Assembly (NCBI RefSeq): GCF_037975235.1
Contig: NZ_CP150241.1
Span: forward strand, 4,650,001 to 4,714,000
DNA from: Paenibacillus sp. FSL R5-0341
GTDB lineage: Bacteria > Bacillota > Bacilli > Paenibacillales > Paenibacillaceae
Reading direction: 5' to 3'
Length of the DNA stretch: 64,000 nucleotides
The notes beneath the pieces were generated by a model, which saw nothing but the letters and a program-made list of their open reading frames with translations, was not told the origin of the DNA and did not search any database. Both the position numbers and the translations under genes were made by a program. Positions 1-64,000 of the stretch are shown one piece after another (the first letter of the stretch is position 1; each line of letters begins with the position of its first letter).

Positions 1-8
1 CGAAAACA

Positions 9-39
9 AAATAAGAACAATAGTTCGCATTTCTTATTT
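9..39. repeat. AT-rich inverted repeat upstream of nirB
   Basis: AAATAAGAA at 9-17 is mirrored by TTCTTATTT at 31-39, with a 13-base spacer. It lies about 180 bases before the nirB start. It could be the end of an upstream transcript or a second regulator site; the sequence alone does not decide. Confidence 0.35.
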
Positions 40-62
40 GTATGAAAATAAATATAACTTTC

Positions 63-78
63 TGTGACCGGGCTCACA
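63..78. promoter_or_regulatory. Fnr/CRP-type operator of the nir operon
   Basis: TGTGA-N6-TCACA is a perfect palindrome matching the Fnr consensus known from Bacillus. A class II activator sits centred near -41.5, which would put +1 near 112. TATCGT at 100-105 is a plausible -10 at the right distance. This predicts anaerobic, Fnr-dependent transcription of nirBDC. The site is read directly; the regulator is inferred because no fnr gene is in the window. Confidence 0.72.
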
Positions 79-215
79 CTATTAAATTTATGACTCTTCT
101 ATCGTTATTAGTGAATTAAATCACATAAACTGTCGTCAGCTACTTGTATAATTTCAAATATAAACCACTAAAATTGTTGGTAATGTACAGCGTCTATCCA
201 AGGAGGCATACACAC

Positions 216-2645
216 ATGAACGGAAGAAAAGAGAAACTCGTTATCATTGGTAACGGTATGGCAGGAATCAGTACGGTTGAACAAATTTTGAAATTAACTT
301 CGCGATTCGATATCACCGTTTTTGGCACAGAGCCTTACCCTAACTACAATCGCATTATGTTGTCTTATGTATTGGAAGGTAGCAAAACACTGGATGACAT
401 CGTGCTGAATGATCTCCACTGGTATGAGGATTATGGGATTACTCTCCATACAGGAACTACTGTAGCCCGAATTGATTCGGATACGCTTGAGGTCGTTACG
501 GAGGATGGAAATCGCTTCCCTTATGACAAAATTATCATTGCCACTGGTTCCAACTCCTTCATTCTGCCGGTACCGGGACATGACAAAGAAGGTGTCGTTG
601 GTTTCCGCGATATCGCCGATTGTAATGTCATGCTCGATGCTGCTAAACAGTACAAAAGAGCGGCCGTTATCGGGGGCGGACTGCTGGGTCTTGAAGCTGC
701 CAAAGGTCTGGTACAATTGGGCATGGAAGTTACCGTAGTACATCTGATGCAGGATCTGATGGAGCGTCAGCTTGATCCGCAAGCTTCAGCCATGTTGAAG
801 GCCGAACTGGAGCGTCAGGGTATCCGTTTCAAAATGGGTGCGCAAACGTCCGAACTGCTGGGGGGCGAACGCGTTGAAGGAATTCGTTTTGCCGATGATT
901 CCGTACTCAATGTTGATTTTGTGGTCATGGCTGTAGGCATTAAACCCAATACGGCTGTAGCCCGCGAAAGCGGTATGGAAGTGAACCGGGGGATTGTCGT
1001 GGATGACTATATGCAGACTTCACTTGCGAATGTGTACTCGGTCGGGGAATGTACAGAGCACCGCGGGGTATGTTACGGCCTCGTTGCCCCATTGTTCGAG
1101 CAAGGCATGATTCTGGCGAAACATATCTGCGGAGTTGAAACGGCTCCTTATGAAGGTTCTGTTGTATCCACGAAATTGAAAATTTCGGGTGTGGACGTCT
1201 TCTCAACAGGTGAATTCATCGACAGCCCTGAGCACACCGTCATTTCACACAAAGATGACTGGAAACGGACTTACAAAAAAATTCTGCTTCGTGACAATAA
1301 AATGGTTGGTGCCGTGCTCTTCGGTGACATTACGGATTCTGCCGAATTGCAGAAACTGATCAAAAATCAAACCGAAATGACCGAGGAATTGTACGGTTCG
1401 CTCATGGGCACAGGTTGTGGCGGTCATAAGAAAGCAACCTCTGTTGAAACGATGCCCGAGGACGAGATCGTCTGCGGATGTAACGGGGTCACTAAAGGAA
1501 CTATTGTCGATGTAATTACAAACCAGGGCCTTACCACTGTAGATGAAATCAAAGCCTGTACCGGTGCAACCCGCTCTTGTGGTGGATGTAAACCAGTTGT
1601 GGAACAAATTCTGCAATACGTGCTGGGAGACGGCTTCAGCAGTGGAGCCAAACAGGGAATATGCGGATGTACTTCTATGGGCCGAGATGAGATCGTAGCC
1701 GAAATTCGTCAAAAAGGACTGCAAACGACCAAAGAGGTCATGAATGTACTGGGTTGGACTCAACCTGAAGGTTGTTCCAAATGTCGTCCAGCGATCAACT
1801 ATTACCTTGGCATGATTGCACCGGACACACACGAAGATGAGAAGGAATCCCGTTTTGTTAACGAACGCATGAACGCGAATATTCAAAAAGATGGAACATA
1901 TACGGTTGTACCTCGGATGTATGGCGGGGTGACTACACCAGCGGACCTCAAACGCATCGCTGACGTTTCGGTCAAATATGATGTTAAAGCTGTCAAAGTT
2001 ACCGGTGGTCAGCGTCTCGACTTGATTGGTGTCAAAAAAGAAGATCTGACTAAAGTCTGGGCTGAACTGGATATGCCTTCAGGTTATGCATACGCCAAAT
2101 CGCTGCGTACGGTCAAAACATGTGTCGGCTCCCAATTCTGCCGCTTCGGTACACAGGACTCCATGGCCATGGGCGCTCGCATCGAACGTAAATTCGAACG
2201 TCTCGATCTGCCAGCCAAGTTTAAATATGCTGTTAACGGTTGTCCGCGGAACTGTGCAGAAGCATGTACAAAAGATATCGGTATCGTAGGTAATGACGGC
2301 GGCTGGGAGATCTTTATCGGCGGTAACGGCGGTATCAAAGCAAGACTTGCTGATTCCCTGTGCAAAGTGAAAACGGATGAAGAGTTGATCGAACTGTGCG
2401 GCGCCATCATGCAATATTACCGCGAGACAGGCAACTATCTGGAACGGACTTCCGAGTGGGTGGAACGCATGGGTCTGGAGCATATTCGCTCGGTGGTCGT
2501 GGATAACCTTGAGGAACGTAAAGCGTTGATGCAGCGGATTGAGTTTGCACTTGAACATGTTGAAGAGCCTTGGCAAAAAGCGATTCGCAATGAGGAAGGC
2601 CAAAGCAAAATGTTCCATGGTATCGAAGTATCGGCTCGTCCATAA
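216..2645 (+). CDS. nirB: Assimilatory-type nitrite reductase [NAD(P)H] large subunit
   Basis: Siroheme/FAD enzyme reducing nitrite to ammonium with NAD(P)H in the cytoplasm. The 809-residue product starts with an FAD/NAD-binding oxidoreductase module (about 5-300; GNGMAG and GGGLLGLEAA dinucleotide-binding loops). Two BFD-type [2Fe-2S] segments follow (about 415-470 and 490-540, with CGCNG, CGGCK, CGCTS and CSKC). The C-terminal sulfite/nitrite reductase domain has CVGSQFC (about 635) and CPRNCAEAC (about 674), the ligands of the 4Fe-4S-siroheme centre. ATG at 216 is chosen because AGGAGG ends 9 bases before it; the frame stays open upstream to 144 without another RBS. First gene of nirB-nirD-nirC, behind an Fnr-type site. 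Full family length. Confidence 0.95.
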   Translation: MNGRKEKLVIIGNGMAGISTVEQILKLTSRFDITVFGTEPYPNYNRIMLSYVLEGSKTLDDIVLNDLHWYEDYGITLHTGTTVARIDSDTLEVVTEDGNRFPYDKIIIATGSNSFILPVPGHDKEGVVGFRDIADCNVMLDAAKQYKRAAVIGGGLLGLEAAKGLVQLGMEVTVVHLMQDLMERQLDPQASAMLKAELERQGIRFKMGAQTSELLGGERVEGIRFADDSVLNVDFVVMAVGIKPNTAVARESGMEVNRGIVVDDYMQTSLANVYSVGECTEHRGVCYGLVAPLFEQGMILAKHICGVETAPYEGSVVSTKLKISGVDVFSTGEFIDSPEHTVISHKDDWKRTYKKILLRDNKMVGAVLFGDITDSAELQKLIKNQTEMTEELYGSLMGTGCGGHKKATSVETMPEDEIVCGCNGVTKGTIVDVITNQGLTTVDEIKACTGATRSCGGCKPVVEQILQYVLGDGFSSGAKQGICGCTSMGRDEIVAEIRQKGLQTTKEVMNVLGWTQPEGCSKCRPAINYYLGMIAPDTHEDEKESRFVNERMNANIQKDGTYTVVPRMYGGVTTPADLKRIADVSVKYDVKAVKVTGGQRLDLIGVKKEDLTKVWAELDMPSGYAYAKSLRTVKTCVGSQFCRFGTQDSMAMGARIERKFERLDLPAKFKYAVNGCPRNCAEACTKDIGIVGNDGGWEIFIGGNGGIKARLADSLCKVKTDEELIELCGAIMQYYRETGNYLERTSEWVERMGLEHIRSVVVDNLEERKALMQRIEFALEHVEEPWQKAIRNEEGQSKMFHGIEVSARP

Positions 2646-2701
2646 ACAAGCACGCAAGATCAATACTGGCGGAATGTTAAATAGATAAGGAGTGGTTTAA
2701 G

Positions 2702-3028
2702 ATGACGACAAAACAATCAGGCACCTACTTCCCTGCCGGAGTAGTTGAAGAATTCCTGCCACGAATCGGAAGAGTAGTTGAAATCCAGGATCACCAGCTT
2801 GCTGTCTTTCTTACATCGGATGGTACCATCTTCGCTGCGGATAATCACAACCCCCACCCTAAGGGTGGGCCGCTGGCTGAAGGCATCGTGTCCGGGCATT
2901 ATCTGTACGACCCACTGTATGATTGGAAAATCGACCTGACGACCGGACTTGTGCAAGCACCAGACAACGGTCAAGTACAGATGTATCCGGTGAAGGTAGA
3001 AAACGGTCAGGTCTGGATCGAAATATAG
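2702..3028 (+). CDS. nirD: Nitrite reductase [NAD(P)H] small subunit
   Basis: Small partner of NirB, 108 residues, with a Rieske-like fold (LAVFLTSDGTIFAADN, then HPKGGPLAEGIV). As is usual for NirD, the Rieske Cys/His cluster ligands are absent, so the subunit is structural rather than an electron carrier. RBS AAGGAGTGG lies just before the ATG. It follows nirB by 56 bases and precedes the nitrite channel by about 50, so the three form one operon. Confidence 0.9.
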   Translation: MTTKQSGTYFPAGVVEEFLPRIGRVVEIQDHQLAVFLTSDGTIFAADNHNPHPKGGPLAEGIVSGHYLYDPLYDWKIDLTTGLVQAPDNGQVQMYPVKVENGQVWIEI

Positions 3029-3077
3029 CTCCATTGAAACGTTCACAGATTGATGCAAAATAATGGGGGAAACCGTG

Positions 3078-3860
3078 ATGTATACACCAAGTGTTGAGGG
3101 AATTATTGAAGCTGCGGTTAAAAAACGGGATCAAATGAACGCAAGCCTGCCACGTTACATGGTTGCTGCCTTGATGGCTGGTGCCTATGTGGGACTAGGC
3201 ATCGTTCTGATCTTCAGTATTGGTGCTCCGCTCCTTGCAGCGCAATCACCACTGCAAACCATGTTGATGGGCATGTCCTTCGGACTCGCGCTCACGCTGG
3301 TCATCTTTGCCGGATCGGAACTGTTCACAGGTAACAATATGTTCTTTACCATGAGTACACTGGCAGGCCGAACCACAGTTAACGATACGCTGAAGAACTG
3401 GGGACTCGTCTTTGTTGGTAACCTGCTCGGCGCAATTCTATTAAGTCTACTCATTGTCGGTAGCGGCCTGTTCAAAACGGCTACACCGGAACATCTGTTA
3501 TTCGTCGTCTCTGCCAAAAAGATGGCCGCTCCCGTATCGGAGTTGTTCTTCCGGGGCATTCTCTGTAACTGGCTCGTCTGTCTGGCGATCTGGATGGCAG
3601 CACGTTCCAAAGAAGATATCGCCAAACTTGTTCTCATCTGGTGGTGTCTGTATGCCTTTATCGCAAGTGGCTATGAGCACAGTGTTGCCAATATGACATT
3701 ACTGTCTTTATCCTGGCTGCTGCCGAACCACCCGGATACAATCACAATGGCAGGCTGGTTCCACAACATGATTCCGGTGACACTTGGTAATATCATCGGT
3801 GGTGCCCTCTTTGTCGGCATGGCGTATTGGTATACTTCACCGGTGCGTAAAAAAGCCTAA
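3078..3860 (+). CDS. nirC: Formate/nitrite transporter family channel (NirC-like)
   Basis: Inner-membrane FNT-family channel, 260 residues, with about six hydrophobic helices and the FNT region around AGSELFTGNNMF. It probably imports nitrite for NirBD and may expel it when toxic. Two in-frame ATGs exist, at 3063 and 3078; the second is preferred because GGGGGAAA lies 6-10 bases before it. Last gene of the operon, followed by a strong terminator. Operon position favours nitrite over formate as substrate. Confidence 0.88.
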   Translation: MYTPSVEGIIEAAVKKRDQMNASLPRYMVAALMAGAYVGLGIVLIFSIGAPLLAAQSPLQTMLMGMSFGLALTLVIFAGSELFTGNNMFFTMSTLAGRTTVNDTLKNWGLVFVGNLLGAILLSLLIVGSGLFKTATPEHLLFVVSAKKMAAPVSELFFRGILCNWLVCLAIWMAARSKEDIAKLVLIWWCLYAFIASGYEHSVANMTLLSLSWLLPNHPDTITMAGWFHNMIPVTLGNIIGGALFVGMAYWYTSPVRKKA

Positions 3861-3912
3861 TTTTTGATTTTACTGCACATATGTAGCGTAGGTAACACAA
3901 TATCTATACACT

Positions 3913-3967
3913 AAAGCCACGATGGATGCCGAACTCACGTTCAGTCACACATCGTGGCTTTTTATTG
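3913..3967 (+). terminator. Rho-independent terminator of nirBDC
   Basis: AAAGCCACGATG (3913-3924) pairs perfectly with CATCGTGGCTTT (3950-3961), followed by a T-rich tail. Confidence 0.9.
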
Positions 3968-4145
3968 TTTGTCGATAAGCTGCTACTCTCTCGTACACCT
4001 CCCTTTCACCCTCTCGTCCTTCTATAGAGAATTAAAACTTCATTTTACCTTTGTCGCTATCCGCGTTAATCCACAGTTGACATAGCTGGCGTATAGTCGA
4101 TGGATACTCACACTTATACTCAACCAGCAAAGGATGAACGCTTAT

Positions 4146-4775
4146 ATGGGAATTCACACGTACTTCAGGTCACTAAACGATCTTGAACGTATTATTCGTA
4201 CACCTGGCAAATTCAAATTCGAAGAACACAGCGTATCCGCCCATTCGTGGAAAGTGGTACAGTACGCCAAAACGCTCGCAGATATTGAGGAACAACATGG
4301 AGTCATCATCGATTGGAAGAAGTTATACGAAATTACGAGCAGTCATGATTATGGCGAAATCTTCATCGGTGATATTAAAACACCCGTCAAACATTATTCA
4401 CTGGAGCTGCGTTCGATGCTGCAAAAGGTGGAAGAAGGCATGGTTGAACATTTTATTAATGAAAATATTCCTGAAGAGTTCCAGCCTATTTTCCGCAGAC
4501 AGCTGCGTGAGGGCAAAGACCAATCGGTTGAAGGACTGATTCTCGAAGTCGCAGACAAGATGGATCAAGTATATGAAGCCTTTGCTGAGCTCCAACGTGG
4601 CAATACGGAGAAAGAATTTATCGTTATGTACCGTTATGCCTTGGTCAAAATCAAAAATATCGACCTCCACTGTGTGCAGTATTTTCTGGAACAGATTCTC
4701 CCCGACATGATCGATGAAGGTATTCGCTCCCCGTTTGATATTCGCAAAATAACCGAAGAAGCTTTGGCCCAGTAA
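4146..4775 (+). CDS. HD-domain phosphohydrolase, YfbR-like
   Basis: Metal-dependent HD hydrolase of 209 residues. The motif order fits YfbR-type 5'-deoxynucleotidases: EEHSVSAHSWKV, then SSHDYGEIFIGDIKTPVKH carrying the HD pair, then LEVADKMDQ with a later Asp ligand. Likely substrate is a (deoxy)nucleoside monophosphate, but this is family knowledge. ATG at 4146 (MGIHTYFRS) is preferred over 4134 because AAAGGA ends 11 bases before it and overlaps the earlier ATG. It converges on the response regulator with no base between the two stop codons. Confidence 0.78.
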   Translation: MGIHTYFRSLNDLERIIRTPGKFKFEEHSVSAHSWKVVQYAKTLADIEEQHGVIIDWKKLYEITSSHDYGEIFIGDIKTPVKHYSLELRSMLQKVEEGMVEHFINENIPEEFQPIFRRQLREGKDQSVEGLILEVADKMDQVYEAFAELQRGNTEKEFIVMYRYALVKIKNIDLHCVQYFLEQILPDMIDEGIRSPFDIRKITEEALAQ

Positions 4776-5588
4776 TCAGCTCAAGTCAACATGGTGGTGC
4801 TCATCATCCATGGACAGGGCTTTTTTTCGTTCCTGTAATTGCAGTCGATACTCGCTAGGATACATTCCGGTTTTGTTTTTGAAGATCCGGCTGAAATAGT
4901 GGGAATCACTATAGCCTACCGCTCCGCCAATGGTCTTGATATCCATATTCTCGTGCGTGACAAGCATCCGCTTCGCTTCATTTATTCGCAGGCCTGTCAT
5001 ATATTTCAGCGGAGTCTCCCCTGTTACTTTCTTAAAACACTTCCCTAGATAGTCCACACTAAAATGCATCTGTCCCGCCATGTCCTGGAGTGTAATCTCA
5101 TGCATGTAATTCTGCTTCAAATACAGCTTAACAGCCTCTGCGATATCCTCCGGCTTCACCTGCTCATCCAGTACGGCACTGACATGGGCAAGCGAATCCA
5201 CTGCGCTCCCAAGCTTCAATTCCATCGCATCCAGCAGTGTACGAAGCTGCTCTTCCGACAATGGTTTGAGCAGATAATCCTCCACCTTGTAGCTGATCGC
5301 CTGTCGTGCATACTCGAATTCATGATAACCACTCAGAATGACAATCTTCACATGCGGGTAGGCAAAATACAGATATTTGGCCAATTCCAATCCGTTCATC
5401 ACCGGCATCTGAATATCGGTTACAACCAGATCAGGCACAGTATGTTCAATGAGCTGTAATGCTTCCTGACCGTTCCTCGCTTCACCAATCACCTCAAACC
5501 GAGTGCCCAGCTCCTTGAATTTGCGTGATACATTACGGCGAATCAAGGCCTCGTCCTCCACAATAATCGTTCTGTACTTGATCGTCAT
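4776..5588 (-). CDS. Two-component response regulator, YesN type (AraC output)
   Basis: N-terminal receiver (about 1-125: acidic pocket VEDE, phospho-acceptor Asp in VVTDIQMP, Lys in LLKP) and a C-terminal AraC-type double helix-turn-helix (about 165-265), so phosphorylation should control DNA binding. The start is ambiguous. ATG at 5600 has its GGAG only one base away; ATG at 5588 has it 13 bases away, just past the kinase stop, and is preferred. It follows the kinase gene directly, so translation is probably coupled. The obvious target is the divergent sugar ABC operon at 7648. Confidence 0.9.
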   Translation of the reverse strand: MTIKYRTIIVEDEALIRRNVSRKFKELGTRFEVIGEARNGQEALQLIEHTVPDLVVTDIQMPVMNGLELAKYLYFAYPHVKIVILSGYHEFEYARQAISYKVEDYLLKPLSEEQLRTLLDAMELKLGSAVDSLAHVSAVLDEQVKPEDIAEAVKLYLKQNYMHEITLQDMAGQMHFSVDYLGKCFKKVTGETPLKYMTGLRINEAKRMLVTHENMDIKTIGGAVGYSDSHYFSRIFKNKTGMYPSEYRLQLQERKKALSMDDEHHHVDLS

Positions 5589-5592
5589 GGGT

Positions 5593-7512
5593 TCAGTCAT
5601 GCTCCTTTCGAATGGAACCACCTAGTGTAATCTGGACACCGCCGGAAGGCTTGTTTGCAATATGCATGTGGGCTGCAGTGCCATACCATAATTTCAATCG
5701 GACCCAAATATTCTTGAGTCCCATTCCGTTAATTTCGAGATCGGGCATACGCTCCCACTCCTGTGATTGTTCGATGTAATGCATGATCTTGGCAAGTGCC
5801 TCGGGTTCCATGCCAGGCCCGTTGTCTTCCACGTGGATCTGCCAAGTCTCCTGTACCGTATCCATTTCCCCAGTAATGTTCAGTCTCCACGGAGGGGTAT
5901 CACCCAGTCCATATTTCATGGTGTTTTCGAGTAGTGGTTGTACCATCAGCATCGGAACCTGGATATGTTGCATCTCATCCGGAATATGGAACGCGTAGTG
6001 CAGATCATCCTCGAACCGAATCTTCATACACTCCAGATATCGCTCGCAATAATCCAGTTCCTCAGACAGTGGGACCCCGTTCTTACCCGGAGTAGAAATA
6101 TAACGGAGCATGGATGCAATATGACCACAAAACGCGACAATCTGCTCATTCATGCCTTCTTCCGCCATGATGCTAATATTCGTGATGTTGTTGTAGAGAA
6201 AATGCGGGTTCATCTGGGATTGTAACGCCAGTAATCTCGCTTCTGTCTCCTGAGATTTCATCGCCAGCCTGTCCTGAAAGGACTGCATAAGCTGTTGATT
6301 CAACCGGATAAACGTATCATTCAACTCATCCATCTCTCGGATGGAACCGGGATGATCCAGCTTGAACAAATGCGCCGAAGCCTGACCTGATATCAGATCG
6401 TTCTCACCCGTCTTCTGAATAATGCGCTGTAAGCGATGGAGCGGTAAAGTGACCCGTTTGGAGATCAGATACGAGAGAACCAGAATCAGCATGAGAGTAG
6501 CTAACGTCGCACCGATAAACATCACAGCCATCCGGTTAAGACTCGCGAAAAGGGACTGCTTCGATTGCATGACAACAACGGTCCATCCCGTCTCCTGTGA
6601 CGTCATGTACGTCATCATTTGTTTGGAATGATCGAGAGGATCAGTTACTTCTTGCATGGTATCCGGTGGAAATGAAAGATTTTGAATCAAGTCCACATCA
6701 TCGAAATGGCCTGCTTCGGAAGCATCGGCGTCCGACGAAAGCGGATATAACCGTGTATTTTGTTCATCCATCACATAGATGCGAAGCTCTTCGTTACTCG
6801 CCTGCAAGTCATTCAAATGCTGGAACAGGGTTCCGGCATCCTGCAAAATCTCAACAACGCCCTGGCTGACATAATTGCCATCTTTGTATACCCGGGTAAG
6901 CGAAATGTAGGGTTGATCTGATTTCCCCTCCCCTGTTGGCATGGGCAAAGCTCCTCCCTCTAACAGACGGATCACTCGCCAGCCACTCCGCTCCCACGTT
7001 TCCTTGTACCAAGGTCGCTGAGTCAGATCTACCGACAGTTGCCCGTTGAATGCACCCGCACCCAACATCTTACCGTTCACATCATAGATATTGGCCTGCT
7101 TGGCTGTATTGGAGCTGCTGATAATCGCCAGAATGACATCAATCAGTGTGGTTGTATCCTTATACAATGCCGGATCACTCGTCAGTGTCTGCTCACTGTC
7201 CTCTGCTGGTGCCAAGTAGTGACTGAAGTGTTCTTTTACCAGATTGGAATAGACGATATTCATGGAGAAGTTGTTCATTTTCACCACTTCCTGATCCAGA
7301 TTGCCGACAATCGATACCCCCAGTTGTTTCTGCTGTTCTTCACTTCGATGACGAATGTCACTTGCGAGAAAAACATACAGAAGCCCCGCCACAATGAGCG
7401 AAAAGATAATAAATACCGCAGAGTAATAGGCAAACAGACTTTGCTGAAGCGTTCCAAATCGATAGCGCAATCCCCACACACCTCGTCCTATGATGATATT
7501 GGTTACACCCAT
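5593..7512 (-). CDS. Sensor histidine kinase, YesM type
   Basis: Membrane kinase of 639 residues. A helix near residues 20-45 is followed by an extracytoplasmic dCache-like sensor region, a second helix near 285-310, HAMP, then a His_kinase domain with phospho-acceptor His in QMNPHFLYNN. The ATPase part has N box (ENTMKYGLG), G1 (EDNGPGM) and G2 (NGMGLKNIW). GGTGGA eight bases before ATG 7512 supports this start over the longer frame from 7584. It likely senses a sugar or its binding protein outside the cell. Divergent from the ABC transporter it probably controls. Confidence 0.92.
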   Translation of the reverse strand: MGVTNIIIGRGVWGLRYRFGTLQQSLFAYYSAVFIIFSLIVAGLLYVFLASDIRHRSEEQQKQLGVSIVGNLDQEVVKMNNFSMNIVYSNLVKEHFSHYLAPAEDSEQTLTSDPALYKDTTTLIDVILAIISSSNTAKQANIYDVNGKMLGAGAFNGQLSVDLTQRPWYKETWERSGWRVIRLLEGGALPMPTGEGKSDQPYISLTRVYKDGNYVSQGVVEILQDAGTLFQHLNDLQASNEELRIYVMDEQNTRLYPLSSDADASEAGHFDDVDLIQNLSFPPDTMQEVTDPLDHSKQMMTYMTSQETGWTVVVMQSKQSLFASLNRMAVMFIGATLATLMLILVLSYLISKRVTLPLHRLQRIIQKTGENDLISGQASAHLFKLDHPGSIREMDELNDTFIRLNQQLMQSFQDRLAMKSQETEARLLALQSQMNPHFLYNNITNISIMAEEGMNEQIVAFCGHIASMLRYISTPGKNGVPLSEELDYCERYLECMKIRFEDDLHYAFHIPDEMQHIQVPMLMVQPLLENTMKYGLGDTPPWRLNITGEMDTVQETWQIHVEDNGPGMEPEALAKIMHYIEQSQEWERMPDLEINGMGLKNIWVRLKLWYGTAAHMHIANKPSGGVQITLGGSIRKEHD

Positions 7513-7647
7513 CGAAAATGTCCACCCAACAGAACGCTTTTGTCTATTGAGCGCATTCGTTCTTCGCAGTAAAGTTATCCACATAAGAATACGCTTACAT
7601 TAAGTGTTTCGGCAAGTGACAATTTTCTTTATATTCCGGGAGGTTCA

Positions 7648-8952
7648 ATGATGAGAAAACGATTTCTATTTTCGCTTGCAAGTGTGCTCTTGCTCTCCAC
7701 CCTGCTGCTTGCCGGGTGCAACTCAGGTAAAAGTGCGGAAGGTTCGGGTAAGGTGACACTCACGTTTGGAACAAGCCAATCGGGTATTCCGCGTACAGGC
7801 ATCATGCAGACGATGGCCAAGGAATATGAGCAGGAGACGGGTGTCAAAATTGACTTTCAGGTCGTTCCTGACGCACAGTGGCGTGACCTGATCAAGGTAA
7901 AGCTGGCCTCTGGCGAAGCACCTGACATTTTCAATGTCGATGTGGACCCACTGAGCATGCCGGCCAATGTAAGACCGGAGGAAAATGCCATAGACCTGAC
8001 CAATGAGGAATTCACAGGTCGGATGTCCGAAGAGATTTTGCCAACTGTCAGTCACAATGACAAGGTGTACGGGGTTTCTTTTGCACCAACGAAAATCTGG
8101 TATGTGTACTATAACAAACGTATCTTCGCAGAGCTTGGCATTGAGCCTCCTACATCCTATGCCGAATTCAAGACAATCAGCCAGAAAATTAAAGATAAAG
8201 ACATCATTCCGTTCTATCAAGCACCTGCCAGCGGGTGGTATCAGGTTCTGCCTTTGTTCGAAACGGGGCCTAACTATGAACAAACGACAGCTGGAACCTA
8301 TGAGAAGCTGAACAATAATGAGATGAAAGTAGCTGATATGACACAGCTTAAGACGGTCATTGAGCAGTTAAAGGAATTTGCGGATCTCGGTTATTTCGGC
8401 AAAGACTTCTTGTCCAATACAGTTGAAGCGGGAATTGAAGCGTTTGGTCAGGAGAAAGCGGCTATGCTGCTGCGGGTGCCAGGTACGGAAAAGGAAGTGT
8501 CCGAAGCGTATCCGGAAATGGAAGACAACATGGGATTCTTCGTCATGCCATGGGGTGACAATCAGACGATTGGCGTGAATCCGGGCGGATCGGCTGCGAT
8601 GTTCGGCAACAAGAACAGTAAACATCCCGAAGAAGTGCTGAAATTCTTCCGCTGGATTACCGAGCACGATCATCTGCAACGTGTGTTCGATGAAGGTGAA
8701 GGTAACCTGACGATCTGCTGGCCGGAAATCGAACCGAAGCTGACACAGGATTATATTGATTATGAGAAAAATCATGAAAAAGGTACGGTCATGCAGGCCG
8801 CTGTGAAATATATTGATCCACAATGGATGGATATTGGCAAGGACTTGTCAGGTATGTTCGCTGGAGCCATGACACCGGATCAGATTCTGCAAAATATTGA
8901 TAAACGTCGGGCTGAACAAGCCAAAGTGTTGAAGGATGAAGCGTGGCAATAA
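7648..8952 (+). CDS. Sugar ABC transporter substrate-binding lipoprotein
   Basis: Family 1 solute-binding protein of 434 residues. It has a lipoprotein signal peptide (MMRKRF..., lipobox LLAGC), then the two-lobed fold (LTFGTSQSG, DFQVVPDAQWRD, APDIFNVD). GGGAGG lies 6 bases before the ATG. It should hold an oligosaccharide outside the membrane and pass it to the two permeases downstream. No ATPase is present, as usual for CUT1 systems that share an MsmX-type ATPase. Exact substrate unknown. Confidence 0.9.
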   Translation: MMRKRFLFSLASVLLLSTLLLAGCNSGKSAEGSGKVTLTFGTSQSGIPRTGIMQTMAKEYEQETGVKIDFQVVPDAQWRDLIKVKLASGEAPDIFNVDVDPLSMPANVRPEENAIDLTNEEFTGRMSEEILPTVSHNDKVYGVSFAPTKIWYVYYNKRIFAELGIEPPTSYAEFKTISQKIKDKDIIPFYQAPASGWYQVLPLFETGPNYEQTTAGTYEKLNNNEMKVADMTQLKTVIEQLKEFADLGYFGKDFLSNTVEAGIEAFGQEKAAMLLRVPGTEKEVSEAYPEMEDNMGFFVMPWGDNQTIGVNPGGSAAMFGNKNSKHPEEVLKFFRWITEHDHLQRVFDEGEGNLTICWPEIEPKLTQDYIDYEKNHEKGTVMQAAVKYIDPQWMDIGKDLSGMFAGAMTPDQILQNIDKRRAEQAKVLKDEAWQ

Positions 8953-8976
8953 TAGCGTATCTTTCAGATAAACATA

Positions 8977-9016
8977 AACGCTGAACAGCGTTACATGCAG
9001 CGGGCATTTGCCCGCT
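8977..9016 (+). promoter_or_regulatory. Tandem hairpins between binding-protein and permease genes
   Basis: AACGCT/AGCGTT (8977-8992, loop GAAC) is followed by AGCGGGC-ATTT-GCCCGCT (8999-9016) and a T-rich stretch. By analogy with other binding-protein operons, this should stabilise the upstream mRNA or attenuate readthrough, giving more binding protein than permease. It also makes a permease start inside the second hairpin (9008) unlikely. Confidence 0.6.
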
Positions 9017-9052
9017 TGTGTATTTTGGCAGGAAGGAAAGGTGTTACCGGTT

Positions 9053-9925
9053 ATGAATGCAAACAAAATTTATCCCTGGTATTTTTCAACTGGAGCGATT
9101 GTGTTATATCTGCTGTTCATTGTCGCTCCCGCCCTGCTGGGCATCTATTACTCCTTCACTGACTGGAACAGCTATAGTTCGGAGAAGAACTTTATCGGTC
9201 TGGAGCATTTCCGTACGATTCTGGCGGGTGATCCGACCTATCTGCTTTTTATCAAAAATACAGTCCTGTTCACCCTGGTTACATCCATCGCCAAGACCGT
9301 TCTGGGCTTGTTTCTGGCCCTGCTGCTGGTCAGCGGTGTAAAGGCCGCCAATCTGCACCGGATGATTATCTTCTCCCCGCAGGTGCTGTCGTTCCTGATT
9401 GTTGGACTTGTGTTCAAAAGTCTGCTCGACCCCAACAACGGGTTCGTTAACGTAACACTACGTTCTATGGGACTGGACGTTCTCGCCCAGAATTGGCTGG
9501 GCTCCCTGACCTGGGCCATGCCATCCATCATGGCAGTGGATACGTGGAAAGGCATGGGGTACATCATGGTGCTGTTCATCGCCGGACTGCTCGCCATCCC
9601 CCGCGATTATTACGAGGCAGCATCCATTGACGGCGCCGGGTTCGGGCAAAAGCTGTTCCGAATTACGATTCCGATGCTGATGCCTACCATTACGATCGCG
9701 ACGGTACTTAATATTACGTATGGGCTGAGAGTATTTGATGCCGTATACGTGCTCACCAATGGTGGGCCCGGCAACGCGACGGATGTCATTAACACGGCGG
9801 TCTATTCCTCTTTTGCCAAAGGGTATTGGGGACTCGGGAGCGCACTATCCACCATCCTGTTTGTTATCATGGCGATCATCTCCTTCTTCATCATTCGTTT
9901 GATGAATCGAAAGGTGGAATACTGA
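9053..9925 (+). CDS. Sugar ABC transporter permease (MalF/UgpA type)
   Basis: Inner-membrane permease, 290 residues, six predicted helices, with the ATPase-coupling EAA loop in EAASIDGAGFGQKLFRIT. The start at 9053 (MNANKIYPWYF) is chosen because AAAGGTG precedes it by about 9 bases; the frame opens earlier at 9008, but that ATG lies in a hairpin. It pairs with the next permease, from which it is separated by one base. Confidence 0.9.
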   Translation: MNANKIYPWYFSTGAIVLYLLFIVAPALLGIYYSFTDWNSYSSEKNFIGLEHFRTILAGDPTYLLFIKNTVLFTLVTSIAKTVLGLFLALLLVSGVKAANLHRMIIFSPQVLSFLIVGLVFKSLLDPNNGFVNVTLRSMGLDVLAQNWLGSLTWAMPSIMAVDTWKGMGYIMVLFIAGLLAIPRDYYEAASIDGAGFGQKLFRITIPMLMPTITIATVLNITYGLRVFDAVYVLTNGGPGNATDVINTAVYSSFAKGYWGLGSALSTILFVIMAIISFFIIRLMNRKVEY

Positions 9926-9926
9926 T

Positions 9927-10751
9927 ATGCGATTGAGAAAAAGACTGGCTTCGATCGGGTTAAATGCACTCGCCTGGCTGCTTAGCCTGGTGGTCCTGAT
10001 TCCTTTTGTCGTCATCGTACTGAATTCATTCAAGTCGGACGCCGAGGCCAAAGTGCTGAAACTGACGCTGCCCGAGAAGTTTATCTTCGAAAATTACAAA
10101 ATCGTCTATGAACAAGGACACTTGGGAGGTTCTTTTTTCAACAGTCTGCTGCATTCCGGGGCCTCTTCCCTGCTATTGGTGTTTGTCGTGGCTTTCTCAG
10201 CCTTCACGTTATCACGTAACCATTCGAGGCTCAGCAAGTTTCTGTACTTCTTCCTGATTCTCGGTATCACACTGCCGCTCAACTACATTCCGCTGATGGA
10301 AGTGATGAAGTCCATGGGTATGATCAATTCACATGTCGGCATGATTCTGCTCTACACGGCCATGGGCATTCCGATCTCGCTGTTCATTACGTATGCGTTT
10401 GTGTCTAACATCCCCAAAGAGCTGGATGAAGCCGCCATCATGGACGGATGTAATGGGATCAAGCTATTCCTGCGAATCATTGTGCCTTTGTTAACCTCGG
10501 TGCTAGTGACGGTATTTGTACTGAATTTCCTGAGTGTCTGGAATGAATTCACTGCTCCACTCTATATGCTCAACACGGTGGAAATGTGGCCGATGACGCT
10601 GGCTGTATATAACTTCTTCGGACAATTCAGTGCCCAGTGGAATCTGGTCAGCGCGGATATCGTGCTAACGTCCTTGCCTGTGTTAATTGTGTTCCTCATT
10701 GGGCAAAAGTATATTGTAGGGGGACTAACTTCAGGAGCCGTTAAGGGGTAA
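9927..10751 (+). CDS. Sugar ABC transporter permease (MalG/UgpE type)
   Basis: Second CUT1 permease, 274 residues, about six helices, coupling loop EAAIMDGCNGIKLFLRI. RBS GAAAGGTGG lies in the end of the preceding gene, consistent with coupled translation. Together with the binding protein it forms a three-gene import operon, divergent from the YesM/YesN pair. Confidence 0.9.
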   Translation: MRLRKRLASIGLNALAWLLSLVVLIPFVVIVLNSFKSDAEAKVLKLTLPEKFIFENYKIVYEQGHLGGSFFNSLLHSGASSLLLVFVVAFSAFTLSRNHSRLSKFLYFFLILGITLPLNYIPLMEVMKSMGMINSHVGMILLYTAMGIPISLFITYAFVSNIPKELDEAAIMDGCNGIKLFLRIIVPLLTSVLVTVFVLNFLSVWNEFTAPLYMLNTVEMWPMTLAVYNFFGQFSAQWNLVSADIVLTSLPVLIVFLIGQKYIVGGLTSGAVKG

Positions 10752-10760
10752 AAGATCTAG

Positions 10761-10789
10761 TTGACAACAACTCACTTTGTAACTATTAT
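10761..10789 (+). promoter_or_regulatory. Sigma-A promoter of the Rrf2 gene
   Basis: TTGACA (10761-10766), a 17-base spacer and TATTAT (10784-10789). The -10 is fully contained in the operator at 10777-10797. Confidence 0.85.
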
Positions 10790-10797
10790 GGTTACAA
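10777..10797. promoter_or_regulatory. Perfect 7-7-7 operator over the Rrf2 promoter
   Basis: TTGTAAC-N7-GTTACAA is an exact inverted repeat covering the -10. Binding there would block RNA polymerase, so the Rrf2 protein probably represses itself. The same layout recurs at 11273-11310. Confidence 0.75.
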
Positions 10798-10812
10798 CGG
10801 TGGTGATTATCC

Positions 10813-11238
10813 ATGAGACAAATCAGCAGTCGCTTTTCCATTGCGGTTCATACCCTGTCCCTGATCGCTGTTATGCCGAATGAATGCACCGGAGATGTGA
10901 TTGCTCAGAGTGTGAGTACGAATCCCGTGATTATCCGGCGGATTATGTCCAAGCTGAAACAAGCTGGCCTGATCGACGTCAGACCCGGTGTGGGCGGTGC
11001 TTCCTTGTTGAAAGATCCGGCAGACATAACCCTTCTCGATGTATATCGAGCGCTTGAGGTCGTGGAGGATGGGGAGTTGTTTAACTTTCACAAACATCCC
11101 AACCCGAAATGTCCGGTGGGAAATATGATCGAACACACCTTACGTGCCGAACTCATTGAGGCTCAGACAGCCATGGAACAGCGCTTGAACCGTGTAACCA
11201 TACAGCAGATGATGGATCAGATTCATGTCTCTGAATAA
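10813..11238 (+). CDS. Rrf2-family transcriptional regulator, YwnA-like
   Basis: Winged-helix repressor of 141 residues beginning with the family signature MRQISSRFSIAVH. Recognition region VIIRRIMSKLKQAGLI, then wing RPGVGGASL. Only two cysteines are visible (NECTGD and NPKCPVG), fewer than the three that ligate Fe-S in NsrR/IscR, so it is more likely a thiol-redox or electrophile sensor of the YwnA kind. It lies upstream of a quinone-reductase-like gene whose promoter carries the same operator pattern. Confidence 0.85.
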   Translation: MRQISSRFSIAVHTLSLIAVMPNECTGDVIAQSVSTNPVIIRRIMSKLKQAGLIDVRPGVGGASLLKDPADITLLDVYRALEVVEDGELFNFHKHPNPKCPVGNMIEHTLRAELIEAQTAMEQRLNRVTIQQMMDQIHVSE

Positions 11239-11263
11239 AAAAAGCTCATTGCGAGCTTTTTTT
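11237..11263 (+). terminator. Rho-independent terminator of the Rrf2 gene
   Basis: AAAGCTC-ATTGC-GAGCTTT followed by a T-run, starting at the stop codon. It separates the Rrf2 transcript from the reductase gene, which therefore needs its own promoter. Confidence 0.85.
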
Positions 11264-11272
11264 AACCCTTTC

Positions 11273-11310
11273 GTTGTAATCACACCTGTTATAACATTTT
11301 TGATTACAAC
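11273..11310. promoter_or_regulatory. Overlapping double operator before the reductase gene
   Basis: GTTGTAATCA (11273-11282) is mirrored by TGATTACAAC (11301-11310), and the palindrome TGTTATAACA (11287-11296) sits exactly at the centre. This resolves into two overlapping copies of the 7-7-7 Rrf2 layout: TTGTAAT-N7-GTTATAA (11274-11294) and TTATAAC-N7-ATTACAA (11289-11309), 15 bases apart. Each half differs from the autoregulatory site by one base. Regulation of the reductase by the adjacent Rrf2 protein is inferred. Confidence 0.7.
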
Positions 11311-11344
11311 CATAACAAAACACATATCCTAGGAGGAAAAGAAG

Positions 11345-12202
11345 ATGAAAGTTTTGGTTACTGGCGCAACAGGTCACTTGGGTTCACTGGTCGTAGAGGC
11401 ATTGTTAAAAACGGATTCTGCCAAGGATTTGGCAGTCAGTGTACGTAATCCGGAGAAAGCGGAAGCGCTCCGTTCTCAAGGTGTTGACGTTCGTCACGGT
11501 GATTTCGATCAACCGGAGACGTTGGAGAACGCTTTTGCTGGTGTAGACCGTCTGTTGCTCATCTCCACCGATGGTGACAATGAAACGCGTATTCGCCAAC
11601 ATCAGACAGCCGTGGATGCTGCCAAAAAAGCAGGCGTGGGCTTCATCGCTTATACAAGCGTTGTGAATACAGAGAAAAACACCCTGTCCCTGGCTGAAGT
11701 ACATCGCGCTACAGAACAGGCTATTCGTGAGTCTGGCATTCCTTATTCCCTCTTACGCAATAACTGGTACCTGGAAAATGAAGCAGGCAGCCTACAAGCA
11801 GCAACGCAAGGCGCACCTTGGGTTCATGCCACCAACGACAGCCAAGTAGGCTGGGCCACACGTAGTGATTATGCTCATGCTGCCGCAGCTGTACTTGCAG
11901 GTGAAGGACATGAAAATACTGTGTATGAATTGTCTGGCAAACTGCGCACGCAAGCTGAGCTGGCTGCCATTGTTGGTGAAGTGCTTGGACAGGAAATCAA
12001 CGTGCAGAACGTGGACGATGCCGCTTATGCTGACATCATGAAAGGTGCAGGTCTACCGGACTTTGTCGTATCCATGCTCGTTGATATGCAAAGTGCCATT
12101 CGTGAAGGTGCACTGGCTATAGAAAGTAATACATTGGAAACATTGCTTGGCCGTCCGGCTCAGCCACTTAGCGAAGGTATCAAAGCGATTGTAGGCAAGT
12201 AA
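11345..12202 (+). CDS. NAD(P)H-binding reductase, QorB/NmrA-like
   Basis: Atypical SDR of 285 residues. N-terminal Rossmann motif VTGATGHLG, then LLLISTDGD, FIAYTSVVN and YSLLRNNWYLENEA, matching the layout of QorB-type NADPH:quinone reductases. It probably reduces quinones or related electrophiles in the cytoplasm. RBS AGGAGG precedes the ATG. The double operator upstream suggests induction through the Rrf2 regulator under redox or electrophile stress. Confidence 0.83.
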   Translation: MKVLVTGATGHLGSLVVEALLKTDSAKDLAVSVRNPEKAEALRSQGVDVRHGDFDQPETLENAFAGVDRLLLISTDGDNETRIRQHQTAVDAAKKAGVGFIAYTSVVNTEKNTLSLAEVHRATEQAIRESGIPYSLLRNNWYLENEAGSLQAATQGAPWVHATNDSQVGWATRSDYAHAAAAVLAGEGHENTVYELSGKLRTQAELAAIVGEVLGQEINVQNVDDAAYADIMKGAGLPDFVVSMLVDMQSAIREGALAIESNTLETLLGRPAQPLSEGIKAIVGK

Positions 12203-12213
12203 GTTTTGAATAT

Positions 12214-12256
12214 AAAAAGGGACACACCAACGAATGTTGGATGTGTCCCTTTTTTG
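12214..12256 (+). terminator. Rho-independent terminator of the reductase gene
   Basis: AAAAGGGACACA-CCAAC-GAAT-GTTGG-A-TGTGTCCCTTTT, a long stem with one bulged base and a T-run. Confidence 0.92.
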
Positions 12257-12393
12257 GTATAGCTGAAGATCAATATAACGATATAAAAGTTGTTGAATGG
12301 ATAACTACTATAAACTCAACCCATTCATTTACGACTGCAATTCGATAGGTGTTTGTTAATTTCCACGACAGTTCATCGCTCATTGCTCATAAG

Positions 12394-12933
12394 TCATGCT
12401 TCAAGAATATAACGTGCAGGAATATGATCGGCCAGCCAGATATTTTCATTTCCATGATAAAAGAGGATTCCATCTAGGGCCGCTTGAGCAGCATTGATTT
12501 TCAGAATGACAGGCTGATCATCCCGTCTTCGTCCCACCTGATTGGCCGTATCGATATCTGCGGACAGATGTACATATTGCCTCTGCCGTGGCTGTAAGCC
12601 ATGTTCCATAATGGAATTCACTGCGCGTGCCGGGGTCCCATGGTACAGGATTTCCGGTGGCTCGGCAGGTGACTTGGATATCTTGTGCGGAGTCGAATGT
12701 CCATACAATGCCCGGATGCGGCCTGAAGAGATCTCATGTCTCTTTTTCTCCGAGGCTTGAATCATCTGCTCCAGATCAGCTTCCGTGACTTCCTTCCACT
12801 GCGGACTTTCATGCAAAGCCACCAGCAATTGCGAAATTCCCACCCAACCCTCTTCGTCCAGCTCCAGCTCATACTCCCACGGGGCATGTCGCAGAGCGTA
12901 TGAGAGTTCCTTGCTTAATTTCATCAGATCCAA
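12394..12933 (-). CDS. kptA: RNA 2'-phosphotransferase, Tpt1/KptA family
   Basis: Transfers an internal RNA 2'-phosphate to NAD, giving ADP-ribose 1'',2''-cyclic phosphate. The 179-residue protein has the family's LSKELSYALRHAP, ILYHGT, YVHLSAD and QVGRRRDD segments, including the conserved Arg/His/Arg residues. The start is unsure: GTG at 12942 abuts the GGGGAG, TTG at 12933 has it at about 8 bases and is preferred, ATG at 12924 is a later option. Bacterial KptA function is unclear because typical tRNA ligation does not leave a 2'-phosphate. Confidence 0.88.
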   Translation of the reverse strand: MDLMKLSKELSYALRHAPWEYELELDEEGWVGISQLLVALHESPQWKEVTEADLEQMIQASEKKRHEISSGRIRALYGHSTPHKISKSPAEPPEILYHGTPARAVNSIMEHGLQPRQRQYVHLSADIDTANQVGRRRDDQPVILKINAAQAALDGILFYHGNENIWLADHIPARYILEA

Positions 12934-12975
12934 TGTGATCACTCCCCAAATCTAATAAAACTCAATAAAACTCGT

Positions 12976-13416
12976 CTATTGCTGCGATTGAACCGCTGTT
13001 AAAATCTCCTGAATGTTACGAGCTAGCCCTTCATCGTCTTCCTGATTGAATTGATGGTGCCCATCGATCCCGCGATGAATAATGGTGTTCATCACCGGAT
13101 GAACTTCCCGGTCAGAAGCCACTCGAATCAGGTCATCGGCAAAATCGACGGCTTGTTGCTCGCTGTAGTTGAACGGCTTAATTAGCATCCGAATACTCAA
13201 GGCATGAGCCTGTGGCTCCGCCAGCTGATCCCGATGCGTGATGCCATATACCGCACCAAAACCAAACGCAGCCATCACCTGACGCTCTAGTTCTGTCGTC
13301 TGTTCCAAAGGCGTGCCAATCAGCTCACACATTTTGTCCACCATCTGCTCCAGCTCGTTTGCCGCCGCAGCCAGAATTACGTCATTAATATCGTCAGCGT
13401 TGATAAATTCAGTCAT
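12976..13416 (-). CDS. Small helical protein, possibly Imm48-type immunity protein
   Basis: 146-residue cytoplasmic protein without signal peptide, mostly helical, with the segments AAFGFGAVYGITH, YSEQQAVDFADDLI and MNTIIHRGIDGHHQF. These resemble proteins called Imm48-family immunity proteins in Paenibacillus and Bacillus; this is recognition from memory, not a search. No toxin gene is adjacent. ATG at 13416 (MTEFINADD) is chosen for the GGAG nine bases before it; the frame stays open back to 13509. Confidence 0.5.
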   Translation of the reverse strand: MTEFINADDINDVILAAAANELEQMVDKMCELIGTPLEQTTELERQVMAAFGFGAVYGITHRDQLAEPQAHALSIRMLIKPFNYSEQQAVDFADDLIRVASDREVHPVMNTIIHRGIDGHHQFNQEDDEGLARNIQEILTAVQSQQ

Positions 13417-13583
13417 ATTGGTTTTCTCCATTTCTGAGCCGTATTTAATCCATCTCTCAGACTCTATGAGAACATTGTATCGGACATAGGGTGTTCCTTT
13501 CAAATCCATTTGTGCATAAAAGGCGAAGTGAATGCTTTCGAAGCAACTTTCTGACAGAAAGCTATTAGCTCCGCTTAAAATCT

Positions 13584-14486
13584 CTATTTATGCGTAGAGC
13601 AGTTTGGTAACTGTTCATATGCGTCATTGTTAATCCCGGCGTGGTTCATCGTTTGGCGCAGCTCCGAAACAAACTCCATAAAATAGATCTCAGGACTGCG
13701 GCTTCCGGCATAATACTGCAGGTCATAATCGTAATTAAACCTCGAATACACATCATGCAAATCGTCAACTAGCACCTTTTTCATATCCGCTCTCGTAATA
13801 GCCGGGTCCATACTGCACTCGTTGACCAGGGTCTGTAATGTCTCTTTGAGCGCCTGCTGATCGTAGGACGGGTTAGACAACAGATGCTGCAAATCGTACA
13901 GATCTTTGAAGCGTGGCCTCACTATTGTTTGATGCAGTTTCCATGCAATTTGAATGGAGAGTGGTACGGTGTGAGGAACGACAAAAGCTTCTCCAACCAG
14001 GGGTTGGTACGATAGAGCAACAGACTTCTCGTCCAAGTCGAGGTTAAAGGATATATCCAGATGTAGCTCATCGTCATCTTCATACACATTTTCGCTCCTT
14101 GGTTCACTATCAATATAAAAGGCAAGTTCCGTGTTCACCGTAGGGAAATCATCCGCCATCGCGTAGTCTATTCTGCGCCAGAAAGCATTCTTACTAAAGC
14201 TTCGGAAGACGATACCGTCATTCAAATCCATCTCTGTTACCCGGATCATCCAGTCTGTAAAGATTTCATTGGCCTGATCCTCAGTCTCAATTCGACCTGT
14301 ATACAGAAAGTCGATGTCGTCCACATAACGAACATTGGGATTCTCCAAATACTGTCTTGTCAGTAAGCTTCCTTTTAATACAAATGGACTATTCACCAGA
14401 GAGGCACGCTTCAATAGAGCTTCCAACACAACAATGAATCTCTCATCCTCATTCAAGCTATGTAATTGTACACTTTTTCCGGACAT
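13584..14486 (-). CDS. Nucleotidyltransferase, AbiEii/DUF1814-like
   Basis: 300-residue protein with the polymerase-beta-type core of the AbiEii/AbiGii toxin superfamily: VLKGS (the GS pair) followed by VDDIDFLY (paired metal-binding Asp), a later acidic strand ELHLDISFN, and FKDLYDLQHLL near 195-205, a hallmark of DUF1814. Such enzymes add nucleotides to RNA or proteins. It follows the unknown 193-residue gene by 36 bases and is probably co-transcribed. No AbiEi-type antitoxin is adjacent, so toxin-antitoxin behaviour is only a hypothesis. Confidence 0.7.
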   Translation of the reverse strand: MSGKSVQLHSLNEDERFIVVLEALLKRASLVNSPFVLKGSLLTRQYLENPNVRYVDDIDFLYTGRIETEDQANEIFTDWMIRVTEMDLNDGIVFRSFSKNAFWRRIDYAMADDFPTVNTELAFYIDSEPRSENVYEDDDELHLDISFNLDLDEKSVALSYQPLVGEAFVVPHTVPLSIQIAWKLHQTIVRPRFKDLYDLQHLLSNPSYDQQALKETLQTLVNECSMDPAITRADMKKVLVDDLHDVYSRFNYDYDLQYYAGSRSPEIYFMEFVSELRQTMNHAGINNDAYEQLPNCSTHK

Positions 14487-14522
14487 CGTTCTCCTCCTCC
14501 ATTCATCGTACTCAACTTCTGA

Positions 14523-15104
14523 TTAGATCCATCCACGATCCAGTTCTTCCCGGCTGTCATAGATGCACAGTTCATATTGCTGTTTTAACAATTCGATCTT
14601 GTTCATTTGCAAAATGTCATGAATTTCTCCCACTCTACGATAAAACTGTTCTGCACTTTCATATTCCCGGACGGTTACGAATCTCACTTTCCCATCTGCA
14701 TTCAGCGAGTTCCGTGAGATATGTCCGCCTGAGTCGGCGCATAACTGCTTCAACGTGCCCACATCATCAACATAAACTTTACCGTGCCATTCAAAATAAG
14801 GCTTGGACTGCGCCAGCATCGGCTGATCAAAATACGCTTCTTCCTTTGCCTGAATTTCCACCTTCGTCCGAACAACCGTGAATCCGCTATCCCGAAACTT
14901 CGCGGTAACCTTTTCAATAACGTTCTTCATTTCTTCATAATCCGTGCTATGTACAATGCCAGTGATCATCGGTTGATTAATATATTCACCTTGGTCCAAG
15001 ACGATCAACACGGGCTTCACGTCCTGTTCATTGCAGATGTTGATAAAGGTTTCCTTCTCATTCTGCTTCAGATCACTCATGGTTACATGATATTCAAATT
15101 CCAT
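14523..15104 (-). CDS. Conserved hypothetical protein paired with nucleotidyltransferase
   Basis: Soluble 193-residue protein without signal peptide or membrane segment. Visible elements are VKPVLIVLD, SGFTVVRTKVEIQAK, KPYFEWHGKVYV, GGHISRNSL, KVRFVTVREY and a C-terminal acidic tail ending EELDRGW. I do not recognise a catalytic motif with confidence. RBS AAGGAAGTG precedes the ATG. Tight spacing to the downstream AbiEii-like nucleotidyltransferase suggests a functional pair, for example substrate adaptor or regulator. Confidence 0.65.
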   Translation of the reverse strand: MEFEYHVTMSDLKQNEKETFINICNEQDVKPVLIVLDQGEYINQPMITGIVHSTDYEEMKNVIEKVTAKFRDSGFTVVRTKVEIQAKEEAYFDQPMLAQSKPYFEWHGKVYVDDVGTLKQLCADSGGHISRNSLNADGKVRFVTVREYESAEQFYRRVGEIHDILQMNKIELLKQQYELCIYDSREELDRGWI

Positions 15105-15150
15105 CGGGTCACTTCCTTCTACTAATCTTGTGATATGAAATAATCATAAT

Positions 15151-15191
15151 AAAAAAACCAAATCTCCTCTTTTACAAGTCGAATTGGTTTT
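15151..15191 (-). terminator. Terminator downstream of the Ser/Thr kinase gene
   Basis: Read on the minus strand, AAAACCAATT pairs with ATTTGGTTTT, followed by a run of T. It separates the kinase gene from the next minus-strand pair. Confidence 0.7.
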
Positions 15192-15256
15192 AATTTGTTG
15201 TACAAATACACTTATCTTGCATACCATTTTATAAATGAGATAAAAGATTTTATGAA

Positions 15257-16246
15257 TTACGCCGTCTCATGCTGCTTTTTCGGCTCCACTTCATAGACCT
15301 GCGTATGTTCGTTTTCAGCCAAAGACCATTCCACCGTTCCAGGTTTACGCACTTTCCACACCCAGGCTTGAACTCGGAGCGAACTTCTGACCCAGACCAG
15401 AGAAGCACAGCGTTTCTCGGAACGCACCGACAGCCCCCAATGAATAACACGTGCAAGCCAAGGATTCACATATTCATTATGTGAACGAACAGATGGCAGT
15501 TCATCCTGGAACAACCGTTGCTTCACGTCCATTGGTGGCTGACCGCATGTCCAATAATGGAGCAGAGCTGCAAGGCTATAGATGTCCGACATAGGTCCCT
15601 GACTGGATTTTTCCGAATAAAACTCCAGCGGAGAATAGCCAGCCGATGTAAATATCGCCTGTTTCTCTCCAGATTGCATAGGCCAACGGGTCGCTGAGCC
15701 GAAGTCCAGAAGTTTGGGCGTACCATCCTCCATCACCATAATGTTGGAAGGTTTCACATCCCGGTGAAGAATGCCTTGCTTATGTATATAATCCAATGTA
15801 TCCACCAGTGGAAGCAGCGTCTCCGTTATGAATGCAGCATCGAGCGCATGATTGTGTTCATTCAGATACTCAGTCAACGTAATCCCTGTGCAGTATTCCA
15901 TAACCAGATACCCCGTATCATTCGCTTCAAAATGATCCAAATACGAAACAATATGAGGATGATCCAGTGTCGATAACAGTTCACCTTCGAGCAGAAATGC
16001 TGCTAGCAACTCCTGATATTGCCCACTAAATCCACGCGATGAACAGAAGACTCCCCGCTTGTCTGCCTGACGCTCAGCCAGTCGCAGTGGGAAGAATTCT
16101 TTAATGGCTACCTTGGCACCTGTATTACGATCTCGCCCTGCATATACAATAGCCAACTCGCTGCTGGCCAATACCTGTCTTACCTGATATGTATCATTTA
16201 TAATCACATTGCGTTGCAATGCCATTTTGCAATTGTCTTTTCTCAT
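15257..16246 (-). CDS. Hanks-type serine/threonine protein kinase
   Basis: 329 residues. Catalytic elements in order: ATP-binding Lys in VAIKEFF, the C-helix Glu region LEGELL, hinge LVMEYC, catalytic loop HRDVKPSN, DFGSA in place of DFG-T, and an APE-like SPLEFY. There is no transmembrane helix or PASTA domain, so it is a soluble kinase unlike PrkC. The last 60 residues (LVWVRSS... to KKQHETA) are rich in W, R and K and match no domain I know. AGAGG precedes the ATG. No phosphatase is adjacent. Confidence 0.85.
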   Translation of the reverse strand: MRKDNCKMALQRNVIINDTYQVRQVLASSELAIVYAGRDRNTGAKVAIKEFFPLRLAERQADKRGVFCSSRGFSGQYQELLAAFLLEGELLSTLDHPHIVSYLDHFEANDTGYLVMEYCTGITLTEYLNEHNHALDAAFITETLLPLVDTLDYIHKQGILHRDVKPSNIMVMEDGTPKLLDFGSATRWPMQSGEKQAIFTSAGYSPLEFYSEKSSQGPMSDIYSLAALLHYWTCGQPPMDVKQRLFQDELPSVRSHNEYVNPWLARVIHWGLSVRSEKRCASLVWVRSSLRVQAWVWKVRKPGTVEWSLAENEHTQVYEVEPKKQHETA

Positions 16247-16544
16247 AACAGACCTCTTTTCAACCTTGTCGATCGGAAGACTTTCCGCGTAAATGCATCA
16301 CTTGGTTCAACCAGTCAGCAATTCATCGCCAACCATCTATATAAACCAAATGATGCAATTTGAAACACCCAACGCGAAATTTTTAAATATTAATGATATC
16401 AAGCTTTCTACGATCTACTTCTAATCCCTATTCATACTATTATATAGAAGAAACGGGTTCTCTTATATAGAGTATCGACATATGGGATGAATTACTTTAT
16501 TAAACTGGAAAAATACATTTCTCCATTCAACTATTACAGCTTTT
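16247..16544. other. Intergenic region upstream of the kinase gene
   Basis: About 300 AT-rich bases between the divergent-side start of the kinase gene and the end of a hydrolase gene on the same strand. It must hold the kinase promoter. No convincing hairpin, ORF or regulator site was seen. Confidence 0.5.
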
Positions 16545-17414
16545 TTAATAATTCTTTTGTAAAAACTGCCCTATTTCCTCGTTCATTTGAACCAGTACGT
16601 CCTGTGAAGGAAAATGTCCTGTATCATACTTGATGGCTTGAACATTCGGAATAATTTTTTGAGCCCGTTCAATACACTTATCCGCTGGGAAAAATACATC
16701 CTTCTCCCCCACCAACAACAAGGTTGGTGACGTATAGTTCACCAGTTCTTCCCGCTCCGTGAGCTTGGGCAGATCCTGATCTATACTGACGTATTTAAAA
16801 AGTTTGCCGATAATGTTTTTGTCCATTTCTTTCATGCAGTTGCACGACATGGTGTCCGTAATTTTTTGCAAAGAAGATGGTGAAGACGTCATGCGGTACT
16901 TGACGAGCGGTAGCGTGATATCCTGAGCTGTTTTGATTTTGGAATTGACAGCGAGACCCGCAGGAGCAACCAATACGGAGCACGAAATGCGTTCCGGAAT
17001 ATAGGTGGCCAATCTGAGGATAATGCCTCCTCCAAACGATGGACCGATAAATGCACTCTTTTCGATATCATAGTGATCCAGCAGATCCGACACCCATAAT
17101 GCCAAACTATCAAACCGTGTCGAGATGCTGGCTTCCTCACTATAGCCGGGATGACCAATCGTATCAGGAGCAATAATCCGGTATTCTTTAAATAAGGAAG
17201 AGAACCATGACAACGTCATCGGATTCACACAATTACCGCCCTGAAGAATAAATAATGGCTTGCCATCTTGAGGACCTGTTAATAAAACATGCGTCTTCCC
17301 AAAACGTGTCTCCACATACTCCCGTGTAAATCCCTCACCCAACTCATTCAAATAAATCTCATACTCTTCAAGAATGCTACTCTTGCCTTCTTCACTTCTG
17401 TAAATGGAACTCAT
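16545..17414 (-). CDS. Alpha/beta-fold hydrolase
   Basis: 289-residue cytoplasmic hydrolase with oxyanion region LQGGN, nucleophile elbow GPSFGGG (Ser), TLLLVGEKD before the usual acid and a C-terminal DTGHFPS carrying the catalytic His. The ATG at 17414 (MSSIYRSEE) has AGGAGG closely upstream and is preferred over 17429. Substrate cannot be told from sequence; it is a stand-alone gene. Confidence 0.85.
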   Translation of the reverse strand: MSSIYRSEEGKSSILEEYEIYLNELGEGFTREYVETRFGKTHVLLTGPQDGKPLFILQGGNCVNPMTLSWFSSLFKEYRIIAPDTIGHPGYSEEASISTRFDSLALWVSDLLDHYDIEKSAFIGPSFGGGIILRLATYIPERISCSVLVAPAGLAVNSKIKTAQDITLPLVKYRMTSSPSSLQKITDTMSCNCMKEMDKNIIGKLFKYVSIDQDLPKLTEREELVNYTSPTLLLVGEKDVFFPADKCIERAQKIIPNVQAIKYDTGHFPSQDVLVQMNEEIGQFLQKNY

Positions 17415-17479
17415 GTCTGCCTCCTGCAAAATATACTCAAATAACCCATTCTAGTGAATGGACTTGCTAATCAATGGAC

Positions 17480-17518
17480 CAAAAAGATAAAGAGGGCCTG
17501 CAGATGACAGGCTCCTCC
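17480..17518 (-). terminator. Terminator downstream of the RNase HI gene
   Basis: On the minus strand, GAGGAGCCTG pairs with CAGGCCCTC and is followed by TTTATCTTTTT. It lies about 110 bases after the RNase HI stop codon. Confidence 0.65.
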
Positions 17519-17624
17519 ATATGTTTAACTAATCATATTCAGATGATTATAGAGCGGAAACTGGAAATTGTAAATAACGATTCTAATAGACCAGAAATAA
17601 AGGGCTCATCTAAAAAAAATATAC

Positions 17625-18278
17625 TTATTTTCGGCCGTAATCCGCCTTGATTTCGCCCCACTGCTTGGTCTGCCATTTTAGCACTTTATTGCTGTACGTA
17701 TTGGTCTGGAGCCACTGCTCCGCACGGTCAATCATCAGCCAGATCTCTTCCGTGGAGTTGTCCCGCGCTAACGTCGTGGCTACTTTTTTCTGCTTCAGCC
17801 ATTTCATGGCATTGACCGAGTCGGTATACACCGTTTTGGTGCTGCCTTCTTTCTTCAGATGTGCTAGAGCATGTACAATGGCCAAAAATTCGCCCAGATT
17901 GTTTGTGCCTTTGGAAATCGGTCCAACGGAGAAAATAATCTCACCTGTGCGCGTGTCTACCCCTTTGTACTCTACTGGTCCGGGGTTCCCGCGTGTCCCC
18001 ACATCAACAGAGATGCTGTCGTAATCCACTTCTTCCGACGTTTCCATACCTGCACTTCTTCCGCTACTGGCTGACTTCGTCTTCGACGCTCCGCCTGCAC
18101 TTGAACCCCAGTTCCCTTTCCATCCGGCGCGATACGCTTCTTCTGCAGCCGCTTTGGATTCATACGATTTATATTTTGCTCCGGTAAAATGATCCGTTTG
18201 CGCTTTGCAATCCGCCCATGTATTATATACGCCTGGCTTCTTACCTTCCCAGACAACATAGTATTTCTGTTTCGCCAC
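17625..18278 (-). CDS. rnhA: Ribonuclease HI with N-terminal hybrid-binding domain
   Basis: Cleaves RNA in RNA-DNA hybrids. The 217-residue protein has an N-terminal caulimovirus-VI-like domain (KYYVVWEGKKPGVYNTW, about 4-45) that binds hybrids, a Gly/Ser-rich linker (about 58-90), and an RNase H fold with first Asp in SISVDVGTRGNPG, Glu in NNLGEFLAI, Asp in VYTDSVNA and a later Asp near the C-terminus. GTG at 18278 is the likely start: AAGGAG sits nine bases before it, and the earlier ATG (18296) has no RBS. Resembles the Bacillus halodurans type. Confidence 0.88.
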   Translation of the reverse strand: MAKQKYYVVWEGKKPGVYNTWADCKAQTDHFTGAKYKSYESKAAAEEAYRAGWKGNWGSSAGGASKTKSASSGRSAGMETSEEVDYDSISVDVGTRGNPGPVEYKGVDTRTGEIIFSVGPISKGTNNLGEFLAIVHALAHLKKEGSTKTVYTDSVNAMKWLKQKKVATTLARDNSTEEIWLMIDRAEQWLQTNTYSNKVLKWQTKQWGEIKADYGRK

Positions 18279-18375
18279 TGTGACCCGCTCCTTCATTTGC
18301 TACATTCAATACCTTATTGTAAACGATTGGGAGGTCGGAATGAAAGCAGTGGTTTGTTCTTTTAAAGAAAGAAGG

Positions 18376-18891
18376 TTATGAAAACTCTCCTATGTTTGGA
18401 GGATCACCCCATGTCCTCAACATCTCTAAAGCTACTTCCAAAAGCTTGCTTTGATTGTTTTGCATTTGTAGCTCAGTGATGTGTTGATACCTAAGTATTT
18501 GTGAATCCGATAGCCTATCCATCGCTTGCTCCAATAACATGAATGACTGTGCACTCACTTCCAGACTGGAATCCCCGATAAATGGGATGATGTTCTCTAT
18601 ATGTAGTATGTAATCCAGGTGTTCAAGAGCGTATAACAATGTGCCTCTGCTGCCCAAGGTCTTGGGGTCTGTTATGACTTCCAATAATGGCTCGACTGCT
18701 CGATTATCTCCAATATCAGATAAAGCGATGGCAATTTCATTTCGTAATACATTGTTTTCTGTAGATTTTAAAATTTCAATCAGAAAGGTTAATTGAGATG
18801 TATCCCTTTTCTCACCAATACATGCTACTTGTTGGATAGCACCTTCCATATCTCCTTTAGAAAGCATTTCTTGTATTATGTTCGTATACAT
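18376..18891 (-). CDS. HEAT-repeat-like protein
   Basis: 171-residue soluble protein of repeated helix pairs, clearest at NEIAIALSDIGDNRAVEPLLEVI and RGTLLYALEHLDY, typical of PBS-lyase/HEAT repeats used for protein binding. No catalytic motif. The start is uncertain: ATG at 18891 has its GGAG 14 bases away, while GTG at 18906 overlaps the GGAG. Function unknown. Confidence 0.65.
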   Translation of the reverse strand: MYTNIIQEMLSKGDMEGAIQQVACIGEKRDTSQLTFLIEILKSTENNVLRNEIAIALSDIGDNRAVEPLLEVITDPKTLGSRGTLLYALEHLDYILHIENIIPFIGDSSLEVSAQSFMLLEQAMDRLSDSQILRYQHITELQMQNNQSKLLEVALEMLRTWGDPPNIGEFS

Positions 18892-18974
18892 CGTACGTAA
18901 TATCACTCCTCTTTTGTTATAAGAAAGGACTACTTAAATAACATCGGTAATTTCCTTATTTTAGGATGTAGGAT

Positions 18975-19000
18975 AATAGTCCCTTTATTATGGGACTATT
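18975..19000. repeat. Hairpin-forming inverted repeat
   Basis: AATAGTCCC and GGGACTATT flank an 8-base loop in the gap between divergently transcribed genes. There is no gene ending here and only a short T-run, so it is not an obvious terminator; it may be a regulatory site for either neighbour. Confidence 0.35.
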
Positions 19001-19097
19001 TCACTTACTCCCCTTTCTTCCTTTCAATTGCATAATTCCCCCAACTCCAGAACAGCCTAATCACAGAGCATAGTGGATATAGAAAGGAACAAAATCA

Positions 19098-19730
19098 ATG
19101 GACTGGATATGGAAATCCGTTTTACTTGTACTCATCGGCATGATTCTGTTGCGAATTGCAGGACGCAAGTCGATCTCGCAGATGAGTGTCGCCACAACGG
19201 TCATCATGATCTCCATCGGAACAACAATTGTGCAACCTATTGCGAATCATGAGCTTGGCAAAGCGATTGGGTCGGCATCGGTATTCATCGCAACATTGCT
19301 TGTGGTGGAACAGCTGCAATTGAAATTTAATGTTTTTGAACGGCTAATGAGTGGTAGTTCCAAAATCGTGGTAGAGGATGGAAAGGTCATTATCCCGAAT
19401 CTGAAACGTATGCGTTATACGATGGATCAGCTTGAGATGCATATGCGGCAGAACGGAATTACAAGTGTAGACGATCTGGAGACGGCAACGGTGGAGCCCA
19501 ATGGGCAACTCGGTTACGTGCTAAAACGACATGCTCGTCCCGTGAAGATTGGAGATCTGGAAGAGATACTACGAAACTATACGATTACAGGTAACAGTCC
19601 AGCAACGGGAGATCAGCCGCAACAACACAACAGCAGCAAATCTTCAACGCCTAGCGATAACTCCACAGATATTTTCCAAGAAGTCAGCAAAGGTGCTCAT
19701 GCTCAGCCCGTCGACCCGAAGCTTCAATAG
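19098..19730 (+). CDS. DUF421 membrane protein, YetF-like
   Basis: 210 residues. Two to three N-terminal membrane helices (about 5-75) contain the family signature RIAGRKSISQMS. A cytoplasmic DUF421 domain follows (KIVVEDGKVIIPNLKRMRYT, about 88-150), then a Ser/Thr/Asn-rich tail. Family members occur in spore formers and are linked to envelope or spore functions, without a defined reaction. RBS AAAGGA precedes the ATG. Monocistronic. Confidence 0.82.
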   Translation: MDWIWKSVLLVLIGMILLRIAGRKSISQMSVATTVIMISIGTTIVQPIANHELGKAIGSASVFIATLLVVEQLQLKFNVFERLMSGSSKIVVEDGKVIIPNLKRMRYTMDQLEMHMRQNGITSVDDLETATVEPNGQLGYVLKRHARPVKIGDLEEILRNYTITGNSPATGDQPQQHNSSKSSTPSDNSTDIFQEVSKGAHAQPVDPKLQ

Positions 19731-19756
19731 ATGCTATCTAACCTCTCCAAAAAAAC

Positions 19757-19813
19757 AATAGACCGGCCCTGCGAGCACGCAACAACATCGCTCCAACAGG
19801 TACGGTCTATTTT
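19757..19813. terminator. Convergent terminator between DUF421 gene and iron ATPase gene
   Basis: AATAGACCG (19757-19765) pairs with CGGTCTATT (19803-19811) across a 37-base loop containing a smaller GC-rich region. A-run on one side and T-run on the other allow use from both strands. Confidence 0.6.
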
Positions 19814-19873
19814 CACTTCAATTGATTATTTACAAGATTACTCCACGTCATCCAACCCAAGATATAGTCGTAA

Positions 19874-20641
19874 TCAACGTGTGCTTAGGTAAGCAATACC
19901 CAAGCCACCCGTAACCGGGTTCTCATAGATTTCACAGTCTACATCGAATACCTCACCAATCATCTCGCGAGTCAGAATATCAGCCGGTTTGCCATGGACC
20001 ACAATCTGCCCCTTTTTCACCACATAGAGATAATCGCAATATTCTGCTGCTAGTTCGAGATCATGGAGCGCTGCCAATATGCCAATGCCGAGTCCACGGA
20101 CAATATTCAGAATTTGTAGCTGGTATTTAATGTCCAGATGGTTCGTCGGCTCGTCCAGAATCAGAAATTCAGGTTGCTGTGCCAGGACACGTGCCAAGAC
20201 CACACGCTGTTTCTCTCCACCGGACAGAGAGGCGTAATTACGATCAGCATGTCCAGTCAGATGTACTTTTTCCAGAGCCTGCTCCACGATTTCGTGATCC
20301 CTTTCATTATCCGTTTCCAGCATTTTTTTGTGTGGGGTACGACCCATCATGACCATCTCGCGCACCGTAAAATCAAAACTCAACTCATTAAACTGGCCAA
20401 CAACGCCCATATGTCTGGAAACAATCTTCGGGCTCGATTTGAGGATATCTGTATGATCCAGAAAAACCTTGCCTTGCTGCGGTTTAATCACTTTATAGAT
20501 GCTCTTGAGCAGCGTTGACTTGCCACAACCATTTGGTCCGATCAGTCCAACGAACTGTTTACCGTTCACCTGTAATGAAATGTCCTTGATGATGTCCGTG
20601 TTCAGCACAGAGATGGATACATTTTCTACATTCAGTTTCAT
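19874..20641 (-). CDS. Iron-siderophore ABC transporter ATP-binding protein
   Basis: 255-residue ATPase of the FecE/FhuC type: Walker A GPNGCGKST (about 36-44), Q-loop, signature LSGGEKQR, Walker B FLILDEPTN, switch His in ALHDLEL. Powers uptake through the permease encoded two bases upstream on the same strand. It may also serve the orphan iron-binding lipoproteins elsewhere in the window, but that is inference. Confidence 0.92.
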   Translation of the reverse strand: MKLNVENVSISVLNTDIIKDISLQVNGKQFVGLIGPNGCGKSTLLKSIYKVIKPQQGKVFLDHTDILKSSPKIVSRHMGVVGQFNELSFDFTVREMVMMGRTPHKKMLETDNERDHEIVEQALEKVHLTGHADRNYASLSGGEKQRVVLARVLAQQPEFLILDEPTNHLDIKYQLQILNIVRGLGIGILAALHDLELAAEYCDYLYVVKKGQIVVHGKPADILTREMIGEVFDVDCEIYENPVTGGLGIAYLSTR

Positions 20642-20643
20642 GT

Positions 20644-21753
20644 TTAATTTCCTCCAAAACCGTAGCCTTTTTTGACCAGCATATACATAAACATTGGCGC
20701 ACCAATCATCGCCGTAATAATACCGATCGGCAACTCCACACTGGATATGAGAGATCGTGCGATCACGTCCGTCCAGATGAGGAAAATGGCTCCAAACAGT
20801 ACGGATACAGGCATCACTTTACGATGGTCAGAACCCACCAGACCTCTGACGATATGTGGAATGATGAGTCCGACAAAACCAATCATGCCACAGCTCGCCA
20901 CCATGACGCCTGTCACCAAAGCAGTTAACAACATGTATACCCTGCGGTACACACTCAGATTAATACCCAACGTAACGGCTGCTTCATCCCCCAATAACAT
21001 CGTATTGAGAACTCTGGACTGCAACAGGAAAAACAGAATCGCTACCAGCACAACGATACCGACCAGCGGAAGCTTGTTCCATCCAGAAGCCGCCAGGCTG
21101 CCCATGGTCCAGAACGTCACCGTTTTGATGCCTTCGGCATTGTTGGCAAAATAAATAATAAAATTGGAGAAAGCGCTACATAGCGCATTAATGACCATCC
21201 CAGCAAGCACCAGCTTGACCGACGTCATTTTACCCCGAATCCCTGCCAAAGTCAGGACCAGTAAGGACGCCCCCATCGCACCGGCAAACGCCCAGAAAGC
21301 CACCCCGGTCTGTCCAAGCCACCCAATGGCACCGAATCCAATGAGAATCGCAAAAGTCGCTCCAAGTGAGGCTCCTGAGGATATACCCAGTATGTAAGGA
21401 TCAGCTAGTGGATTCTGCACAGCAGCCTGCATAACAGCACCACACAATGCCAAGCCTGCACCAATAAACATCGCCATCAGCACACGCGGGAAACGAATCT
21501 GCCAAATGATATCTGTAAAAGAGCCCGCTTCAATTGGTGTTGCCCCCCACTGAAATCCCGTTAGTTTGTATAAAAGAATACGATATGACTCCGCCAGCGG
21601 AATACGAACCTGTCCAATGGAAACCGCAATCCCTACAGAGATAAGCGTAATAATGATTAAAACTGCAATCAGTAAGGCAAACCCCGATTTACTATGAATC
21701 AAAGACTCTCTTTTCCCCATACGCTGTGTCTGAACCTGAACCGTCTGTGCCAT
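20644..21753 (-). CDS. Iron-siderophore ABC transporter permease, FecCD family
   Basis: 369-residue inner-membrane permease with eight to ten helices and FecCD signatures (GAVMQAAVQNPLADPYILGIS; IPHIVRGLVGSDHR near the C-terminus). It is a single FecCD polypeptide, expected to homodimerise. ATG at 21753 is preferred over 21789 because GGGGGAAG lies right before it. Divergent from its binding protein, with a Fur box between. Confidence 0.92.
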   Translation of the reverse strand: MAQTVQVQTQRMGKRESLIHSKSGFALLIAVLIIITLISVGIAVSIGQVRIPLAESYRILLYKLTGFQWGATPIEAGSFTDIIWQIRFPRVLMAMFIGAGLALCGAVMQAAVQNPLADPYILGISSGASLGATFAILIGFGAIGWLGQTGVAFWAFAGAMGASLLVLTLAGIRGKMTSVKLVLAGMVINALCSAFSNFIIYFANNAEGIKTVTFWTMGSLAASGWNKLPLVGIVVLVAILFFLLQSRVLNTMLLGDEAAVTLGINLSVYRRVYMLLTALVTGVMVASCGMIGFVGLIIPHIVRGLVGSDHRKVMPVSVLFGAIFLIWTDVIARSLISSVELPIGIITAMIGAPMFMYMLVKKGYGFGGN

Positions 21754-21831
21754 CTCTTCCCCCATCAATTCGCGTAAAATGTAGAACAAATTAAATTTAG
21801 CTATTTACAATGTGTTTTCTCGGATTATAAT

Positions 21832-21846
21832 TGAGAATGATTATCT
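21832..21846. promoter_or_regulatory. Fur box between FecCD permease and binding protein
   Basis: TGAGAATGATTATCT matches 13 of 15 positions of the 7-1-7 Fur consensus TGATAATNATTATCA. Its place in the divergent promoter region predicts iron repression of both transcripts. Confidence 0.85.
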
Positions 21847-21886
21847 TTGTCAATTTAAAACACATAGAAAAGGGGTTCATCGTTTA

Positions 21887-22951
21887 ATGAAATTCACATC
21901 TAGAACCATTGGCTTCGCTGCGCTAAGCCTCCTGTTACTGCTACTTGTAGCCTGCTCGAATGCTTCAACTTCTTCCCCTGCCGAAGAAACAACTTCAACA
22001 ACTAACGCGACAGAAACTTCAGCTCCTGCTGAGAATACAAATAAAACGACGTACCCGCTCACCATTGAGAATTTCACGATCTCCGGTGAGGGCGGCGAGT
22101 GGAAACCGAAAGCGCAAGTATTCGATAAAGCGCCTGAACGTGTTGTCGCGAATACCCAATCTGCGGCTGAGATGCTCATCAAGTTGGGTCTGACTGATAA
22201 AATGGTCGGCGTTGCTGCTCTATACGGTTCCGTTACACCCGATGTCGCGGATGATTTCGCCAAAATTCCGGTATTGTCCAAGGATTATGTCGGTAAAGAG
22301 CTGGTTGTAGGCGCAAGCCCGGATCTGGTACTCGGACGAGGCGACTTGTTCGCAGATGCGGACTGGGGCGTGGGTACCGTGGACGGATTGAATGATATGA
22401 ACATCCGTACATTCCTGCAAACGACGAATCACAAAGGCACACTCGATAGCCTGTATAGCGATATTGCACAACTTGGGCAGATCTTCGATGTTCAGGAAAA
22501 TGCCGCAACATTCACGGAAAGTCTGAAGACTCGTGTTGCAGCCATTAAGGCAAGTGTAGCCGATCAGCCTGAGCACAGTTTTGCCTATATCGTACCGGCT
22601 ACGGAAGACACGATTACCGTAAGCAGCATGCAAAACGATACGTTTCAACTTGATGCACTCGGCCTGTTGAAGCTGATAAATACGTTTGATGGAGTGCAAG
22701 GTGAAGTTAGTGTGGAACAGCTGATTACAGCGAACCCAGACTACCTGCTCTTGTCCGCTTATGCCGGTTCACCGGATATCGATAAGCTAATTGAGAACCT
22801 GTATGCCAACCCTGCCCTGCAAAGCATGAACGCGATCAAAAACAAACAAATCTATGTCACAGATTTCAGCCAGTTCTGGGGTTATGGATATCAAATTCTG
22901 GATGGTATTGAGAAAATGGGACAGGAAATGAAAGCTAATCCAATCAAGTAA
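21887..22951 (+). CDS. Iron-siderophore ABC transporter substrate-binding lipoprotein
   Basis: 354 residues. Lipoprotein signal (LLLLLLVACSN), Ser/Thr-rich linker, then a class III periplasmic-binding fold (ERVVANTQSAAEMLIKLGL; DLVLGRGDLF; VEQLITANPDYLLLSAY). Captures a ferric siderophore or chelate for the divergent FecCD permease. ATG at 21887 follows AAAAGGGG; the frame open from 21812 runs through the Fur box and is not the real start. Followed by a strong terminator. Confidence 0.92.
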   Translation: MKFTSRTIGFAALSLLLLLLVACSNASTSSPAEETTSTTNATETSAPAENTNKTTYPLTIENFTISGEGGEWKPKAQVFDKAPERVVANTQSAAEMLIKLGLTDKMVGVAALYGSVTPDVADDFAKIPVLSKDYVGKELVVGASPDLVLGRGDLFADADWGVGTVDGLNDMNIRTFLQTTNHKGTLDSLYSDIAQLGQIFDVQENAATFTESLKTRVAAIKASVADQPEHSFAYIVPATEDTITVSSMQNDTFQLDALGLLKLINTFDGVQGEVSVEQLITANPDYLLLSAYAGSPDIDKLIENLYANPALQSMNAIKNKQIYVTDFSQFWGYGYQILDGIEKMGQEMKANPIK

Positions 22952-23004
22952 TCGCCGGATGTTGGCTTGTAATGTAGTATTGCAGTGAAGTATTAAAATG
23001 AAAT

Positions 23005-23052
23005 AAAAGCAAAGGAGCAGGAGAAGACATTCTCACTGCTCCTTTGCTTTTA
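23005..23052 (+). terminator. Rho-independent terminator of the binding-protein gene
   Basis: AAAAGCAAAGGAGCA (23005-23019) pairs with TGCTCCTTTGCTTTT (23037-23051), a 15-bp perfect stem. Confidence 0.92.
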
Positions 23053-23084
23053 TCCTCGTGTGCAATAAGTCATGGAACAAGGGC

Positions 23085-23113
23085 TTGACATTAGTTTGAT
23101 AACAAACTATATT
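23085..23113 (+). promoter_or_regulatory. marR promoter with operator filling the spacer
   Basis: TTGACA (23085-23090) and TATATT (23108-23113) with exactly 17 bases between. The palindrome TAGTTTG-ATAA-CAAACTA (23092-23109) occupies the spacer. +1 is predicted at 23120, the A of the ATG start codon, suggesting a leaderless message. Confidence 0.78.
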
Positions 23114-23119
23114 ACACGT

Positions 23120-23542
23120 ATGAAAACAAGAGACGCTATTTCACTCATATCCAAAATTAAAGAGAAGGTCAACCGCTTTATCCTGGCCGAGATGGCTGAG
23201 CAGGGAATCCAGGATCTCGCTACGTCTCATGGGGATATTATCTATGCCCTGTACAATAATCACAGGATGACCATGGCTGAAATCGCCAAAAAAATTGGCA
23301 AGGATAAATCGACGGTGACCGCACTTGTGGACAAATTGGTGCGGACAGGATACGTCCTCAAGGAGCGTGATGCAACAGATTCACGAGTTGTTCATGTGGC
23401 TTTGACTGCAAAAGGCGAACAATTAAAGCCGGTCTTTGAAGAGATATCGCAGCGCATGCTGGACGTGTTCTATGCGGACGTTACGGAAGCGGAGAAAAAA
23501 GAACTGCTGCGAATTTTAATGAAAATTCATGGCAACTTCTAA
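23120..23542 (+). CDS. MarR-family transcriptional regulator
   Basis: 140-residue winged-helix repressor: HGDIIYALYNN, MTMAEIAKKIGKDKSTVTALVDKL (recognition helix), wing KERDATDSRVVHV, then the C-terminal dimerisation helices. ATG at 23120 is used because the upstream ATG (23072) lies before a full sigma-A promoter. No Shine-Dalgarno is possible for 23120 if transcription begins at the predicted +1. A near-identical palindrome lies in its own promoter and another before the next gene, so it likely controls both. Confidence 0.87.
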   Translation: MKTRDAISLISKIKEKVNRFILAEMAEQGIQDLATSHGDIIYALYNNHRMTMAEIAKKIGKDKSTVTALVDKLVRTGYVLKERDATDSRVVHVALTAKGEQLKPVFEEISQRMLDVFYADVTEAEKKELLRILMKIHGNF

Positions 23543-23557
23543 TTTTTTTTGGAGAAA

Positions 23558-23575
23558 TAGTTTGATATCAAACTA
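23558..23575. promoter_or_regulatory. Perfect MarR operator before the hydrolase gene
   Basis: TAGTTTGATATCAAACTA is a perfect 18-bp palindrome. It matches the site in the marR promoter except for the central bases. It lies 15 bases after the marR stop region and 23 before the hydrolase ATG, so it may act on a promoter here or as a roadblock. Confidence 0.75.
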
Positions 23576-23598
23576 ATAGTTTAGAGGAGGTTTTTGGT

Positions 23599-24423
23599 AT
23601 GACGGACTACACTCAATGTTTACCGGAACATGAGGTAAAGAAGATCGGAGAACATGATTTACACTTGGAAATATTCCAAGGAACCCCGCCTCATGACGAA
23701 GAAACAACGACCAAGAAGCCCCCACTGCTGTTCGTTCACGGTGCATACACAGGCAGCTGGATGTGGAGCAAATATATCCCCCACTTTGTCCAGCACGGTT
23801 GGACCTGTTATGTCATGAACCTGAGAAGTCACTACAAGAGTCGGGTCATGGACATGACAAAGATTACGTTTGACGATTATTTGGAGGATATTCGTGAAGT
23901 GTTAGCCGAGTTCAACGAACCTCCCGTTCTCATTGGCTTTAGCATGGGTGGGATTCTCAGTCAAAAGATTGCAGAAACCGCTACTCTGGCAGGCCTGGTT
24001 GTGATTGACGCCAGTCTGAGCAGGGAAGTCCATGAGCTAATCCCCTACCCGGAAAGCAATCGTATCACACCTGGGATCATCATGCCTGCACCTGTCCGTG
24101 ATGAACTGACCAGTATAGATGAGACGGCAGAAGACATTGCTTTTCAGCGTAAATATCTGCAAACGGAGTCTGCGAAGGCATTTGCTACCTTTTCAGTTCT
24201 GTGTGGAGCCGATGGAGTATCCATTAATGGTGATCAGATCTGTTGCCCCAGCTTGGTAATCAAGGCTGTTTCCTGTGAAGACGAAGATCAGAGAGGCAAA
24301 TTAACCGCCAAGCAGCTGGATGCCGAATATGCCGGACTGTGGGATACGACCCATACGGGGTTACTGGTAGGCCAACGGTATATGGAAGCTGTCGATATCA
24401 TCTTAGAATGGTTAGACAGATAG
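23599..24423 (+). CDS. Alpha/beta-fold hydrolase under MarR control
   Basis: 274 residues with oxyanion strand LLFVHGAYTGSW, nucleophile elbow GFSMGG (Ser) and a C-terminal THTGLLVG with the likely catalytic His. Substrate unknown. AGAGGAGG precedes the ATG. Its place directly downstream of marR and of a perfect operator suggests induction by the ligand of that repressor, perhaps an ester or lactone that the enzyme degrades. Confidence 0.85.
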   Translation: MTDYTQCLPEHEVKKIGEHDLHLEIFQGTPPHDEETTTKKPPLLFVHGAYTGSWMWSKYIPHFVQHGWTCYVMNLRSHYKSRVMDMTKITFDDYLEDIREVLAEFNEPPVLIGFSMGGILSQKIAETATLAGLVVIDASLSREVHELIPYPESNRITPGIIMPAPVRDELTSIDETAEDIAFQRKYLQTESAKAFATFSVLCGADGVSINGDQICCPSLVIKAVSCEDEDQRGKLTAKQLDAEYAGLWDTTHTGLLVGQRYMEAVDIILEWLDR

Positions 24424-24442
24424 CAAGAATGTAAATACAAAT

Positions 24443-24470
24443 AACCGCCCAATATCACTGGGCGGCTTTA
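24443..24470. terminator. Terminator of the hydrolase gene; former shared terminator
   Basis: CCGCCCA-N7-TGGGCGG followed by CTTTATT on the plus strand. Before the IS inserted, the same hairpin would have ended the convergent permease gene about 45 bases after its original stop codon. Confidence 0.8.
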
Positions 24471-24540
24471 TTCTGCAACAAAAGTAAGACCTACTGTCTG
24501 TTTGGTCAAGACCCCATTTAGTAGACATTATAAAAAGACC

Positions 24541-25425
24541 CTAGGCTGCAAACTGGCGTCGGTACTCTACCGGCGTCAGTTTTTTCAGTTTCCGTTGTGG
24601 CCGTTTTCGGTTGTAAAAACGGATATATTTTTCGATTTTGCTTTGTGCTTCGCTAAGCGTTCGGATATGATAAGGATAGAGTCCTTCCGTTTTGAGATGC
24701 GAGAAGAAACTCTCCATCGAGGCATTGTCATAACAATTTCCTCGGCGAGACATGCTGATTCGGGCGCCAACCTTTGGCAGCATGTCGTGGTACGCATGAG
24801 ACGTGTACTGGAATCCCTGGTCGCTGTGAACGACCAGTCCAGTCACGTCTTTTTGCTTCGCAAACGCCTTGCTGAATGTGCGAAGCACCAGTTCATTGTC
24901 GTTGCGTTCGCCTATTTCGTAAGCCACAATTTCGTTATTAAACAGATCCTTTATGGCTGAAAGATATATCCAGCGCTCTCCCACACGATATTGGGTAATA
25001 TCCGTTACCCATTTATGATTCGGTTTTTCTGCACTGAAATCTCGCTTCAAGAGGTTCTCTGCTACACGCTGCGCAGGTGTATACGAGCTGCTGGAGCGTC
25101 GTTTACGACGGATTCGAGATTGAATACCGAGCATTTGCATCAGGCGGAGCACCTTTTTGTGGTTCATCCAAATCCCCTGATCTTGCCAAAGGAACAACTG
25201 GAGTTGCCTATAACCATATTTGCCTTCATATCGTTGATACGTTTGAAGCACCTGTTTCTTCGCTTTTGCGTCGCGATCGAATCGTTTGCGTTTTACATAG
25301 GCATAAAATCCACTCCGTGACACGCCAAACACATCACAAAGTTTCTGGATATCACCGTATCCCGCTACTTTTTCTATGATCTGAAATCTTTCTTGTTTGC
25401 TTCCTTCCTCCAGATTACCAAGCAC
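24541..25425 (-). CDS. IS3-family transposase OrfB (DDE integrase domain)
   Basis: 294 residues counted from a GTG, but normally made as an OrfAB fusion. HTH_21-like region near 45-90, then the rve/DDE core: first Asp in HKWVTDITQYRV, second Asp in VVHSDQGFQYTS, Glu in NCYDNASMESFFSHLK. It overlaps OrfA in the -1 frame. The heptamer A-AAA-AAG (25431-25425, minus strand) marks the likely frameshift point. Confidence 0.92.
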   Translation of the reverse strand: MLGNLEEGSKQERFQIIEKVAGYGDIQKLCDVFGVSRSGFYAYVKRKRFDRDAKAKKQVLQTYQRYEGKYGYRQLQLFLWQDQGIWMNHKKVLRLMQMLGIQSRIRRKRRSSSSYTPAQRVAENLLKRDFSAEKPNHKWVTDITQYRVGERWIYLSAIKDLFNNEIVAYEIGERNDNELVLRTFSKAFAKQKDVTGLVVHSDQGFQYTSHAYHDMLPKVGARISMSRRGNCYDNASMESFFSHLKTEGLYPYHIRTLSEAQSKIEKYIRFYNRKRPQRKLKKLTPVEYRRQFAA

Positions 25426-25691
25426 TTTTTTAGCAACTCATTCTCCCGTTTCAGTTTTTGTACATAGCGGTCTTGATCCAAGTATTCTTTACGTCGACCT
25501 CGCTGATCCATCAGTCCAAATTCACCTTGTTCCCGATATTTTCGTATCCAGCGCTTCATACGTCCTGGATCATGAATCCCCAGATGTTCATTAATCTTTC
25601 GATAAGTCCACCCCTCAACCGTATGTAGACGAATAGCCTCATTTTTTATCTTCTCCGAATACGTTTTAAACTTTTGTCCCTTAATCGCCAT
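25374..25691 (-). CDS. IS3-family transposase OrfA (helix-turn-helix)
   Basis: 105-residue protein with an N-terminal helix-turn-helix (KIKNEAIRLHTVEGWTYRKI; IHDPGRMKRWIRKY) and a leucine-zipper-like end (YVQKLKRENELLKK). It binds the IS ends and supplies the N-terminus of OrfAB by -1 frameshifting. ATG at 25691 is chosen for GGGGGTG eight bases upstream; the open frame begins at 25742. Confidence 0.88.
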   Translation of the reverse strand: MAIKGQKFKTYSEKIKNEAIRLHTVEGWTYRKINEHLGIHDPGRMKRWIRKYREQGEFGLMDQRGRRKEYLDQDRYVQKLKRENELLKKCLVIWRKEANKKDFRS

Positions 25692-25764
25692 AAAAAATAC
25701 ACCCCCTAGAATTTCATCGGCTGAACCCAGGGGTTTTTCCAATGTCTATTCTAAGGGGTGCACT

Positions 25765-27120
25765 TCAGTTAGCGCTCAGGTTTCTCTTTTTGAGAAGATA
25801 GATCCCCGCAACCAGGATAAACCACACCGGCGTAACAAACAGTGCAACACGCGTATCCTCGGCCAATGCCAATACTACCAGCACAAATACCAAAAACGTC
25901 AGAATTAAGTAGTTCGAGAACGGATATAGTGGCAGTTTGAAGCGGCTGCGACTCGCAAGTTCCGGCTGAGTACGACGATATCGGAGATGACAGATCACCA
26001 TGATGCCCCAGACAAAGATGAAGCATACAGTCGACACGCTCGTGATCAGCGTAAACACGCCCTCTGGCATGATATAGTTCAACACAATCGCGATCAAAAT
26101 AACAATCGTGGAGAAAAATAACGCGTTGGAAGGTACTTTTCTTTTATTCAGTCGTGCAAATGACTCAGGAGCGTTGTGATCTTTTGCCATGGAGAATACC
26201 ATACGGCTTGTACTGAAAATGGCACTGTTACAAGCCGACGCTGCGGACGTCAGTACCACAAAATTCACAATCCCGGCGGCGGCTGCAATACCTACAGCTG
26301 CAAACACCTGTACAAATGGACTTTCAGTAGGCACTATAGCGTTCCACGGATAGATGCTCATAATAATCAGCAATGCGCCAACATAGAAGAGTAAGACCCG
26401 AATCGGAATCTGGTTAATCGCCCTCGGAATAACTTTCTCCGGGTTCTCCGTCTCCCCCGCTGTCAGTCCCACCAGTTCCATGCCTACAAAGGCGAATACC
26501 ACCATCTGGAACGATATGATGAATCCATGCAATCCATTCGGGAACCATCCTCCATGACTCCACAGATTGGTGAAGCTCGCTGGACCCTGATTCGTTGTAA
26601 AACCTTTGAAAATCATATATAAACCAACAACAATGAGTGCCAGAATAGCCACGACTTTAATCAGGGCAAACCAGAATTCCATCTCACCAAACAACTTGAC
26701 CGTTGCCAAGTTCATAATTAGCAAAATGACCAGCGCAATTAACCCTGGCATCCACTGAGGTACATTCGGAAACCAAAACTGCGTATACAATCCAACGGCC
26801 GTAATGTCAGCCATCGCAATGGATATCCAGCAAAACCAGTAGGTCCAGCCTGTAATAAATGCCGCCATATTTCCCAGGTAATCACGCACAAAATCGACAA
26901 AGGAATGATACTTCAAGTTGCTAAGCAGCAGCTCCCCCAATGCACGCATGATCAGGAACAATACAACACCCGTTATAATGTAGGCCAGCAAAATGGATGG
27001 CCCTGTTAGTTGGATCGTTTTGCCTGCTCCGAGAAACAAACCTGTACCAATCGCCCCTCCAATTGCCATCAGCTGCACATGCCTGTTTTTTAATCCCCTT
27101 GTTAACGTTTCTTCCTGCAT
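25765..27120 (-). CDS. cycA: D-serine/D-alanine/glycine-type amino acid permease (CycA-like)
   Basis: APC-superfamily symporter, 451 residues, 12 predicted helices, with segments characteristic of CycA: NRHVQLMAIGGAIGTGLFLG, GWTYWFCWISIAMAD, LATVKLFGEMEFWFA and FVGMELVGLTAGET. The stop codon TGA is the first three bases of the IS. Removing the IS and one GTT gives AAC-AGA-CAG-TAG, so the ancestral protein ended with two more residues (R-Q). The loss is unlikely to matter, but the gene has lost its original terminator. Confidence 0.9.
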   Translation of the reverse strand: MQEETLTRGLKNRHVQLMAIGGAIGTGLFLGAGKTIQLTGPSILLAYIITGVVLFLIMRALGELLLSNLKYHSFVDFVRDYLGNMAAFITGWTYWFCWISIAMADITAVGLYTQFWFPNVPQWMPGLIALVILLIMNLATVKLFGEMEFWFALIKVVAILALIVVGLYMIFKGFTTNQGPASFTNLWSHGGWFPNGLHGFIISFQMVVFAFVGMELVGLTAGETENPEKVIPRAINQIPIRVLLFYVGALLIIMSIYPWNAIVPTESPFVQVFAAVGIAAAAGIVNFVVLTSAASACNSAIFSTSRMVFSMAKDHNAPESFARLNKRKVPSNALFFSTIVILIAIVLNYIMPEGVFTLITSVSTVCFIFVWGIMVICHLRYRRTQPELASRSRFKLPLYPFSNYLILTFLVFVLVVLALAEDTRVALFVTPVWFILVAGIYLLKKRNLSAN

Positions 27121-27314
27121 GGTAAACCACCACTCTCTTTCTGCAAATGCTCTCTACGATGAAAAATAATATTAATCATCATATAATAATTTGCCCAGAA
27201 TACCTATCCCTCTTTTATATATTTTTTTTTGCACAGCAAAGAGGGCCTCTTTGTGCAAGGTGCCCTCTGGTTTTGTACATATGTACGATCCCTCGTTATC
27301 TCATATCATGCTGA

Positions 27315-27500
27315 TCATACATACCTAATGAAATATATTAAAATATATACCAAACATAGAACGGAAACGACTAAAAAGGCAATCGCCAATGAACGTTCGT
27401 TTTTCCAAATTCGAATCGCATTAGCAACACTAATCATCACTAGCGCAATCAAACTAATAACACTCGAATACAAATAAAATGAGTTGAACACGATCATCAT
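27315..27500 (-). CDS. Small two-helix membrane protein, hypothetical
   Basis: 61 residues: hydrophobic segment SFYLYSSVISLIALVMISV, a charged turn RIWKNERS, then AIAFLVVSVLCLVYILIYF. The two-helix hairpin and lack of complexity bias make a real product plausible. The RBS (TAGGATG) is weak. A hairpin lies downstream at 27240-27268. No family recognised. Confidence 0.45.
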   Translation of the reverse strand: MMIVFNSFYLYSSVISLIALVMISVANAIRIWKNERSLAIAFLVVSVLCLVYILIYFIRYV

Positions 27501-27700
27501 ACATCATACATCCTACGATCCAGATGAACCAATACCAAAGTGGAATCTTCTGAAAAAGCTGCTTCATTATGATTTAATCCTTATATATTAAATTGGTCAG
27601 TGTACAAGATATTCTTCAACAGGAATGAAATTTCCTTTATTTAGGTCATAATCCCAAATAATTAATACTATTTAGACCCGATTTTAAACATCTTCACAGT

Positions 27701-27729
27701 AAAAAGGGCTCCCTCTAAAGGCGCCCTCT
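27701..27729 (-). terminator. Minus-strand terminator after the sigK relic
   Basis: On the minus strand AGGGC and GCCCT pair and are followed by TTTTT. It lies just after the decayed sigma-factor fragment, as a real gene end would. Confidence 0.5.
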
Positions 27730-27736
27730 GGTCTGT

Positions 27737-27905
27737 TCAGTTATTATTTTTGCTTATCCAATCAGTTCTGAGGATATCGATCAATGTAATTTCATCGCCC
27801 TCTTTGTCCGTACCAATTTCAGATAGCGCGGTGTATCAAATTTTCGATCTTAATGCATCTCGCTACAAATACGGAAGGTTCAGAAAGCACCATCTTTTTA
27901 ACGAA
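27737..27905 (-). pseudogene. Decayed fragment of a second sigK-like gene
   Basis: On the minus strand one frame reads [20 protein letters not shown], matching [20 protein letters not shown] of the intact sigK 400 bases away. Just upstream, a different frame reads FVARCIKIENLIH, matching [13 protein letters not shown]. The frames are broken and the conserved promoter-recognition region 4 is missing. DNA similarity to 28167-28225 is obvious by eye. This is a relic of a duplicated or recombined sigma factor gene, not a working gene. Confidence 0.75.
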
Positions 27906-27925
27906 AAGTGCTATCTAACCAACAA

Positions 27926-28624
27926 CTATTTTTGCTTGTAAAACTCGTGATACAGCTTCATTAACGCCCGTTTCTCAATCCGCGATACATAAGAGCGTGA
28001 AATGCCCAGTTCCTTGGCAATCTCGCGTTGGGTGCGCTCTTCCCCGCCTGCTTCTAAGCCGAATCGACCAATCACGACTTCTTTTTCCCGATCATCCAGG
28101 ATGTCGAGATTGCGATAAATTTTGCTTTTTTCAATCTTGAGCTGCACTTTATCTACAACGTCGTCGGCTTCTGTTCCGAGGATATCAATCAGAGTAATTT
28201 CGTTACCTTCTTTGTCCGTACCAATGGGGTCATGCAGGGATACGTCTTTACGTGTTTTCTTCAGGGAACGCAAGTGCATAAGTATCTCGTTTTCAATACA
28301 TCTTGCTGCAAACGTAGCGAGTTTGGTTCCTTTGCCTTGTTGAAAACTTTCGATCGCCTTGATCAAACCGATGGTTCCGATGGAAATCAGATCTTCCTGA
28401 TCTTCGCCAGTGTTGTCGAACTTCTTGACGATATGCGCGACGAGGCGCAGATTGTGTTCAATGAGCAAATTGCGGGAGTGTGCATTGCCTTCAGCCATAA
28501 GGCGTAAATGCTTGGCTTCATCATCCTCAGCCAGTGGCTGGGGGAACGCATTATTTTTGACATACGAGACGAGTAACGTTAACTCTTTAATGAATAGAGC
28601 AATTGCGGTAAACAATCCGGGCAC
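27926..28624 (-). CDS. sigK: RNA polymerase sporulation sigma factor, pro-sigma-K
   Basis: 232 residues. The N-terminal pro-segment ([14 protein letters not shown]) precedes [11 protein letters not shown], as in Bacillus pro-sigma-K, then region 2 ([34 protein letters not shown]) and region 4 ([39 protein letters not shown]). It drives late mother-cell sporulation genes. The GTG at 28624 has AGGAGG eight bases before it and fits the Bacillus start; the frame continues to 28762. The gene is continuous, with no skin-like element. Confidence 0.93.
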
Positions 28625-28754
28625 AGATGACACCTCCTGCAGTTTTACAACGATCTGGCCTGAGCACGTGGGGGAACAGGGTCGATCTATTGTATGTAGG
28701 CAGGGGCCCAGAAGTGCACGTACACTTGAAAAAGAGGATGATCTTGCGAAGATT

Positions 28755-28934
28755 TCATACACTCACGGTAACAATCGACCCGACCTTCTGAAGAAGAAGA
28801 AATTCTTTCTCGACACTTTGAATAAAATATGTTTTCTCACCAAATAGGACGACATCATTCTCGACTAATGGAACATCGCTTTTGAAATAAATGAAATTAT
28901 CGGTTTCTCGAAACGCACCTTTGTAGTAGAACAT
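28755..28934 (-). CDS. Small hypothetical protein upstream of sigK
   Basis: 59-residue frame, beginning [17 protein letters not shown] and ending [10 protein letters not shown], with a GAGAGGGG RBS about 5 bases before the ATG. Alternating polar and hydrophobic residues suggest a small beta-rich soluble protein. No family recognised. It is 130 bases upstream of sigK on the same strand and could be co-transcribed. Confidence 0.5.
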
Positions 28935-28964
28935 AATACCCCTCTCCCACTAATCGATATTTAG

Positions 28965-29008
28965 AAAAAAACCTCCACTCCCACATGTTAATGCAGGAGC
29001 AAAGGTCT
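28965..29008 (-). terminator. Terminator of the ADP-ribosylglycohydrolase-MFS operon
   Basis: On the minus strand ACCTTTGCTCC pairs imperfectly with GGAGTGGAGGT, followed by a run of seven T. It lies just after the MFS stop codon. Confidence 0.78.
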
Positions 29009-29021
29009 CACATTCCAATTT

Positions 29022-30269
29022 CTAATTCACCGGAGCTGGCTCCACAGCATCCGGGAATTCCGGCAAGCGCTGTTTGCGCTCCATCGCCAAACTGATGAAC
29101 AACCCTAGCAAGCCTAACCCGGCAATTACTGCTGCATACAAAGGCACGGATATAAGTCCCGTATGAGTAATTGCATATCCGCCAAGATAGGCACCGCCTG
29201 CATTTCCCAGGTTAAATGCGGAGTGACTTGAGGTTGTCGCCAAAAGCGGAGCTTCACGGGTCATATTCATGATTCGAATCTGCAATCCTGGCATAATACC
29301 AGAGGCCGCAACACCCCAGAAGAATATCGTAATTACCGCGAGATAAGGATTGTCCAGCGTAATCGTAAGTGCAGCTAGCAATACAGCCAAGATCCCAAAG
29401 TTGACGATCAGGGAAGGCATCAGCTTCCAATCCGCCAGACGACCACCAACCATGTTACCCAAGGTAACGCCGAAGCCGAACAGTACCAGAATCCAAGTCA
29501 CATTCTGCTCGGCAAAACCACTGATGTCCACAAGCATTGGGGTGATGTACGTGAACACTGTGAAGAGACTTCCACACCCCATCGCTCCAACGAGCAGGAT
29601 CAATAGTACTTGTGGACGCACCAGGTTCCGGAACTGCTGTCCGAGATTAGCAGGTGCACCTTGAGGTAGGATGGGAATAAAACGGATGATACCAATTAAC
29701 GAAATGATACCCAAAATCGTAATCGCCCCGAAAGATGACCGCCATCCGAGCTGTTGTCCGATAAATGTACCGAACGGAACACCAATGATGTTGGCGATCG
29801 TAAGCCCTGCAAGAACAACGGATACAGCTCCTGCCCTTCTCTCAGGTGCAACGAGCCGCGTTGCCATGATTGAACCTACACCCAGGAACGTACCATGGGC
29901 AAATGCTGTTAATATCCGTGCCGAGATTAATAACCCGTAGGTAGGAGCAATGACAGACAAGGCGTTACCGATAATGAAAATGCACATCAGCAGCACCAGC
30001 AGTTTTTTCTGCGGAATCTTGTGTGTAAACACGGTCAATATTGGCGCACCCACCGCTACACCAAGCGCATATCCCGTAATGAGTTGTCCTGCCTGCGGAA
30101 TACTTACATTCAGGTCTGTCGCTACATTGGGCAGTAAGCCCATAATAATAAATTCAGTCATACCAATTGCAAATGCGCCAATCGTCAGGCAAAACAGGGA
30201 TAATGGAAACGCCCCTCGTTTACTGGGCTGTGAAGCCTGTGGTTCTGTTGTGTGTCCTGTGGTGCTCAT
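29022..30269 (-). CDS. MFS exporter, DHA1 family (YdhP/AraJ-like)
   Basis: 415-residue inner-membrane transporter with 12 predicted helices; signature FAIGMTEFIIMGLLPNVA and the later RILTAFAHGTFLGVG. Relatives export drugs, sugars or nucleosides; substrate here unknown. ATG at 30269 (MSTTGH) is chosen because AGGAG lies upstream; the frame is open to 30323 and overlaps the preceding gene. It is 26 bases after the ADP-ribosylglycohydrolase gene, so they form an operon. Confidence 0.87.
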   Translation of the reverse strand: MSTTGHTTEPQASQPSKRGAFPLSLFCLTIGAFAIGMTEFIIMGLLPNVATDLNVSIPQAGQLITGYALGVAVGAPILTVFTHKIPQKKLLVLLMCIFIIGNALSVIAPTYGLLISARILTAFAHGTFLGVGSIMATRLVAPERRAGAVSVVLAGLTIANIIGVPFGTFIGQQLGWRSSFGAITILGIISLIGIIRFIPILPQGAPANLGQQFRNLVRPQVLLILLVGAMGCGSLFTVFTYITPMLVDISGFAEQNVTWILVLFGFGVTLGNMVGGRLADWKLMPSLIVNFGILAVLLAALTITLDNPYLAVITIFFWGVAASGIMPGLQIRIMNMTREAPLLATTSSHSAFNLGNAGGAYLGGYAITHTGLISVPLYAAVIAGLGLLGLFISLAMERKQRLPEFPDAVEPAPVN

Positions 30270-30295
30270 AGATGTTCTCTTCTCCTGTCTCTTAA

Positions 30296-31222
30296 TCAAC
30301 GATTTTCTGTCGCCTTCAACCACAAGGCATCTGTTAATTGATCAAACGTTTCACGCATAGCCAGTTTGTCCCGCCAGTGTGCCGGAATGCCGCTTAGCCC
30401 GTAATAAGCACCTGCGATTTGTCCGTACACCGCACCCGTGGTATCCGCATCATCACCCAGATTAACAGCTAGCAACGCGCCTTCCTCAAAGCTTGAGGAT
30501 TTATGGAACGCCCATAATGCTGCTTCAAGTGAACGAACCACGTAGCCACTGCCCTTGATTTCTGGCGGTTCTTTGCTCTGATACGAACCCATGACAACCT
30601 CTTCAATTGCGGGTGAAAAAGTAAGCTCTTCCCTCCACTGTCGGCATGTCTCCGGCATCAGCATGACGTTCTTGTCCGCTCCGCGCAGGCCAGCAACAAG
30701 TATCGCAGCCAATACCTCACATGCCTCCACACTTTCCGTTGCGGCATGTGTTGTACGGGAGCTCAGCCCTGCATAATGAACCGCCTCCTTCGGACGATTG
30801 GCGTAAGCCATCGCGACAGGCGCAAGTCTCATAATAGATCCATTGCCCGCTGTCATCGGGTCGGCTGATCCGCTGTAGGCTTCTCCAGTTAATTCAAACC
30901 TCTCCAAGGCACTTCGTGTGGCCCCGCCGATGTCAAAGCAGTCGCCTGTGCTGCTCATATACCCGACCTTGTACCAATTGGTATATCTGCGCATCTGATC
31001 CGCAGGATCAAAATCTGCCTTACGTACCAGACTTTCTGCCAGACATAAAGCCATGGATGTATCATCTGTCCACTGCCCGGCCTCAAGCCCGAATACGCCG
31101 CCTCCCACAATATCGGTAACGGGTTCGAACGTACCCGGAGGACTGAATTCAACCGTAGTTCCGAGCGCGTCACCCACTGCAAGCCCGATGAGGCAGCCAT
31201 TGAAACGGTCCTTTTGCAGCAT
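30296..31222 (-). CDS. ADP-ribosylglycohydrolase family protein
   Basis: 308 residues with the DraG-fold dinuclear metal motifs: GLAVGDALG, GQWTDDTSMAL and the C-terminal LGDDADTTGAVYG. It would remove ADP-ribose from protein, nucleic acid or small molecules in the cytoplasm. AGGGAGGA precedes the ATG. Partner gene is an MFS exporter. Confidence 0.88.
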   Translation of the reverse strand: MLQKDRFNGCLIGLAVGDALGTTVEFSPPGTFEPVTDIVGGGVFGLEAGQWTDDTSMALCLAESLVRKADFDPADQMRRYTNWYKVGYMSSTGDCFDIGGATRSALERFELTGEAYSGSADPMTAGNGSIMRLAPVAMAYANRPKEAVHYAGLSSRTTHAATESVEACEVLAAILVAGLRGADKNVMLMPETCRQWREELTFSPAIEEVVMGSYQSKEPPEIKGSGYVVRSLEAALWAFHKSSSFEEGALLAVNLGDDADTTGAVYGQIAGAYYGLSGIPAHWRDKLAMRETFDQLTDALWLKATENR

Positions 31223-31722
31223 CTTTGTGTTCCTCCCTTACTCCATATACTTTCAGAATCTTTCTTTCATTTTCCCACATCGCTTCATCCGGCGTAAAGC
31301 TAATAAATCCAATAACTTAAGTTCCATTTCTTCTATTATAAAAGTGTCGAAAGCTGTTGAACGGTCAGTTCATCCCATTTTCATAAAAAAGTTTTATTTT
31401 TTTGAACTGAAAAAACGGTTTATTCAGTACACCGCTTACATGTAAAGGGCTTAACGGTTTGCAACGTTTATCATTTTCTGAAAACAAGTCATTCACGTGA
31501 AAACTTTCAATGTAAACATTCATGACGCGCTTGACCCTTCAGTTTGTCCTATGTTACGGTTTTATTAGCTTCAACGCATATTTTTTCCCAAATTAATATT
31601 CATTTTCGATCTACTGCGTCAACTAACATCCCGCAGTTTAATGAATATACGGGAATGAATTTGCAGAAAACTTTCACTTTGTTTTATCCCCAAACTAATT
31701 CTGAAACAGGAGGAACAAATTT
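31223..31722. other. Divergent intergenic region before the HAD/mtlD operon
   Basis: 500 AT-rich bases between divergent genes. A palindrome TTCACGTGAA (31492-31501) and a TTGACC (31534-31539) are visible, but no matched -10 was found with confidence. No credible ORF, despite an open frame across its first part. It must hold promoters in both directions. Confidence 0.5.
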
Positions 31723-32391
31723 ATGATTAAGGCACTGGTGTTTGATTTCGACGGAACGATTATTGATACAGAGACAGCATGGTATATTGCTTTTCGTGAT
31801 GCTTACAAGGAACACGGCGTGGATTTAACCCTGGAGATGTATTCACAATGCATCGGTACCAGTCTGAAAACATTTAATCCATATGAGTACCTCATCACAG
31901 ATTTGAATCTTCCGATCGATCGGGAAGCGTTCAGGGAATCCGTTCAGTTGCAGCACGCTGCATTGATGAACAAAGAGGTCGTTCGTCCGGGCATTCAAGA
32001 ATATCTTGATCAAGCACGTGAAGCAGGACTAAAACTGGCTGTGGCCTCTAGCTCCAAAAGAGAGTGGGTCGAACAGCATCTGGAACAACTGAAACTGAAA
32101 GATTATTTTGAAGTCATCCGTACGGCAGATGATGTTGCGAATGTTAAGCCTGACCCAGAACTTTACAATCAAGCACTTGAAGCCCTTGGAGTAACTGCAG
32201 ACGAAGCCGTAGCGATTGAGGATTCACCTAACGGCGCGCGTGCAGCTGCTGCGGCTGGTATGCACTGCGTAGTCATCTCGAATACCATCACAGGAACATT
32301 GGAATTCGATATGCCTCACCAACGGCTGTCTTGCTTGACCGACCTCGCATTTAACGATTTGATTTCGAAGCCACTCGTCACTACCGTCTAA
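31723..32391 (+). CDS. HAD-superfamily phosphatase, YhcW-like
   Basis: 222 residues, HAD subfamily IA: motif I DFDGTIIDTE, motif II VASSS, motif III Lys in VKPDPELY, motif IV IEDSPNG. Cap domain between 15 and 85. AGGAGG precedes the ATG. It lies 47 bases before mtlD and probably shares its mRNA, so a sugar phosphate such as mannitol 1-phosphate is a natural candidate substrate; this is inference from context. Confidence 0.85.
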   Translation: MIKALVFDFDGTIIDTETAWYIAFRDAYKEHGVDLTLEMYSQCIGTSLKTFNPYEYLITDLNLPIDREAFRESVQLQHAALMNKEVVRPGIQEYLDQAREAGLKLAVASSSKREWVEQHLEQLKLKDYFEVIRTADDVANVKPDPELYNQALEALGVTADEAVAIEDSPNGARAAAAAGMHCVVISNTITGTLEFDMPHQRLSCLTDLAFNDLISKPLVTTV

Positions 32392-32438
32392 GGTCTGCAC
32401 GAATTTCGCGATTTAATCCTTAAAGGGGGAGTTCACAC

Positions 32439-33611
32439 ATGAAAGCTGTACATTTTGGTGCGGGCAATATAGGCCGCGGTTTTATCGGTCATATGTTGTC
32501 CGCTTCCGACTACGAAGTCTGCTTTGTCGCACGTAACCCGAAGAAAATCTCCATGCTTCAACAGAGACAGGAATATCCGATTACCCTGGCAAATAGGGAT
32601 CAGGATACAACGATTGTCAACAACGTGACTGCCATCAATGTGAGTGAAGAGGATCGTGTTGCCGAAGAGATCGCTTCAGCCGATCTGATCACAACCGCCG
32701 TGGGTGTATCTGCACTCGGAGATATCGCTGAGCCGATCGCCAAAGGCATTCAACTTCGCATGAAAAACAATAATCAGGCTCCGCTGCATATTATCGCTTG
32801 CGAGAACGCCATCGGTGGCAGCACCCGACTGAAAAAACGCATCTATCCATTCCTGGATGAATCAACCCGTAATAAAGCCGAACGTTATGTTTCTTTCCCC
32901 AATGCAGCTGTGGACCGAATTGTTCCGGCTCAAAACCACAAGGACCCGCTGCAGGTCACTGTTGAACCTTTTTACGAATGGGTCGTTCATCGTCCAGCAC
33001 TTCTGGATGGTTTTAAGAAAATAGATGGCGTCCACTATGTGGATTCGCTTGAACCTTATATTGAGCGTAAAATGTTCACGGTAAATACAGGCCACTGTGT
33101 CGCCGCATACTTCGGCTATCTCGAAGGATTCAAGACGATCCGCCAGGTGATGAGTAATTCCACCCTGCGGGCCAAGGTGCGCCATGTTATGGAAGAGACC
33201 GGTCAAATGCTCATCCAGAAGCACGGATTCAACGCTCAGAAGCATAACAAATATATCGACACCATACTGGAACGCTTCGCCAATCCCAACCTGACGGATC
33301 AGGTTACCCGGGTCGGACGTTCCCCCCTTCGCAAGCTTTCGCCTCATGATCGGCTTGTTCGCCCAGCGATGCAGGCCAGTGAATTCGGAATTGAAATTCC
33401 TCATTTAACTTCTGCTATGGCGGCCGCAATGCTGTTCAATGACGAACGCGACGAGGAAGCCATGAAGCTCCAATACATGATTCGCGAAGAGGGTGTCTCC
33501 ACCTTCATCCGTGAACGCATGGGAATTCCCGACGAACATCCCGTTCATCAGAATGTAATCGCCCGCTATCAAGAACTGAGAGGGCGCAAGGAATCGACTA
33601 TACTAACCTGA
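32439..33611 (+). CDS. mtlD: Mannitol-1-phosphate 5-dehydrogenase
   Basis: Interconverts mannitol 1-phosphate and fructose 6-phosphate with NAD. 390 residues with the N-terminal NAD-binding signature VHFGAGNIGRGFIG, mid-region IIACENAIGG and SFPNAAVDRIVP, and catalytic Lys region ERKMFTVNTGHC. AAAGGGGG precedes the ATG. No mannitol PTS gene is adjacent; with the phosphatase upstream the pair could equally make mannitol. Confidence 0.93.
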   Translation: MKAVHFGAGNIGRGFIGHMLSASDYEVCFVARNPKKISMLQQRQEYPITLANRDQDTTIVNNVTAINVSEEDRVAEEIASADLITTAVGVSALGDIAEPIAKGIQLRMKNNNQAPLHIIACENAIGGSTRLKKRIYPFLDESTRNKAERYVSFPNAAVDRIVPAQNHKDPLQVTVEPFYEWVVHRPALLDGFKKIDGVHYVDSLEPYIERKMFTVNTGHCVAAYFGYLEGFKTIRQVMSNSTLRAKVRHVMEETGQMLIQKHGFNAQKHNKYIDTILERFANPNLTDQVTRVGRSPLRKLSPHDRLVRPAMQASEFGIEIPHLTSAMAAAMLFNDERDEEAMKLQYMIREEGVSTFIRERMGIPDEHPVHQNVIARYQELRGRKESTILT

Positions 33612-33668
33612 TATGATCTATTAGGGTTACTGGTTCGATCCCGCAAACTGAATAGAAGCATGGCCAAG

Positions 33669-33716
33669 AAGCCGGGAAGAACCTATGCATCAGCATTGTT
33701 CCTTCCGGCTCTTTGT
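33669..33716 (+). terminator. Terminator of the HAD-mtlD operon
   Basis: AGCCGG-GAAGAAC pairs with GTTCCTT-CCGGCT, then CTTTGTCTTT. The stem carries one mismatch. Confidence 0.75.
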
Positions 33717-33756
33717 CTTTGCACAGCACGGTACACTCTGTAATGTAGTAACCCCG

Positions 33757-33801
33757 TCAATAAAAACAGCGTATCTCCTCTCTCAAGGAAACACGCTGTT
33801 T
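33757..33801 (-). terminator. Terminator of the lipoprotein gene
   Basis: On the minus strand AAACAGCGT and ACGCTGTTT form a 9-bp stem followed by TTATTG. It is about 60 bases beyond the lipoprotein stop. Confidence 0.75.
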
Positions 33802-33859
33802 AATGGTATCGTTTTAACTTACTTTATCGTTTGGCTTAGGCGTGTAGCTCATCCATTTT

Positions 33860-34750
33860 CTACTCATTCATGATTGAATTAAGGGACGCATATGCCATGG
33901 GCAGGAAACCTTCGGACGGTTCACCAATCGGTGCATGGATGTGGAAAACAAAACCATTGCCATCCAGTTCCTTAACAATAAAGTACTCTGTTTTCTTATC
34001 ATTCTGGGACATCATGTATAGTTGTGCATCCTTCATCGGACCATTGCTGAGTTGTTCAGCCGTTAATTGCTTCACTTCTCCGGTTTCGGACAACTCTTCC
34101 TTGGCATCCATCTTCAGCGCATCCAGATTGTAATCCGCCGGCAGCTTCTCAATCTCTACCTCATAATCCGGATCAATCTTCATCGATAATTCCTGGTCTT
34201 CCGCGTCAAAAGCCATCGGTTCAAACACATAAAGTGAATACCCTTTCGCTTGTGCCAGTGTCACTGGGCGCTTCTCGGTCATTCCTTCTACCGTTACTTC
34301 CAGCTCTGACGTCTTCGGACGATCGGACGTTACAGTACCGCCTGCATTGGAACCGTTATTGTCATCACTTGATTCGATTTTTGCAATCTCAGTGAGGACC
34401 AGCTGTTTCGTTGTTGCATCAATGGTTTTCTCTACATATTTGAAACGAACGGAATCTTCGTCATCGATATCATCCAGTGACTTCTGCAGATTTTCGCCCA
34501 CCTGGAATGACATCGGTTCTTCATTCACTCGAATCTCGACGGTGTGCGGATCAGCCCATCCAGTCAGAATGCCTTCGGCTTCGATTGCAGCACTTTCATT
34601 CGGCTGTTGCTCCGGTGCGGGTGACTGTTCTTCCGTATTATTCACTGGTGGCTGTGTAGCAGGATTGCTGTTCCCACAGGCCACAAGCGAGAATCCCATA
34701 AGTAAAACCAGTAGTGATGCACTGACTTTCATTGTATTTCCTTTTCGCAT
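33860..34750 (-). CDS. Lipoprotein of unknown function
   Basis: 296 residues with a lipoprotein signal (LLMGFSLVACGNS), a Pro/Asn/Gln-rich linker (about 25-55) and two beta-rich segments: ILTGWADPHTVEIRVNEEPM (about 60-120) and KTSELEVTVEGMTEKRPV through ASLNSIMNE (about 150-296). No catalytic motif seen. RBS GGAGGTG precedes the ATG at 34750; an internal ATG seven residues in also has an AAGGA. Exported and membrane-anchored. Confidence 0.75.
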   Translation of the reverse strand: MRKGNTMKVSASLLVLLMGFSLVACGNSNPATQPPVNNTEEQSPAPEQQPNESAAIEAEGILTGWADPHTVEIRVNEEPMSFQVGENLQKSLDDIDDEDSVRFKYVEKTIDATTKQLVLTEIAKIESSDDNNGSNAGGTVTSDRPKTSELEVTVEGMTEKRPVTLAQAKGYSLYVFEPMAFDAEDQELSMKIDPDYEVEIEKLPADYNLDALKMDAKEELSETGEVKQLTAEQLSNGPMKDAQLYMMSQNDKKTEYFIVKELDGNGFVFHIHAPIGEPSEGFLPMAYASLNSIMNE

Positions 34751-34892
34751 ATGAACACCTCCGTTAGCTTATACGCAATGATGCTTGTCCATGTTGCTTC
34801 TCATCCATTGGCTTGGCTGTATACTAGTACTTACACGGGAGACAGGCGGCTCAATCATGCAAAATGTCTGAATGGTTGCTCAGATCCTCTGC

Positions 34893-35546
34893 TTAGCTGG
34901 CCTGATCCATCTGTACCAGTTTCGCATTGGCTCCGTTAAATGCTTTGGTCTGAAGATTAAATTGCTTTCGGAATTCAGCAAGCTGCGCATATTCGCTATT
35001 CCGTACCCGGATGGCTCGCTTGATCTTCACCAGATTAGGTTCCACACTTTCACTCATCAGGCCATATAACTGCTCATCTGCATTCAGACTCTGCTGATAC
35101 GAAGCCACGAAATTTTCAAATGCACGTGCTCTTGCTTCAAATTGATCCAACACCTTCTCAGCCTGGGTCAACGTTTCTTCATTTTCAAACGATAGTTCCT
35201 TAAGGGAGCTGCGCAGGGCCACCGTCTTCTCGTTGGTTTCTTTCATGGCCTCTTCCGCCTGCTTCAACAACGTTCTTCGTTCATGAATATGCTCTGCTGC
35301 CTGATCCAGAAGTGCTTCGAGATCACTGTTTTTATTCTTGCCTTTATCTAAAATAGTCTTGTATAACTTCATGTCTTCCTGCTCATGACCAGCCAAGGCC
35401 TTCAAGCTCTGATCGATCACCTGACCGCTGAGCACCAATTGATTCACCTGATTTGCCGCAGGCTCCTGCGGCTCTCCACAACCACTTGCCAGCAGAATTA
35501 GCAATACGCTAAGTGCCGCAAGCGCCACTTTTTTACTCGTTAGCAC
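34893..35546 (-). CDS. YkyA-like putative cell-wall-binding lipoprotein
   Basis: 217 residues: signal with lipobox LLASGCGEP, then an almost wholly helical, coiled-coil-rich body (HERRTLLKQAEEAMKE; EETLTQAEKVLDQFEARARA). Length and layout match YkyA-type lipoproteins. GTG start at 35546 has GGAAGG seven bases before it. Lies 37 bases after the polysaccharide deacetylase gene, probably in one transcript, suggesting an envelope role. Confidence 0.68.
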   Translation of the reverse strand: MLTSKKVALAALSVLLILLASGCGEPQEPAANQVNQLVLSGQVIDQSLKALAGHEQEDMKLYKTILDKGKNKNSDLEALLDQAAEHIHERRTLLKQAEEAMKETNEKTVALRSSLKELSFENEETLTQAEKVLDQFEARARAFENFVASYQQSLNADEQLYGLMSESVEPNLVKIKRAIRVRNSEYAQLAEFRKQFNLQTKAFNGANAKLVQMDQAS

Positions 35547-35583
35547 CCAAGCCCTTCCTCTCTTGCATCATCTTGTTGTTATA

Positions 35584-36486
35584 TTACAAGCGGCTATCTC
35601 CGCTAAAATTGGCTACCCAGTGTGCATCCGGATCGTATACTTCGAACTCGTAGCCCCGATCTTCCAGCAGTTTCAGAATACGTGGCAAAGCCTGCACCGT
35701 CTGCTCGCGCTCATGCATCAGAATTACTTCCTTGTCCCGATGTACACTTTTGCTCACCCGGGCCACAATCTTATCCGGCTGACCGGGAAGATTCCAATCG
35801 AGTGAATCTGTCGTCCAATCCCACATTTTGAACCCGGCCGCCGCAATGTCACCTCTGAACTTTTCACCGATCTGTGGACTGCTGCCATAAGGTGCACGAA
35901 TAAGATGAGGTGTAAAACCAATCAAGTCCTGCACCATCTTCTGCTCTTTCTTAAACTCTTTCACAAAGTTCACAGAGCTGCCGCTCTTATACAGCTTTTT
36001 ATAGTTGTGCGTCATGCTGTGGAGTCCAGGATAACTACCTTCCTTCAACAGCCGTTTCACTGCATCAGGATGCTGATTCAACTGACGTCCGATCATGAAA
36101 AAGGTAGCTTTCGCCTCATGCTGCTTCAATATATCCAGCAGTTGTTCTGTATATTCAGTTGGCCCATCATCGAACGTTATGTATGCCAATTTACGAACCT
36201 GACCCTGGAACCGTGCCGGCTCCTCCTTCGCATCCGGAGTAACTTGTATCATGCCGAGCTTGGCGGGCTGTTCTATTACAGTAATCGGAGGCGGCGCCAC
36301 AGCGCTTTTGATCCAATGCGTCATTCCAAGGAATACATATGTAATACCGGTAACGAACAGTACCAGGAGCATTAGAGCTATGCTAATCCTTCCATACCGA
36401 ATTTTTCTTCGTTTATGTGTTTTCGTGCGACTTGTGCTAGGCGGAATACTGCCACGTTCTCCCGCTCTCTCTTGTTGGACTCTCAC
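35584..36486 (-). CDS. Membrane-anchored polysaccharide deacetylase
   Basis: 300 residues. A basic cytoplasmic N-terminus and one signal-anchor helix (about 34-55) precede a NodB domain (about 98-285): TFDDGPT (catalytic and metal Asp), HSMTHNY (metal His pair), RAPYGSS, WTTDSLDW and the last-motif His in ILMHE. It likely removes acetyl groups from peptidoglycan or another wall polymer. GTG start with AAGGAAG before it. Same operon as the YkyA-like lipoprotein. Confidence 0.9.
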   Translation of the reverse strand: MRVQQERAGERGSIPPSTSRTKTHKRRKIRYGRISIALMLLVLFVTGITYVFLGMTHWIKSAVAPPPITVIEQPAKLGMIQVTPDAKEEPARFQGQVRKLAYITFDDGPTEYTEQLLDILKQHEAKATFFMIGRQLNQHPDAVKRLLKEGSYPGLHSMTHNYKKLYKSGSSVNFVKEFKKEQKMVQDLIGFTPHLIRAPYGSSPQIGEKFRGDIAAAGFKMWDWTTDSLDWNLPGQPDKIVARVSKSVHRDKEVILMHEREQTVQALPRILKLLEDRGYEFEVYDPDAHWVANFSGDSRL

Positions 36487-36714
36487 TGTAATGCCACTTC
36501 CTTACTTTCATTTTTTCCCGATTATTGGTATATTATCTCGTTTCATGTCTCTATATAGAAGATTAATAGAAAAATGGATCGGGAGAATGACAGAATAGTT
36601 ACAAGCCCGGTTACAATCTACTTATCTCTTCGTTCTCTTTATCTTTCCTGCGGTTACCTTCTCCTGTATAATGAAGTGATTTACGCCATCAGACTTCAAG
36701 AAGGAGCTACACCC

Positions 36715-37659
36715 ATGACAAGCTTGAACCGTGCCGGCAGATCCATCTATCTGCTATTCTTTGTCGGCATTATCGCCCTTTCTTTTTCTTCGATCTTTGT
36801 ACGCTGGTCTACCGCAGATGTTGCGGTCATTGCCATGTACCGTCTATTTCTGACCAATCTGCTAATGCTGCCTTTTGTCTGGAAATACAGACATGAGATG
36901 ATGCGCCTACGCTTACGGCAGTGGGGCTTGCTGCTTGCATCCGGTGTGATGCTGGCCCTTCATTTCCTGCTCTGGATGGGTTCGCTGCGGCTCACCAGTG
37001 TTGCCAGTTCCACCGTTATTCTCGCGCTGGAGCCTATATTGATTCTTGCCGGTTCGGTATGGCTGTTCAAAGCCAAAATCAACCGCATGATGATCATCGG
37101 CATGGGCATCGCCCTGCTTGGATCAATCGTCATTGGCGCAGGAGATTTCCAGTTAGCAGGCACTGCACTGCAAGGTGATGTGCTGTCTTTGCTTGGCACA
37201 ATAGCCGTCGCCGTCCATATGCTGCTGGGTCAATTTTTGCGAGCGGGACTTAGTGCATTTTCGTATAACTTCTGGGTATTCTTCGTGGCTGCTTGCACGC
37301 TGGCGGTATATAATCTGATCATGGGCCACCCGTTCGGGGGTTACGCTGCGTCAGAGTGGGGAATCTTCCTGCTGCTCGCCATTGTGCCAACGATCTTTGG
37401 ACACTACCTTTTCAACTGGCTGCTTCAATATATGAATGCCACGACGGTATCCATGGGCGTACTTGGAGAACCCGTATTCTCTTCATTACTGGCCTGGATG
37501 CTGCTCGGCGAGTCCCTCAGTGCATTACAGATGTCTGCCGGGGTCGTCATTATATTCGGGGTATGGATTTTCATTCGATATGGCAAAACCAAACCTCAAC
37601 CCATTCCTGCTGATGCTCCTATCGCTGGCAAAGGGCCTGTTGAACCTACAGTGGTGTAA
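36715..37659 (+). CDS. EamA/DMT-family transporter
   Basis: 314-residue inner-membrane protein with ten predicted helices arranged as two EamA repeats (first GIIALSFSSIFVRWST; second LLAIVPTIFGHYLFNWLL). Family exports amino acids or metabolites; substrate unknown. ATG at 36715 has AAGGAG eight bases upstream; the longer frame from 36574 has no RBS. Confidence 0.88.
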   Translation: MTSLNRAGRSIYLLFFVGIIALSFSSIFVRWSTADVAVIAMYRLFLTNLLMLPFVWKYRHEMMRLRLRQWGLLLASGVMLALHFLLWMGSLRLTSVASSTVILALEPILILAGSVWLFKAKINRMMIIGMGIALLGSIVIGAGDFQLAGTALQGDVLSLLGTIAVAVHMLLGQFLRAGLSAFSYNFWVFFVAACTLAVYNLIMGHPFGGYAASEWGIFLLLAIVPTIFGHYLFNWLLQYMNATTVSMGVLGEPVFSSLLAWMLLGESLSALQMSAGVVIIFGVWIFIRYGKTKPQPIPADAPIAGKGPVEPTVV

Positions 37660-37757
37660 CTTGCGTTTGTATTAGGATTTTTGTAAAAACAACTGGGACT
37701 TGCACCACGCAGATTCCGGTTAAATCCATCCCACTACATATAAGGCGGTGTATTTTG

Positions 37758-38597
37758 ATGAAAAATATTGTATCCATGCGCTGGCTGCTCGCCAGAATGT
37801 ACGAACCGGATGTCGTCATTGCAGATTGCCGATTCTTGCTCGGTCAGCCGGAGGCTGGAAGACAAGCCTATGAAGCTGGACATATTCCAGGAGCTGTCTA
37901 TCTTGATTTGGAAAAAGATCTGTCCTCTCCTGTGTCTGCGCACGGAGGACGTCACCCGCTTCCTGATCCGGCTGTGCTCGCAAGTCGTCTCTCCAAAGCT
38001 GGCATCGGCTCCAATAGTCGTATTGTTGCTTATGACGATCAAGGCGGCATGAACGCCTCACGATTGTGGTGGTTGCTTCGCTATATCGGTCATGAGCAGG
38101 TGTATATCATGGATGAAGGCTTCTCCGCTTGGCAAAATGCCAAGTTCCCGGTAACAACAGATGTGCCGGTACAGATCCCGTCTTCCTTTGATGTGAACGT
38201 ACAGCCAGCAATGCTGGCAAGTGTTGAGGATGTGCAACAAGCCTCGGCAAGTGGCAGCTCCGTGCTGATTGACTCACGCGATGCCCGCCGCTATGCGGGT
38301 CTAGAGGAACCGATTGATGCCAAGGCCGGACATATTCCGGGTGCGTTGAACTACTTTTGGAAAGATGTGTTGGATTGGGATGGACGTTGGACAGGTACTG
38401 AGGTGTTAGAAGAGCGTTTCAGTAAGCTGGACAAGGATGGCGCGATTATCGTGTATTGCGGATCAGGCGTGTCGGCTTGCCCGAACGTGATTGCACTGGA
38501 AGAAGCGGGATATACGAATGTGAAGCTGTATTCCGGGAGCTGGAGCGACTGGATTAGTTATGAGGAGAATCCGGTGGCGACGGGGGAAGAAGACTAA
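37758..38597 (+). CDS. Thiosulfate/3-mercaptopyruvate sulfurtransferase
   Basis: 279 residues with tandem rhodanese domains. The N-terminal one (about 5-130; ADCRFLL, YDDQGGMNASR) lacks the cysteine and is structural; the C-terminal one (about 160-270) has the active-site loop YCGSGVSAC. It transfers sulfur to cyanide or a thiol. ATG at 37758 has AAGGCGGTG upstream. A broken copy of its C-terminus lies at 47455-47611. Confidence 0.9.
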   Translation: MKNIVSMRWLLARMYEPDVVIADCRFLLGQPEAGRQAYEAGHIPGAVYLDLEKDLSSPVSAHGGRHPLPDPAVLASRLSKAGIGSNSRIVAYDDQGGMNASRLWWLLRYIGHEQVYIMDEGFSAWQNAKFPVTTDVPVQIPSSFDVNVQPAMLASVEDVQQASASGSSVLIDSRDARRYAGLEEPIDAKAGHIPGALNYFWKDVLDWDGRWTGTEVLEERFSKLDKDGAIIVYCGSGVSACPNVIALEEAGYTNVKLYSGSWSDWISYEENPVATGEED

Positions 38598-38713
38598 TTT
38601 TTATTCAATATACGGAGCTACTTGAATCGTCGAGCCTTGTTTAGCTTTGCTGAGGAATATCGCTTTATACTTCAATATCGCCACATTTGCTCTAGCTGCA
38701 CTCGTACTGCAAT

Positions 38714-39065
38714 TTAATCTTCAGCAAAAGGTACCAAGATATTAATATCTTTTGTAGTTATGTTAGTTGCAATTTGAGGAAGAAGTGAAGCACCTGTCTG
38801 ATTTCCGCGAGCTGACTGAATTGACTTCGGCTTTTCTAGCCCATTTTCATAACGGGCTGGAGAAGCCGGATATACGAAACCTTCAGATCGGCTGTTTACA
38901 TGTCCACTTGTCATTAAATCATCGATAATATTCATAACATCATCTGAAATAGGAACTGAAACGACATTTTTTTTGTATAAGACCTTCAAGCATAGTTTCA
39001 TCAATCGGAACCCCCTTTTGCATTTTACGTTCAAGCTTTTCTTCCGCAGCTTTTTGAATATCCAT
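38714..39065 (-). pseudogene. Frameshifted small gene (A8 tract), unknown function
   Basis: From ATG 39065, with GGGAG nine bases upstream, the frame reads MDIQKAAEEKLERKMQKGVP and then hits an A8 tract (38967-38974), after which it ends quickly. Removing one A joins it to NVVSVPISDDVMNIIDDLMT and on to a stop at 38714, giving about 116 residues. The tract makes a slippage mutation, a phase-variable switch or a sequencing error all possible. The protein is hydrophilic with an acidic end; no family recognised. Confidence 0.6.
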
Positions 39066-39500
39066 TTTTTCACACTCCCTCACATCGACATGACATTATT
39101 ACACGTAATTTATAAAGTCATTAGGTCGCGTTTCTCCCCCAAAAATCGAGTGAAGTTCTTCGCAAGTTGATTCCTGTGTTGTTTGTTCCTATAGCACGAA
39201 AAGAAAACATTTTATTGCTATCGGACCGTAATCCCAATTGAGCATTTCATAGTTGCACACCACACTTACCGCATGTAGGACATATGTCTCCTTTTCTACG
39301 AAAACGATTAAAAAATCTTTATAATCCACACAAAATGTTCGATATACAACAAATGAACATCCGCATATCCCATGTATGCATCCTGAAATCTACCTCAGAA
39401 ATGTGGCACGGGAGAACAGAACAATACATATAACAGCTTGTTAGGAAACAGAGAAAGTTCTGTCTGGTTGAAAGGCAGGAACTAACAAAGGAGAGAAGAT
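39066..39500. other. Intergenic region before the glucanase gene
   Basis: 435 bases between divergent genes. On the minus strand near 39249-39295 a short frame encodes KGDICPTCGKCG and stops, perhaps the end of a lost zinc-ribbon protein. Otherwise no ORF, hairpin or regulator site was recognised. The glucanase promoter must lie here. Confidence 0.4.
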
Positions 39501-42500
39501 ATGAAGGGACGAACGAGTCACAAACGAAACACAACCAGCATCTGCGTAAACTTGCTGTTATCCATGCTATTGTTGGTTAGCAGCTTGCCGCTATGGCCTA
39601 GCAAGGCAGCAAACGCTGCTGCAGAAGGGTCATATCTCTTATCCCTGAACAGACCGGTGTATAGCTCCTCATCCCTTGGTGGGAATACAGCCGATCATGC
39701 CGTGGATGGCAACAAAAATACCCGATGGGAAAGTGTGTGGCAACAGGACCCTCAGTGGATCTATGTTGATCTGGGTGCAGTTGCCTCCATCTCCAACATC
39801 TCGATTGAATGGGAAAATGCCTATGCTTCCTCCTTCGACCTTGAAGTGTCGGATGACGAAGTCAACTGGAAGCAAGTGTACTCCACAACGAAGGGTCAAG
39901 GCGGTCTGACAGAAGTGGAGGTTTCCGTCAATGCACGATATGTGCGTTTGTTCAGTCATGAACGGGCGCAGCAAGCCTATGGTATTTCTCTGTACGCGTT
40001 CGATGTGTATGGAACGGGTGGAGCAAATCCACCTCCAAAACCGACTGCCGCAAACCTTGCCCTTGGTAAATCGGTTCTAGCGTCGTCTGAAGAGATTGAC
40101 GAACCTAGCCGCTCCGCCGAAGATAAGGCCAAGATGGAGAAGCGCGATTATGAAGCGCGCAATGTCACGGACGGTGATCCAGGTACACGCTGGTCTTCAA
40201 TATATAAGGATCAGGAATGGATCGTTGTGGACCTTGGTCAACGTCAGGAAATCGGAGAAATTTCTCTGCAATGGGAAAATGCGTTTGGGCGTGCTTACGA
40301 CATTCAGGTATCCGACGACGCAAAGCAATGGACTACGCTGTATCGGGAGTTACACAGCAACGGAGGACGGGATGACATTCCTGTATATTCAGAAGCCAGA
40401 TATGTCAAACTCGCAGGTCTTGGCCGAGGTACAACCAACGGTTATTCACTCTATGCCCTTGATGTATATGAGTATATCCAAGGAGATGAAAAACCGGTCT
40501 ACACCATTCCGTCTATCCCGGAGATGAGCTCGGTACAAGTCGGCGCTGGCAGTTATGCCATTAATGACATCACGATGCTGCAGCCGAAAAACCCTAAAAA
40601 TCGCACTGCTGACATCACCGCCCCGATTCCATCCAATGACTGGTGGCAATCGATTCTCGTCTCGGATTTAGGAGACGGAAACAGTCTGGTCACGCTCCCA
40701 TTCAAAAATCGATACACCAAACAGGGCCTTCATATTTTGAATCCTGGTGCTGGATACGTTTCTGCTGATGGCAACTCGATGGATGCAGACGGTGAAGCAG
40801 ACCTCATCCTGACAACAAGCGATATGAACCCAGCCAAAGTCAATACCAAGATCGCAGGATACGGGGATTACTCCGCTAACATCATCATGAGTGATGATGA
40901 CACAGCAAAGGTCAATACAACCTTTGTAAAAGGCTCCCCTTTCCTGTACAACACGTTTGAGAACCCGGACACCATCCTGATTCGTTCACCGAACATTACA
41001 CGTCTCTTTGATGATCAAAACCGTGAGATTGTGTTGCAGGATGGGGAATCATGGACAGGAGATCATATCGGTGTAGAAGTCACCAATCAGGACAGAGCGC
41101 CTTCGCCGCAAACTTTTACAAGAAACTATGGTCTTTATGCACCTGAAGGAACCACATTTATCAAGCTGGGCAATACACTTAAGATTAAGCTGGGGTCAAG
41201 CGAAAATTATTTGTCGCTCGCTACTCTGCCATCTGCATCAGAATTAGCATACTATTACCAGCATGCCTATGCTTTTGTAACGGATACGAAGGTCGATTAC
41301 GACTATAACGAAAGCACTTCACAAGTTACAACAACCTTTAACTCCGTTACACAAACGAAGCGTGCCAGCTTTTCCGCCGACACATTAATGGCTTTGTTCC
41401 CACACCAGTGGAAACTTGCAACAACTCCACTCACGGAGCTCGCTTACCCTTCTATTCGTGGAATGATGAAAGTGAGCGAAGGCAACAGCTTTACGACACA
41501 GGATCGTTTCTACGGCATTATTCCGCAATTTGTGGAGCCGGATGATCCGACATACTCACGCGCGCAATTAATCAGTTATCTGGATCAGCTTGATGCAGAT
41601 ACGTCAGGCAATTTAATGAGTGAAGATCCCTACTGGCAGGGGAAAAAGCTTCATCCGCTTGCGCTCGGTGTGCTCATTAGCGATCAGCTTGGTGATCACG
41701 AACGTCGGGACCACTACCTGTCCCTGTTAAGAAGCATTTTGACCGACTGGTACACCTTTTCACCGGATGAACGTCTGCACTCCTATTATTTTTATTACTC
41801 GGAGCAATGGGGAACGATCTTCCCTTATGGAAGCGGGTTCGGGGTCAATACCGGGCTGACGGATCATCATTTTACGTATGGCTATTACGTCTTTGCATCT
41901 GCAGTGCTGGCAACGTATGATCCAACTTTTGTACAGGATTATGGCGATATGGTTGAACTGCTGATCCGGGATTATGCCAATCCTTCACACACAGACGATC
42001 AATTCCCATGGATGCGTAATTTTGATCCTTATTCTGGTCATTCCTGGGCGGGCGGTTATGCCGACAATCGCAGCGGAAACAATCAGGAAGCTGCAGGCGA
42101 AGCTCTGTTCAGTTGGGTCGGACAATATATGTGGGGCGAAGTCACAGGGAACAAAGCCTATCGCGATGCGGGCATCTGGGGCTTCGTCACCGAGGAAAAA
42201 GCGGCCGAGCAATATTGGTTCAACTACGATGGGGACAACTGGCTGGAAGGATACAAACACGCTACTGTAGGGCATGTATACGGCAGTGCTTACCTGTATG
42301 GCACGTACTTCTCCAACGAGGCCGAGCATATTTATGGCATTCACTGGTTGCCGCCCGCAGAGTGGATGACCTATTACGGTCGTGATCCGAAGAATACCGC
42401 GGCACTATACAACGGTCTGATCAAAGATCTTGGTGGTCAGCAGGAGCACACATGGCAGCACATCATCTGGCCCTTCCAATCCATCGGGGACCCGGAGACT

Positions 42501-44474
42501 GCTCTTGCGAAGTGGGATACAAAAGAGATGCAGCAAAACGAAGTCTTTAACGCCTACTGGTTCATGCATAGCATGGCATCCACAGGAACACGTACCATGG
42601 ATATTTGGGCAGATTCTCCCGCAGCAACCGTATACGAAAAGGACGGTGTCTACACGGCGCAAATCTGGAATCCGTCAAATACCGCCAAAACGGTTCGTTT
42701 TTATAATGCAAGTGGGGCCCTGGGTTCAGCTACCGTCTATGCGAAGGCTCAAGTGAAAGTAAATCCATTGGAGCATACAGTAGTCAAGCAGCCAGATGCT
42801 TCACAAGGCGTCACCTATCTGGATCGCAGCGAATGGACGATTACCGCCTCTTCCAGTTCGGAAGCAGTCGAACGCATGATTGACGGAGATTTGACTACCC
42901 GCTGGTCATCTGGACAAACGCAACAGCCTGGAGACTGGCTCCATATTGATCTGGGCAACGAGCAGATGATGGACACACTTTTCATGAACTCCGGCAACAA
43001 CGGAGGTGATTATGCCCACGGGTATGAAGTTTACGTTTCGAAGGACGATGAGAACTGGAGCAAGCCAATTGCACAGGGAATAGGCTCATCTCCAAGCCTG
43101 TCCGTCGATTTGGGTATGCAGACGGCGCGTTATATCAAAATTGTATTGACTGCTCCCGCAGACAGTTGGTGGTCCATCTCGGAGCTCAAGCTCGCCCGAT
43201 TTGGAAAATTGCCTCAGACCCCTGAGGATCCAAATCCAGTTCCGTTGTCCGATCGCTCAAACTGGATCGTGACCGCTTCCTCCACGCAAGGAACAGATGT
43301 CACAGCTCACATGCTGGATGGAAAACAAGACACATTATGGACGAATGGACGAAAGCAAACGAGCGGACAGTGGATTACGATTGATCTTGGGAAAACGAGT
43401 GCTTTTGATGCAATAGAGCTGGACCCGGGGAACGCGAAGAATGACTATCCGCGGCAATATCGTATTTTCGTTTCCGATGACGGGCAAAACTGGGGAACCT
43501 CTATTGCTGGAGGCGAAGGCGTGTCAGGACGTCTCTCTATCACCTTCCCTGAGCAGCAGGCACGTTATGTGAAGATCATGCAGACAGGTGAATCCGATCA
43601 ATGGTGGTCGGTCTCTGAGCTATTTGTTAATCACTATGGAACAGGTAAACAAAAACGTCTGATTTCAGGTGCATGGTCCGTCACAGCGTCTTCCAATGAG
43701 GAAGCTGCAACGGCGATACTGGATGGCTCGAACCAAGCACGCTGGACTTCCGGTCAGGCACAAACAGGCGGTGAGTGGCTTCAGCTGGATCTGGGCAATT
43801 CAGAGACAGTGAACCGGATTGTACTGGATAGTGCGCACAACAGTGAGGATTATGCTCGCGGTTATGAAGTATACACCTCTCTGGATGGCATGGATTGGGG
43901 TAAAGCTGTGGCTACGGGTGAAGGGAAAAATGCCTTGCTCTTCATTGCATTCCCTGCTCATGAGGCCCGCTATATCAAAATCGTTCAGACCGGAACGGAT
44001 TCTCACTGGTGGTCTGTAGCTGAAATCGCAGTTTATACTGCCGATCAGACACCATGGACACCCGGGGAACAGGATGATCTGCTGCCTACCGAACTGGATC
44101 GGACGTCTTGGACAGCTAAAGCTTCCACGTCTGAAGACGTTGGTGCACTGCTGGATGATGATCCGAACTCACGCTGGACCTCTGCATCCGGACAACAAGC
44201 AGACCAGTGGATTCAGATCGATCTGGGAAGCATCCAGAATTTCAGCCAGTTAACTATGGACTCAGGCAACAGTACCAATGACTATGCACGTAGTTTTACA
44301 ATCGTCACTTCAACGGATGGTGAGCAATGGAATTCGGTTTCAGAAGCTGTGGGAACAGATTCTTTAATCTCAGTGACATTCACGAACCAGAAGGCACGAT
44401 ATGTCAAAATTGCTTTGACTACAGACAATGCTGAGTGGTGGTGGTCTATTGCTGAATTGAAGCTGTACCATTGA
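39501..44474 (+). CDS. Secreted GH81 endo-beta-1,3-glucanase with six discoidin modules
   Basis: 1657 residues. Signal peptide (LLLSMLLLVSSLPLWPSKAANA) followed by two F5/8-type-C/CBM32 modules (about 47-173 and 183-327), a GH81 catalytic region (about 350-1070) and four more discoidin modules (about 1105-1236, 1247-1380, 1387-1513, 1530-1657). GH81 marks include SNDWWQS, TDHHFTYGYY (about 786) and NRSGNNQEAAGEAL (about 855-868) with the catalytic acidic residues. It should cut beta-1,3-glucan of fungal walls or laminarin, with the modules binding the polymer. RBS AAAGGAGAG. Large and full length. Confidence 0.92.
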   Translation: MKGRTSHKRNTTSICVNLLLSMLLLVSSLPLWPSKAANAAAEGSYLLSLNRPVYSSSSLGGNTADHAVDGNKNTRWESVWQQDPQWIYVDLGAVASISNISIEWENAYASSFDLEVSDDEVNWKQVYSTTKGQGGLTEVEVSVNARYVRLFSHERAQQAYGISLYAFDVYGTGGANPPPKPTAANLALGKSVLASSEEIDEPSRSAEDKAKMEKRDYEARNVTDGDPGTRWSSIYKDQEWIVVDLGQRQEIGEISLQWENAFGRAYDIQVSDDAKQWTTLYRELHSNGGRDDIPVYSEARYVKLAGLGRGTTNGYSLYALDVYEYIQGDEKPVYTIPSIPEMSSVQVGAGSYAINDITMLQPKNPKNRTADITAPIPSNDWWQSILVSDLGDGNSLVTLPFKNRYTKQGLHILNPGAGYVSADGNSMDADGEADLILTTSDMNPAKVNTKIAGYGDYSANIIMSDDDTAKVNTTFVKGSPFLYNTFENPDTILIRSPNITRLFDDQNREIVLQDGESWTGDHIGVEVTNQDRAPSPQTFTRNYGLYAPEGTTFIKLGNTLKIKLGSSENYLSLATLPSASELAYYYQHAYAFVTDTKVDYDYNESTSQVTTTFNSVTQTKRASFSADTLMALFPHQWKLATTPLTELAYPSIRGMMKVSEGNSFTTQDRFYGIIPQFVEPDDPTYSRAQLISYLDQLDADTSGNLMSEDPYWQGKKLHPLALGVLISDQLGDHERRDHYLSLLRSILTDWYTFSPDERLHSYYFYYSEQWGTIFPYGSGFGVNTGLTDHHFTYGYYVFASAVLATYDPTFVQDYGDMVELLIRDYANPSHTDDQFPWMRNFDPYSGHSWAGGYADNRSGNNQEAAGEALFSWVGQYMWGEVTGNKAYRDAGIWGFVTEEKAAEQYWFNYDGDNWLEGYKHATVGHVYGSAYLYGTYFSNEAEHIYGIHWLPPAEWMTYYGRDPKNTAALYNGLIKDLGGQQEHTWQHIIWPFQSIGDPETALAKWDTKEMQQNEVFNAYWFMHSMASTGTRTMDIWADSPAATVYEKDGVYTAQIWNPSNTAKTVRFYNASGALGSATVYAKAQVKVNPLEHTVVKQPDASQGVTYLDRSEWTITASSSSEAVERMIDGDLTTRWSSGQTQQPGDWLHIDLGNEQMMDTLFMNSGNNGGDYAHGYEVYVSKDDENWSKPIAQGIGSSPSLSVDLGMQTARYIKIVLTAPADSWWSISELKLARFGKLPQTPEDPNPVPLSDRSNWIVTASSTQGTDVTAHMLDGKQDTLWTNGRKQTSGQWITIDLGKTSAFDAIELDPGNAKNDYPRQYRIFVSDDGQNWGTSIAGGEGVSGRLSITFPEQQARYVKIMQTGESDQWWSVSELFVNHYGTGKQKRLISGAWSVTASSNEEAATAILDGSNQARWTSGQAQTGGEWLQLDLGNSETVNRIVLDSAHNSEDYARGYEVYTSLDGMDWGKAVATGEGKNALLFIAFPAHEARYIKIVQTGTDSHWWSVAEIAVYTADQTPWTPGEQDDLLPTELDRTSWTAKASTSEDVGALLDDDPNSRWTSASGQQADQWIQIDLGSIQNFSQLTMDSGNSTNDYARSFTIVTSTDGEQWNSVSEAVGTDSLISVTFTNQKARYVKIALTTDNAEWWWSIAELKLYH

Positions 44475-44550
44475 TACGCTGAATTAAAAACCATCAATCT
44501 TACGCAGCATTAAGAAATCATTAATCAAGGATTTAAATATCGTTCGTGCA

Positions 44551-44597
44551 GCCACCTCTCTCCCTCAATTTTGCGGGACAGGGGTGGTTTTTTTTTG
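44551..44597 (+). terminator. Terminator of the glucanase gene
   Basis: CCACC and GGTGG close an interrupted stem that also pairs CTCCC with GGGA, followed by nine T. Confidence 0.78.
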
Positions 44598-44763
44598 GTA
44601 ATCACCCACTTCTAAATATAATAAGCAGTTATCTCGAATTAAAAACGTATTTTCAAATCACGAATACGAACGGCGGCAAAACACACATATCCGCCTAAGC
44701 AACTTTAGAGACCTGCATGTGCTTCTTTGCGCTGTTCCAATCAAAATATTGGGAAATTTAGGA

Positions 44764-44792
44764 TTGACAGCGCAAGTTATCCAATTTACTAT
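44764..44792 (+). promoter_or_regulatory. Sigma-A-type promoter of the OsmC gene
   Basis: TTGACA (44764-44769), a 17-base spacer and TACTAT (44787-44792). A better TATAAT lies 3 bases further on, but with a 20-base spacer. Confidence 0.55.
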
Positions 44793-44854
44793 AATCATAG
44801 TGGAAAACTATGAATAAAATCAGTATCAATAAACCCACTAAAGGAGACTAGAAA

Positions 44855-45301
44855 ATGGCTGCCCTCCAAACGTTTAAAGCATCTGCTCATCTGCAAAACG
44901 GAGTTCAAGTGAAAGTAACATCTCGAAACTTCGAGTTTATTATCGACGAGCCCAAAAACTTGGGTGGAACCGATACCGGCATGAATCCGGTGGAAGCTTT
45001 ACTCGCCTCACTGGGAGCATGTCAGTCCATCGTAGCTAGGGTATATGCACCTAAATTTGGGGTGAATCTCAAGGAATTCTTTGTGGATGTAGAAGGCGAT
45101 ATTGACCTGGATGGCTTTTTCGACAAATCAGAGGTGCGTCCGGGCTATTCCGATATTCGGTATACATTCCGTATCAAAACAGATTCTCCCCAAGAGCAGG
45201 TTGAAGCATTTGTAAAATTCCTGGAGAGCAAGTGCCCAGTTGGAGATACGTTGGCAAATCCGGTTAATCTCAAGTTGGACAGAATTATCATCGAAAACTG
45301 A
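44855..45301 (+). CDS. OsmC-family peroxidase-like protein
   Basis: 148 residues with the two conserved cysteines of the OsmC/Ohr fold (SLGACQS at about 55 and ESKCPVGDT at about 128), which in relatives reduce organic hydroperoxides. The sequence fits the YhfA-like OsmC branch rather than Ohr. AAAGGAG precedes the ATG. Single gene. Confidence 0.87.
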   Translation: MAALQTFKASAHLQNGVQVKVTSRNFEFIIDEPKNLGGTDTGMNPVEALLASLGACQSIVARVYAPKFGVNLKEFFVDVEGDIDLDGFFDKSEVRPGYSDIRYTFRIKTDSPQEQVEAFVKFLESKCPVGDTLANPVNLKLDRIIIEN

Positions 45302-45343
45302 ACAGTCTATACATACCGTGAAACCGGACTGATATTGAATTGC

Positions 45344-45421
45344 TAACCGTATAACATATTTAGATATAACAAAGCCCGCGTTTTTCGCGGGGTTCTGGTC
45401 ATATCTAAATAAACTCGGTTA
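45344..45421. repeat. Three-tier nested inverted repeat
   Basis: TAACCG/CGGTTA (45344-45349, 45416-45421) encloses TATTTAGATAT/ATATCTAAATA (45357-45367, 45401-45411), which encloses CCCGCG/CGCGGG (45375-45380, 45386-45391). All three arms are perfect and nearly concentric. It follows the OsmC stop by 43 bases. There is no T-run, so it is not a standard terminator; a structured RNA or a small non-coding repeat element is possible. Confidence 0.6.
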
Positions 45422-45548
45422 TAAACTTCGTTTGGCCCTTTGAGAAAATATCCTGTTCGAATTAAAGACACTCTCCTTATTTGTTTCCAGCAACCGCCTT
45501 TCTGTACGAAGTAGATATAAAGTAGCCGCTTTTTTTTGATTCATGATA

Positions 45549-45585
45549 ACAAAAAAACCGTGATGGACATCTGTCCACCACGGTT
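45549..45585 (-). terminator. Terminator of the acetamidase-like gene
   Basis: On the minus strand AACCGTG-GTGGAC pairs with GTCCAT-CACGGTT, then TTTTTG. Confidence 0.87.
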
Positions 45586-45603
45586 GAATAATGAAATCTA
45601 TTA

Positions 45604-47160
45604 TTACTTTGTACTTAACGATACATTTGCTGTTAACGTCTTGTCGATCGTCGTCCAGTTTACATAAGCACCTAGTATTTCATTAATAATAGAAACCGGA
45701 ACTACGGTTTCGCCTTTTAAAAGCTTTGGTACGTTACGATTGAACACTAGTTTATCGTTAATTGAATACACATCTGAACCAATTTGAGCACTTATATTTT
45801 TCGCGCCTAATTTGATTTGCGTTGTACGCGTCTTATTATCCCATACTACTGTACCACCCAATAGCTCGGAAATGGTTCGAATCGGTACGTAGAACTCATC
45901 GTTATGAACAACCGGTTTGATTGTCGTACCACCTACATTCATGGCAACGTCAACATATTCAAGGAAATCGGTCTTTCGAATGAGTCCATGAACCCCTTTC
46001 GTTCGATCTACGACCTGAGATACTTCATAATCCGTTGCGGCCGATAGGTACGCATAAGCTACACTTCTATCCATATCAAGCTTATCGGATAAGAATTGAA
46101 TCGATTCACGTACGGATTCTTTCATTGCTTCATCCAAATCAGGGTCCAGTCCAATTGGAATCCAATAATCCTCGGTTTCAGCAAAGGGTTGCGTGAATTC
46201 TCCACGATGTGGTAGTGATGGATCACCTTTCTTTAACACCGTTAACCGAACTGTCCCCCTTAAGGAAGCTTCCAATGCAGTTAACGCTACTTCCCCATCT
46301 CCTTGAGCAAAGTGTGGATCTCCAGTATAGAAGAGCCCACCTTTAACTTGAATCGGATAATAGATAGTTGCACCAACACCCAACTCATTAATATCCATAT
46401 TCCCTCCTGTTTCAATAGGTGGGATAGAACTCACAACCTCGCTGGTATTTGGTGCAACCCCCATAACACCTAGAAACGGGTTAATTGGAAAACGAACATT
46501 TTTGCCAGCTTTTGTTGGTAATACACCATACCAATTGCCGTTAATTTCTTCAATAGGCGTAAATATAGATACATTATTATATAATTCCGGTTTTGTTGCG
46601 CTAGCTCCCTCTTGTGGGCCTGTATTTTCTGGAAATTCGTTAGGAAGGGCACCTTTACCATGGCGGTTAGAAATGACACCATATGGAACTCGAGTCTGCA
46701 ACGAAAGGACTTCTACTTTAAGAACATCTCCTGGCTCCGCTCCCTCAACCGCTACTGGCCCAGTGATAATATGAGGTCCGTCTTCTACATAATCATGCTT
46801 AATCGCAGAAGCCGCAATCACCTTCGCATCATCCAACACTCCATCGGGTGAGATACCGAATTTGCCGAAGTACTCCACTGGATTTCTCCCTTGATCCTCC
46901 ATCAGTCCCTCATGCGATACCGTATCAAATGTTACAGCACTTCCTGATGGTACAGTAAGAATCGGAGAGCTGTCTCGATTAGGCAGTGATCCCCAGCGAA
47001 TGTTCTCAATCGCAGATGTTACATAATAATCACCTTCTACCTTATCGATGGTAGTTGGTTGCAGCGGCATACTGAAGCCCACTGAAGGTAAAGCACATGT
47101 AAGCATACCTATAATCCCTACTGAAACCCCAAATTTCCTAATGGTTCGGTTAATAAACAT
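45604..47160 (-). CDS. Secreted acetamidase/formamidase with copper-amine-oxidase-N domain
   Basis: 518 residues. Signal peptide (about 1-30), FmdA/AmdA acetamidase-formamidase domain (about 35-400; GPHIITGPVAVEGAEPGDVL, TGDPHFAQGDGEV) and a C-terminal copper-amine-oxidase-N-type stalk domain (about 405-515; YVPIRTISELLGGTVVWDN). The enzyme family cleaves formamide or short amides to ammonia. Members are normally cytoplasmic; export plus a wall-associated stalk is unusual and suggests extracellular use. GGAGGGG precedes the ATG. Monocistronic. Confidence 0.88.
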   Translation of the reverse strand: MFINRTIRKFGVSVGIIGMLTCALPSVGFSMPLQPTTIDKVEGDYYVTSAIENIRWGSLPNRDSSPILTVPSGSAVTFDTVSHEGLMEDQGRNPVEYFGKFGISPDGVLDDAKVIAASAIKHDYVEDGPHIITGPVAVEGAEPGDVLKVEVLSLQTRVPYGVISNRHGKGALPNEFPENTGPQEGASATKPELYNNVSIFTPIEEINGNWYGVLPTKAGKNVRFPINPFLGVMGVAPNTSEVVSSIPPIETGGNMDINELGVGATIYYPIQVKGGLFYTGDPHFAQGDGEVALTALEASLRGTVRLTVLKKGDPSLPHRGEFTQPFAETEDYWIPIGLDPDLDEAMKESVRESIQFLSDKLDMDRSVAYAYLSAATDYEVSQVVDRTKGVHGLIRKTDFLEYVDVAMNVGGTTIKPVVHNDEFYVPIRTISELLGGTVVWDNKTRTTQIKLGAKNISAQIGSDVYSINDKLVFNRNVPKLLKGETVVPVSIINEILGAYVNWTTIDKTLTANVSLSTK

Positions 47161-47454
47161 TACATCCCCTCCACTACTTATGTAATATTACCTAACACTT
47201 AAATACACACTATCATATAAATATATTTACAACAATGTTTTTTTGTTAATAAAAACAACATTATAAAGCTATATATCAAGAAAAATATATAAATATAAAT
47301 TTTATCTCAATATACTTATCATATATAAGGTATATAAAATTTAAATATATTTAGTAAACTTGAGGATTCTCCTTCAGAGATTTGAACAAACGAAATTAAG
47401 TTACAGGGAAATTATGTATGTATTTCATGTATCTGATCCCGCCTTAGGAACACT
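47161..47454. other. Very AT-rich intergenic DNA
   Basis: Nearly all A and T between the acetamidase start and the sulfurtransferase relic. Must contain the acetamidase promoter. No ORF or clear regulator site. Confidence 0.5.
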
Positions 47455-47611
47455 ACTGCATTCCGGTTCCGGTATAATCACCTGTCCACATGTGATTGCA
47501 CTGGAAAAAGCGGGATTCTCAAATGTGAAGCTGTATTCCGGAAGTTGGAGAAATTGAATTAATTATTATCAGGAGAATCCAGTGGCTATCGGGGAAAAAT
47601 AAAGACTAAAG
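47455..47611 (+). pseudogene. Decayed 3' fragment of a sulfurtransferase gene
   Basis: Reads SGSGIITCPHVIALEKAGFSN, VKLYSGSWRN, stop, INYYQENPVAIGEK, stop. This matches CGSGVSACPNVIALEEAGYTN and following residues of the intact sulfurtransferase at 37758-38597. The catalytic Cys of the CGSG loop is Ser, an internal stop is present and everything upstream is missing. Its end overlaps the 3' end of the opposite-strand gene at 47569. Confidence 0.82.
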
Positions 47612-48159
47612 AGCCCATGTTTTCGGCATACATCGTAAAAATCTTTTGAAACAATGGGTTTGAAGATATTTATATACTCCAGCATAAAAAATTCATGCTC
47701 GCCAATTCGCTCTTCATGAAGGCAGATTCGAGATACAACTTTAACGTTCTTACGTGGAGGCTGTTGTACAGATGCAGCAATGACCGCTTTGCGTCCATAT
47801 TCCGAACGTTCATAATCGAAAACATCCAAACGATCAAGCTGATGTACAGTCCAATAGTTTTTTTCAACCGAACGACCGTCGTGGTAACACACCGTTGTCG
47901 GAATAAACTGGGTGTTTGTTTTCGTTTCCTCCAACAGCGTTTTAAAATGATCTGATACGTGTCTCGTTCCTGTAATCGTCTCAAAATAATCCACGTTCAG
48001 GTTGCGCACCGTAGACAGCAACTCAACCTCTGCCGTTGTCCCCTCTGGCAACGGATTCTCTATCGCCAAATAATTCATATCTAATTGGGGAGTGAAGGTC
48101 GTTCCGCCACTAATAAACCCTCTACCTGGATATTGAGATTCCAGAAAATAATAGTTCAT
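47569..48159 (-). CDS. Immunity-protein-like hypothetical protein (Imm11/Imm43-like)
   Basis: 196 residues, no signal peptide. Layout resembles the DUF1629/Imm11 or Imm43 type immunity proteins of polymorphic toxin systems: an N-terminal MNYYFL strand, HVSDHFKTLLEET, FIPTTVCYHDG, YWTVHQLDRLDVFDYERS, a hydrophobic strand EFFMLEYIN, and a C-terminal VSKDFYDVCRKHGLFSLYFS. Assignment is from pattern memory only. AAGGAG lies ten bases before the ATG. No toxin gene is adjacent. Confidence 0.45.
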   Translation of the reverse strand: MNYYFLESQYPGRGFISGGTTFTPQLDMNYLAIENPLPEGTTAEVELLSTVRNLNVDYFETITGTRHVSDHFKTLLEETKTNTQFIPTTVCYHDGRSVEKNYWTVHQLDRLDVFDYERSEYGRKAVIAASVQQPPRKNVKVVSRICLHEERIGEHEFFMLEYINIFKPIVSKDFYDVCRKHGLFSLYFSPIATGFS

Positions 48160-48209
48160 AGAAAGAAGTCTCCTTTCCGAATTATGTGCTTTTCAAGTGT
48201 GGAGTGATC

Positions 48210-49247
48210 TTAAAACCGGGAGAGCCGGCAAGGTTCTAATTCATTTCTTGTGCCATCAATAATTTCACTTGCAGCCAGATGCGCAATCAGCGGTGCCAGC
48301 GTAATTGCAGAATGCATCACCGTCAGATAAAGTCCATTACTATGATCTTGGAAGCCCACGATCGGATAACCGTCTTCAGGCATGGGTCTCCATCCAACCT
48401 TTATGCTTTCCAGTTCCAGTTGATTTCCATGTTTTAGACTACGACGCAATGTGTCGAACGCTCGCTTACCGACCGCCTGCGGTCCGTTTTCCTCCGACTC
48501 GTCGATATAATCTTCCGCAGCCAGCAGCGTATAATCCGTCAGTTGACGCGCTTCAAATTGCGCATTGGAGATTAATGTGTGTATCAGTTTATTTGCAGTT
48601 TTCATCCGAATCAGAATGGAAGGTGACGACGTTACAGGCACGTGACAACCTAACGGGTTACAAAGTTCGGGTGTACCTGTTCCAGCGGCCAATACCACGA
48701 CATCTGACTCCACAAAACCCTTGGACGTATGAACGCCAATCAGGCGGGAACCCTCCTGCTGCAGCTCTGTAACGTTGGTTTCGAACTGAATTCTTGCTCC
48801 ATACGCTTGCGCTTTGCTCAACAACAGCTCCGTTACCGCTATAGGGTCCAGCGCACCTTCTTCGCTCACAAAAACCGCTTCATCCGGATACTTCTTCAGA
48901 TTCGGTTCCAGTGCCTCAAGCTGCTCCCGGTTTAATTTTTGAGAGCCATGTTGCTCCCTTAGAGGCGGAGTGTCCCAAGTTAGCGCTCCATGCCAATGAA
49001 TTTTCAGTTCAGACAACTCTTGCTGAAGTGTATGATATTCTTCCACAGCTGCATCATACAAATGCCAATATTCCGGAGCTACCCTATGCGTGGTATGTAT
49101 CCAGGCAAACGATTTTTCCGTGACTTCACGCGCCGCGGCAGGGTGTCGTTCAATAACGGTGACATCTTGGTTTCGTTTGGATAGATGATAGGCCATACAC
49201 GCCCCAACAATCCCTGCACCAACAATCACAATTTTTTGTTTATTCAA
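48210..49247 (-). CDS. FAD-dependent amino-acid oxidase-like oxidoreductase (DAO family)
   Basis: 345 residues: N-terminal FAD motif IVIVGAGIVGACMAYHLSKR, then substrate domain, C-terminal GWRPMPEDGYPIVGF and GLYLTVMHSAIT. Resembles D-amino-acid oxidase, glycine oxidase or DadA relatives; substrate unknown. TTG start at 49247 with AAAGGAGAG six bases before it. It follows the Btr-like regulator gene by 80 bases on the same strand. Confidence 0.85.
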   Translation of the reverse strand: MNKQKIVIVGAGIVGACMAYHLSKRNQDVTVIERHPAAAREVTEKSFAWIHTTHRVAPEYWHLYDAAVEEYHTLQQELSELKIHWHGALTWDTPPLREQHGSQKLNREQLEALEPNLKKYPDEAVFVSEEGALDPIAVTELLLSKAQAYGARIQFETNVTELQQEGSRLIGVHTSKGFVESDVVVLAAGTGTPELCNPLGCHVPVTSSPSILIRMKTANKLIHTLISNAQFEARQLTDYTLLAAEDYIDESEENGPQAVGKRAFDTLRRSLKHGNQLELESIKVGWRPMPEDGYPIVGFQDHSNGLYLTVMHSAITLAPLIAHLAASEIIDGTRNELEPCRLSRF

Positions 49248-49327
49248 AACTAACTCTCCTTTGTCACCCTATCACCCCAAGGAATCCATTTTCCAAAGTT
49301 CGGAAGGGTTTGCTCCTATTTCGTTGA

Positions 49328-50935
49328 TTAGACATTCTCCACCAACTTAACGATCTCGTCCAATTGCCCATCGACCGCCAGCGGTGTGTACATCCACCAT
49401 TTGTCGTAGGATACCTTATGCACGTTTCTATTCCGAACAGCATTCAAGCTCCTCCATACTTCCGAACGACACAGTTTGCGAAAGGCGGCTTCGGCACGCG
49501 GGTTTTGCCCATTGACCATGATAAACAATCGATCCGCGTCATAATGACAGAGTTCTTCGAATGGAAGCTTTTCCGAGAAAGCGTTATGACCATTATAGTC
49601 ATTAATGAATTGCTGCACGAGCGGATGAGGCTTCAATTGAAGAGAGCGGTACAGCACATGCCCCATGTTCCGGTCACCTGCCACGCGAAAGCCCGTATCA
49701 TCGATCACCAGTGCCGCATACGTATCTTGCAGTCCGATAGTGGAACAGAGTCGCTCCTTTGTCTGGGCAACCTTAAGCTGATGTTGTTCCATCCACTCTC
49801 TGCTTCTCTTACGTTTGTTAACAACGGCAGATACACTGTCTAACTGTTGGTATACGTCCTGAGATTGCCAGGGGATACGTACCACCTCGGCGATCGTGGA
49901 AAATTGTTCGTATTCCCCTGTCGTCATATGCTCATATCCCAAAATAAGATCTGGCTCCATTTCGCGAATCGCCTCAAGATCGTATGGTGCCCATACAAAC
50001 GGTTTCATCTCAGGCAAATACGGACGAACGTACTCGTTGCGGAATAAATGATAATCCGGTGCTCCGATCGGCGTCATGCCAAGTGCAAGCAAATGGGAGG
50101 TAAACAGCAGACCGATAACACGCGGCTCATGTTTCTTGATATAGACGCTGGGAGATACGCCTTCTTGCTGTTTGAACCTTCGGCTGAAATAAAACTCGTC
50201 CTTGAATCCAACCTGTGTGGCAATAGAGTGCATGTCCCGGCTTGATGATCTCAGCAAACGTTTCGCATGGTCGACTCGCACACGATGCAAATAATCCATT
50301 GGGCTTGTTCCTGTTACCTGCCTGAAAATATGGCTATACTGCCTCGTGCCAACGCAGGCGATAGCAGCCAACTCCCCCACCTTCCAATTGTGCTGGTAAT
50401 TTTCCTCCATATGAGTGATGGTCCGCAGCACAGCCTCCTTGGTACTCGCCGGCTGATTCGCACAAGCCTTGACCGCAAAGTGAAAAACCGCTTCTTGCAG
50501 TAAAATTTCCCGCCTAAAGCGGCTCATCCCCATATCGGTCGTCCGTAGCTCAGCAATTTGATCGAGTAGTTCCATCAGATTGGCCAACGGCTGAATTGCA
50601 ACCACTCGGTTTCCGATCATTGCCAGTGGATGTTCCTCTGGTTCTCCTTGCCAGTCGGCATCAAACTCTAGCTTATGCCCGTGCACGATATGTCCAGGCT
50701 GATGCTCCCACTCCAAGATCGTACCGGGGAGAACCAGAATACTGCTGCTTGGAACGATTGTAAGGCGTTGTCCGTCCAAAACGGCAACGCCTTCTCCCTC
50801 ATCAATGACCCATAGTTCATAATTGTCGGGTGCAAACATCGTGTGTTCTATACCCGAATGAAACGTATATACATCAAGCCCAATCCAACGTAATCGTACG
50901 TTATCCATGGGCAAATCGAAGTTCTGCCACTCCAC
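49328..50935 (-). CDS. AraC regulator with C-terminal siderophore-binding domain (Btr-like)
   Basis: 535 residues: cupin-type N-terminal domain (about 15-110), AraC double HTH (about 165-270; GTSPMDYLHRVRVDHAKRLL, SIATQVGFKDEFYFSRRFK) and a FecB/BtuF-like binding domain (about 275-535; LLFTSHLLALGMTPIGAPDY, EMEPDLILGYEHM, KWWMYTPLAVDGQLDEI). There is no signal or membrane helix, so it binds imported ferric siderophore inside the cell like Bacillus Btr. GTG start with AAAGGTG; Fur box upstream. It probably activates the neighbouring iron genes. Confidence 0.88.
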   Translation of the reverse strand: MEWQNFDLPMDNVRLRWIGLDVYTFHSGIEHTMFAPDNYELWVIDEGEGVAVLDGQRLTIVPSSSILVLPGTILEWEHQPGHIVHGHKLEFDADWQGEPEEHPLAMIGNRVVAIQPLANLMELLDQIAELRTTDMGMSRFRREILLQEAVFHFAVKACANQPASTKEAVLRTITHMEENYQHNWKVGELAAIACVGTRQYSHIFRQVTGTSPMDYLHRVRVDHAKRLLRSSSRDMHSIATQVGFKDEFYFSRRFKQQEGVSPSVYIKKHEPRVIGLLFTSHLLALGMTPIGAPDYHLFRNEYVRPYLPEMKPFVWAPYDLEAIREMEPDLILGYEHMTTGEYEQFSTIAEVVRIPWQSQDVYQQLDSVSAVVNKRKRSREWMEQHQLKVAQTKERLCSTIGLQDTYAALVIDDTGFRVAGDRNMGHVLYRSLQLKPHPLVQQFINDYNGHNAFSEKLPFEELCHYDADRLFIMVNGQNPRAEAAFRKLCRSEVWRSLNAVRNRNVHKVSYDKWWMYTPLAVDGQLDEIVKLVENV

Positions 50936-50956
50936 CGTATGTCACCTTTTTCTAAA

Positions 50957-50971
50957 TGAAAACAATTCTCA
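50957..50971. promoter_or_regulatory. Fur box upstream of the Btr-like gene
   Basis: On the minus strand TGAGAATTGTTTTCA matches 12 of 15 Fur consensus positions, 22 bases before the GTG start. Confidence 0.7.
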
Positions 50972-51004
50972 TCTACAACTTATTGTACGACAATTCAAAT
51001 ATGC

Positions 51005-51035
51005 AGAAAAGCCCCCTTTATCCAGGGAGCTTTTA
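51005..51035 (-). terminator. Terminator of the iron-binding lipoprotein gene
   Basis: On the minus strand AAAAGCTCCCT pairs with AGGGGGCTTTT with one mismatch, following the stop codon at 51049. Confidence 0.75.
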
Positions 51036-51048
51036 CACCAATTCTTCA

Positions 51049-52083
51049 TTATTGATTATGTTGTTTGAACAATTCCACGGCTTCATCCAGCAGAGCATCC
51101 GTGGAGAATAACGTGTAAGACCACCATTTGTCATGTGGCACAATGAAGACGTTGCCGTTTTTGACCGCAGGGAGGTTTTCCCACAGGCTCGATTCCTGCA
51201 TTTTTTCATAAAATTCCGTCGAACCCGGTTGGGTATCATTGACCTTAATGATCAAATAATCCGCGGTAAGCTCCGGCAATTTCTCCAGTGACTGCGGCTC
51301 CGTGTACACGACGAATCCATCGCTTTTATCAACCTCTTCCTGAACCCATGGCATGCGCTTTAATCCAAGCAGATCGTGCAATACATACCCCATGTTTCGG
51401 CTACCTGCTACTTGGAAGGAATCCTTGAAGATTTCTACAGCCGCTACTGTCTCGTCTGCTCCAACAAGATTGCTCATTTCAGCTTTGCGTTCTACTACTT
51501 TGGTTTCATGTTTCGTGATCCATTCTTCTGCTTCCGCTTTTTTACCCACGATATCGCCAATGTATCTCAGTTGATCGTATAGATTGTCTTCCCATGGATA
51601 GATAATCGTCGGAGCGATTTTCTCCAGTTGCTCGATTATATCCGCTTCGACAAAGGAAGAAGCGATAATTAGATCAGGCTGAAGTGATGCCACTGCTTCC
51701 ATATTAGGTGGATAGTCTCCGGCAATTTCAACTTCGCTGGCAGCATTTTTTAGATAATAATCCTGTTCGATTTCATATTGAAGTCCACCTACTGGCGTAA
51801 TGCCCAGAGCCAACAGTTGCGTTGTTGCACTGATGGAAAAAATGCGCTGCGGTGTCACGGGAATCTCTTTTGTTCCGGTAGGATCCGTGAAAGATTTCGT
51901 TTGTGAAGCGTTGGCGGATGCCGCCTCTTCCTGACTCGCAGTTCCTGCGTCCGTTGATAATGAAGCTGTCTGACTTCCGGTGGAAGAACCGCTATCGGCC
52001 TGTGTGCCACATCCCGCCATAATAAGGACCATCAGTAATATCATTGCTGCAGACATCATGCTATAGGTACCTCTTCGTTTCAT
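51049..52083 (-). CDS. Iron-siderophore substrate-binding lipoprotein (orphan)
   Basis: 344 residues. Lipobox LIMAGCGTQ, Ser/Thr-rich linker, FecB-type fold (RIFSISATTQLLALGITPVGG, LQPDLIIASSF, DKWWSYTLFSTDALLDEAVEL). It resembles the binding half of the Btr-like protein next door, for example SRNMGYVLHDLLGLK against DRNMGHVLYRSLQLK. No permease or ATPase adjoins it; it may use the FecCD system at 19.9-21.8 kb or one outside the window. Fur box upstream. Confidence 0.9.
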   Translation of the reverse strand: MKRRGTYSMMSAAMILLMVLIMAGCGTQADSGSSTGSQTASLSTDAGTASQEEAASANASQTKSFTDPTGTKEIPVTPQRIFSISATTQLLALGITPVGGLQYEIEQDYYLKNAASEVEIAGDYPPNMEAVASLQPDLIIASSFVEADIIEQLEKIAPTIIYPWEDNLYDQLRYIGDIVGKKAEAEEWITKHETKVVERKAEMSNLVGADETVAAVEIFKDSFQVAGSRNMGYVLHDLLGLKRMPWVQEEVDKSDGFVVYTEPQSLEKLPELTADYLIIKVNDTQPGSTEFYEKMQESSLWENLPAVKNGNVFIVPHDKWWSYTLFSTDALLDEAVELFKQHNQ

Positions 52084-52117
52084 TAAATAAATCTCCTCGC
52101 TTTGCAGTATTCAGTAA

Positions 52118-52132
52118 TGAGAATCAATATCA
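52118..52132. promoter_or_regulatory. Fur box upstream of the orphan lipoprotein
   Basis: TGAGAATCAATATCA matches 13 of 15 Fur consensus positions, 34 bases before the minus-strand ATG. It could also reach the plus-strand AraC fusion. Confidence 0.8.
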
Positions 52133-52376
52133 CTTAGAATAGAATACCGGACAGTCCTCTACTTTGCACATGGAGAATTCGGCGATTTTCTTTAGATCAT
52201 TGAGAGGTCAAGACATCAAACATTTTTCGTCTTTATACTCGACAGTTATAAGAAGAATCCGGTGCTACCGAGGAAACGTTTTGGAAAGTGACAAAAAGCC
52301 ACTAATATTATTATATAATAACCTCACCACATATAAGGCTGGCTTCAGCAGCTCATGGAAGGAAGACAACTCTCTA

Positions 52377-54338
52377 TTGAAAGCAACCTTGAATGTACAA
52401 GAGCACATACTCATCTGGAATTGTGCATCGCTCAAAATCATGGATGTACGACATATTGTCATACAAGCCGACGAGTGCGTACGTCCTTACCTGTTCCCTG
52501 CCAGCGCCTTTCTGTACGTAACGCATGGCAGTGCAACTGTGATTTTGGACGGAAATGAGCATGCTACCAAACCATTCTATATGCTTCATGGGGGCAAAAA
52601 CACCCGTCTGGACATCATGCCAACGGACGAATCCTTTCATTATTACCTAATTTTCTATAAAGCCTCCTTCCCGCTACCTGGCAAGCAGCATACACTTCAA
52701 CAACCAGATCAACCATTGCCCTTCCACCTCCAGTACGGTTTTATTCCATACCATCCTGCCATCCTCTACGAAATCGCTGAGCGTATGCTGGGCGAATGGA
52801 ATAGACCGGGACGCTTGGAGCGGCTCCATACCAAAACACTATTCTATCAATTTGTATATGAATTGCTCAGGCAAATGGATCAACAGCAGGTCAGCATTGT
52901 TAGACCTAACCTTGCTTCTCAGCTTATTCGCTATATGCAGGAGCACTACGCCCAGCCGCTGACGCGGAAAACACTCGCGCATACATTCCATTACAGCGTC
53001 CCTTATCTGTCCAAGTACTTCCGACGTGAAACTGGCGCAAGTATAATCGATTACTTAATCGGTATTAGGATGAACAAAGCAGGAACGCTGCTGCAAAAGA
53101 CCGAGTTATCGCTGCAAGAGGTCGCTGCAAGCGTCGGATATGGTGATGTATCCTATTTTATAAGAATGTTCAAAAAGCATACGGGAGTCACACCAAAGCA
53201 ATTCAAGGATGAGTCCGGACAAGTGGCGAGAGGTTCTTATCGTCCTATTCTTAGGCTTCGATCATCCATTGCTCCGCGTAAACTCCGTCGTTATATTGAT
53301 ATCAGAGATGATAATCATTATCAATATAGCGAAAAAGGAGATTTACGGATGTATAGAAGCAAACTACCTGTAGGAATTACCCTGCTGTTGTGCCTAACTC
53401 TATTGGTTAGCGCATGTTCCAGACCAGCAAACACGAATGGAAGCACTGGCAGTACGCAGAGTCCAACTGTAGGTGCAGAGAGTAATATCAGTAACACAAC
53501 AACCGGCAGCTCGGAGATGGTAACCTATTCTGCGGTTAACGGTGAAGTACAAATCCTAAAAAAACCTCAAAGGGTCGTAATGGTGGCAGGAGCCTTTACC
53601 GGTCATTTGCTAGCGCTGGGCCTTAAGCCTGTTGGAACTGGTGATGAGTCCTTTAACAGTTATACAGAAGGAAAGCTCGATGACGTTGTCAACATCGGTA
53701 ACGATGTACCCTACGAGAAAATCATGGAGTTACAGCCGGATTTAATTGTCGTTTGGAATGACCCTGAAACAATCGAAAAGCTGTCCAAAATTGCGCCGAC
53801 CGTCGCTGTTGAATATGGAGTACCTCTGCGGGAGCAATTGATGGATTTCGGCAAGATGACTGGTAGAGAAGAGCAAGCGAAGGCCTGGATCGCAGAGTGG
53901 GACGCTAAAATCACTGAGTACAAACCACTCGTGGAGCAAGCGGTAGGTGATCGCACTGTTTCGATTTTTGATACGGGAAGTGCCAAAGAATTTTATGCCT
54001 ACGGGAGCTTTGGTAGAGGTGGAGACATTATTTATGGCGAGTTCGGTCTGAAGGCACCGCCGATCATTCAGAAGGAAGCCATTGGTAGCGGCAAGGGATG
54101 GGCCAAGTTATCACTTGAATTGTTACCACAATACGCAGGAGATTATATCTTTATTAGTGGATGGACAGGTGATGAGAGTGGGGATTCCGTTTTTGAAGGT
54201 CCGATCTGGGATAACCTCCCTGCTGTCCAGAATAATCACGTTTATCGCGAGAACAGCCGTGGCTTCGTGTTTAGTGACCCGATTTCATTGGAAGCCCAAC
54301 TTAAATTTGTCGTAGACAGCCTAACCTTAACAGAGTGA
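52377..54338 (+). CDS. AraC regulator fused in frame to siderophore-binding lipoprotein domain
   Basis: One uninterrupted frame, about 653 residues from TTG 52377. Order: cupin-like sensor region, AraC double HTH (about 180-285; RKTLAHTFHYSVPYLSKYF, LQEVAASVGYGDVSYFIRMFK), basic linker with DDNHYQ, hydrophobic helix (PVGITLLLCLTLLVSAC) and FecB-type binding domain (about 375-653; HLLALGLKPVGTGDES, ELQPDLIVVWND). Read through, it would be a one-span receptor with DNA-binding part inside and binding domain outside. A perfect Fur box, RBS and ATG within the linker could also yield the lipoprotein alone. The start is uncertain: the frame opens at 52164 but lacks an RBS. Confidence 0.78.
   Translation: MKATLNVQEHILIWNCASLKIMDVRHIVIQADECVRPYLFPASAFLYVTHGSATVILDGNEHATKPFYMLHGGKNTRLDIMPTDESFHYYLIFYKASFPLPGKQHTLQQPDQPLPFHLQYGFIPYHPAILYEIAERMLGEWNRPGRLERLHTKTLFYQFVYELLRQMDQQQVSIVRPNLASQLIRYMQEHYAQPLTRKTLAHTFHYSVPYLSKYFRRETGASIIDYLIGIRMNKAGTLLQKTELSLQEVAASVGYGDVSYFIRMFKKHTGVTPKQFKDESGQVARGSYRPILRLRSSIAPRKLRRYIDIRDDNHYQYSEKGDLRMYRSKLPVGITLLLCLTLLVSACSRPANTNGSTGSTQSPTVGAESNISNTTTGSSEMVTYSAVNGEVQILKKPQRVVMVAGAFTGHLLALGLKPVGTGDESFNSYTEGKLDDVVNIGNDVPYEKIMELQPDLIVVWNDPETIEKLSKIAPTVAVEYGVPLREQLMDFGKMTGREEQAKAWIAEWDAKITEYKPLVEQAVGDRTVSIFDTGSAKEFYAYGSFGRGGDIIYGEFGLKAPPIIQKEAIGSGKGWAKLSLELLPQYAGDYIFISGWTGDESGDSVFEGPIWDNLPAVQNNHVYRENSRGFVFSDPISLEAQLKFVVDSLTLTE
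53309..53323. promoter_or_regulatory. Perfect Fur box inside the AraC-SBP reading frame
   Basis: TGATAATCATTATCA matches all 15 Fur consensus positions. It lies in the coding frame, translated as DNHYQ, and is followed 25 bases later by the internal ATG with AAAAAGGAG. It implies an iron-repressed internal promoter for the lipoprotein part. Confidence 0.9.
53349..54338 (+). CDS. Internal-start siderophore-binding lipoprotein of the fusion locus
   Basis: Same frame as the AraC fusion, beginning at ATG 53349 (residue 325 of the fusion) with AAAAAGGAG eight bases before it. The 329-residue product begins MYRSKLPVGITLLL, has lipobox LLVSACSRP, a Ser/Thr/Asn-rich linker and a complete FecB-type binding domain. 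It would be an ordinary ferric-siderophore-binding lipoprotein. Its own Fur box and RBS argue that this form is really made; whether the fusion is also made is the open question. Confidence 0.8.
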   Translation: MYRSKLPVGITLLLCLTLLVSACSRPANTNGSTGSTQSPTVGAESNISNTTTGSSEMVTYSAVNGEVQILKKPQRVVMVAGAFTGHLLALGLKPVGTGDESFNSYTEGKLDDVVNIGNDVPYEKIMELQPDLIVVWNDPETIEKLSKIAPTVAVEYGVPLREQLMDFGKMTGREEQAKAWIAEWDAKITEYKPLVEQAVGDRTVSIFDTGSAKEFYAYGSFGRGGDIIYGEFGLKAPPIIQKEAIGSGKGWAKLSLELLPQYAGDYIFISGWTGDESGDSVFEGPIWDNLPAVQNNHVYRENSRGFVFSDPISLEAQLKFVVDSLTLTE

Positions 54339-54360
54339 AATTCAGTAAACCAAGTTATGT

Positions 54361-54390
54361 ACGAGGCGAGGAGCAATCCTCGTCTTTTTA
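54361..54390 (+). terminator. Terminator of the AraC-SBP locus
   Basis: ACGAGG and CCTCGT form the stem, followed by CTTTTTATGTTTTT. Confidence 0.75.
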
Positions 54391-54446
54391 TGTTTTTGTA
54401 TATTTCTTATCTTTCATTTGAAGAGAGTTTGAAAACAACAGCACAC

Positions 54447-54488
54447 AAATAAACAGGGACCTCTCACCATGGTCGCAAGGGGTCCCTG
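54447..54488 (-). terminator. Terminator of the collagen-repeat gene
   Basis: On the minus strand CAGGGACC pairs with GGTCCCTG, followed by TTTATTTG. Confidence 0.85.
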
Positions 54489-54518
54489 TCTATGAACTTG
54501 TTATATAGTTAATTTCCG

Positions 54519-55880
54519 TTAAGTGATGGTAAGACCGCCGCTTGCATATCCGGCTACGGTCGTAGCCACATCAATTCCGGCTGTTACTGATGCTGAGAAG
54601 ACCATAAGCAGGCGGTCACCGGCGGATACCGGAATACTCAGTCCCGTAGTCAAACCACTGGATATTGTGCCCAGCGCCAAAACGCCGGTCAGTGGAGGAG
54701 CCAAGGTTACCAATGCACCCGGTACAGCTGTAAAGGAGTTATTAGGTGCAGTGGAACGGAATAATTGTGCAGTTATAGTTACTGTAGATCCAACCAAGCT
54801 AAGTCCAGCTGTCGTGCTGAAATAACCGGCCAGTGAAGTAATCGTTCCTGCACGCGATGCGGAGAAAGCAAAGTTAAGCAACGTGCCCGCAGCGCCTGTG
54901 AGATCAATAATTCCTCCGTTCACACTTACTCCGGTAGCACTGTTGCCAAAACCAACTAAACTGGAAGTATTCAAAAGTCCACCCAAAACTGTAGTCAAAA
55001 CCACTGGAAGTCCGGATGCATAAGGAATGATTGCTCCAGAACCTGATGCACCTGTAGCTCCGGTTGAACCTGCTGTGCCTGTCGCCCCTGTTACACCCGT
55101 TGTACCTGGTGTTCCCGTTGCCCCAGTCACTCCCGTTGTACCTGGCGTGCCTGTTGCTCCTGTCACTCCCGTTGTACCTGGCGTGCCTGTCGCCCCAGTC
55201 ACTCCCGTTGTACCTGGCGTGCCTGTCGCCCCTGTTACACCCGTTGTACCTGGCGTGCCTGTCGCCCCAGTTACTCCCGTTGTACCTGGTGTGCCTGTTG
55301 CTCCGGTTACTCCCGTTGTACCCGGTGTGCCTGTTGCTCCGGTTACTCCCGTTGTACCCGGTGTGCCTGTTGCTCCGGTTACTCCCGCTGTACCCGGTGT
55401 GCCTGTTGCTCCTGTTACTCCCGTTGTACCCGGTGTGCCTGTTGCTCCGGTTACTCCCGCTGTACCTGGCGTGCCTGTCGCTCCCGTAGTTCCGGTTGCG
55501 CCTGTGGCTCCGGTGATGCTTGGGGTTTCACCCAGCAGTTCGGAAGAAACCAAACGATGGGCTGTTACCAAAACGCCTGTGCTGCTCTTACCCCATACGG
55601 ATACTTGAACAGGATCATTAACCGTCGCTGGTGTTGTAAAAGTAAACTCAAAGGCATCAAAATTGGCATAATAATTGTTGGTTATGACTTGATTGGGTGT
55701 GATGTCAAGAGACTCACTGACATACAAAACTCTTATTCCACCATCCAGGTAATACCCTTGTATTTGTACGGTTGAGGCTGTCACATCACTGCGGTTATCT
55801 ATTCTGACGGTAACTGTCTGAGTCGGTCTTACACCGCTAACAGCATTATTTTCTATCGGCCCGGTTGATAAAAAGCTCAT
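54519..55880 (-). CDS. Collagen-repeat spore-surface protein, BclB-like
   Basis: 453 residues. N-terminal beta domain (about 1-115; [19 protein letters not shown]) shared with the neighbouring 119-residue protein, a Gly-X-Y collagen region (about 122-284) dominated by the 12-residue unit [12 protein letters not shown], and a C-terminal hydrophobic domain (about 285-453; [22 protein letters not shown]) resembling the BclB C-terminal domain of exosporium glycoproteins. It should form trimeric, probably O-glycosylated fibres on the spore. AGGAG precedes the ATG. The repeat DNA is likely length-variable. Confidence 0.86.
55078..55473. repeat. 36-bp tandem repeat, 11 units, encoding collagen motif
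   Basis: Eleven consecutive 36-base units in phase with the protein; the unit encodes Gly-Thr-Pro-Gly-Thr-(Thr/Ala)-Gly-Val-Thr-Gly-Ala-Thr. Units differ mainly at third codon positions. Directly adjacent with no spacers, so it is a minisatellite, not CRISPR. Confidence 0.92.
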
Positions 55881-55914
55881 CGCTACATCTCCTCTTTTGG
55901 GTATATCTTATCTG

Positions 55915-56274
55915 TTAGATGTCATTAACTGTTTTTTCCTGGGTTACCACCCGGTGTGCATCAACCAATTGTCCAGACGCCTGTTTGCCCCACACTGAAA
56001 TCCCTACTTCCTCCACACCTTCCACATCTGTTCCAAAAACAAACTCAAAAGCATCTAAATCTGCAAAATAATTTCTGGTCACTGCTTCGTTAGGTGCAAT
56101 ACTGATCACTTCACTCACATACAGCGTTCTAGCTGTGCTTAGCACATAACCCTGAACGGATACAGTTACCGAGTCCACAGCAGCCCGACTTACCAATCTA
56201 ATCGTTACCTGTTGTGTTGGTCTTACACCGGAAACCGGATTATTTTCTATCGGCCCAGTTGATAAAATAGCCAT
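55915..56274 (-). CDS. Small paralogue of the collagen protein N-terminal domain
   Basis: 119 residues: [72 protein letters not shown]. It aligns almost end to end with residues 1-115 of the collagen-repeat protein and lacks the collagen and BclB-like parts. Probably a spore-surface partner or assembly module. ATG at 56274 aligns with the paralogue start; 56283 is an alternative. Same strand, 34 bases upstream of the collagen gene. Confidence 0.75.
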   Translation of the reverse strand: MAILSTGPIENNPVSGVRPTQQVTIRLVSRAAVDSVTVSVQGYVLSTARTLYVSEVISIAPNEAVTRNYFADLDAFEFVFGTDVEGVEEVGISVWGKQASGQLVDAHRVVTQEKTVNDI

Positions 56275-56474
56275 TTTCCCCATCCCACCTTTTTAAGAAC
56301 CTCATACTCTAGCAGTATTTGGCATAAGCTCACCTGATAGTAATATTCAATCACTCAACCAACGGTGTGGACAAAACACAGGGGGCAATCCACCATTATC
56401 AATAAACAACAACCGTCTAAGCCCCAGGCTTTAGCTAACAAAGACGGGAATATATATAGCAAGGAGAAGAATTT

Positions 56475-56798
56475 ATGCTACCGGAAGATAAAGAGAAAAT
56501 AAGAGACTATATTTTTATAACTACTAGCATCAATTCCCGAAAAAAAACAAACGACCGTTCCCCCTTTAAATTACAGGGAAACGGCCGCAGCTTAAGACGT
56601 CTTTTTTCGTATTTACTTGATGAGGTTAGGACTACGCATATTAAAAACCTAAAACAGGTGTTGCCTCCGCCTGAACACCAATATCATCAACATCCAGAGC
56701 CTGAAAATAAAATAATAGTGGGGCGGTTCATTTCCTATCTAAAAGACTCCTTCGTAATCAAAGATTGCCGGAATAGCTGGCTCAGCTCCAGGAACTGA
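56475..56798 (+). CDS. Doubtful small ORF
   Basis: 107 residues beginning MLPEDKEKIRDYIFITTS after AAGGAG eight bases before the ATG. Against it: a convincing minus-strand terminator (56540-56586) lies inside it, its 3' end overlaps the opposite dihydrodipicolinate-synthase-like gene, and no family is recognised. Confidence 0.33.
   Translation: MLPEDKEKIRDYIFITTSINSRKKTNDRSPFKLQGNGRSLRRLFSYLLDEVRTTHIKNLKQVLPPPEHQYHQHPEPENKIIVGRFISYLKDSFVIKDCRNSWLSSRN
56540..56586 (-). terminator. Terminator of the dihydrodipicolinate-synthase-like gene
   Basis: On the minus strand GGCCGTTTCCC pairs (with wobble) with GGGGAACGGTC, then GTTTGTTTTTTTT. About 150 bases after the gene. Confidence 0.78.
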
Positions 56799-57676
56799 TC
56801 TACCTCCAAACGGTGAACCGGTCTGAGCTCTTCGCTGCTTCTGGCTCTGGAATGAAGCGTAAGCTTCAGCCCTTCTTGTTGCAGCAAGTACTTCGCGTTG
56901 ACCGGATAATGACGCCCCTCGAACAAGTGAAGTGGGCCAAGCAAGGTCTGTAATCGTTCGGCTCTTGCTTGATCCTGCTGCCAATTTTCAACGATCCATA
57001 CGTACAAGTCCGGATGGAAGTTGGTCAGAATCCCACTGTAGCCGTGCGCACCTGCTTGCAGCGATCCCAGATACGAAGTGCCGTTGGCATTATAAATTTT
57101 GAGCGGTGTCCCTTGAACGGCTGCGACCTTCTGACGAATCTGTTCCAGATCACAGCTTGTTTCCTTGAGAAAGAAAAAACGTCCGCTATCTGCGCACCAC
57201 TTCAGCAGTTCTGGAGACAACAAGCGATGGTACGGGATTGGACATTCGTACAGCCCCAGCCTCACATCTGGCAACCGTTCCATGATGGTGCTCAGATTGC
57301 GTTTCCACACCGCATCGTCGTCATCTGGACCTGCTATACGGCTTGTCACAAGAATGACAGCATCGACACCTGTCTGCGCAATTGCCGTCAACTCCGTGAT
57401 TTGTTCCTGCAAATCATCCGAATTATGACCGGAAGCAACAACCGGCACTCTCCCTTTTGTTTTCTCCACCACGAATTTGGCCAAGTCTACTCTCTCTTGT
57501 AGCGATAGATGGAGCATTTCACTAGAAAGACAAACCGCGAATAGACCGTGCACACCCTTATCTAAATACCACTCAATTAATTCTTCTAATGCCGTATAGT
57601 CAATCTCATTGTCCTCCGTAAACGGAGTGAGCATAACTGGCCACACGCCGTCCGGGAATAAAGTATCGTTCAACAT
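56735..57676 (-). CDS. Dihydrodipicolinate synthase/N-acetylneuraminate lyase family protein
   Basis: 313 residues, TIM-barrel aldolase of the DHDPS/NAL superfamily. VWPVMLTPFTEDNEID opens the barrel, ECPIPYHRLL holds the usual Tyr, and the Schiff-base Lys is in RFFFLKETSCD (about 170). The normal GTT/GTG loop is changed to CLSSEM, so it is unlikely to be DapA itself; a keto-acid or sugar-acid aldolase is more likely. Divergent from an AraC regulator that probably controls it. Confidence 0.85.
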   Translation of the reverse strand: MLNDTLFPDGVWPVMLTPFTEDNEIDYTALEELIEWYLDKGVHGLFAVCLSSEMLHLSLQERVDLAKFVVEKTKGRVPVVASGHNSDDLQEQITELTAIAQTGVDAVILVTSRIAGPDDDDAVWKRNLSTIMERLPDVRLGLYECPIPYHRLLSPELLKWCADSGRFFFLKETSCDLEQIRQKVAAVQGTPLKIYNANGTSYLGSLQAGAHGYSGILTNFHPDLYVWIVENWQQDQARAERLQTLLGPLHLFEGRHYPVNAKYLLQQEGLKLTLHSRARSSEELRPVHRLEVDQFLELSQLFRQSLITKESFR

Positions 57677-57761
57677 ACTGCCTCCTCGCTGACGCCAATT
57701 CCATTCTCAGAGATGGCGACCTCCTGATATAATGAGTTCATACCTATCCCTATTATAAAAT

Positions 57762-57775
57762 TGTAAACGCTATTA
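57762..57775. promoter_or_regulatory. Possible cre site (carbon catabolite control)
   Basis: TGTAAACGCTATTA agrees with the CcpA-binding cre consensus except at one position. It lies in the divergent promoter region of the aldolase and AraC genes, fitting control of a sugar-acid pathway. Confidence 0.45.
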
Positions 57776-57853
57776 TCGAATGACATAATAACGCCATTTC
57801 ATGACATCATGTCGCCATGCGTGTCGTGCTGGAGAGAGTGTGGGTGAATCGAA

Positions 57854-58684
57854 ATGGACATCGTTCAATATCAATTCTCGAATTTTTCCAAAATCCATAA
57901 CGTCGATCTGAAATTGTACTATTGCGGTACAGAGCAGTGCTTGCCTGGACATGAGGTAGGCCCTATGGTGCGTGATTATTACAAAATCCATTATATCCAT
58001 AGCGGTAAGGGGCGTTTTCATACGGGAGGCCGAACGTACACGCTGGGCAAAGGGCAAGGGTTTCTGATCAGTCCCGAGAAACTAGCGCATTACCAAGCCG
58101 ATAATGAAGATCCATGGACATACTCCTGGATCGCATTCAATGGCATGCAGGTGGAACGCTATCTCAAGCGATCCTCTTTATCCAACGAACAGCCGTTATT
58201 TTCGTCCAATCGAGACGAATATATTCAATCCTGCTTTTTGGAGATGTTCAAAGCAACCGAGCATAACCTGACAGACGAACTTCGGCTGTTGGGCGCCCTC
58301 TATTCCTTCCTGTCCGTCATATTGGACCCAGCCTCCATGCCCGTTACCTCACCGGGGGCAAGAGGTCAATATGTGGAGCAAGCCATTGCATTCATCGAGC
58401 ACAACTATGCAACGGATCTGACTGTCGAACAACTGGCTTCACGCTTGAAGATCAATCGCAAGTATCTGTCCAAAATCTTCAAAGACACCACCGGGTTCAC
58501 ACCTCAACAGTATGTGATTCAATACCGGATGAATCGTGCCAGCGAGCTTATTCAGAAGTCCTCCCTTTCGATGAATGAGATCGCATGCAGCGTCGGGTAT
58601 AAAGACCCCTTTCAGTTCTCGCGTATGTTCAAAAAAGTGATGGGAGCAGCTCCACGAGACCACCGCAACGAAAAAAAGAAGTAA
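57854..58684 (+). CDS. AraC-family transcriptional regulator with cupin sensor
   Basis: 276 residues: N-terminal AraC_binding cupin (about 15-150; HYIHSGKGRFHTGGRTYTLG, QGFLISPEKLAHY) and C-terminal double HTH (about 180-272; LTVEQLASRLKINRKYLSKIF, MNEIACSVGYKDPFQFSRMFK). Likely activates the divergent aldolase gene in response to a sugar-like ligand. No strong Shine-Dalgarno is visible. Confidence 0.88.
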   Translation: MDIVQYQFSNFSKIHNVDLKLYYCGTEQCLPGHEVGPMVRDYYKIHYIHSGKGRFHTGGRTYTLGKGQGFLISPEKLAHYQADNEDPWTYSWIAFNGMQVERYLKRSSLSNEQPLFSSNRDEYIQSCFLEMFKATEHNLTDELRLLGALYSFLSVILDPASMPVTSPGARGQYVEQAIAFIEHNYATDLTVEQLASRLKINRKYLSKIFKDTTGFTPQQYVIQYRMNRASELIQKSSLSMNEIACSVGYKDPFQFSRMFKKVMGAAPRDHRNEKKK

Positions 58685-58794
58685 CCTGCCCGAATCGTTC
58701 CATAAGATGCTCCCAACCGCTTCAAATGTCAGATTCTTGACGATCAAGTCAGAACCGTACGTCCAGGTAGTCAGCGTCATGATCATGATCAATT

Positions 58795-58828
58795 GAAAAA
58801 GCCCGCACCATATGGCGCGGGCTTTTTC
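58795..58828. terminator. Bidirectional terminator
   Basis: GAAAAAGCCCGC (58795-58806) pairs with GCGGGCTTTTTC (58816-58827); T-runs on both strands serve the convergent AraC gene and lipoprotein relic. Confidence 0.9.
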
Positions 58829-58866
58829 CCGAATATACTCGGATCAAACTTTTTCGATACTTTACT

Positions 58867-59865
58867 TTATTCAGCAATCATCTTTGGAAACTCATCCAGC
58901 AACATATCGCTCGTCAGCATATCTTCATAATTCCATTTGGACTCGATAAAAGTAACTTTTCCGTTTTGCACAGCAGGTAGTTTTTTCCACAGTGGTGTTT
59001 CCAGCAGTTCCTTGAAGGACGATTCGGCTTCATCATTCTCAGGATACAATACGAACATATGGTCCCCCACCAGCATCTCGTGCATCAGCTCAGGTGAGAT
59101 TTCAATGAACGGGGAGCCTGCGGCCGGCTCAATGCCTTTCACCTTCTCAGACATCTGGTAGCCTTGCGGCTGATACAACAGTTCAGGCACGCCGCCTGTT
59201 TTCATCAGATACATCTCGTCCGATCCCAATAATACATCAGCACCACAGCCGTTTCGCCTTCAGCGACTTGGCCTTGATCCCGTATCTCGCTCCACATCTT
59301 CTCTGCCTTGACATTGTAATCAGCCAGCAATTGCTTGGCCTCATCCTGTTTGCCTGCAATCTCCCCGATCACCGGAAGACGCTCGTTCAATGGCAAATTC
59401 TGATCAAAGACAACGGTCGGTGATATTTTGGATATTTCATCATACTGCTTATCCAGTACATAGCCCAGCATGGTCAGATCAGGTTCCAGGGACAGAATTT
59501 TCTCAAAACTCGTGGGAAAACCGATATCCTCTGCGGGAGTAATCTCTTTATCCTCATATGCCGAATTGGCAATAAATCTACGGTCGATCCCGACAGGCTG
59601 TACACCCAGCGCAAGCAGATCTCCAATCGAATTTCCCTGAAGGCACAACACGTTGCGGCTTCTCCGGTATGCTGACTTCATGTCCCTGGTTGTCTGTGTA
59701 TAGCCTTTCGGAAGGCGTTGTAATGGCCTGTTGACTCGTTTGCGTTTCTACAGTGGATGTAGTGGTTGTACTTGCATTCCCCCCGGCAGGTGCGCAAGCG
59801 CTGACCATAATGGTCAGGCATAACAGCATGACAGCCCCCAATGATACTTTGGTATTTCTGTACAT
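58867..59865 (-). pseudogene. Siderophore-binding lipoprotein with two frameshifts
   Basis: From ATG 59865 the protein has a lipoprotein signal (MLLCLTIMVSACAPA) and a binding-fold start (YTDNQGHEVSIPEKPQRVV). The frame then shifts near 59645-59655 (GNSIGDLLALGVQPVGIDRR continues in another frame) and again near 59229-59245 (GSDEMYLMKTGGVPELLY). The three pieces together restore a full-length FecB-type protein. It is a recently broken paralogue of the 53349 lipoprotein, or two sequencing errors. The upstream AraC gene is in frame with its first piece. Confidence 0.8.
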
Positions 59866-60822
59866 CGATAAATCGTCCCTCTCTATATTTTGATAATGAT
59901 TATCATATTCATTACCAATATAATCTTGTCTTCTGCGTTCTGCATTAGACAATCTAAGCCTGGTTATAGGACGATCCATTCTTTTCGTTTGATCACGAGC
60001 TTCTGACCTATAATTACCGGGTGTTACTCCCACCGTCTTCTTGAAAATGCGGATAAAGTAAGATGCATCCGTGTACCCCACACCCGACGCCACTTCTTGT
60101 AAAGAAGCCTCTGTTTGTTCCAGCAATTCACAGGCTATTTCCATTCGAACTTGAATCAAATGATCAATGAGACTGTTTCCGGTCTTATTTTTGAACTGTT
60201 TTGCTACATATGGAGCACTATAGTTAAGCCGCTCAGCAACCGTGGATAACGTTATTGATTCCCTGTAATGTTCACGTATGTATGGAGCGGCTTGCTCAAC
60301 TAGATCAGGTTTAACATTAGCTTCCGTATGTATCTTCCACTGTCTCTCAACTTCGTACGCAAACTGATACAGCTGCGATTTCACCTGCAATCGTTCCAGT
60401 GAGTTGGGCTTCAGCCAGATGTGAAGCATTTGCTTAAGTTGAAGCAGCAATTCCACCGGATCATTGGGAGCAAAAGCATATTTCCTTTGAAATGGACTAC
60501 TGCTCTCAAATTGTCTTTGGACAGACGGTACAGCCGTGTTGGAGAGAGAAGTTTTATATAACACCAGATAGCATTCCATTCTCTCTCTAACTGGACCGAT
60601 ATCCAGACGACCTCCCTTCCCACTATGGATGATATAAAAACGTTCAACATCATGCTTCACACCATCGAGCCGAAAACAAGCGGTACCACGAGCAATATAT
60701 AAATAGCCAGATGCAGGAAAACGATAGGAGCTCAACGCTTCACCTGGATTCAGAAACTTATAGCGAATATCCATGAGTTGAATATTGGCATAATCCCATA
60801 ACATTAAGTCATCTTCGTTCAA
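59578..60822 (-). CDS. AraC regulator running in frame into a broken lipoprotein domain
   Basis: 414 residues from TTG 60822 (GGGGG eight bases upstream). Cupin-like sensor region (ALSSYRFPASGYLYIARGTA), AraC double HTH (about 185-285; LSTVAERLNYSAPYVAKQFK, LQEVASGVGYTDASYFIRIFK), linker with YDNHYQ, then the lipoprotein signal and first 60 residues of a siderophore-binding domain before the frame ends at a frameshift. The AraC part is intact. Layout is the same as at 52377-54338, including a perfect Fur box in the linker. An additional Fur box precedes the gene. Confidence 0.8.
   Translation of the reverse strand: MNEDDLMLWDYANIQLMDIRYKFLNPGEALSSYRFPASGYLYIARGTACFRLDGVKHDVERFYIIHSGKGGRLDIGPVRERMECYLVLYKTSLSNTAVPSVQRQFESSSPFQRKYAFAPNDPVELLLQLKQMLHIWLKPNSLERLQVKSQLYQFAYEVERQWKIHTEANVKPDLVEQAAPYIREHYRESITLSTVAERLNYSAPYVAKQFKNKTGNSLIDHLIQVRMEIACELLEQTEASLQEVASGVGYTDASYFIRIFKKTVGVTPGNYRSEARDQTKRMDRPITRLRLSNAERRRQDYIGNEYDNHYQNIERDDLSMYRNTKVSLGAVMLLCLTIMVSACAPAGGNASTTTTSTVETQTSQQAITTPSERLYTDNQGHEVSIPEKPQRVVPSGKFDWRSACAGCTACRDRP
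59891..59905. promoter_or_regulatory. Perfect Fur box inside the second AraC-SBP frame
   Basis: TGATAATGATTATCA matches all 15 Fur consensus positions. On the minus strand it is translated as DNHYQ, as at 53309-53323, and lies 25 bases before the internal ATG at 59865. Confidence 0.9.
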
Positions 60823-60854
60823 AATAATTCCCCCTTTCCTATGGGAAGTATAAT

Positions 60855-60869
60855 TGATAACGATTATCA
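60855..60869. promoter_or_regulatory. Fur box upstream of the second AraC gene
   Basis: TGATAACGATTATCA matches 14 of 15 Fur consensus positions, 32 bases before the TTG start. Confidence 0.88.
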
Positions 60870-61055
60870 TTTACAACAATAACATTTTAACTTCTACATC
60901 GTTCAGTTCAAAACGAAAGATTTCCGACTTCATAGATGTATCGACATTCAACATATCTTCATTCAAGCTTCATTCTTTCCCTCTCACTTCTATAGTAAGA
61001 TGATGTGGACTTACCCATGAACTAGATACTGCAATTCCACAAGGAGGATTTCCAT

Positions 61056-61775
61056 ATGAAAAGTTATCTTGTGTTCGGTGCAAGCAAAGGATTAGGAGAT
61101 GCCTTCGTCAGAGGTGTGCCCGAACAGGGCGATAAAGTCTGGGTCGTTTCTCGAAGCAGACCGGAAAGCCTGGACTTGAGTGATGGTGTACAGCGGATAT
61201 GGATACAGGCCGATCTTTCTGAGCTGAATGCCGCTACCATTGTTACGGACCAGTTGAAGCATGAACCTTTGGATGTACTGATATACAATGTAGGCATTTG
61301 GGAGAAGGAAGGCTTCGAGGATCACTATACGTTCGATAAAGACGAGCCTGCGGACATCAGTCAGCTGATCCATGTTAATATCACTTCAACGATAGTATGT
61401 ATACAGGCATTATTGCCTCATCTAAGACAATCTGCAGCGGGCAAAATCATTCTTATTGGTTCAACAGCCGGCTTGAATAATGCCAGTAGTACACAAGTAT
61501 CTTTTGTCGCCTCCAAGTTTGCCATTCGCGGAATCACTGAGGCTTTGAGAGAACATACCAGACATGACGGCATCGCCGTTACATGTATTAACCCCGGAGA
61601 ACTGGCAGCAGAGATCCCTTATGAAGAAGGACCGGATCGAGCTCTTACTGCGTATGACGGGACACGTATTCCGCTTCAGGATATGGTTTCTATCGTTCGC
61701 TGTATCGTGAATTTGTCCAAAGCAGCCTGTGTAAAAGAAATCAACATGCCAGCACTAACGGATATGAACACCTAG
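61056..61775 (+). CDS. SDR-family protein with altered catalytic tyrosine
   Basis: 239-residue Rossmann-fold protein: cofactor loop GASKGLG (about 8-14), YNVGIW in the NNAG position, catalytic Ser in ILIGSTAG, then SFVASK where the family has YxxxK. The catalytic Tyr is therefore Phe, although Lys is kept. It may be inactive as a dehydrogenase or act as a binding or regulatory protein. AAGGAGG precedes the ATG. Divergent from the Fur-controlled AraC gene. Confidence 0.85.
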   Translation: MKSYLVFGASKGLGDAFVRGVPEQGDKVWVVSRSRPESLDLSDGVQRIWIQADLSELNAATIVTDQLKHEPLDVLIYNVGIWEKEGFEDHYTFDKDEPADISQLIHVNITSTIVCIQALLPHLRQSAAGKIILIGSTAGLNNASSTQVSFVASKFAIRGITEALREHTRHDGIAVTCINPGELAAEIPYEEGPDRALTAYDGTRIPLQDMVSIVRCIVNLSKAACVKEINMPALTDMNT

Positions 61776-61803
61776 CTAGAATAAGAAGAAGATTGCTATA
61801 CTT

Positions 61804-61858
61804 AACTGTGCGCCAAAAGCCCACTCTCTTAAAAAGAGAGCGGGCTTTTGGCGCAGTT
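61804..61858. terminator. Large bidirectional terminator
   Basis: AACTG-GCGCCAAAAGCCC pairs with GGGCTTTTGGCGC-AGTT, and inside it CTCTCTT pairs with AAGAGAG. Convergent genes on both sides. Confidence 0.9.
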
Positions 61859-61873
61859 TAACCGTCAATACCT

Positions 61874-63619
61874 TTAAATTTTAAACCCTTTGACAAGGTC
61901 GTTAAGACGTAGCGCACTTTCCTTCACTTGATCCGATTGACTCGTCACTTGCAGTGATTGCTCGATAGAGGACACCATATGTTCAGCAATATGCTGACTT
62001 GAAGCAGCGGATTGCTCACTGGCTGTCGCAATTTCATGAATCGCTCTCACCAACGTCTCAACAGTTTCATTCACCTGTCGTGCTGTCGTGTGGAGATCAT
62101 TCACCGTTTTGGCTTGTTCAACTGCATGAGTGTAATACTCATCTGCCGTATCTTCCAACAACTTATAGTCATTGCCCACCTGATTGAACATAAAGGTAAG
62201 CATTTCCTTCGCGCTAGAAGACAGAAGAGCGACAGACGCTGTAACTTCACTTGTAACATGCCGAATCTCGTCTGCAGCTTGTCTGGAGCCATCTGCCAAT
62301 TTGCGGATTTCCTCAGCTACAACGGCAAAGCCACGTCCTGCTTCACCTGCACGAGCCGCTTCAATGGAAGCATTCAATGCGAGCAAGTTGGTCTGCGAGG
62401 TAATATCCAGAATGGACTGGGACAGAACACCGATCTGGTCCACTGCATGTGCACGCTCCAACGCATCATTCATCTTCACGCTTGCACTTGTATACATTTC
62501 CTGAGCTGCCTTACTAGACACACTAGCCTCCTGCTTCAGAACCTCAGCTTTGCCGCTAGTAACATTAGCAGACTCGGCCTTCTCCTTAGTACGGGCGGAG
62601 ATGTATTCCGCCGCTCGAAGGACCTCATTGACGGATTGATTCATATTCTCGGTATATGCAGAAGTCTCTTCCATCGTTGCCGACAACTCTTCTACCGTTG
62701 CAGACACCTCACGTATGCGCTCATTGAGTTCCGACATGTTCTGATTCGTGAGGTCACTCATCTCATTGATCTGCTGAGACTCATTCACCACACTTGTAAT
62801 TACATTTGAAGTGGAACCCGTCATGTTATGAATGGCACGGGCAATGACACTAATTTCATTCTTACCTTGGAGCAACTGGGGAGCAATGGTAGCTGCCAGA
62901 TTGCCCTGTGTAACCTCTTCACAGTAGCTATTGATCGCACGCATCCGACGATGAATATTTCTAATCGTCAGATAGGACATAATGACCAAAACAGCCAGTG
63001 AAGTGAGGAGAACTATACCAAGAAACAGCGCTGCATCTCGAATGGTATCTTGGGTTTGCGCATATAATTTTGCAGATTCTTCTTCATTATATGTACTTAA
63101 CTTCGTAACCGTTTCTACAATAGCTGTACTGCTTTTATTAATTCGATCTCTTTCCTCATCATCATAGGTTCCCGTTGTTTTCTTGACGTTCATGATCTGT
63201 TCAATGTCCTGGTCGTAAACTTCCAGCTTCGCCTTGAGATCATTGAAGATTTCTTGTTCTGTTGCATCAAGAGTTCTTGCGGAAAACTCGCCCATTCCAC
63301 CCATCACATTTTTCTTGTTCTTCTGAACTTGCTCATATTGCTTGTCCGTATATTCTTGCTTATCGAGAAGCTTGGTATAGTTGGCACGCATATTATAGAA
63401 ATCAGCCTTAATCTCCAAAATATTGGTCTGATGCAAGAATCGATCTGTATATAACGCGCCCTGGGCCAGTCTTACATCATTCATACCAAATATGCCGAAT
63501 AGAAATAGTACAACGAGTCCAATCAAACTAACGGCAATCATTAATATCAAGGTTGTCGTTATCTTCAGCTGTCGAATCCCTCTCCCCCCTGATTTACTAC
63601 TCCCTGATTTCTTAGACAT
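61874..63619 (-). CDS. Methyl-accepting chemotaxis protein
   Basis: 581 residues. Helix 1 (about 20-45), four-helix-bundle type sensor region (about 48-190), helix 2 (about 195-217), HAMP (about 218-270) and a signalling domain whose tip region reads [21 protein letters not shown] and [14 protein letters not shown]. It signals to CheA/CheW. Ligand unknown. GGAGGAG precedes the ATG. Confidence 0.92.
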
Positions 63620-63888
63620 ACATACTCCTCCGGTTCTCCATAGGTCTATATTTCACAACGTGATACTTATAGTATCGGTGCATAGTAGTCTCAATTGTTA
63701 GCTATATGTAAAGTTGTGCATCCTTCTGCCCCAATATGATGTCACTTCCACTACTTTCTCGATCCGATCTTAATTCCATTTCTGTTGATTATTTTTCGTT
63801 TAGCCTACGGAAATCTACATAAATATATATATTATTCCGACATATAATTAGGCGCTTTTAGCTTAATACACATCTGGGGAGATGGAAC

Positions 63889-64000
63889 ATGTCAAACATT
63901 TTAAAGAAGCGGGGACTAAAGAAACCACGAACTTCCAGCATCGCGAACACATTATCCATTGTGCTATTGGTCATTATCGTTGTCGTCTTTGCCGTCCTGG
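63889..64000 (+). CDS. N-terminus of a membrane protein, cut by the window edge
   Basis: 37 codons: a basic start (MSNILKKRGLKKPRTSS) then a hydrophobic helix (TLSIVLLVIIVVVFAVL). GGGGAG lies close before the ATG. The layout resembles the start of a chemotaxis receptor like the divergent neighbour, but too little is present to be sure. Confidence 0.6.
   Translation, partial: MSNILKKRGLKKPRTSSIANTLSIVLLVIIVVVFAVL

Follow-up and report, generated by a model that had tools for sequence, protein, structure and literature searches.

A Paenibacillus AraC regulator joined in frame to a siderophore-binding lipoprotein, with a conserved promoter-like region inside the coding sequence

Btr (YbbB) of Bacillus subtilis is an AraC-type one-component regulator that senses ferric siderophore and activates the gene of a substrate-binding protein (SBP). 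Btr itself is a soluble protein, and the lipoprotein gene that it activates is a separate one. ToxR, CadC and TcpP exemplify a second type, the one-component membrane regulators. The locus described here resembles Btr (family model NF049932) in having an N-terminal domain, an AraC HTH and a Peripla_BP_2 domain in one chain and in the same order, but it differs in carrying a lipoprotein signal, a Fur box, a putative promoter and an operator-like repeat in frame between the domains, and in that its likely target promoter sits inside the regulator's own gene. By sequence order, it is similar to ToxR, CadC and TcpP in that the DNA-binding part comes first, followed by one hydrophobic segment and an outside sensor; however, its DNA-binding part is an AraC HTH rather than a winged helix, its hydrophobic segment is a lipoprotein signal with a lipobox, and its sensor is a transport SBP that the cell probably also makes as a separate protein. 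With the FhuD-type ferric-hydroxamate binding lipoproteins it shares the FhuD fold, the Fur box and the lipobox, whereas its SBP is the 3' half of a regulator frame and not a gene of its own.

Among siderophore gene clusters, 229 of 6,023 Peripla_BP_2 genes have a second domain, which is HTH_18 in 98.7 per cent of these (PMC13293324, Table 1). As tabulated, that listing does not divide the HTH_18 plus Peripla_BP_2 combinations into soluble and lipobox-bearing forms and mentions no inner promoter or start. The same source reports that Paenibacillus has, for each siderophore cluster, about 29 genes for siderophore SBPs (PMC13293324). A search of the open PMC literature, with subscription journals outside its scope, found no description of a lipobox-bearing AraC-SBP protein or of an inner Fur start.

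The locus lies in a window (the whole stretch of DNA analysed) of 64,000 nucleotides from Paenibacillus sp. FSL R5-0341. The fused frame starts with TTG (52377-52379), ends with TGA (54336-54338) and runs through 653 codons without an internal stop, which bears out the initial annotation's description of an AraC regulator and a siderophore-binding lipoprotein in one uninterrupted frame. Its parts are as follows.

52357..52365, plus strand: ribosome-binding site of the long product, GGAAGGAAG (sequence)
52377..54338, plus strand: whole fused frame, AraC regulator, linker, lipoprotein signal and FhuD-type siderophore-binding domain (653 aa, TTG start)
52377..52892, plus strand: N-terminal domain of the AraC part (residues 1-172), with beta strands and helices (AlphaFold2 model)
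52911..53234, plus strand: AraC-type DNA-binding domain with two HTH, residues 179-286 (Pfam HTH_18/HTH_AraC; model)
53349..54338, plus strand: nested lipoprotein frame from the inner ATG, 329 aa precursor (sequence, homologue comparison)
53349..53417, plus strand: lipoprotein signal and lipobox LVSAC, with Cys347 as TGT at 53415-53417; in the long product, a possible membrane span (alignment, model)
53514..54329, plus strand: FhuD-type siderophore-binding domain, residues 380-651 (3hxp)
54363..54386, plus strand: terminator-like hairpin 3' of the fused gene (consensus scan, which found 6 such hairpins against 2.0 expected)

On the 653-aa product, Pfam places HTH_18 at residues 200-277 and Peripla_BP_2 at 400-624, and the N-terminal domain (residues 1-172) matches no Pfam family at E 0.001. 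By both sequence and fold comparison, the SBP domain is nearest to FhuD-fold BSU3320 (sequence matches to 3hxp, E 9.5e-77, and 3g9q, E 1.9e-74; fold search with 47 per cent identity and a TM-score of 0.92 to 3hxp, by target length). The Btr model NF049932 covers residues 140-276 only, with 77.3 bits against a cut-off of 900. A Btr-like gene elsewhere in the window (49328-50935) matches the same model over 106-530 with 169.8 bits, likewise under the cut-off.

The fusion of AraC and lipoprotein is not confined to this genome. When the AraC part alone was used as the query against 30 genomes of the genus, 93 of 100 matches were open through the linker into a lipobox, five were fused without a lipobox and two were broken before the lipoprotein; this set provides the unbiased count of frame openness. 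The 93 matches, like the query, differ from a Btr-type cytoplasmic SBP in the signal and lipobox between HTH and SBP. The initial annotation had named a stop or frame break in most orthologues as the finding that would speak against the fusion, but just two of the 100 matches are broken in that way. It had also proposed a search for homologous AraC-SBP frames of similar size: there are 214 homologues, and 115 of the 120 listed measure 600-690 aa. In a sample of 398 Bacilli genomes, where frame length was the sole criterion and at most six candidates were scored per genome, the frame stays open for at least 588 aa in 126 of 132 rows. A Gottschalkia query at 1e-25 has matches in just 5 of 398 Bacillota genomes, and the family is therefore mainly one of Bacilli.

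For comparisons of the linker, we assembled 105 membrane-type loci from 91 of the 93 lipobox-bearing matches (L172 was missed by the lipobox pattern, and L113 is identical with L060) and 14 named loci; L044, L053, L059, L061 and L113 were removed as identical copies. The HTH-end pattern was not found in 21 loci, leaving 84 measurable linkers, in which the absence of in-frame stops holds by construction because the loci were picked for an in-frame lipobox. The two other frames contain stops in 77 and 84 of these loci. The HTH-to-Fur spacing takes ten values and the Fur-to-Cys spacing six, in each case all equal modulo 3, so indels preserve the frame. Of the initial annotation's two expectations for the linker, conservation of the stop-free frame was confirmed, but purifying selection on its codons is weak: pN/pS ranges from 0.48 to 0.77 across five clades picked by hand, with a 95 per cent interval below 1 in three and including 1 in two (in a close subset of the query clade, 0.29, interval 0 to 1.1). 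The frame is therefore held more strictly than the residues.

These data make it highly improbable that the locus is two separate genes that lack a stop codon by chance, with an incidental fused product. Such a reading could draw on the weak constraint on linker residues, on the stop-poor character in this phase of a linker full of DNA elements, and on two loci readable as split pairs. In one of these, L056, the linker is shifted once out of frame and a whole lipoprotein frame follows, but the locus comes from a metagenome-assembled genome, and the shift may be real or an assembly error; the other, L032, is shifted immediately past the HTH but is broken again near the SBP end. Among the six short rows of the Bacilli sample, L238-L240 on re-reading and L115 and L133 from the query's own genome proved open from the HTH through the lipobox (L238-L240 being broken elsewhere), and L107, also from this genome, has lost both signal and promoter. 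The preservation of frame by indels beside stop-rich alternative frames argues against separate genes, as do L164-L166, L219 and L220, which have no lipobox or signal, nest among the membrane forms and are still fused. The same genome also encodes a standalone FhuD-like lipoprotein (L241) whose Fur box is similar, and there in-frame stops closely precede the gene.

Besides coding for protein, the linker has the appearance of a complete promoter region. Its elements, all in the query, are listed below; the inner -35 and -10 and the 22-bp repeat are new relative to the initial annotation, which had reported the perfect 15-bp Fur box, the ribosome-binding site and the ATG.

53239..53248, plus strand: distal half-site of the operator-like direct repeat, ATCGTCCTAT (consensus ATNNTCCATT, 2 mismatches; repeat analysis)
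53261..53270, plus strand: proximal half-site, ATCATCCATT, at a distance of 22 bp from its distal partner and overlapping the -35 (repeat analysis)
53269..53274, plus strand: putative inner promoter -35, TTGCTC (promoter scoring, linker comparison; unlisted by the consensus scan)
53292..53297, plus strand: putative inner promoter -10, TATATT, after a 17-bp spacer (promoter scoring, linker comparison)
53309..53323, plus strand: Fur box TGATAATCATTATCA, matching all 14 specified positions and read as GAT-AAT-CAT-TAT within the fused frame (consensus match)
53335..53340, plus strand: Shine-Dalgarno (SD) sequence of the inner start, AAGGAG (sequence)

The inner ATG at 53349 is in frame with the AraC part and is residue 325 of the fused product. 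Scored against the Fur box consensus TGATAATNATTATCA, the best linker 15-mer reaches at least 12 of 14 in 99 of the 105 loci (49 at 14, 46 at 13, 4 at 12 and 6 at 11), and a 430-bp SBP stretch of the same genes, taken as a control, reaches 12 in none of the 105. This agrees with the initial annotation's proposal of an inner Fur-controlled start. All 99 boxes share one codon phase, which avoids the stops of the box. Where V or L stands at the inner start, the codon in the five loci checked is GTG (L050, L123) or TTG (L130, L147, L148); in 16 of the 105 loci, the best SD-plus-start candidate falls out of frame. Within 400 bp of the AraC start, 64 of 105 loci also have a Fur box that scores 12/14 or better. 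We rejected such an upstream box as a general rule, as the query clade lacks a close one; the query's own upstream Fur-like box (12/14) is 259 bp away, beside a divergent gene.

For the inner promoter, the best spacer is 17 in 82 of 104 loci (L123 excluded) under a score without spacer preference, compared with 12 per cent of 936 AraC-coding control windows and 35 per cent of synonymous shuffles, and the mean score is 9.4 versus 4.3 and 5.7, respectively. With a spacer preference, just 23 per cent of the 104 loci exceed the 95th percentile of the shuffles. Against the inner promoter counts the consensus scan, which returned three promoter-like sites where 4.5 were expected, the inner promoter not among them. 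An outer promoter candidate in the query clade is not convincing.

The 22-bp direct repeat resembles an AraC operator; operators of this family usually consist of direct repeats about two helical turns apart, adjoining the -35. Across 32 non-redundant linkers, identity at lag 22 is 0.575, against 0.15-0.32 at other lags from 8 to 59 and a maximum of 0.406 in 500 synonymous shuffles. A repeat score of 12/16 or higher occurs in 72 of the 105 linkers, compared with 11 of 105 upstream regions and 3 of 105 control stretches. An operator upstream of the gene was rejected, since the upstream regions are little above controls and none exceeds 13. The repeat is not universal: in L157, which stands for seven loci, 2 of 10 positions match at lag 22, and of the six membrane copies that are intact in the query's genome, only three fit at two mismatches or fewer.

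We also considered whether the linker motif P....SSI..RYI..DNHYQ..GDL.M is conserved as peptide, and rejected this as the main cause. The blocks of this motif fall on the half-sites, -35, -10, Fur box, SD and start codon, and the synonymous rate in the linker is depressed. Furthermore, because 22 bp is not a whole number of codons, the two copies of the repeat are read in different frames (in the same pair of codon phases in 30 of 32 linkers), which indicates that DNA rather than peptide is conserved. Linker comparisons show that the inner promoter, direct repeat, Fur box, SD and start are conserved as DNA within a coding frame that is itself conserved and open.

The inner promoter with its operator-like repeat suggests that the regulator acts on this promoter within its own gene. 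Alternatively, the AraC part could regulate other genes; in that case the repeat would belong to the promoter or be the site of a different factor, and Fur alone would control the nested lipoprotein. Consistent with that, 11 of 14 repeat matches in the genome (at most two mismatches) lie outside family linkers, and pyridine-nucleotide oxidoreductase genes occur near some paralogues; however, matches with zero or one mismatch in the same genome are confined to two paralogue linkers, and both the scarcity of the repeat upstream of the gene and its usual operator form next to the -35 favour an inner target. We consider regulation of other genes rather improbable.

How the long product sits in the membrane bears on a further alternative. 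Its order (DNA-binding domain, hydrophobic segment, extracytoplasmic-type sensor) follows from sequence and model. Over the 105 loci, the hydrophobic stretch has 14-19 uncharged residues (median 17), the length of a lipoprotein signal, and together with the intact lipobox this shortness means that LspA may cut the long product. The net charge on the inner side is 0 at the median, and the charge rule therefore leaves the orientation unfixed. The long product could accordingly be a polyprotein, inserted like a prolipoprotein and cut by LspA at Cys347 into a lipoprotein and a separate AraC part with a hydrophobic tail, which a site-2 protease might free; the fusion would then serve co-delivery, or insertion itself would be the signal, instead of a lasting one-piece receptor. 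The segment length fits this scheme, as do the lipobox Cys, invariant across 81 aligned proteins, and the disorder of the linker and post-Cys stretch in the AlphaFold2 model. Nevertheless, a nested lipoprotein needs the Cys and signal anyway, so their conservation is undiagnostic; the forms without a lipobox retain AraC and SBP in one chain; and Btr, which works fused, shares the domain order. Cleavage of this kind is in our judgement less likely than not, though a serious contender.

The reading that we favour, with moderate confidence, is a dual-product siderophore switch in one reading frame, in which the regulator works on its own inner promoter. The initial annotation's proposal of two proteins from the locus is supported in part. 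From an outer promoter, the long protein would be made, with AraC in the cytoplasm, the short hydrophobic segment in the membrane and the FhuD-type domain outside, where it would act as a membrane sensor. The linker coding sequence would house the second promoter, with the AraC operator over the -35, then the -10, Fur box, SD and start. At low iron Fur would leave its box, and a ferric siderophore (probably a hydroxamate, by homology) bound to the outer domain would lead the AraC part, presumably bound to the 22-bp repeat, to activate the inner promoter of its own gene. Both products would be made, the abundant free lipoprotein handing siderophore to an ABC permease encoded elsewhere. More tentatively, and with some doubt on our part, the frame may hold a complete ligand-responsive loop: a membrane-spanning AraC receptor with its own operator and target promoter inside it, through which outside siderophore causes the sensor domain to be mass-produced as a free transport lipoprotein. 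In that case the unit would have multiplied as a cassette that scavenges foreign siderophores, and loss of the signal would have given rise to soluble AraC-SBP forms more than once.

If the favoured reading is correct, hundreds of proteins annotated as one or the other, AraC regulator or ABC substrate-binding protein (each name is found among the listed homologues), would be both, and automatic annotation would hide a second gene and promoter in each. The locus would serve as a one-gene model linking siderophore sensing to uptake, and as a ToxR-like receptor of AraC type from a gram-positive bacterium. In it, a promoter, an operator and a repressor site would share their sequence with codons, with separable constraints at the DNA and protein levels. 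Such units may also help to explain the separate control of the many siderophore receptors of Paenibacillus.

The query's genome has ten copies of the AraC domain at E 1e-30, six of them intact membrane forms; the five intact fused paralogues besides the query were absent from the initial annotation. A permease adjoining the fused gene was rejected, as the nearest FecCD gene lies 13 kb downstream, and none is within 10 kb of the six intact membrane copies. A copy with a truncated SBP (G000, 1473444-1475013) is followed by two FecCD genes. The window itself contains a second, frame-broken copy on the minus strand, from 60870 to about 59205, which the initial annotation did not include.

The host, a Paenibacillus close to P. 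amylolyticus (in a named locus the protein is 98 per cent identical), has a 6.57-Mb genome in one contig. As the initial annotation had it, an AraC regulator and a lipoprotein share one uninterrupted frame, which runs for 653 codons from TTG at 52377 to TGA at 54338. Domain search locates two parts, separated by a linker and by a lipoprotein signal whose lipobox is LVSAC:

Residues 200–277, AraC-type regulator (HTH_18)
Residues 400–624, siderophore-binding domain (Peripla_BP_2)

The AlphaFold2 model (81 sequences, mean pLDDT 83) has two well-folded halves, a disordered linker (285–331), one helix (332–346), and a second disordered stretch (348–378); because its pTM is only 0.47, the relative placement of the halves carries no meaning. 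Both by sequence (3hxp, E 9.5e-77) and by fold, where 3hxp again ranks first, the binding domain resembles FhuD.

A protein search returned 214 relatives; among the 120 matches listed, 115 are 600–690 aa long, and Paenibacillus, Cohnella, Lysinibacillus, Sporosarcina, Psychrobacillus, Gottschalkia, and others are represented. Since its length limits make this search blind to split pairs, it was repeated with the AraC part alone (residues 1–285) against 59 genomes, including the host's own, with at most forty-one (41) candidates scored per genome. This query gave 100 matches in 30 genomes, all of the same genus, and the DNA of every match was fetched and read. The expectation of a stop-free linker held, with 93 of the 100 open into the lipobox and the binding domain following in 91 of these (broken or truncated in L115 and L133). 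Five are fused without a lipobox (L164–L166, L173, and L175). Far from most orthologues being split by a stop or frame break, just two are broken ahead of the lipobox: L032, with a frame shift directly after the HTH and another near the end of the binding domain, and L107, a decayed copy. Among 19 named loci with long matches, five of them identical to loci already read, frame shifts lie in the linker of L056 (from a metagenome assembly) and in the binding domain of L055.

A wider sample took in 398 Bacilli genomes (at most six candidates scored per genome), of which 43, from five families (f1, f32, f13, f21, and f29), had matches. The frame is open for at least 588 aa in 126 of 132 matches, a count by length only that includes forms without a lipobox; eight are 588–593 aa long, L175 being the one inspected. 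The six short matches are the own-genome copies L107, L115, and L133 together with L238–L240, which on re-reading proved uninterrupted from the HTH to the end of the lipobox, their breaks lying elsewhere. Of 30 loci fetched, 28 carry a lipobox, L219 and L220 being the forms without one. The best Fur boxes of these 28 share one phase and score at least 12/14 in 22 and 11 in six, five of the latter from family f32.

Judged from sequence, the linker appears to be a promoter whose conserved peptide blocks would be translated DNA elements. Across 105 lipobox-bearing loci, the Fur box scores 12/14 or better in 99, versus none of 105 control stretches, and the best Shine–Dalgarno-plus-start candidate is in frame in 89, in keeping with the proposed inner Fur-controlled start. 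The residue at this putative start is mostly M, with V or L in some loci; five of the V/L loci were checked, and each has GTG or TTG as its codon. All 99 boxes are read in the stop-free phase xxT-GAT-AAT-NAT-TAT-CA; in another phase, the first six bases would read TGA TAA. Scored with no spacer preference, the best promoter pair is spaced by 17 bp in 82 of 104 loci versus 12 per cent of 936 control windows, with mean scores of 9.4 versus 4.3. Synonymous shuffles give 35 per cent and 5.7, so that the promoter signal partly comes with the peptide; with spacer preference scored, no more than 23 per cent of loci lie above the shuffles' 95th percentile.

In 84 measurable linkers, the absence of stops from the fused frame follows from the choice of loci; the alternative frames contain stops in 77 (+1; 224 stops) and 84 (+2; 494 stops). 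The HTH-to-Fur-box distance takes ten values and the Fur-box-to-Cys distance six, each set equal modulo 3, and indels on either side of the box have therefore preserved the frame; as a DNA element, the box does not itself require frame-keeping. The codon tests are weaker evidence than these frame tests. Linker pN/pS is 0.59, 0.56, 0.77, 0.72, and 0.48 in five clades (0.29, interval 0 to 1.1, in a close subset of the query clade), and the purifying selection predicted for the linker codons is upheld in the three clades whose interval lies below 1 and not in the other two. Elsewhere in the same clades, pN/pS is 0.07–0.17 (HTH) and 0.05–0.12 (binding domain). These patterns suggest that the unbroken chain matters and the linker residues matter little.

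In 32 linkers less than 75 per cent identical, the decamer that closes with the -35 TTG agrees with the decamer 22 bp ahead of it at 57.5 per cent of positions (2 to 10 of 10 per locus); the remaining lags from 8 to 59 yield 15–32 per cent, and 500 synonymous shuffles yield no more than 40.6 per cent. A lag of 22 is not divisible by 3, which puts the two copies in different reading frames and rules out a repeated peptide as the cause. The consensus, ATNNTCCATT-N12-ATNNTCCATT, overlaps the -35 and is matched at 12/16 or better in 72 of the 105 linkers (scan of 150 bp). In scans of 400 bp, it reaches this level upstream of the gene in 11 of 105 loci and in 3 of 105 control stretches. In the own genome, only the linkers of two paralogues match with 0–1 mismatch; the query linker has two mismatches, the other three intact copies have no match at that level, and 11 further sites have two mismatches (a reversed control pattern gave 2). 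The AraC part probably acts on this repeat. The main interest of the fused gene is that a probable promoter and an operator-like repeat are written over coding sequence.

The short lipoprotein is very likely made, and we hold the same high confidence for the long protein. We lean only slightly toward the long product staying whole as a membrane sensor. Its chief rival is cleavage by LspA at the intact lipobox, consistent with the lipoprotein-signal length of the hydrophobic segment (14–19 uncharged residues); the charge rule assigns this segment no orientation, and, since the short product needs that signal as well, sequence does not discriminate between a whole and a cut chain. Iron control of the outer promoter seems to vary among loci: an upstream Fur box of at least 12/14 lies within 400 bp in 64 of 105, and the query has no close one.

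In a tree of 71 proteins (62 membrane, nine soluble; linker columns left out), forms without a lipobox fall in more than one place. L219/L220 adjoin the membrane form L221 (99 per cent SH-aLRT) and L164/L166 group with L128, L153, L167, and L171 (96 per cent); the tree as a whole requires four changes or more, counting long-branched Btr-like proteins of unsure place. Promoter-region traces persist in L219 and L220, and signal traces in L220. As forms without a lipobox stay fused, the fused chain must have a use that does not depend on the nested lipoprotein. The converse case is L241 (contig positions 3091200–3094000; 44 per cent identical), a FhuD-like lipoprotein standing alone in the same genome. 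It has a similar Fur box (13/14) and a family-like layout of box and start, and in-frame stops lie directly upstream; the frame is thus not kept where no regulator is attached. This gene may have lost its regulator or be close to the fusion's source.

The own genome holds ten AraC-domain family copies at E 1e-30: six are intact membrane forms, one is fused but has no lipobox, and three are decayed. Family turnover, by multiplication and decay, seems to be rapid. A second copy in the window (59205–60870, minus strand), its linker with Fur box and lipobox, has a frame break inside the binding domain; intact relatives occur in other genomes (e.g. L206). Pyridine nucleotide-disulphide oxidoreductase genes, possibly ferric-siderophore reductases, recur close to three own-genome family loci (L176, 6888–7925; L180, 10691–11701; L181, 13109–14140).

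Btr, a soluble AraC-SBP (substrate-binding protein) regulator of a separate lipoprotein operon, is the nearest known kind. The NCBIfam Btr model covers the query's HTH region alone, with 77 bits versus the 900 needed. A table in PMC13293324 places HTH_18 together with Peripla_BP_2, and alongside that table a lipobox-bearing AraC-SBP form is not described; nor did open PMC full texts (subscription journals being outside this scope) yield a description of such a form with an inner Fur start. The separate (Btr) and nested layouts lie side by side in the window (49328–52083 and the query), the Btr-like gene directly downstream of the lipoprotein gene:

49328–50935, minus strand, soluble Btr-like AraC-SBP gene
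51049–52083, minus strand, adjoining lipoprotein SBP gene
52118–52132, Fur-like box (12/14) ahead of the lipoprotein gene start

Also adjoining the fused gene is a gene for a collagen-like repeat protein (54519–55880, minus strand), presumably a BclA-like surface or spore protein. Further along the contig (4717461–4719410) and close to several SBP genes, an open frame of 690 aa contains two FecCD permease domains, a permease pair fused into one.
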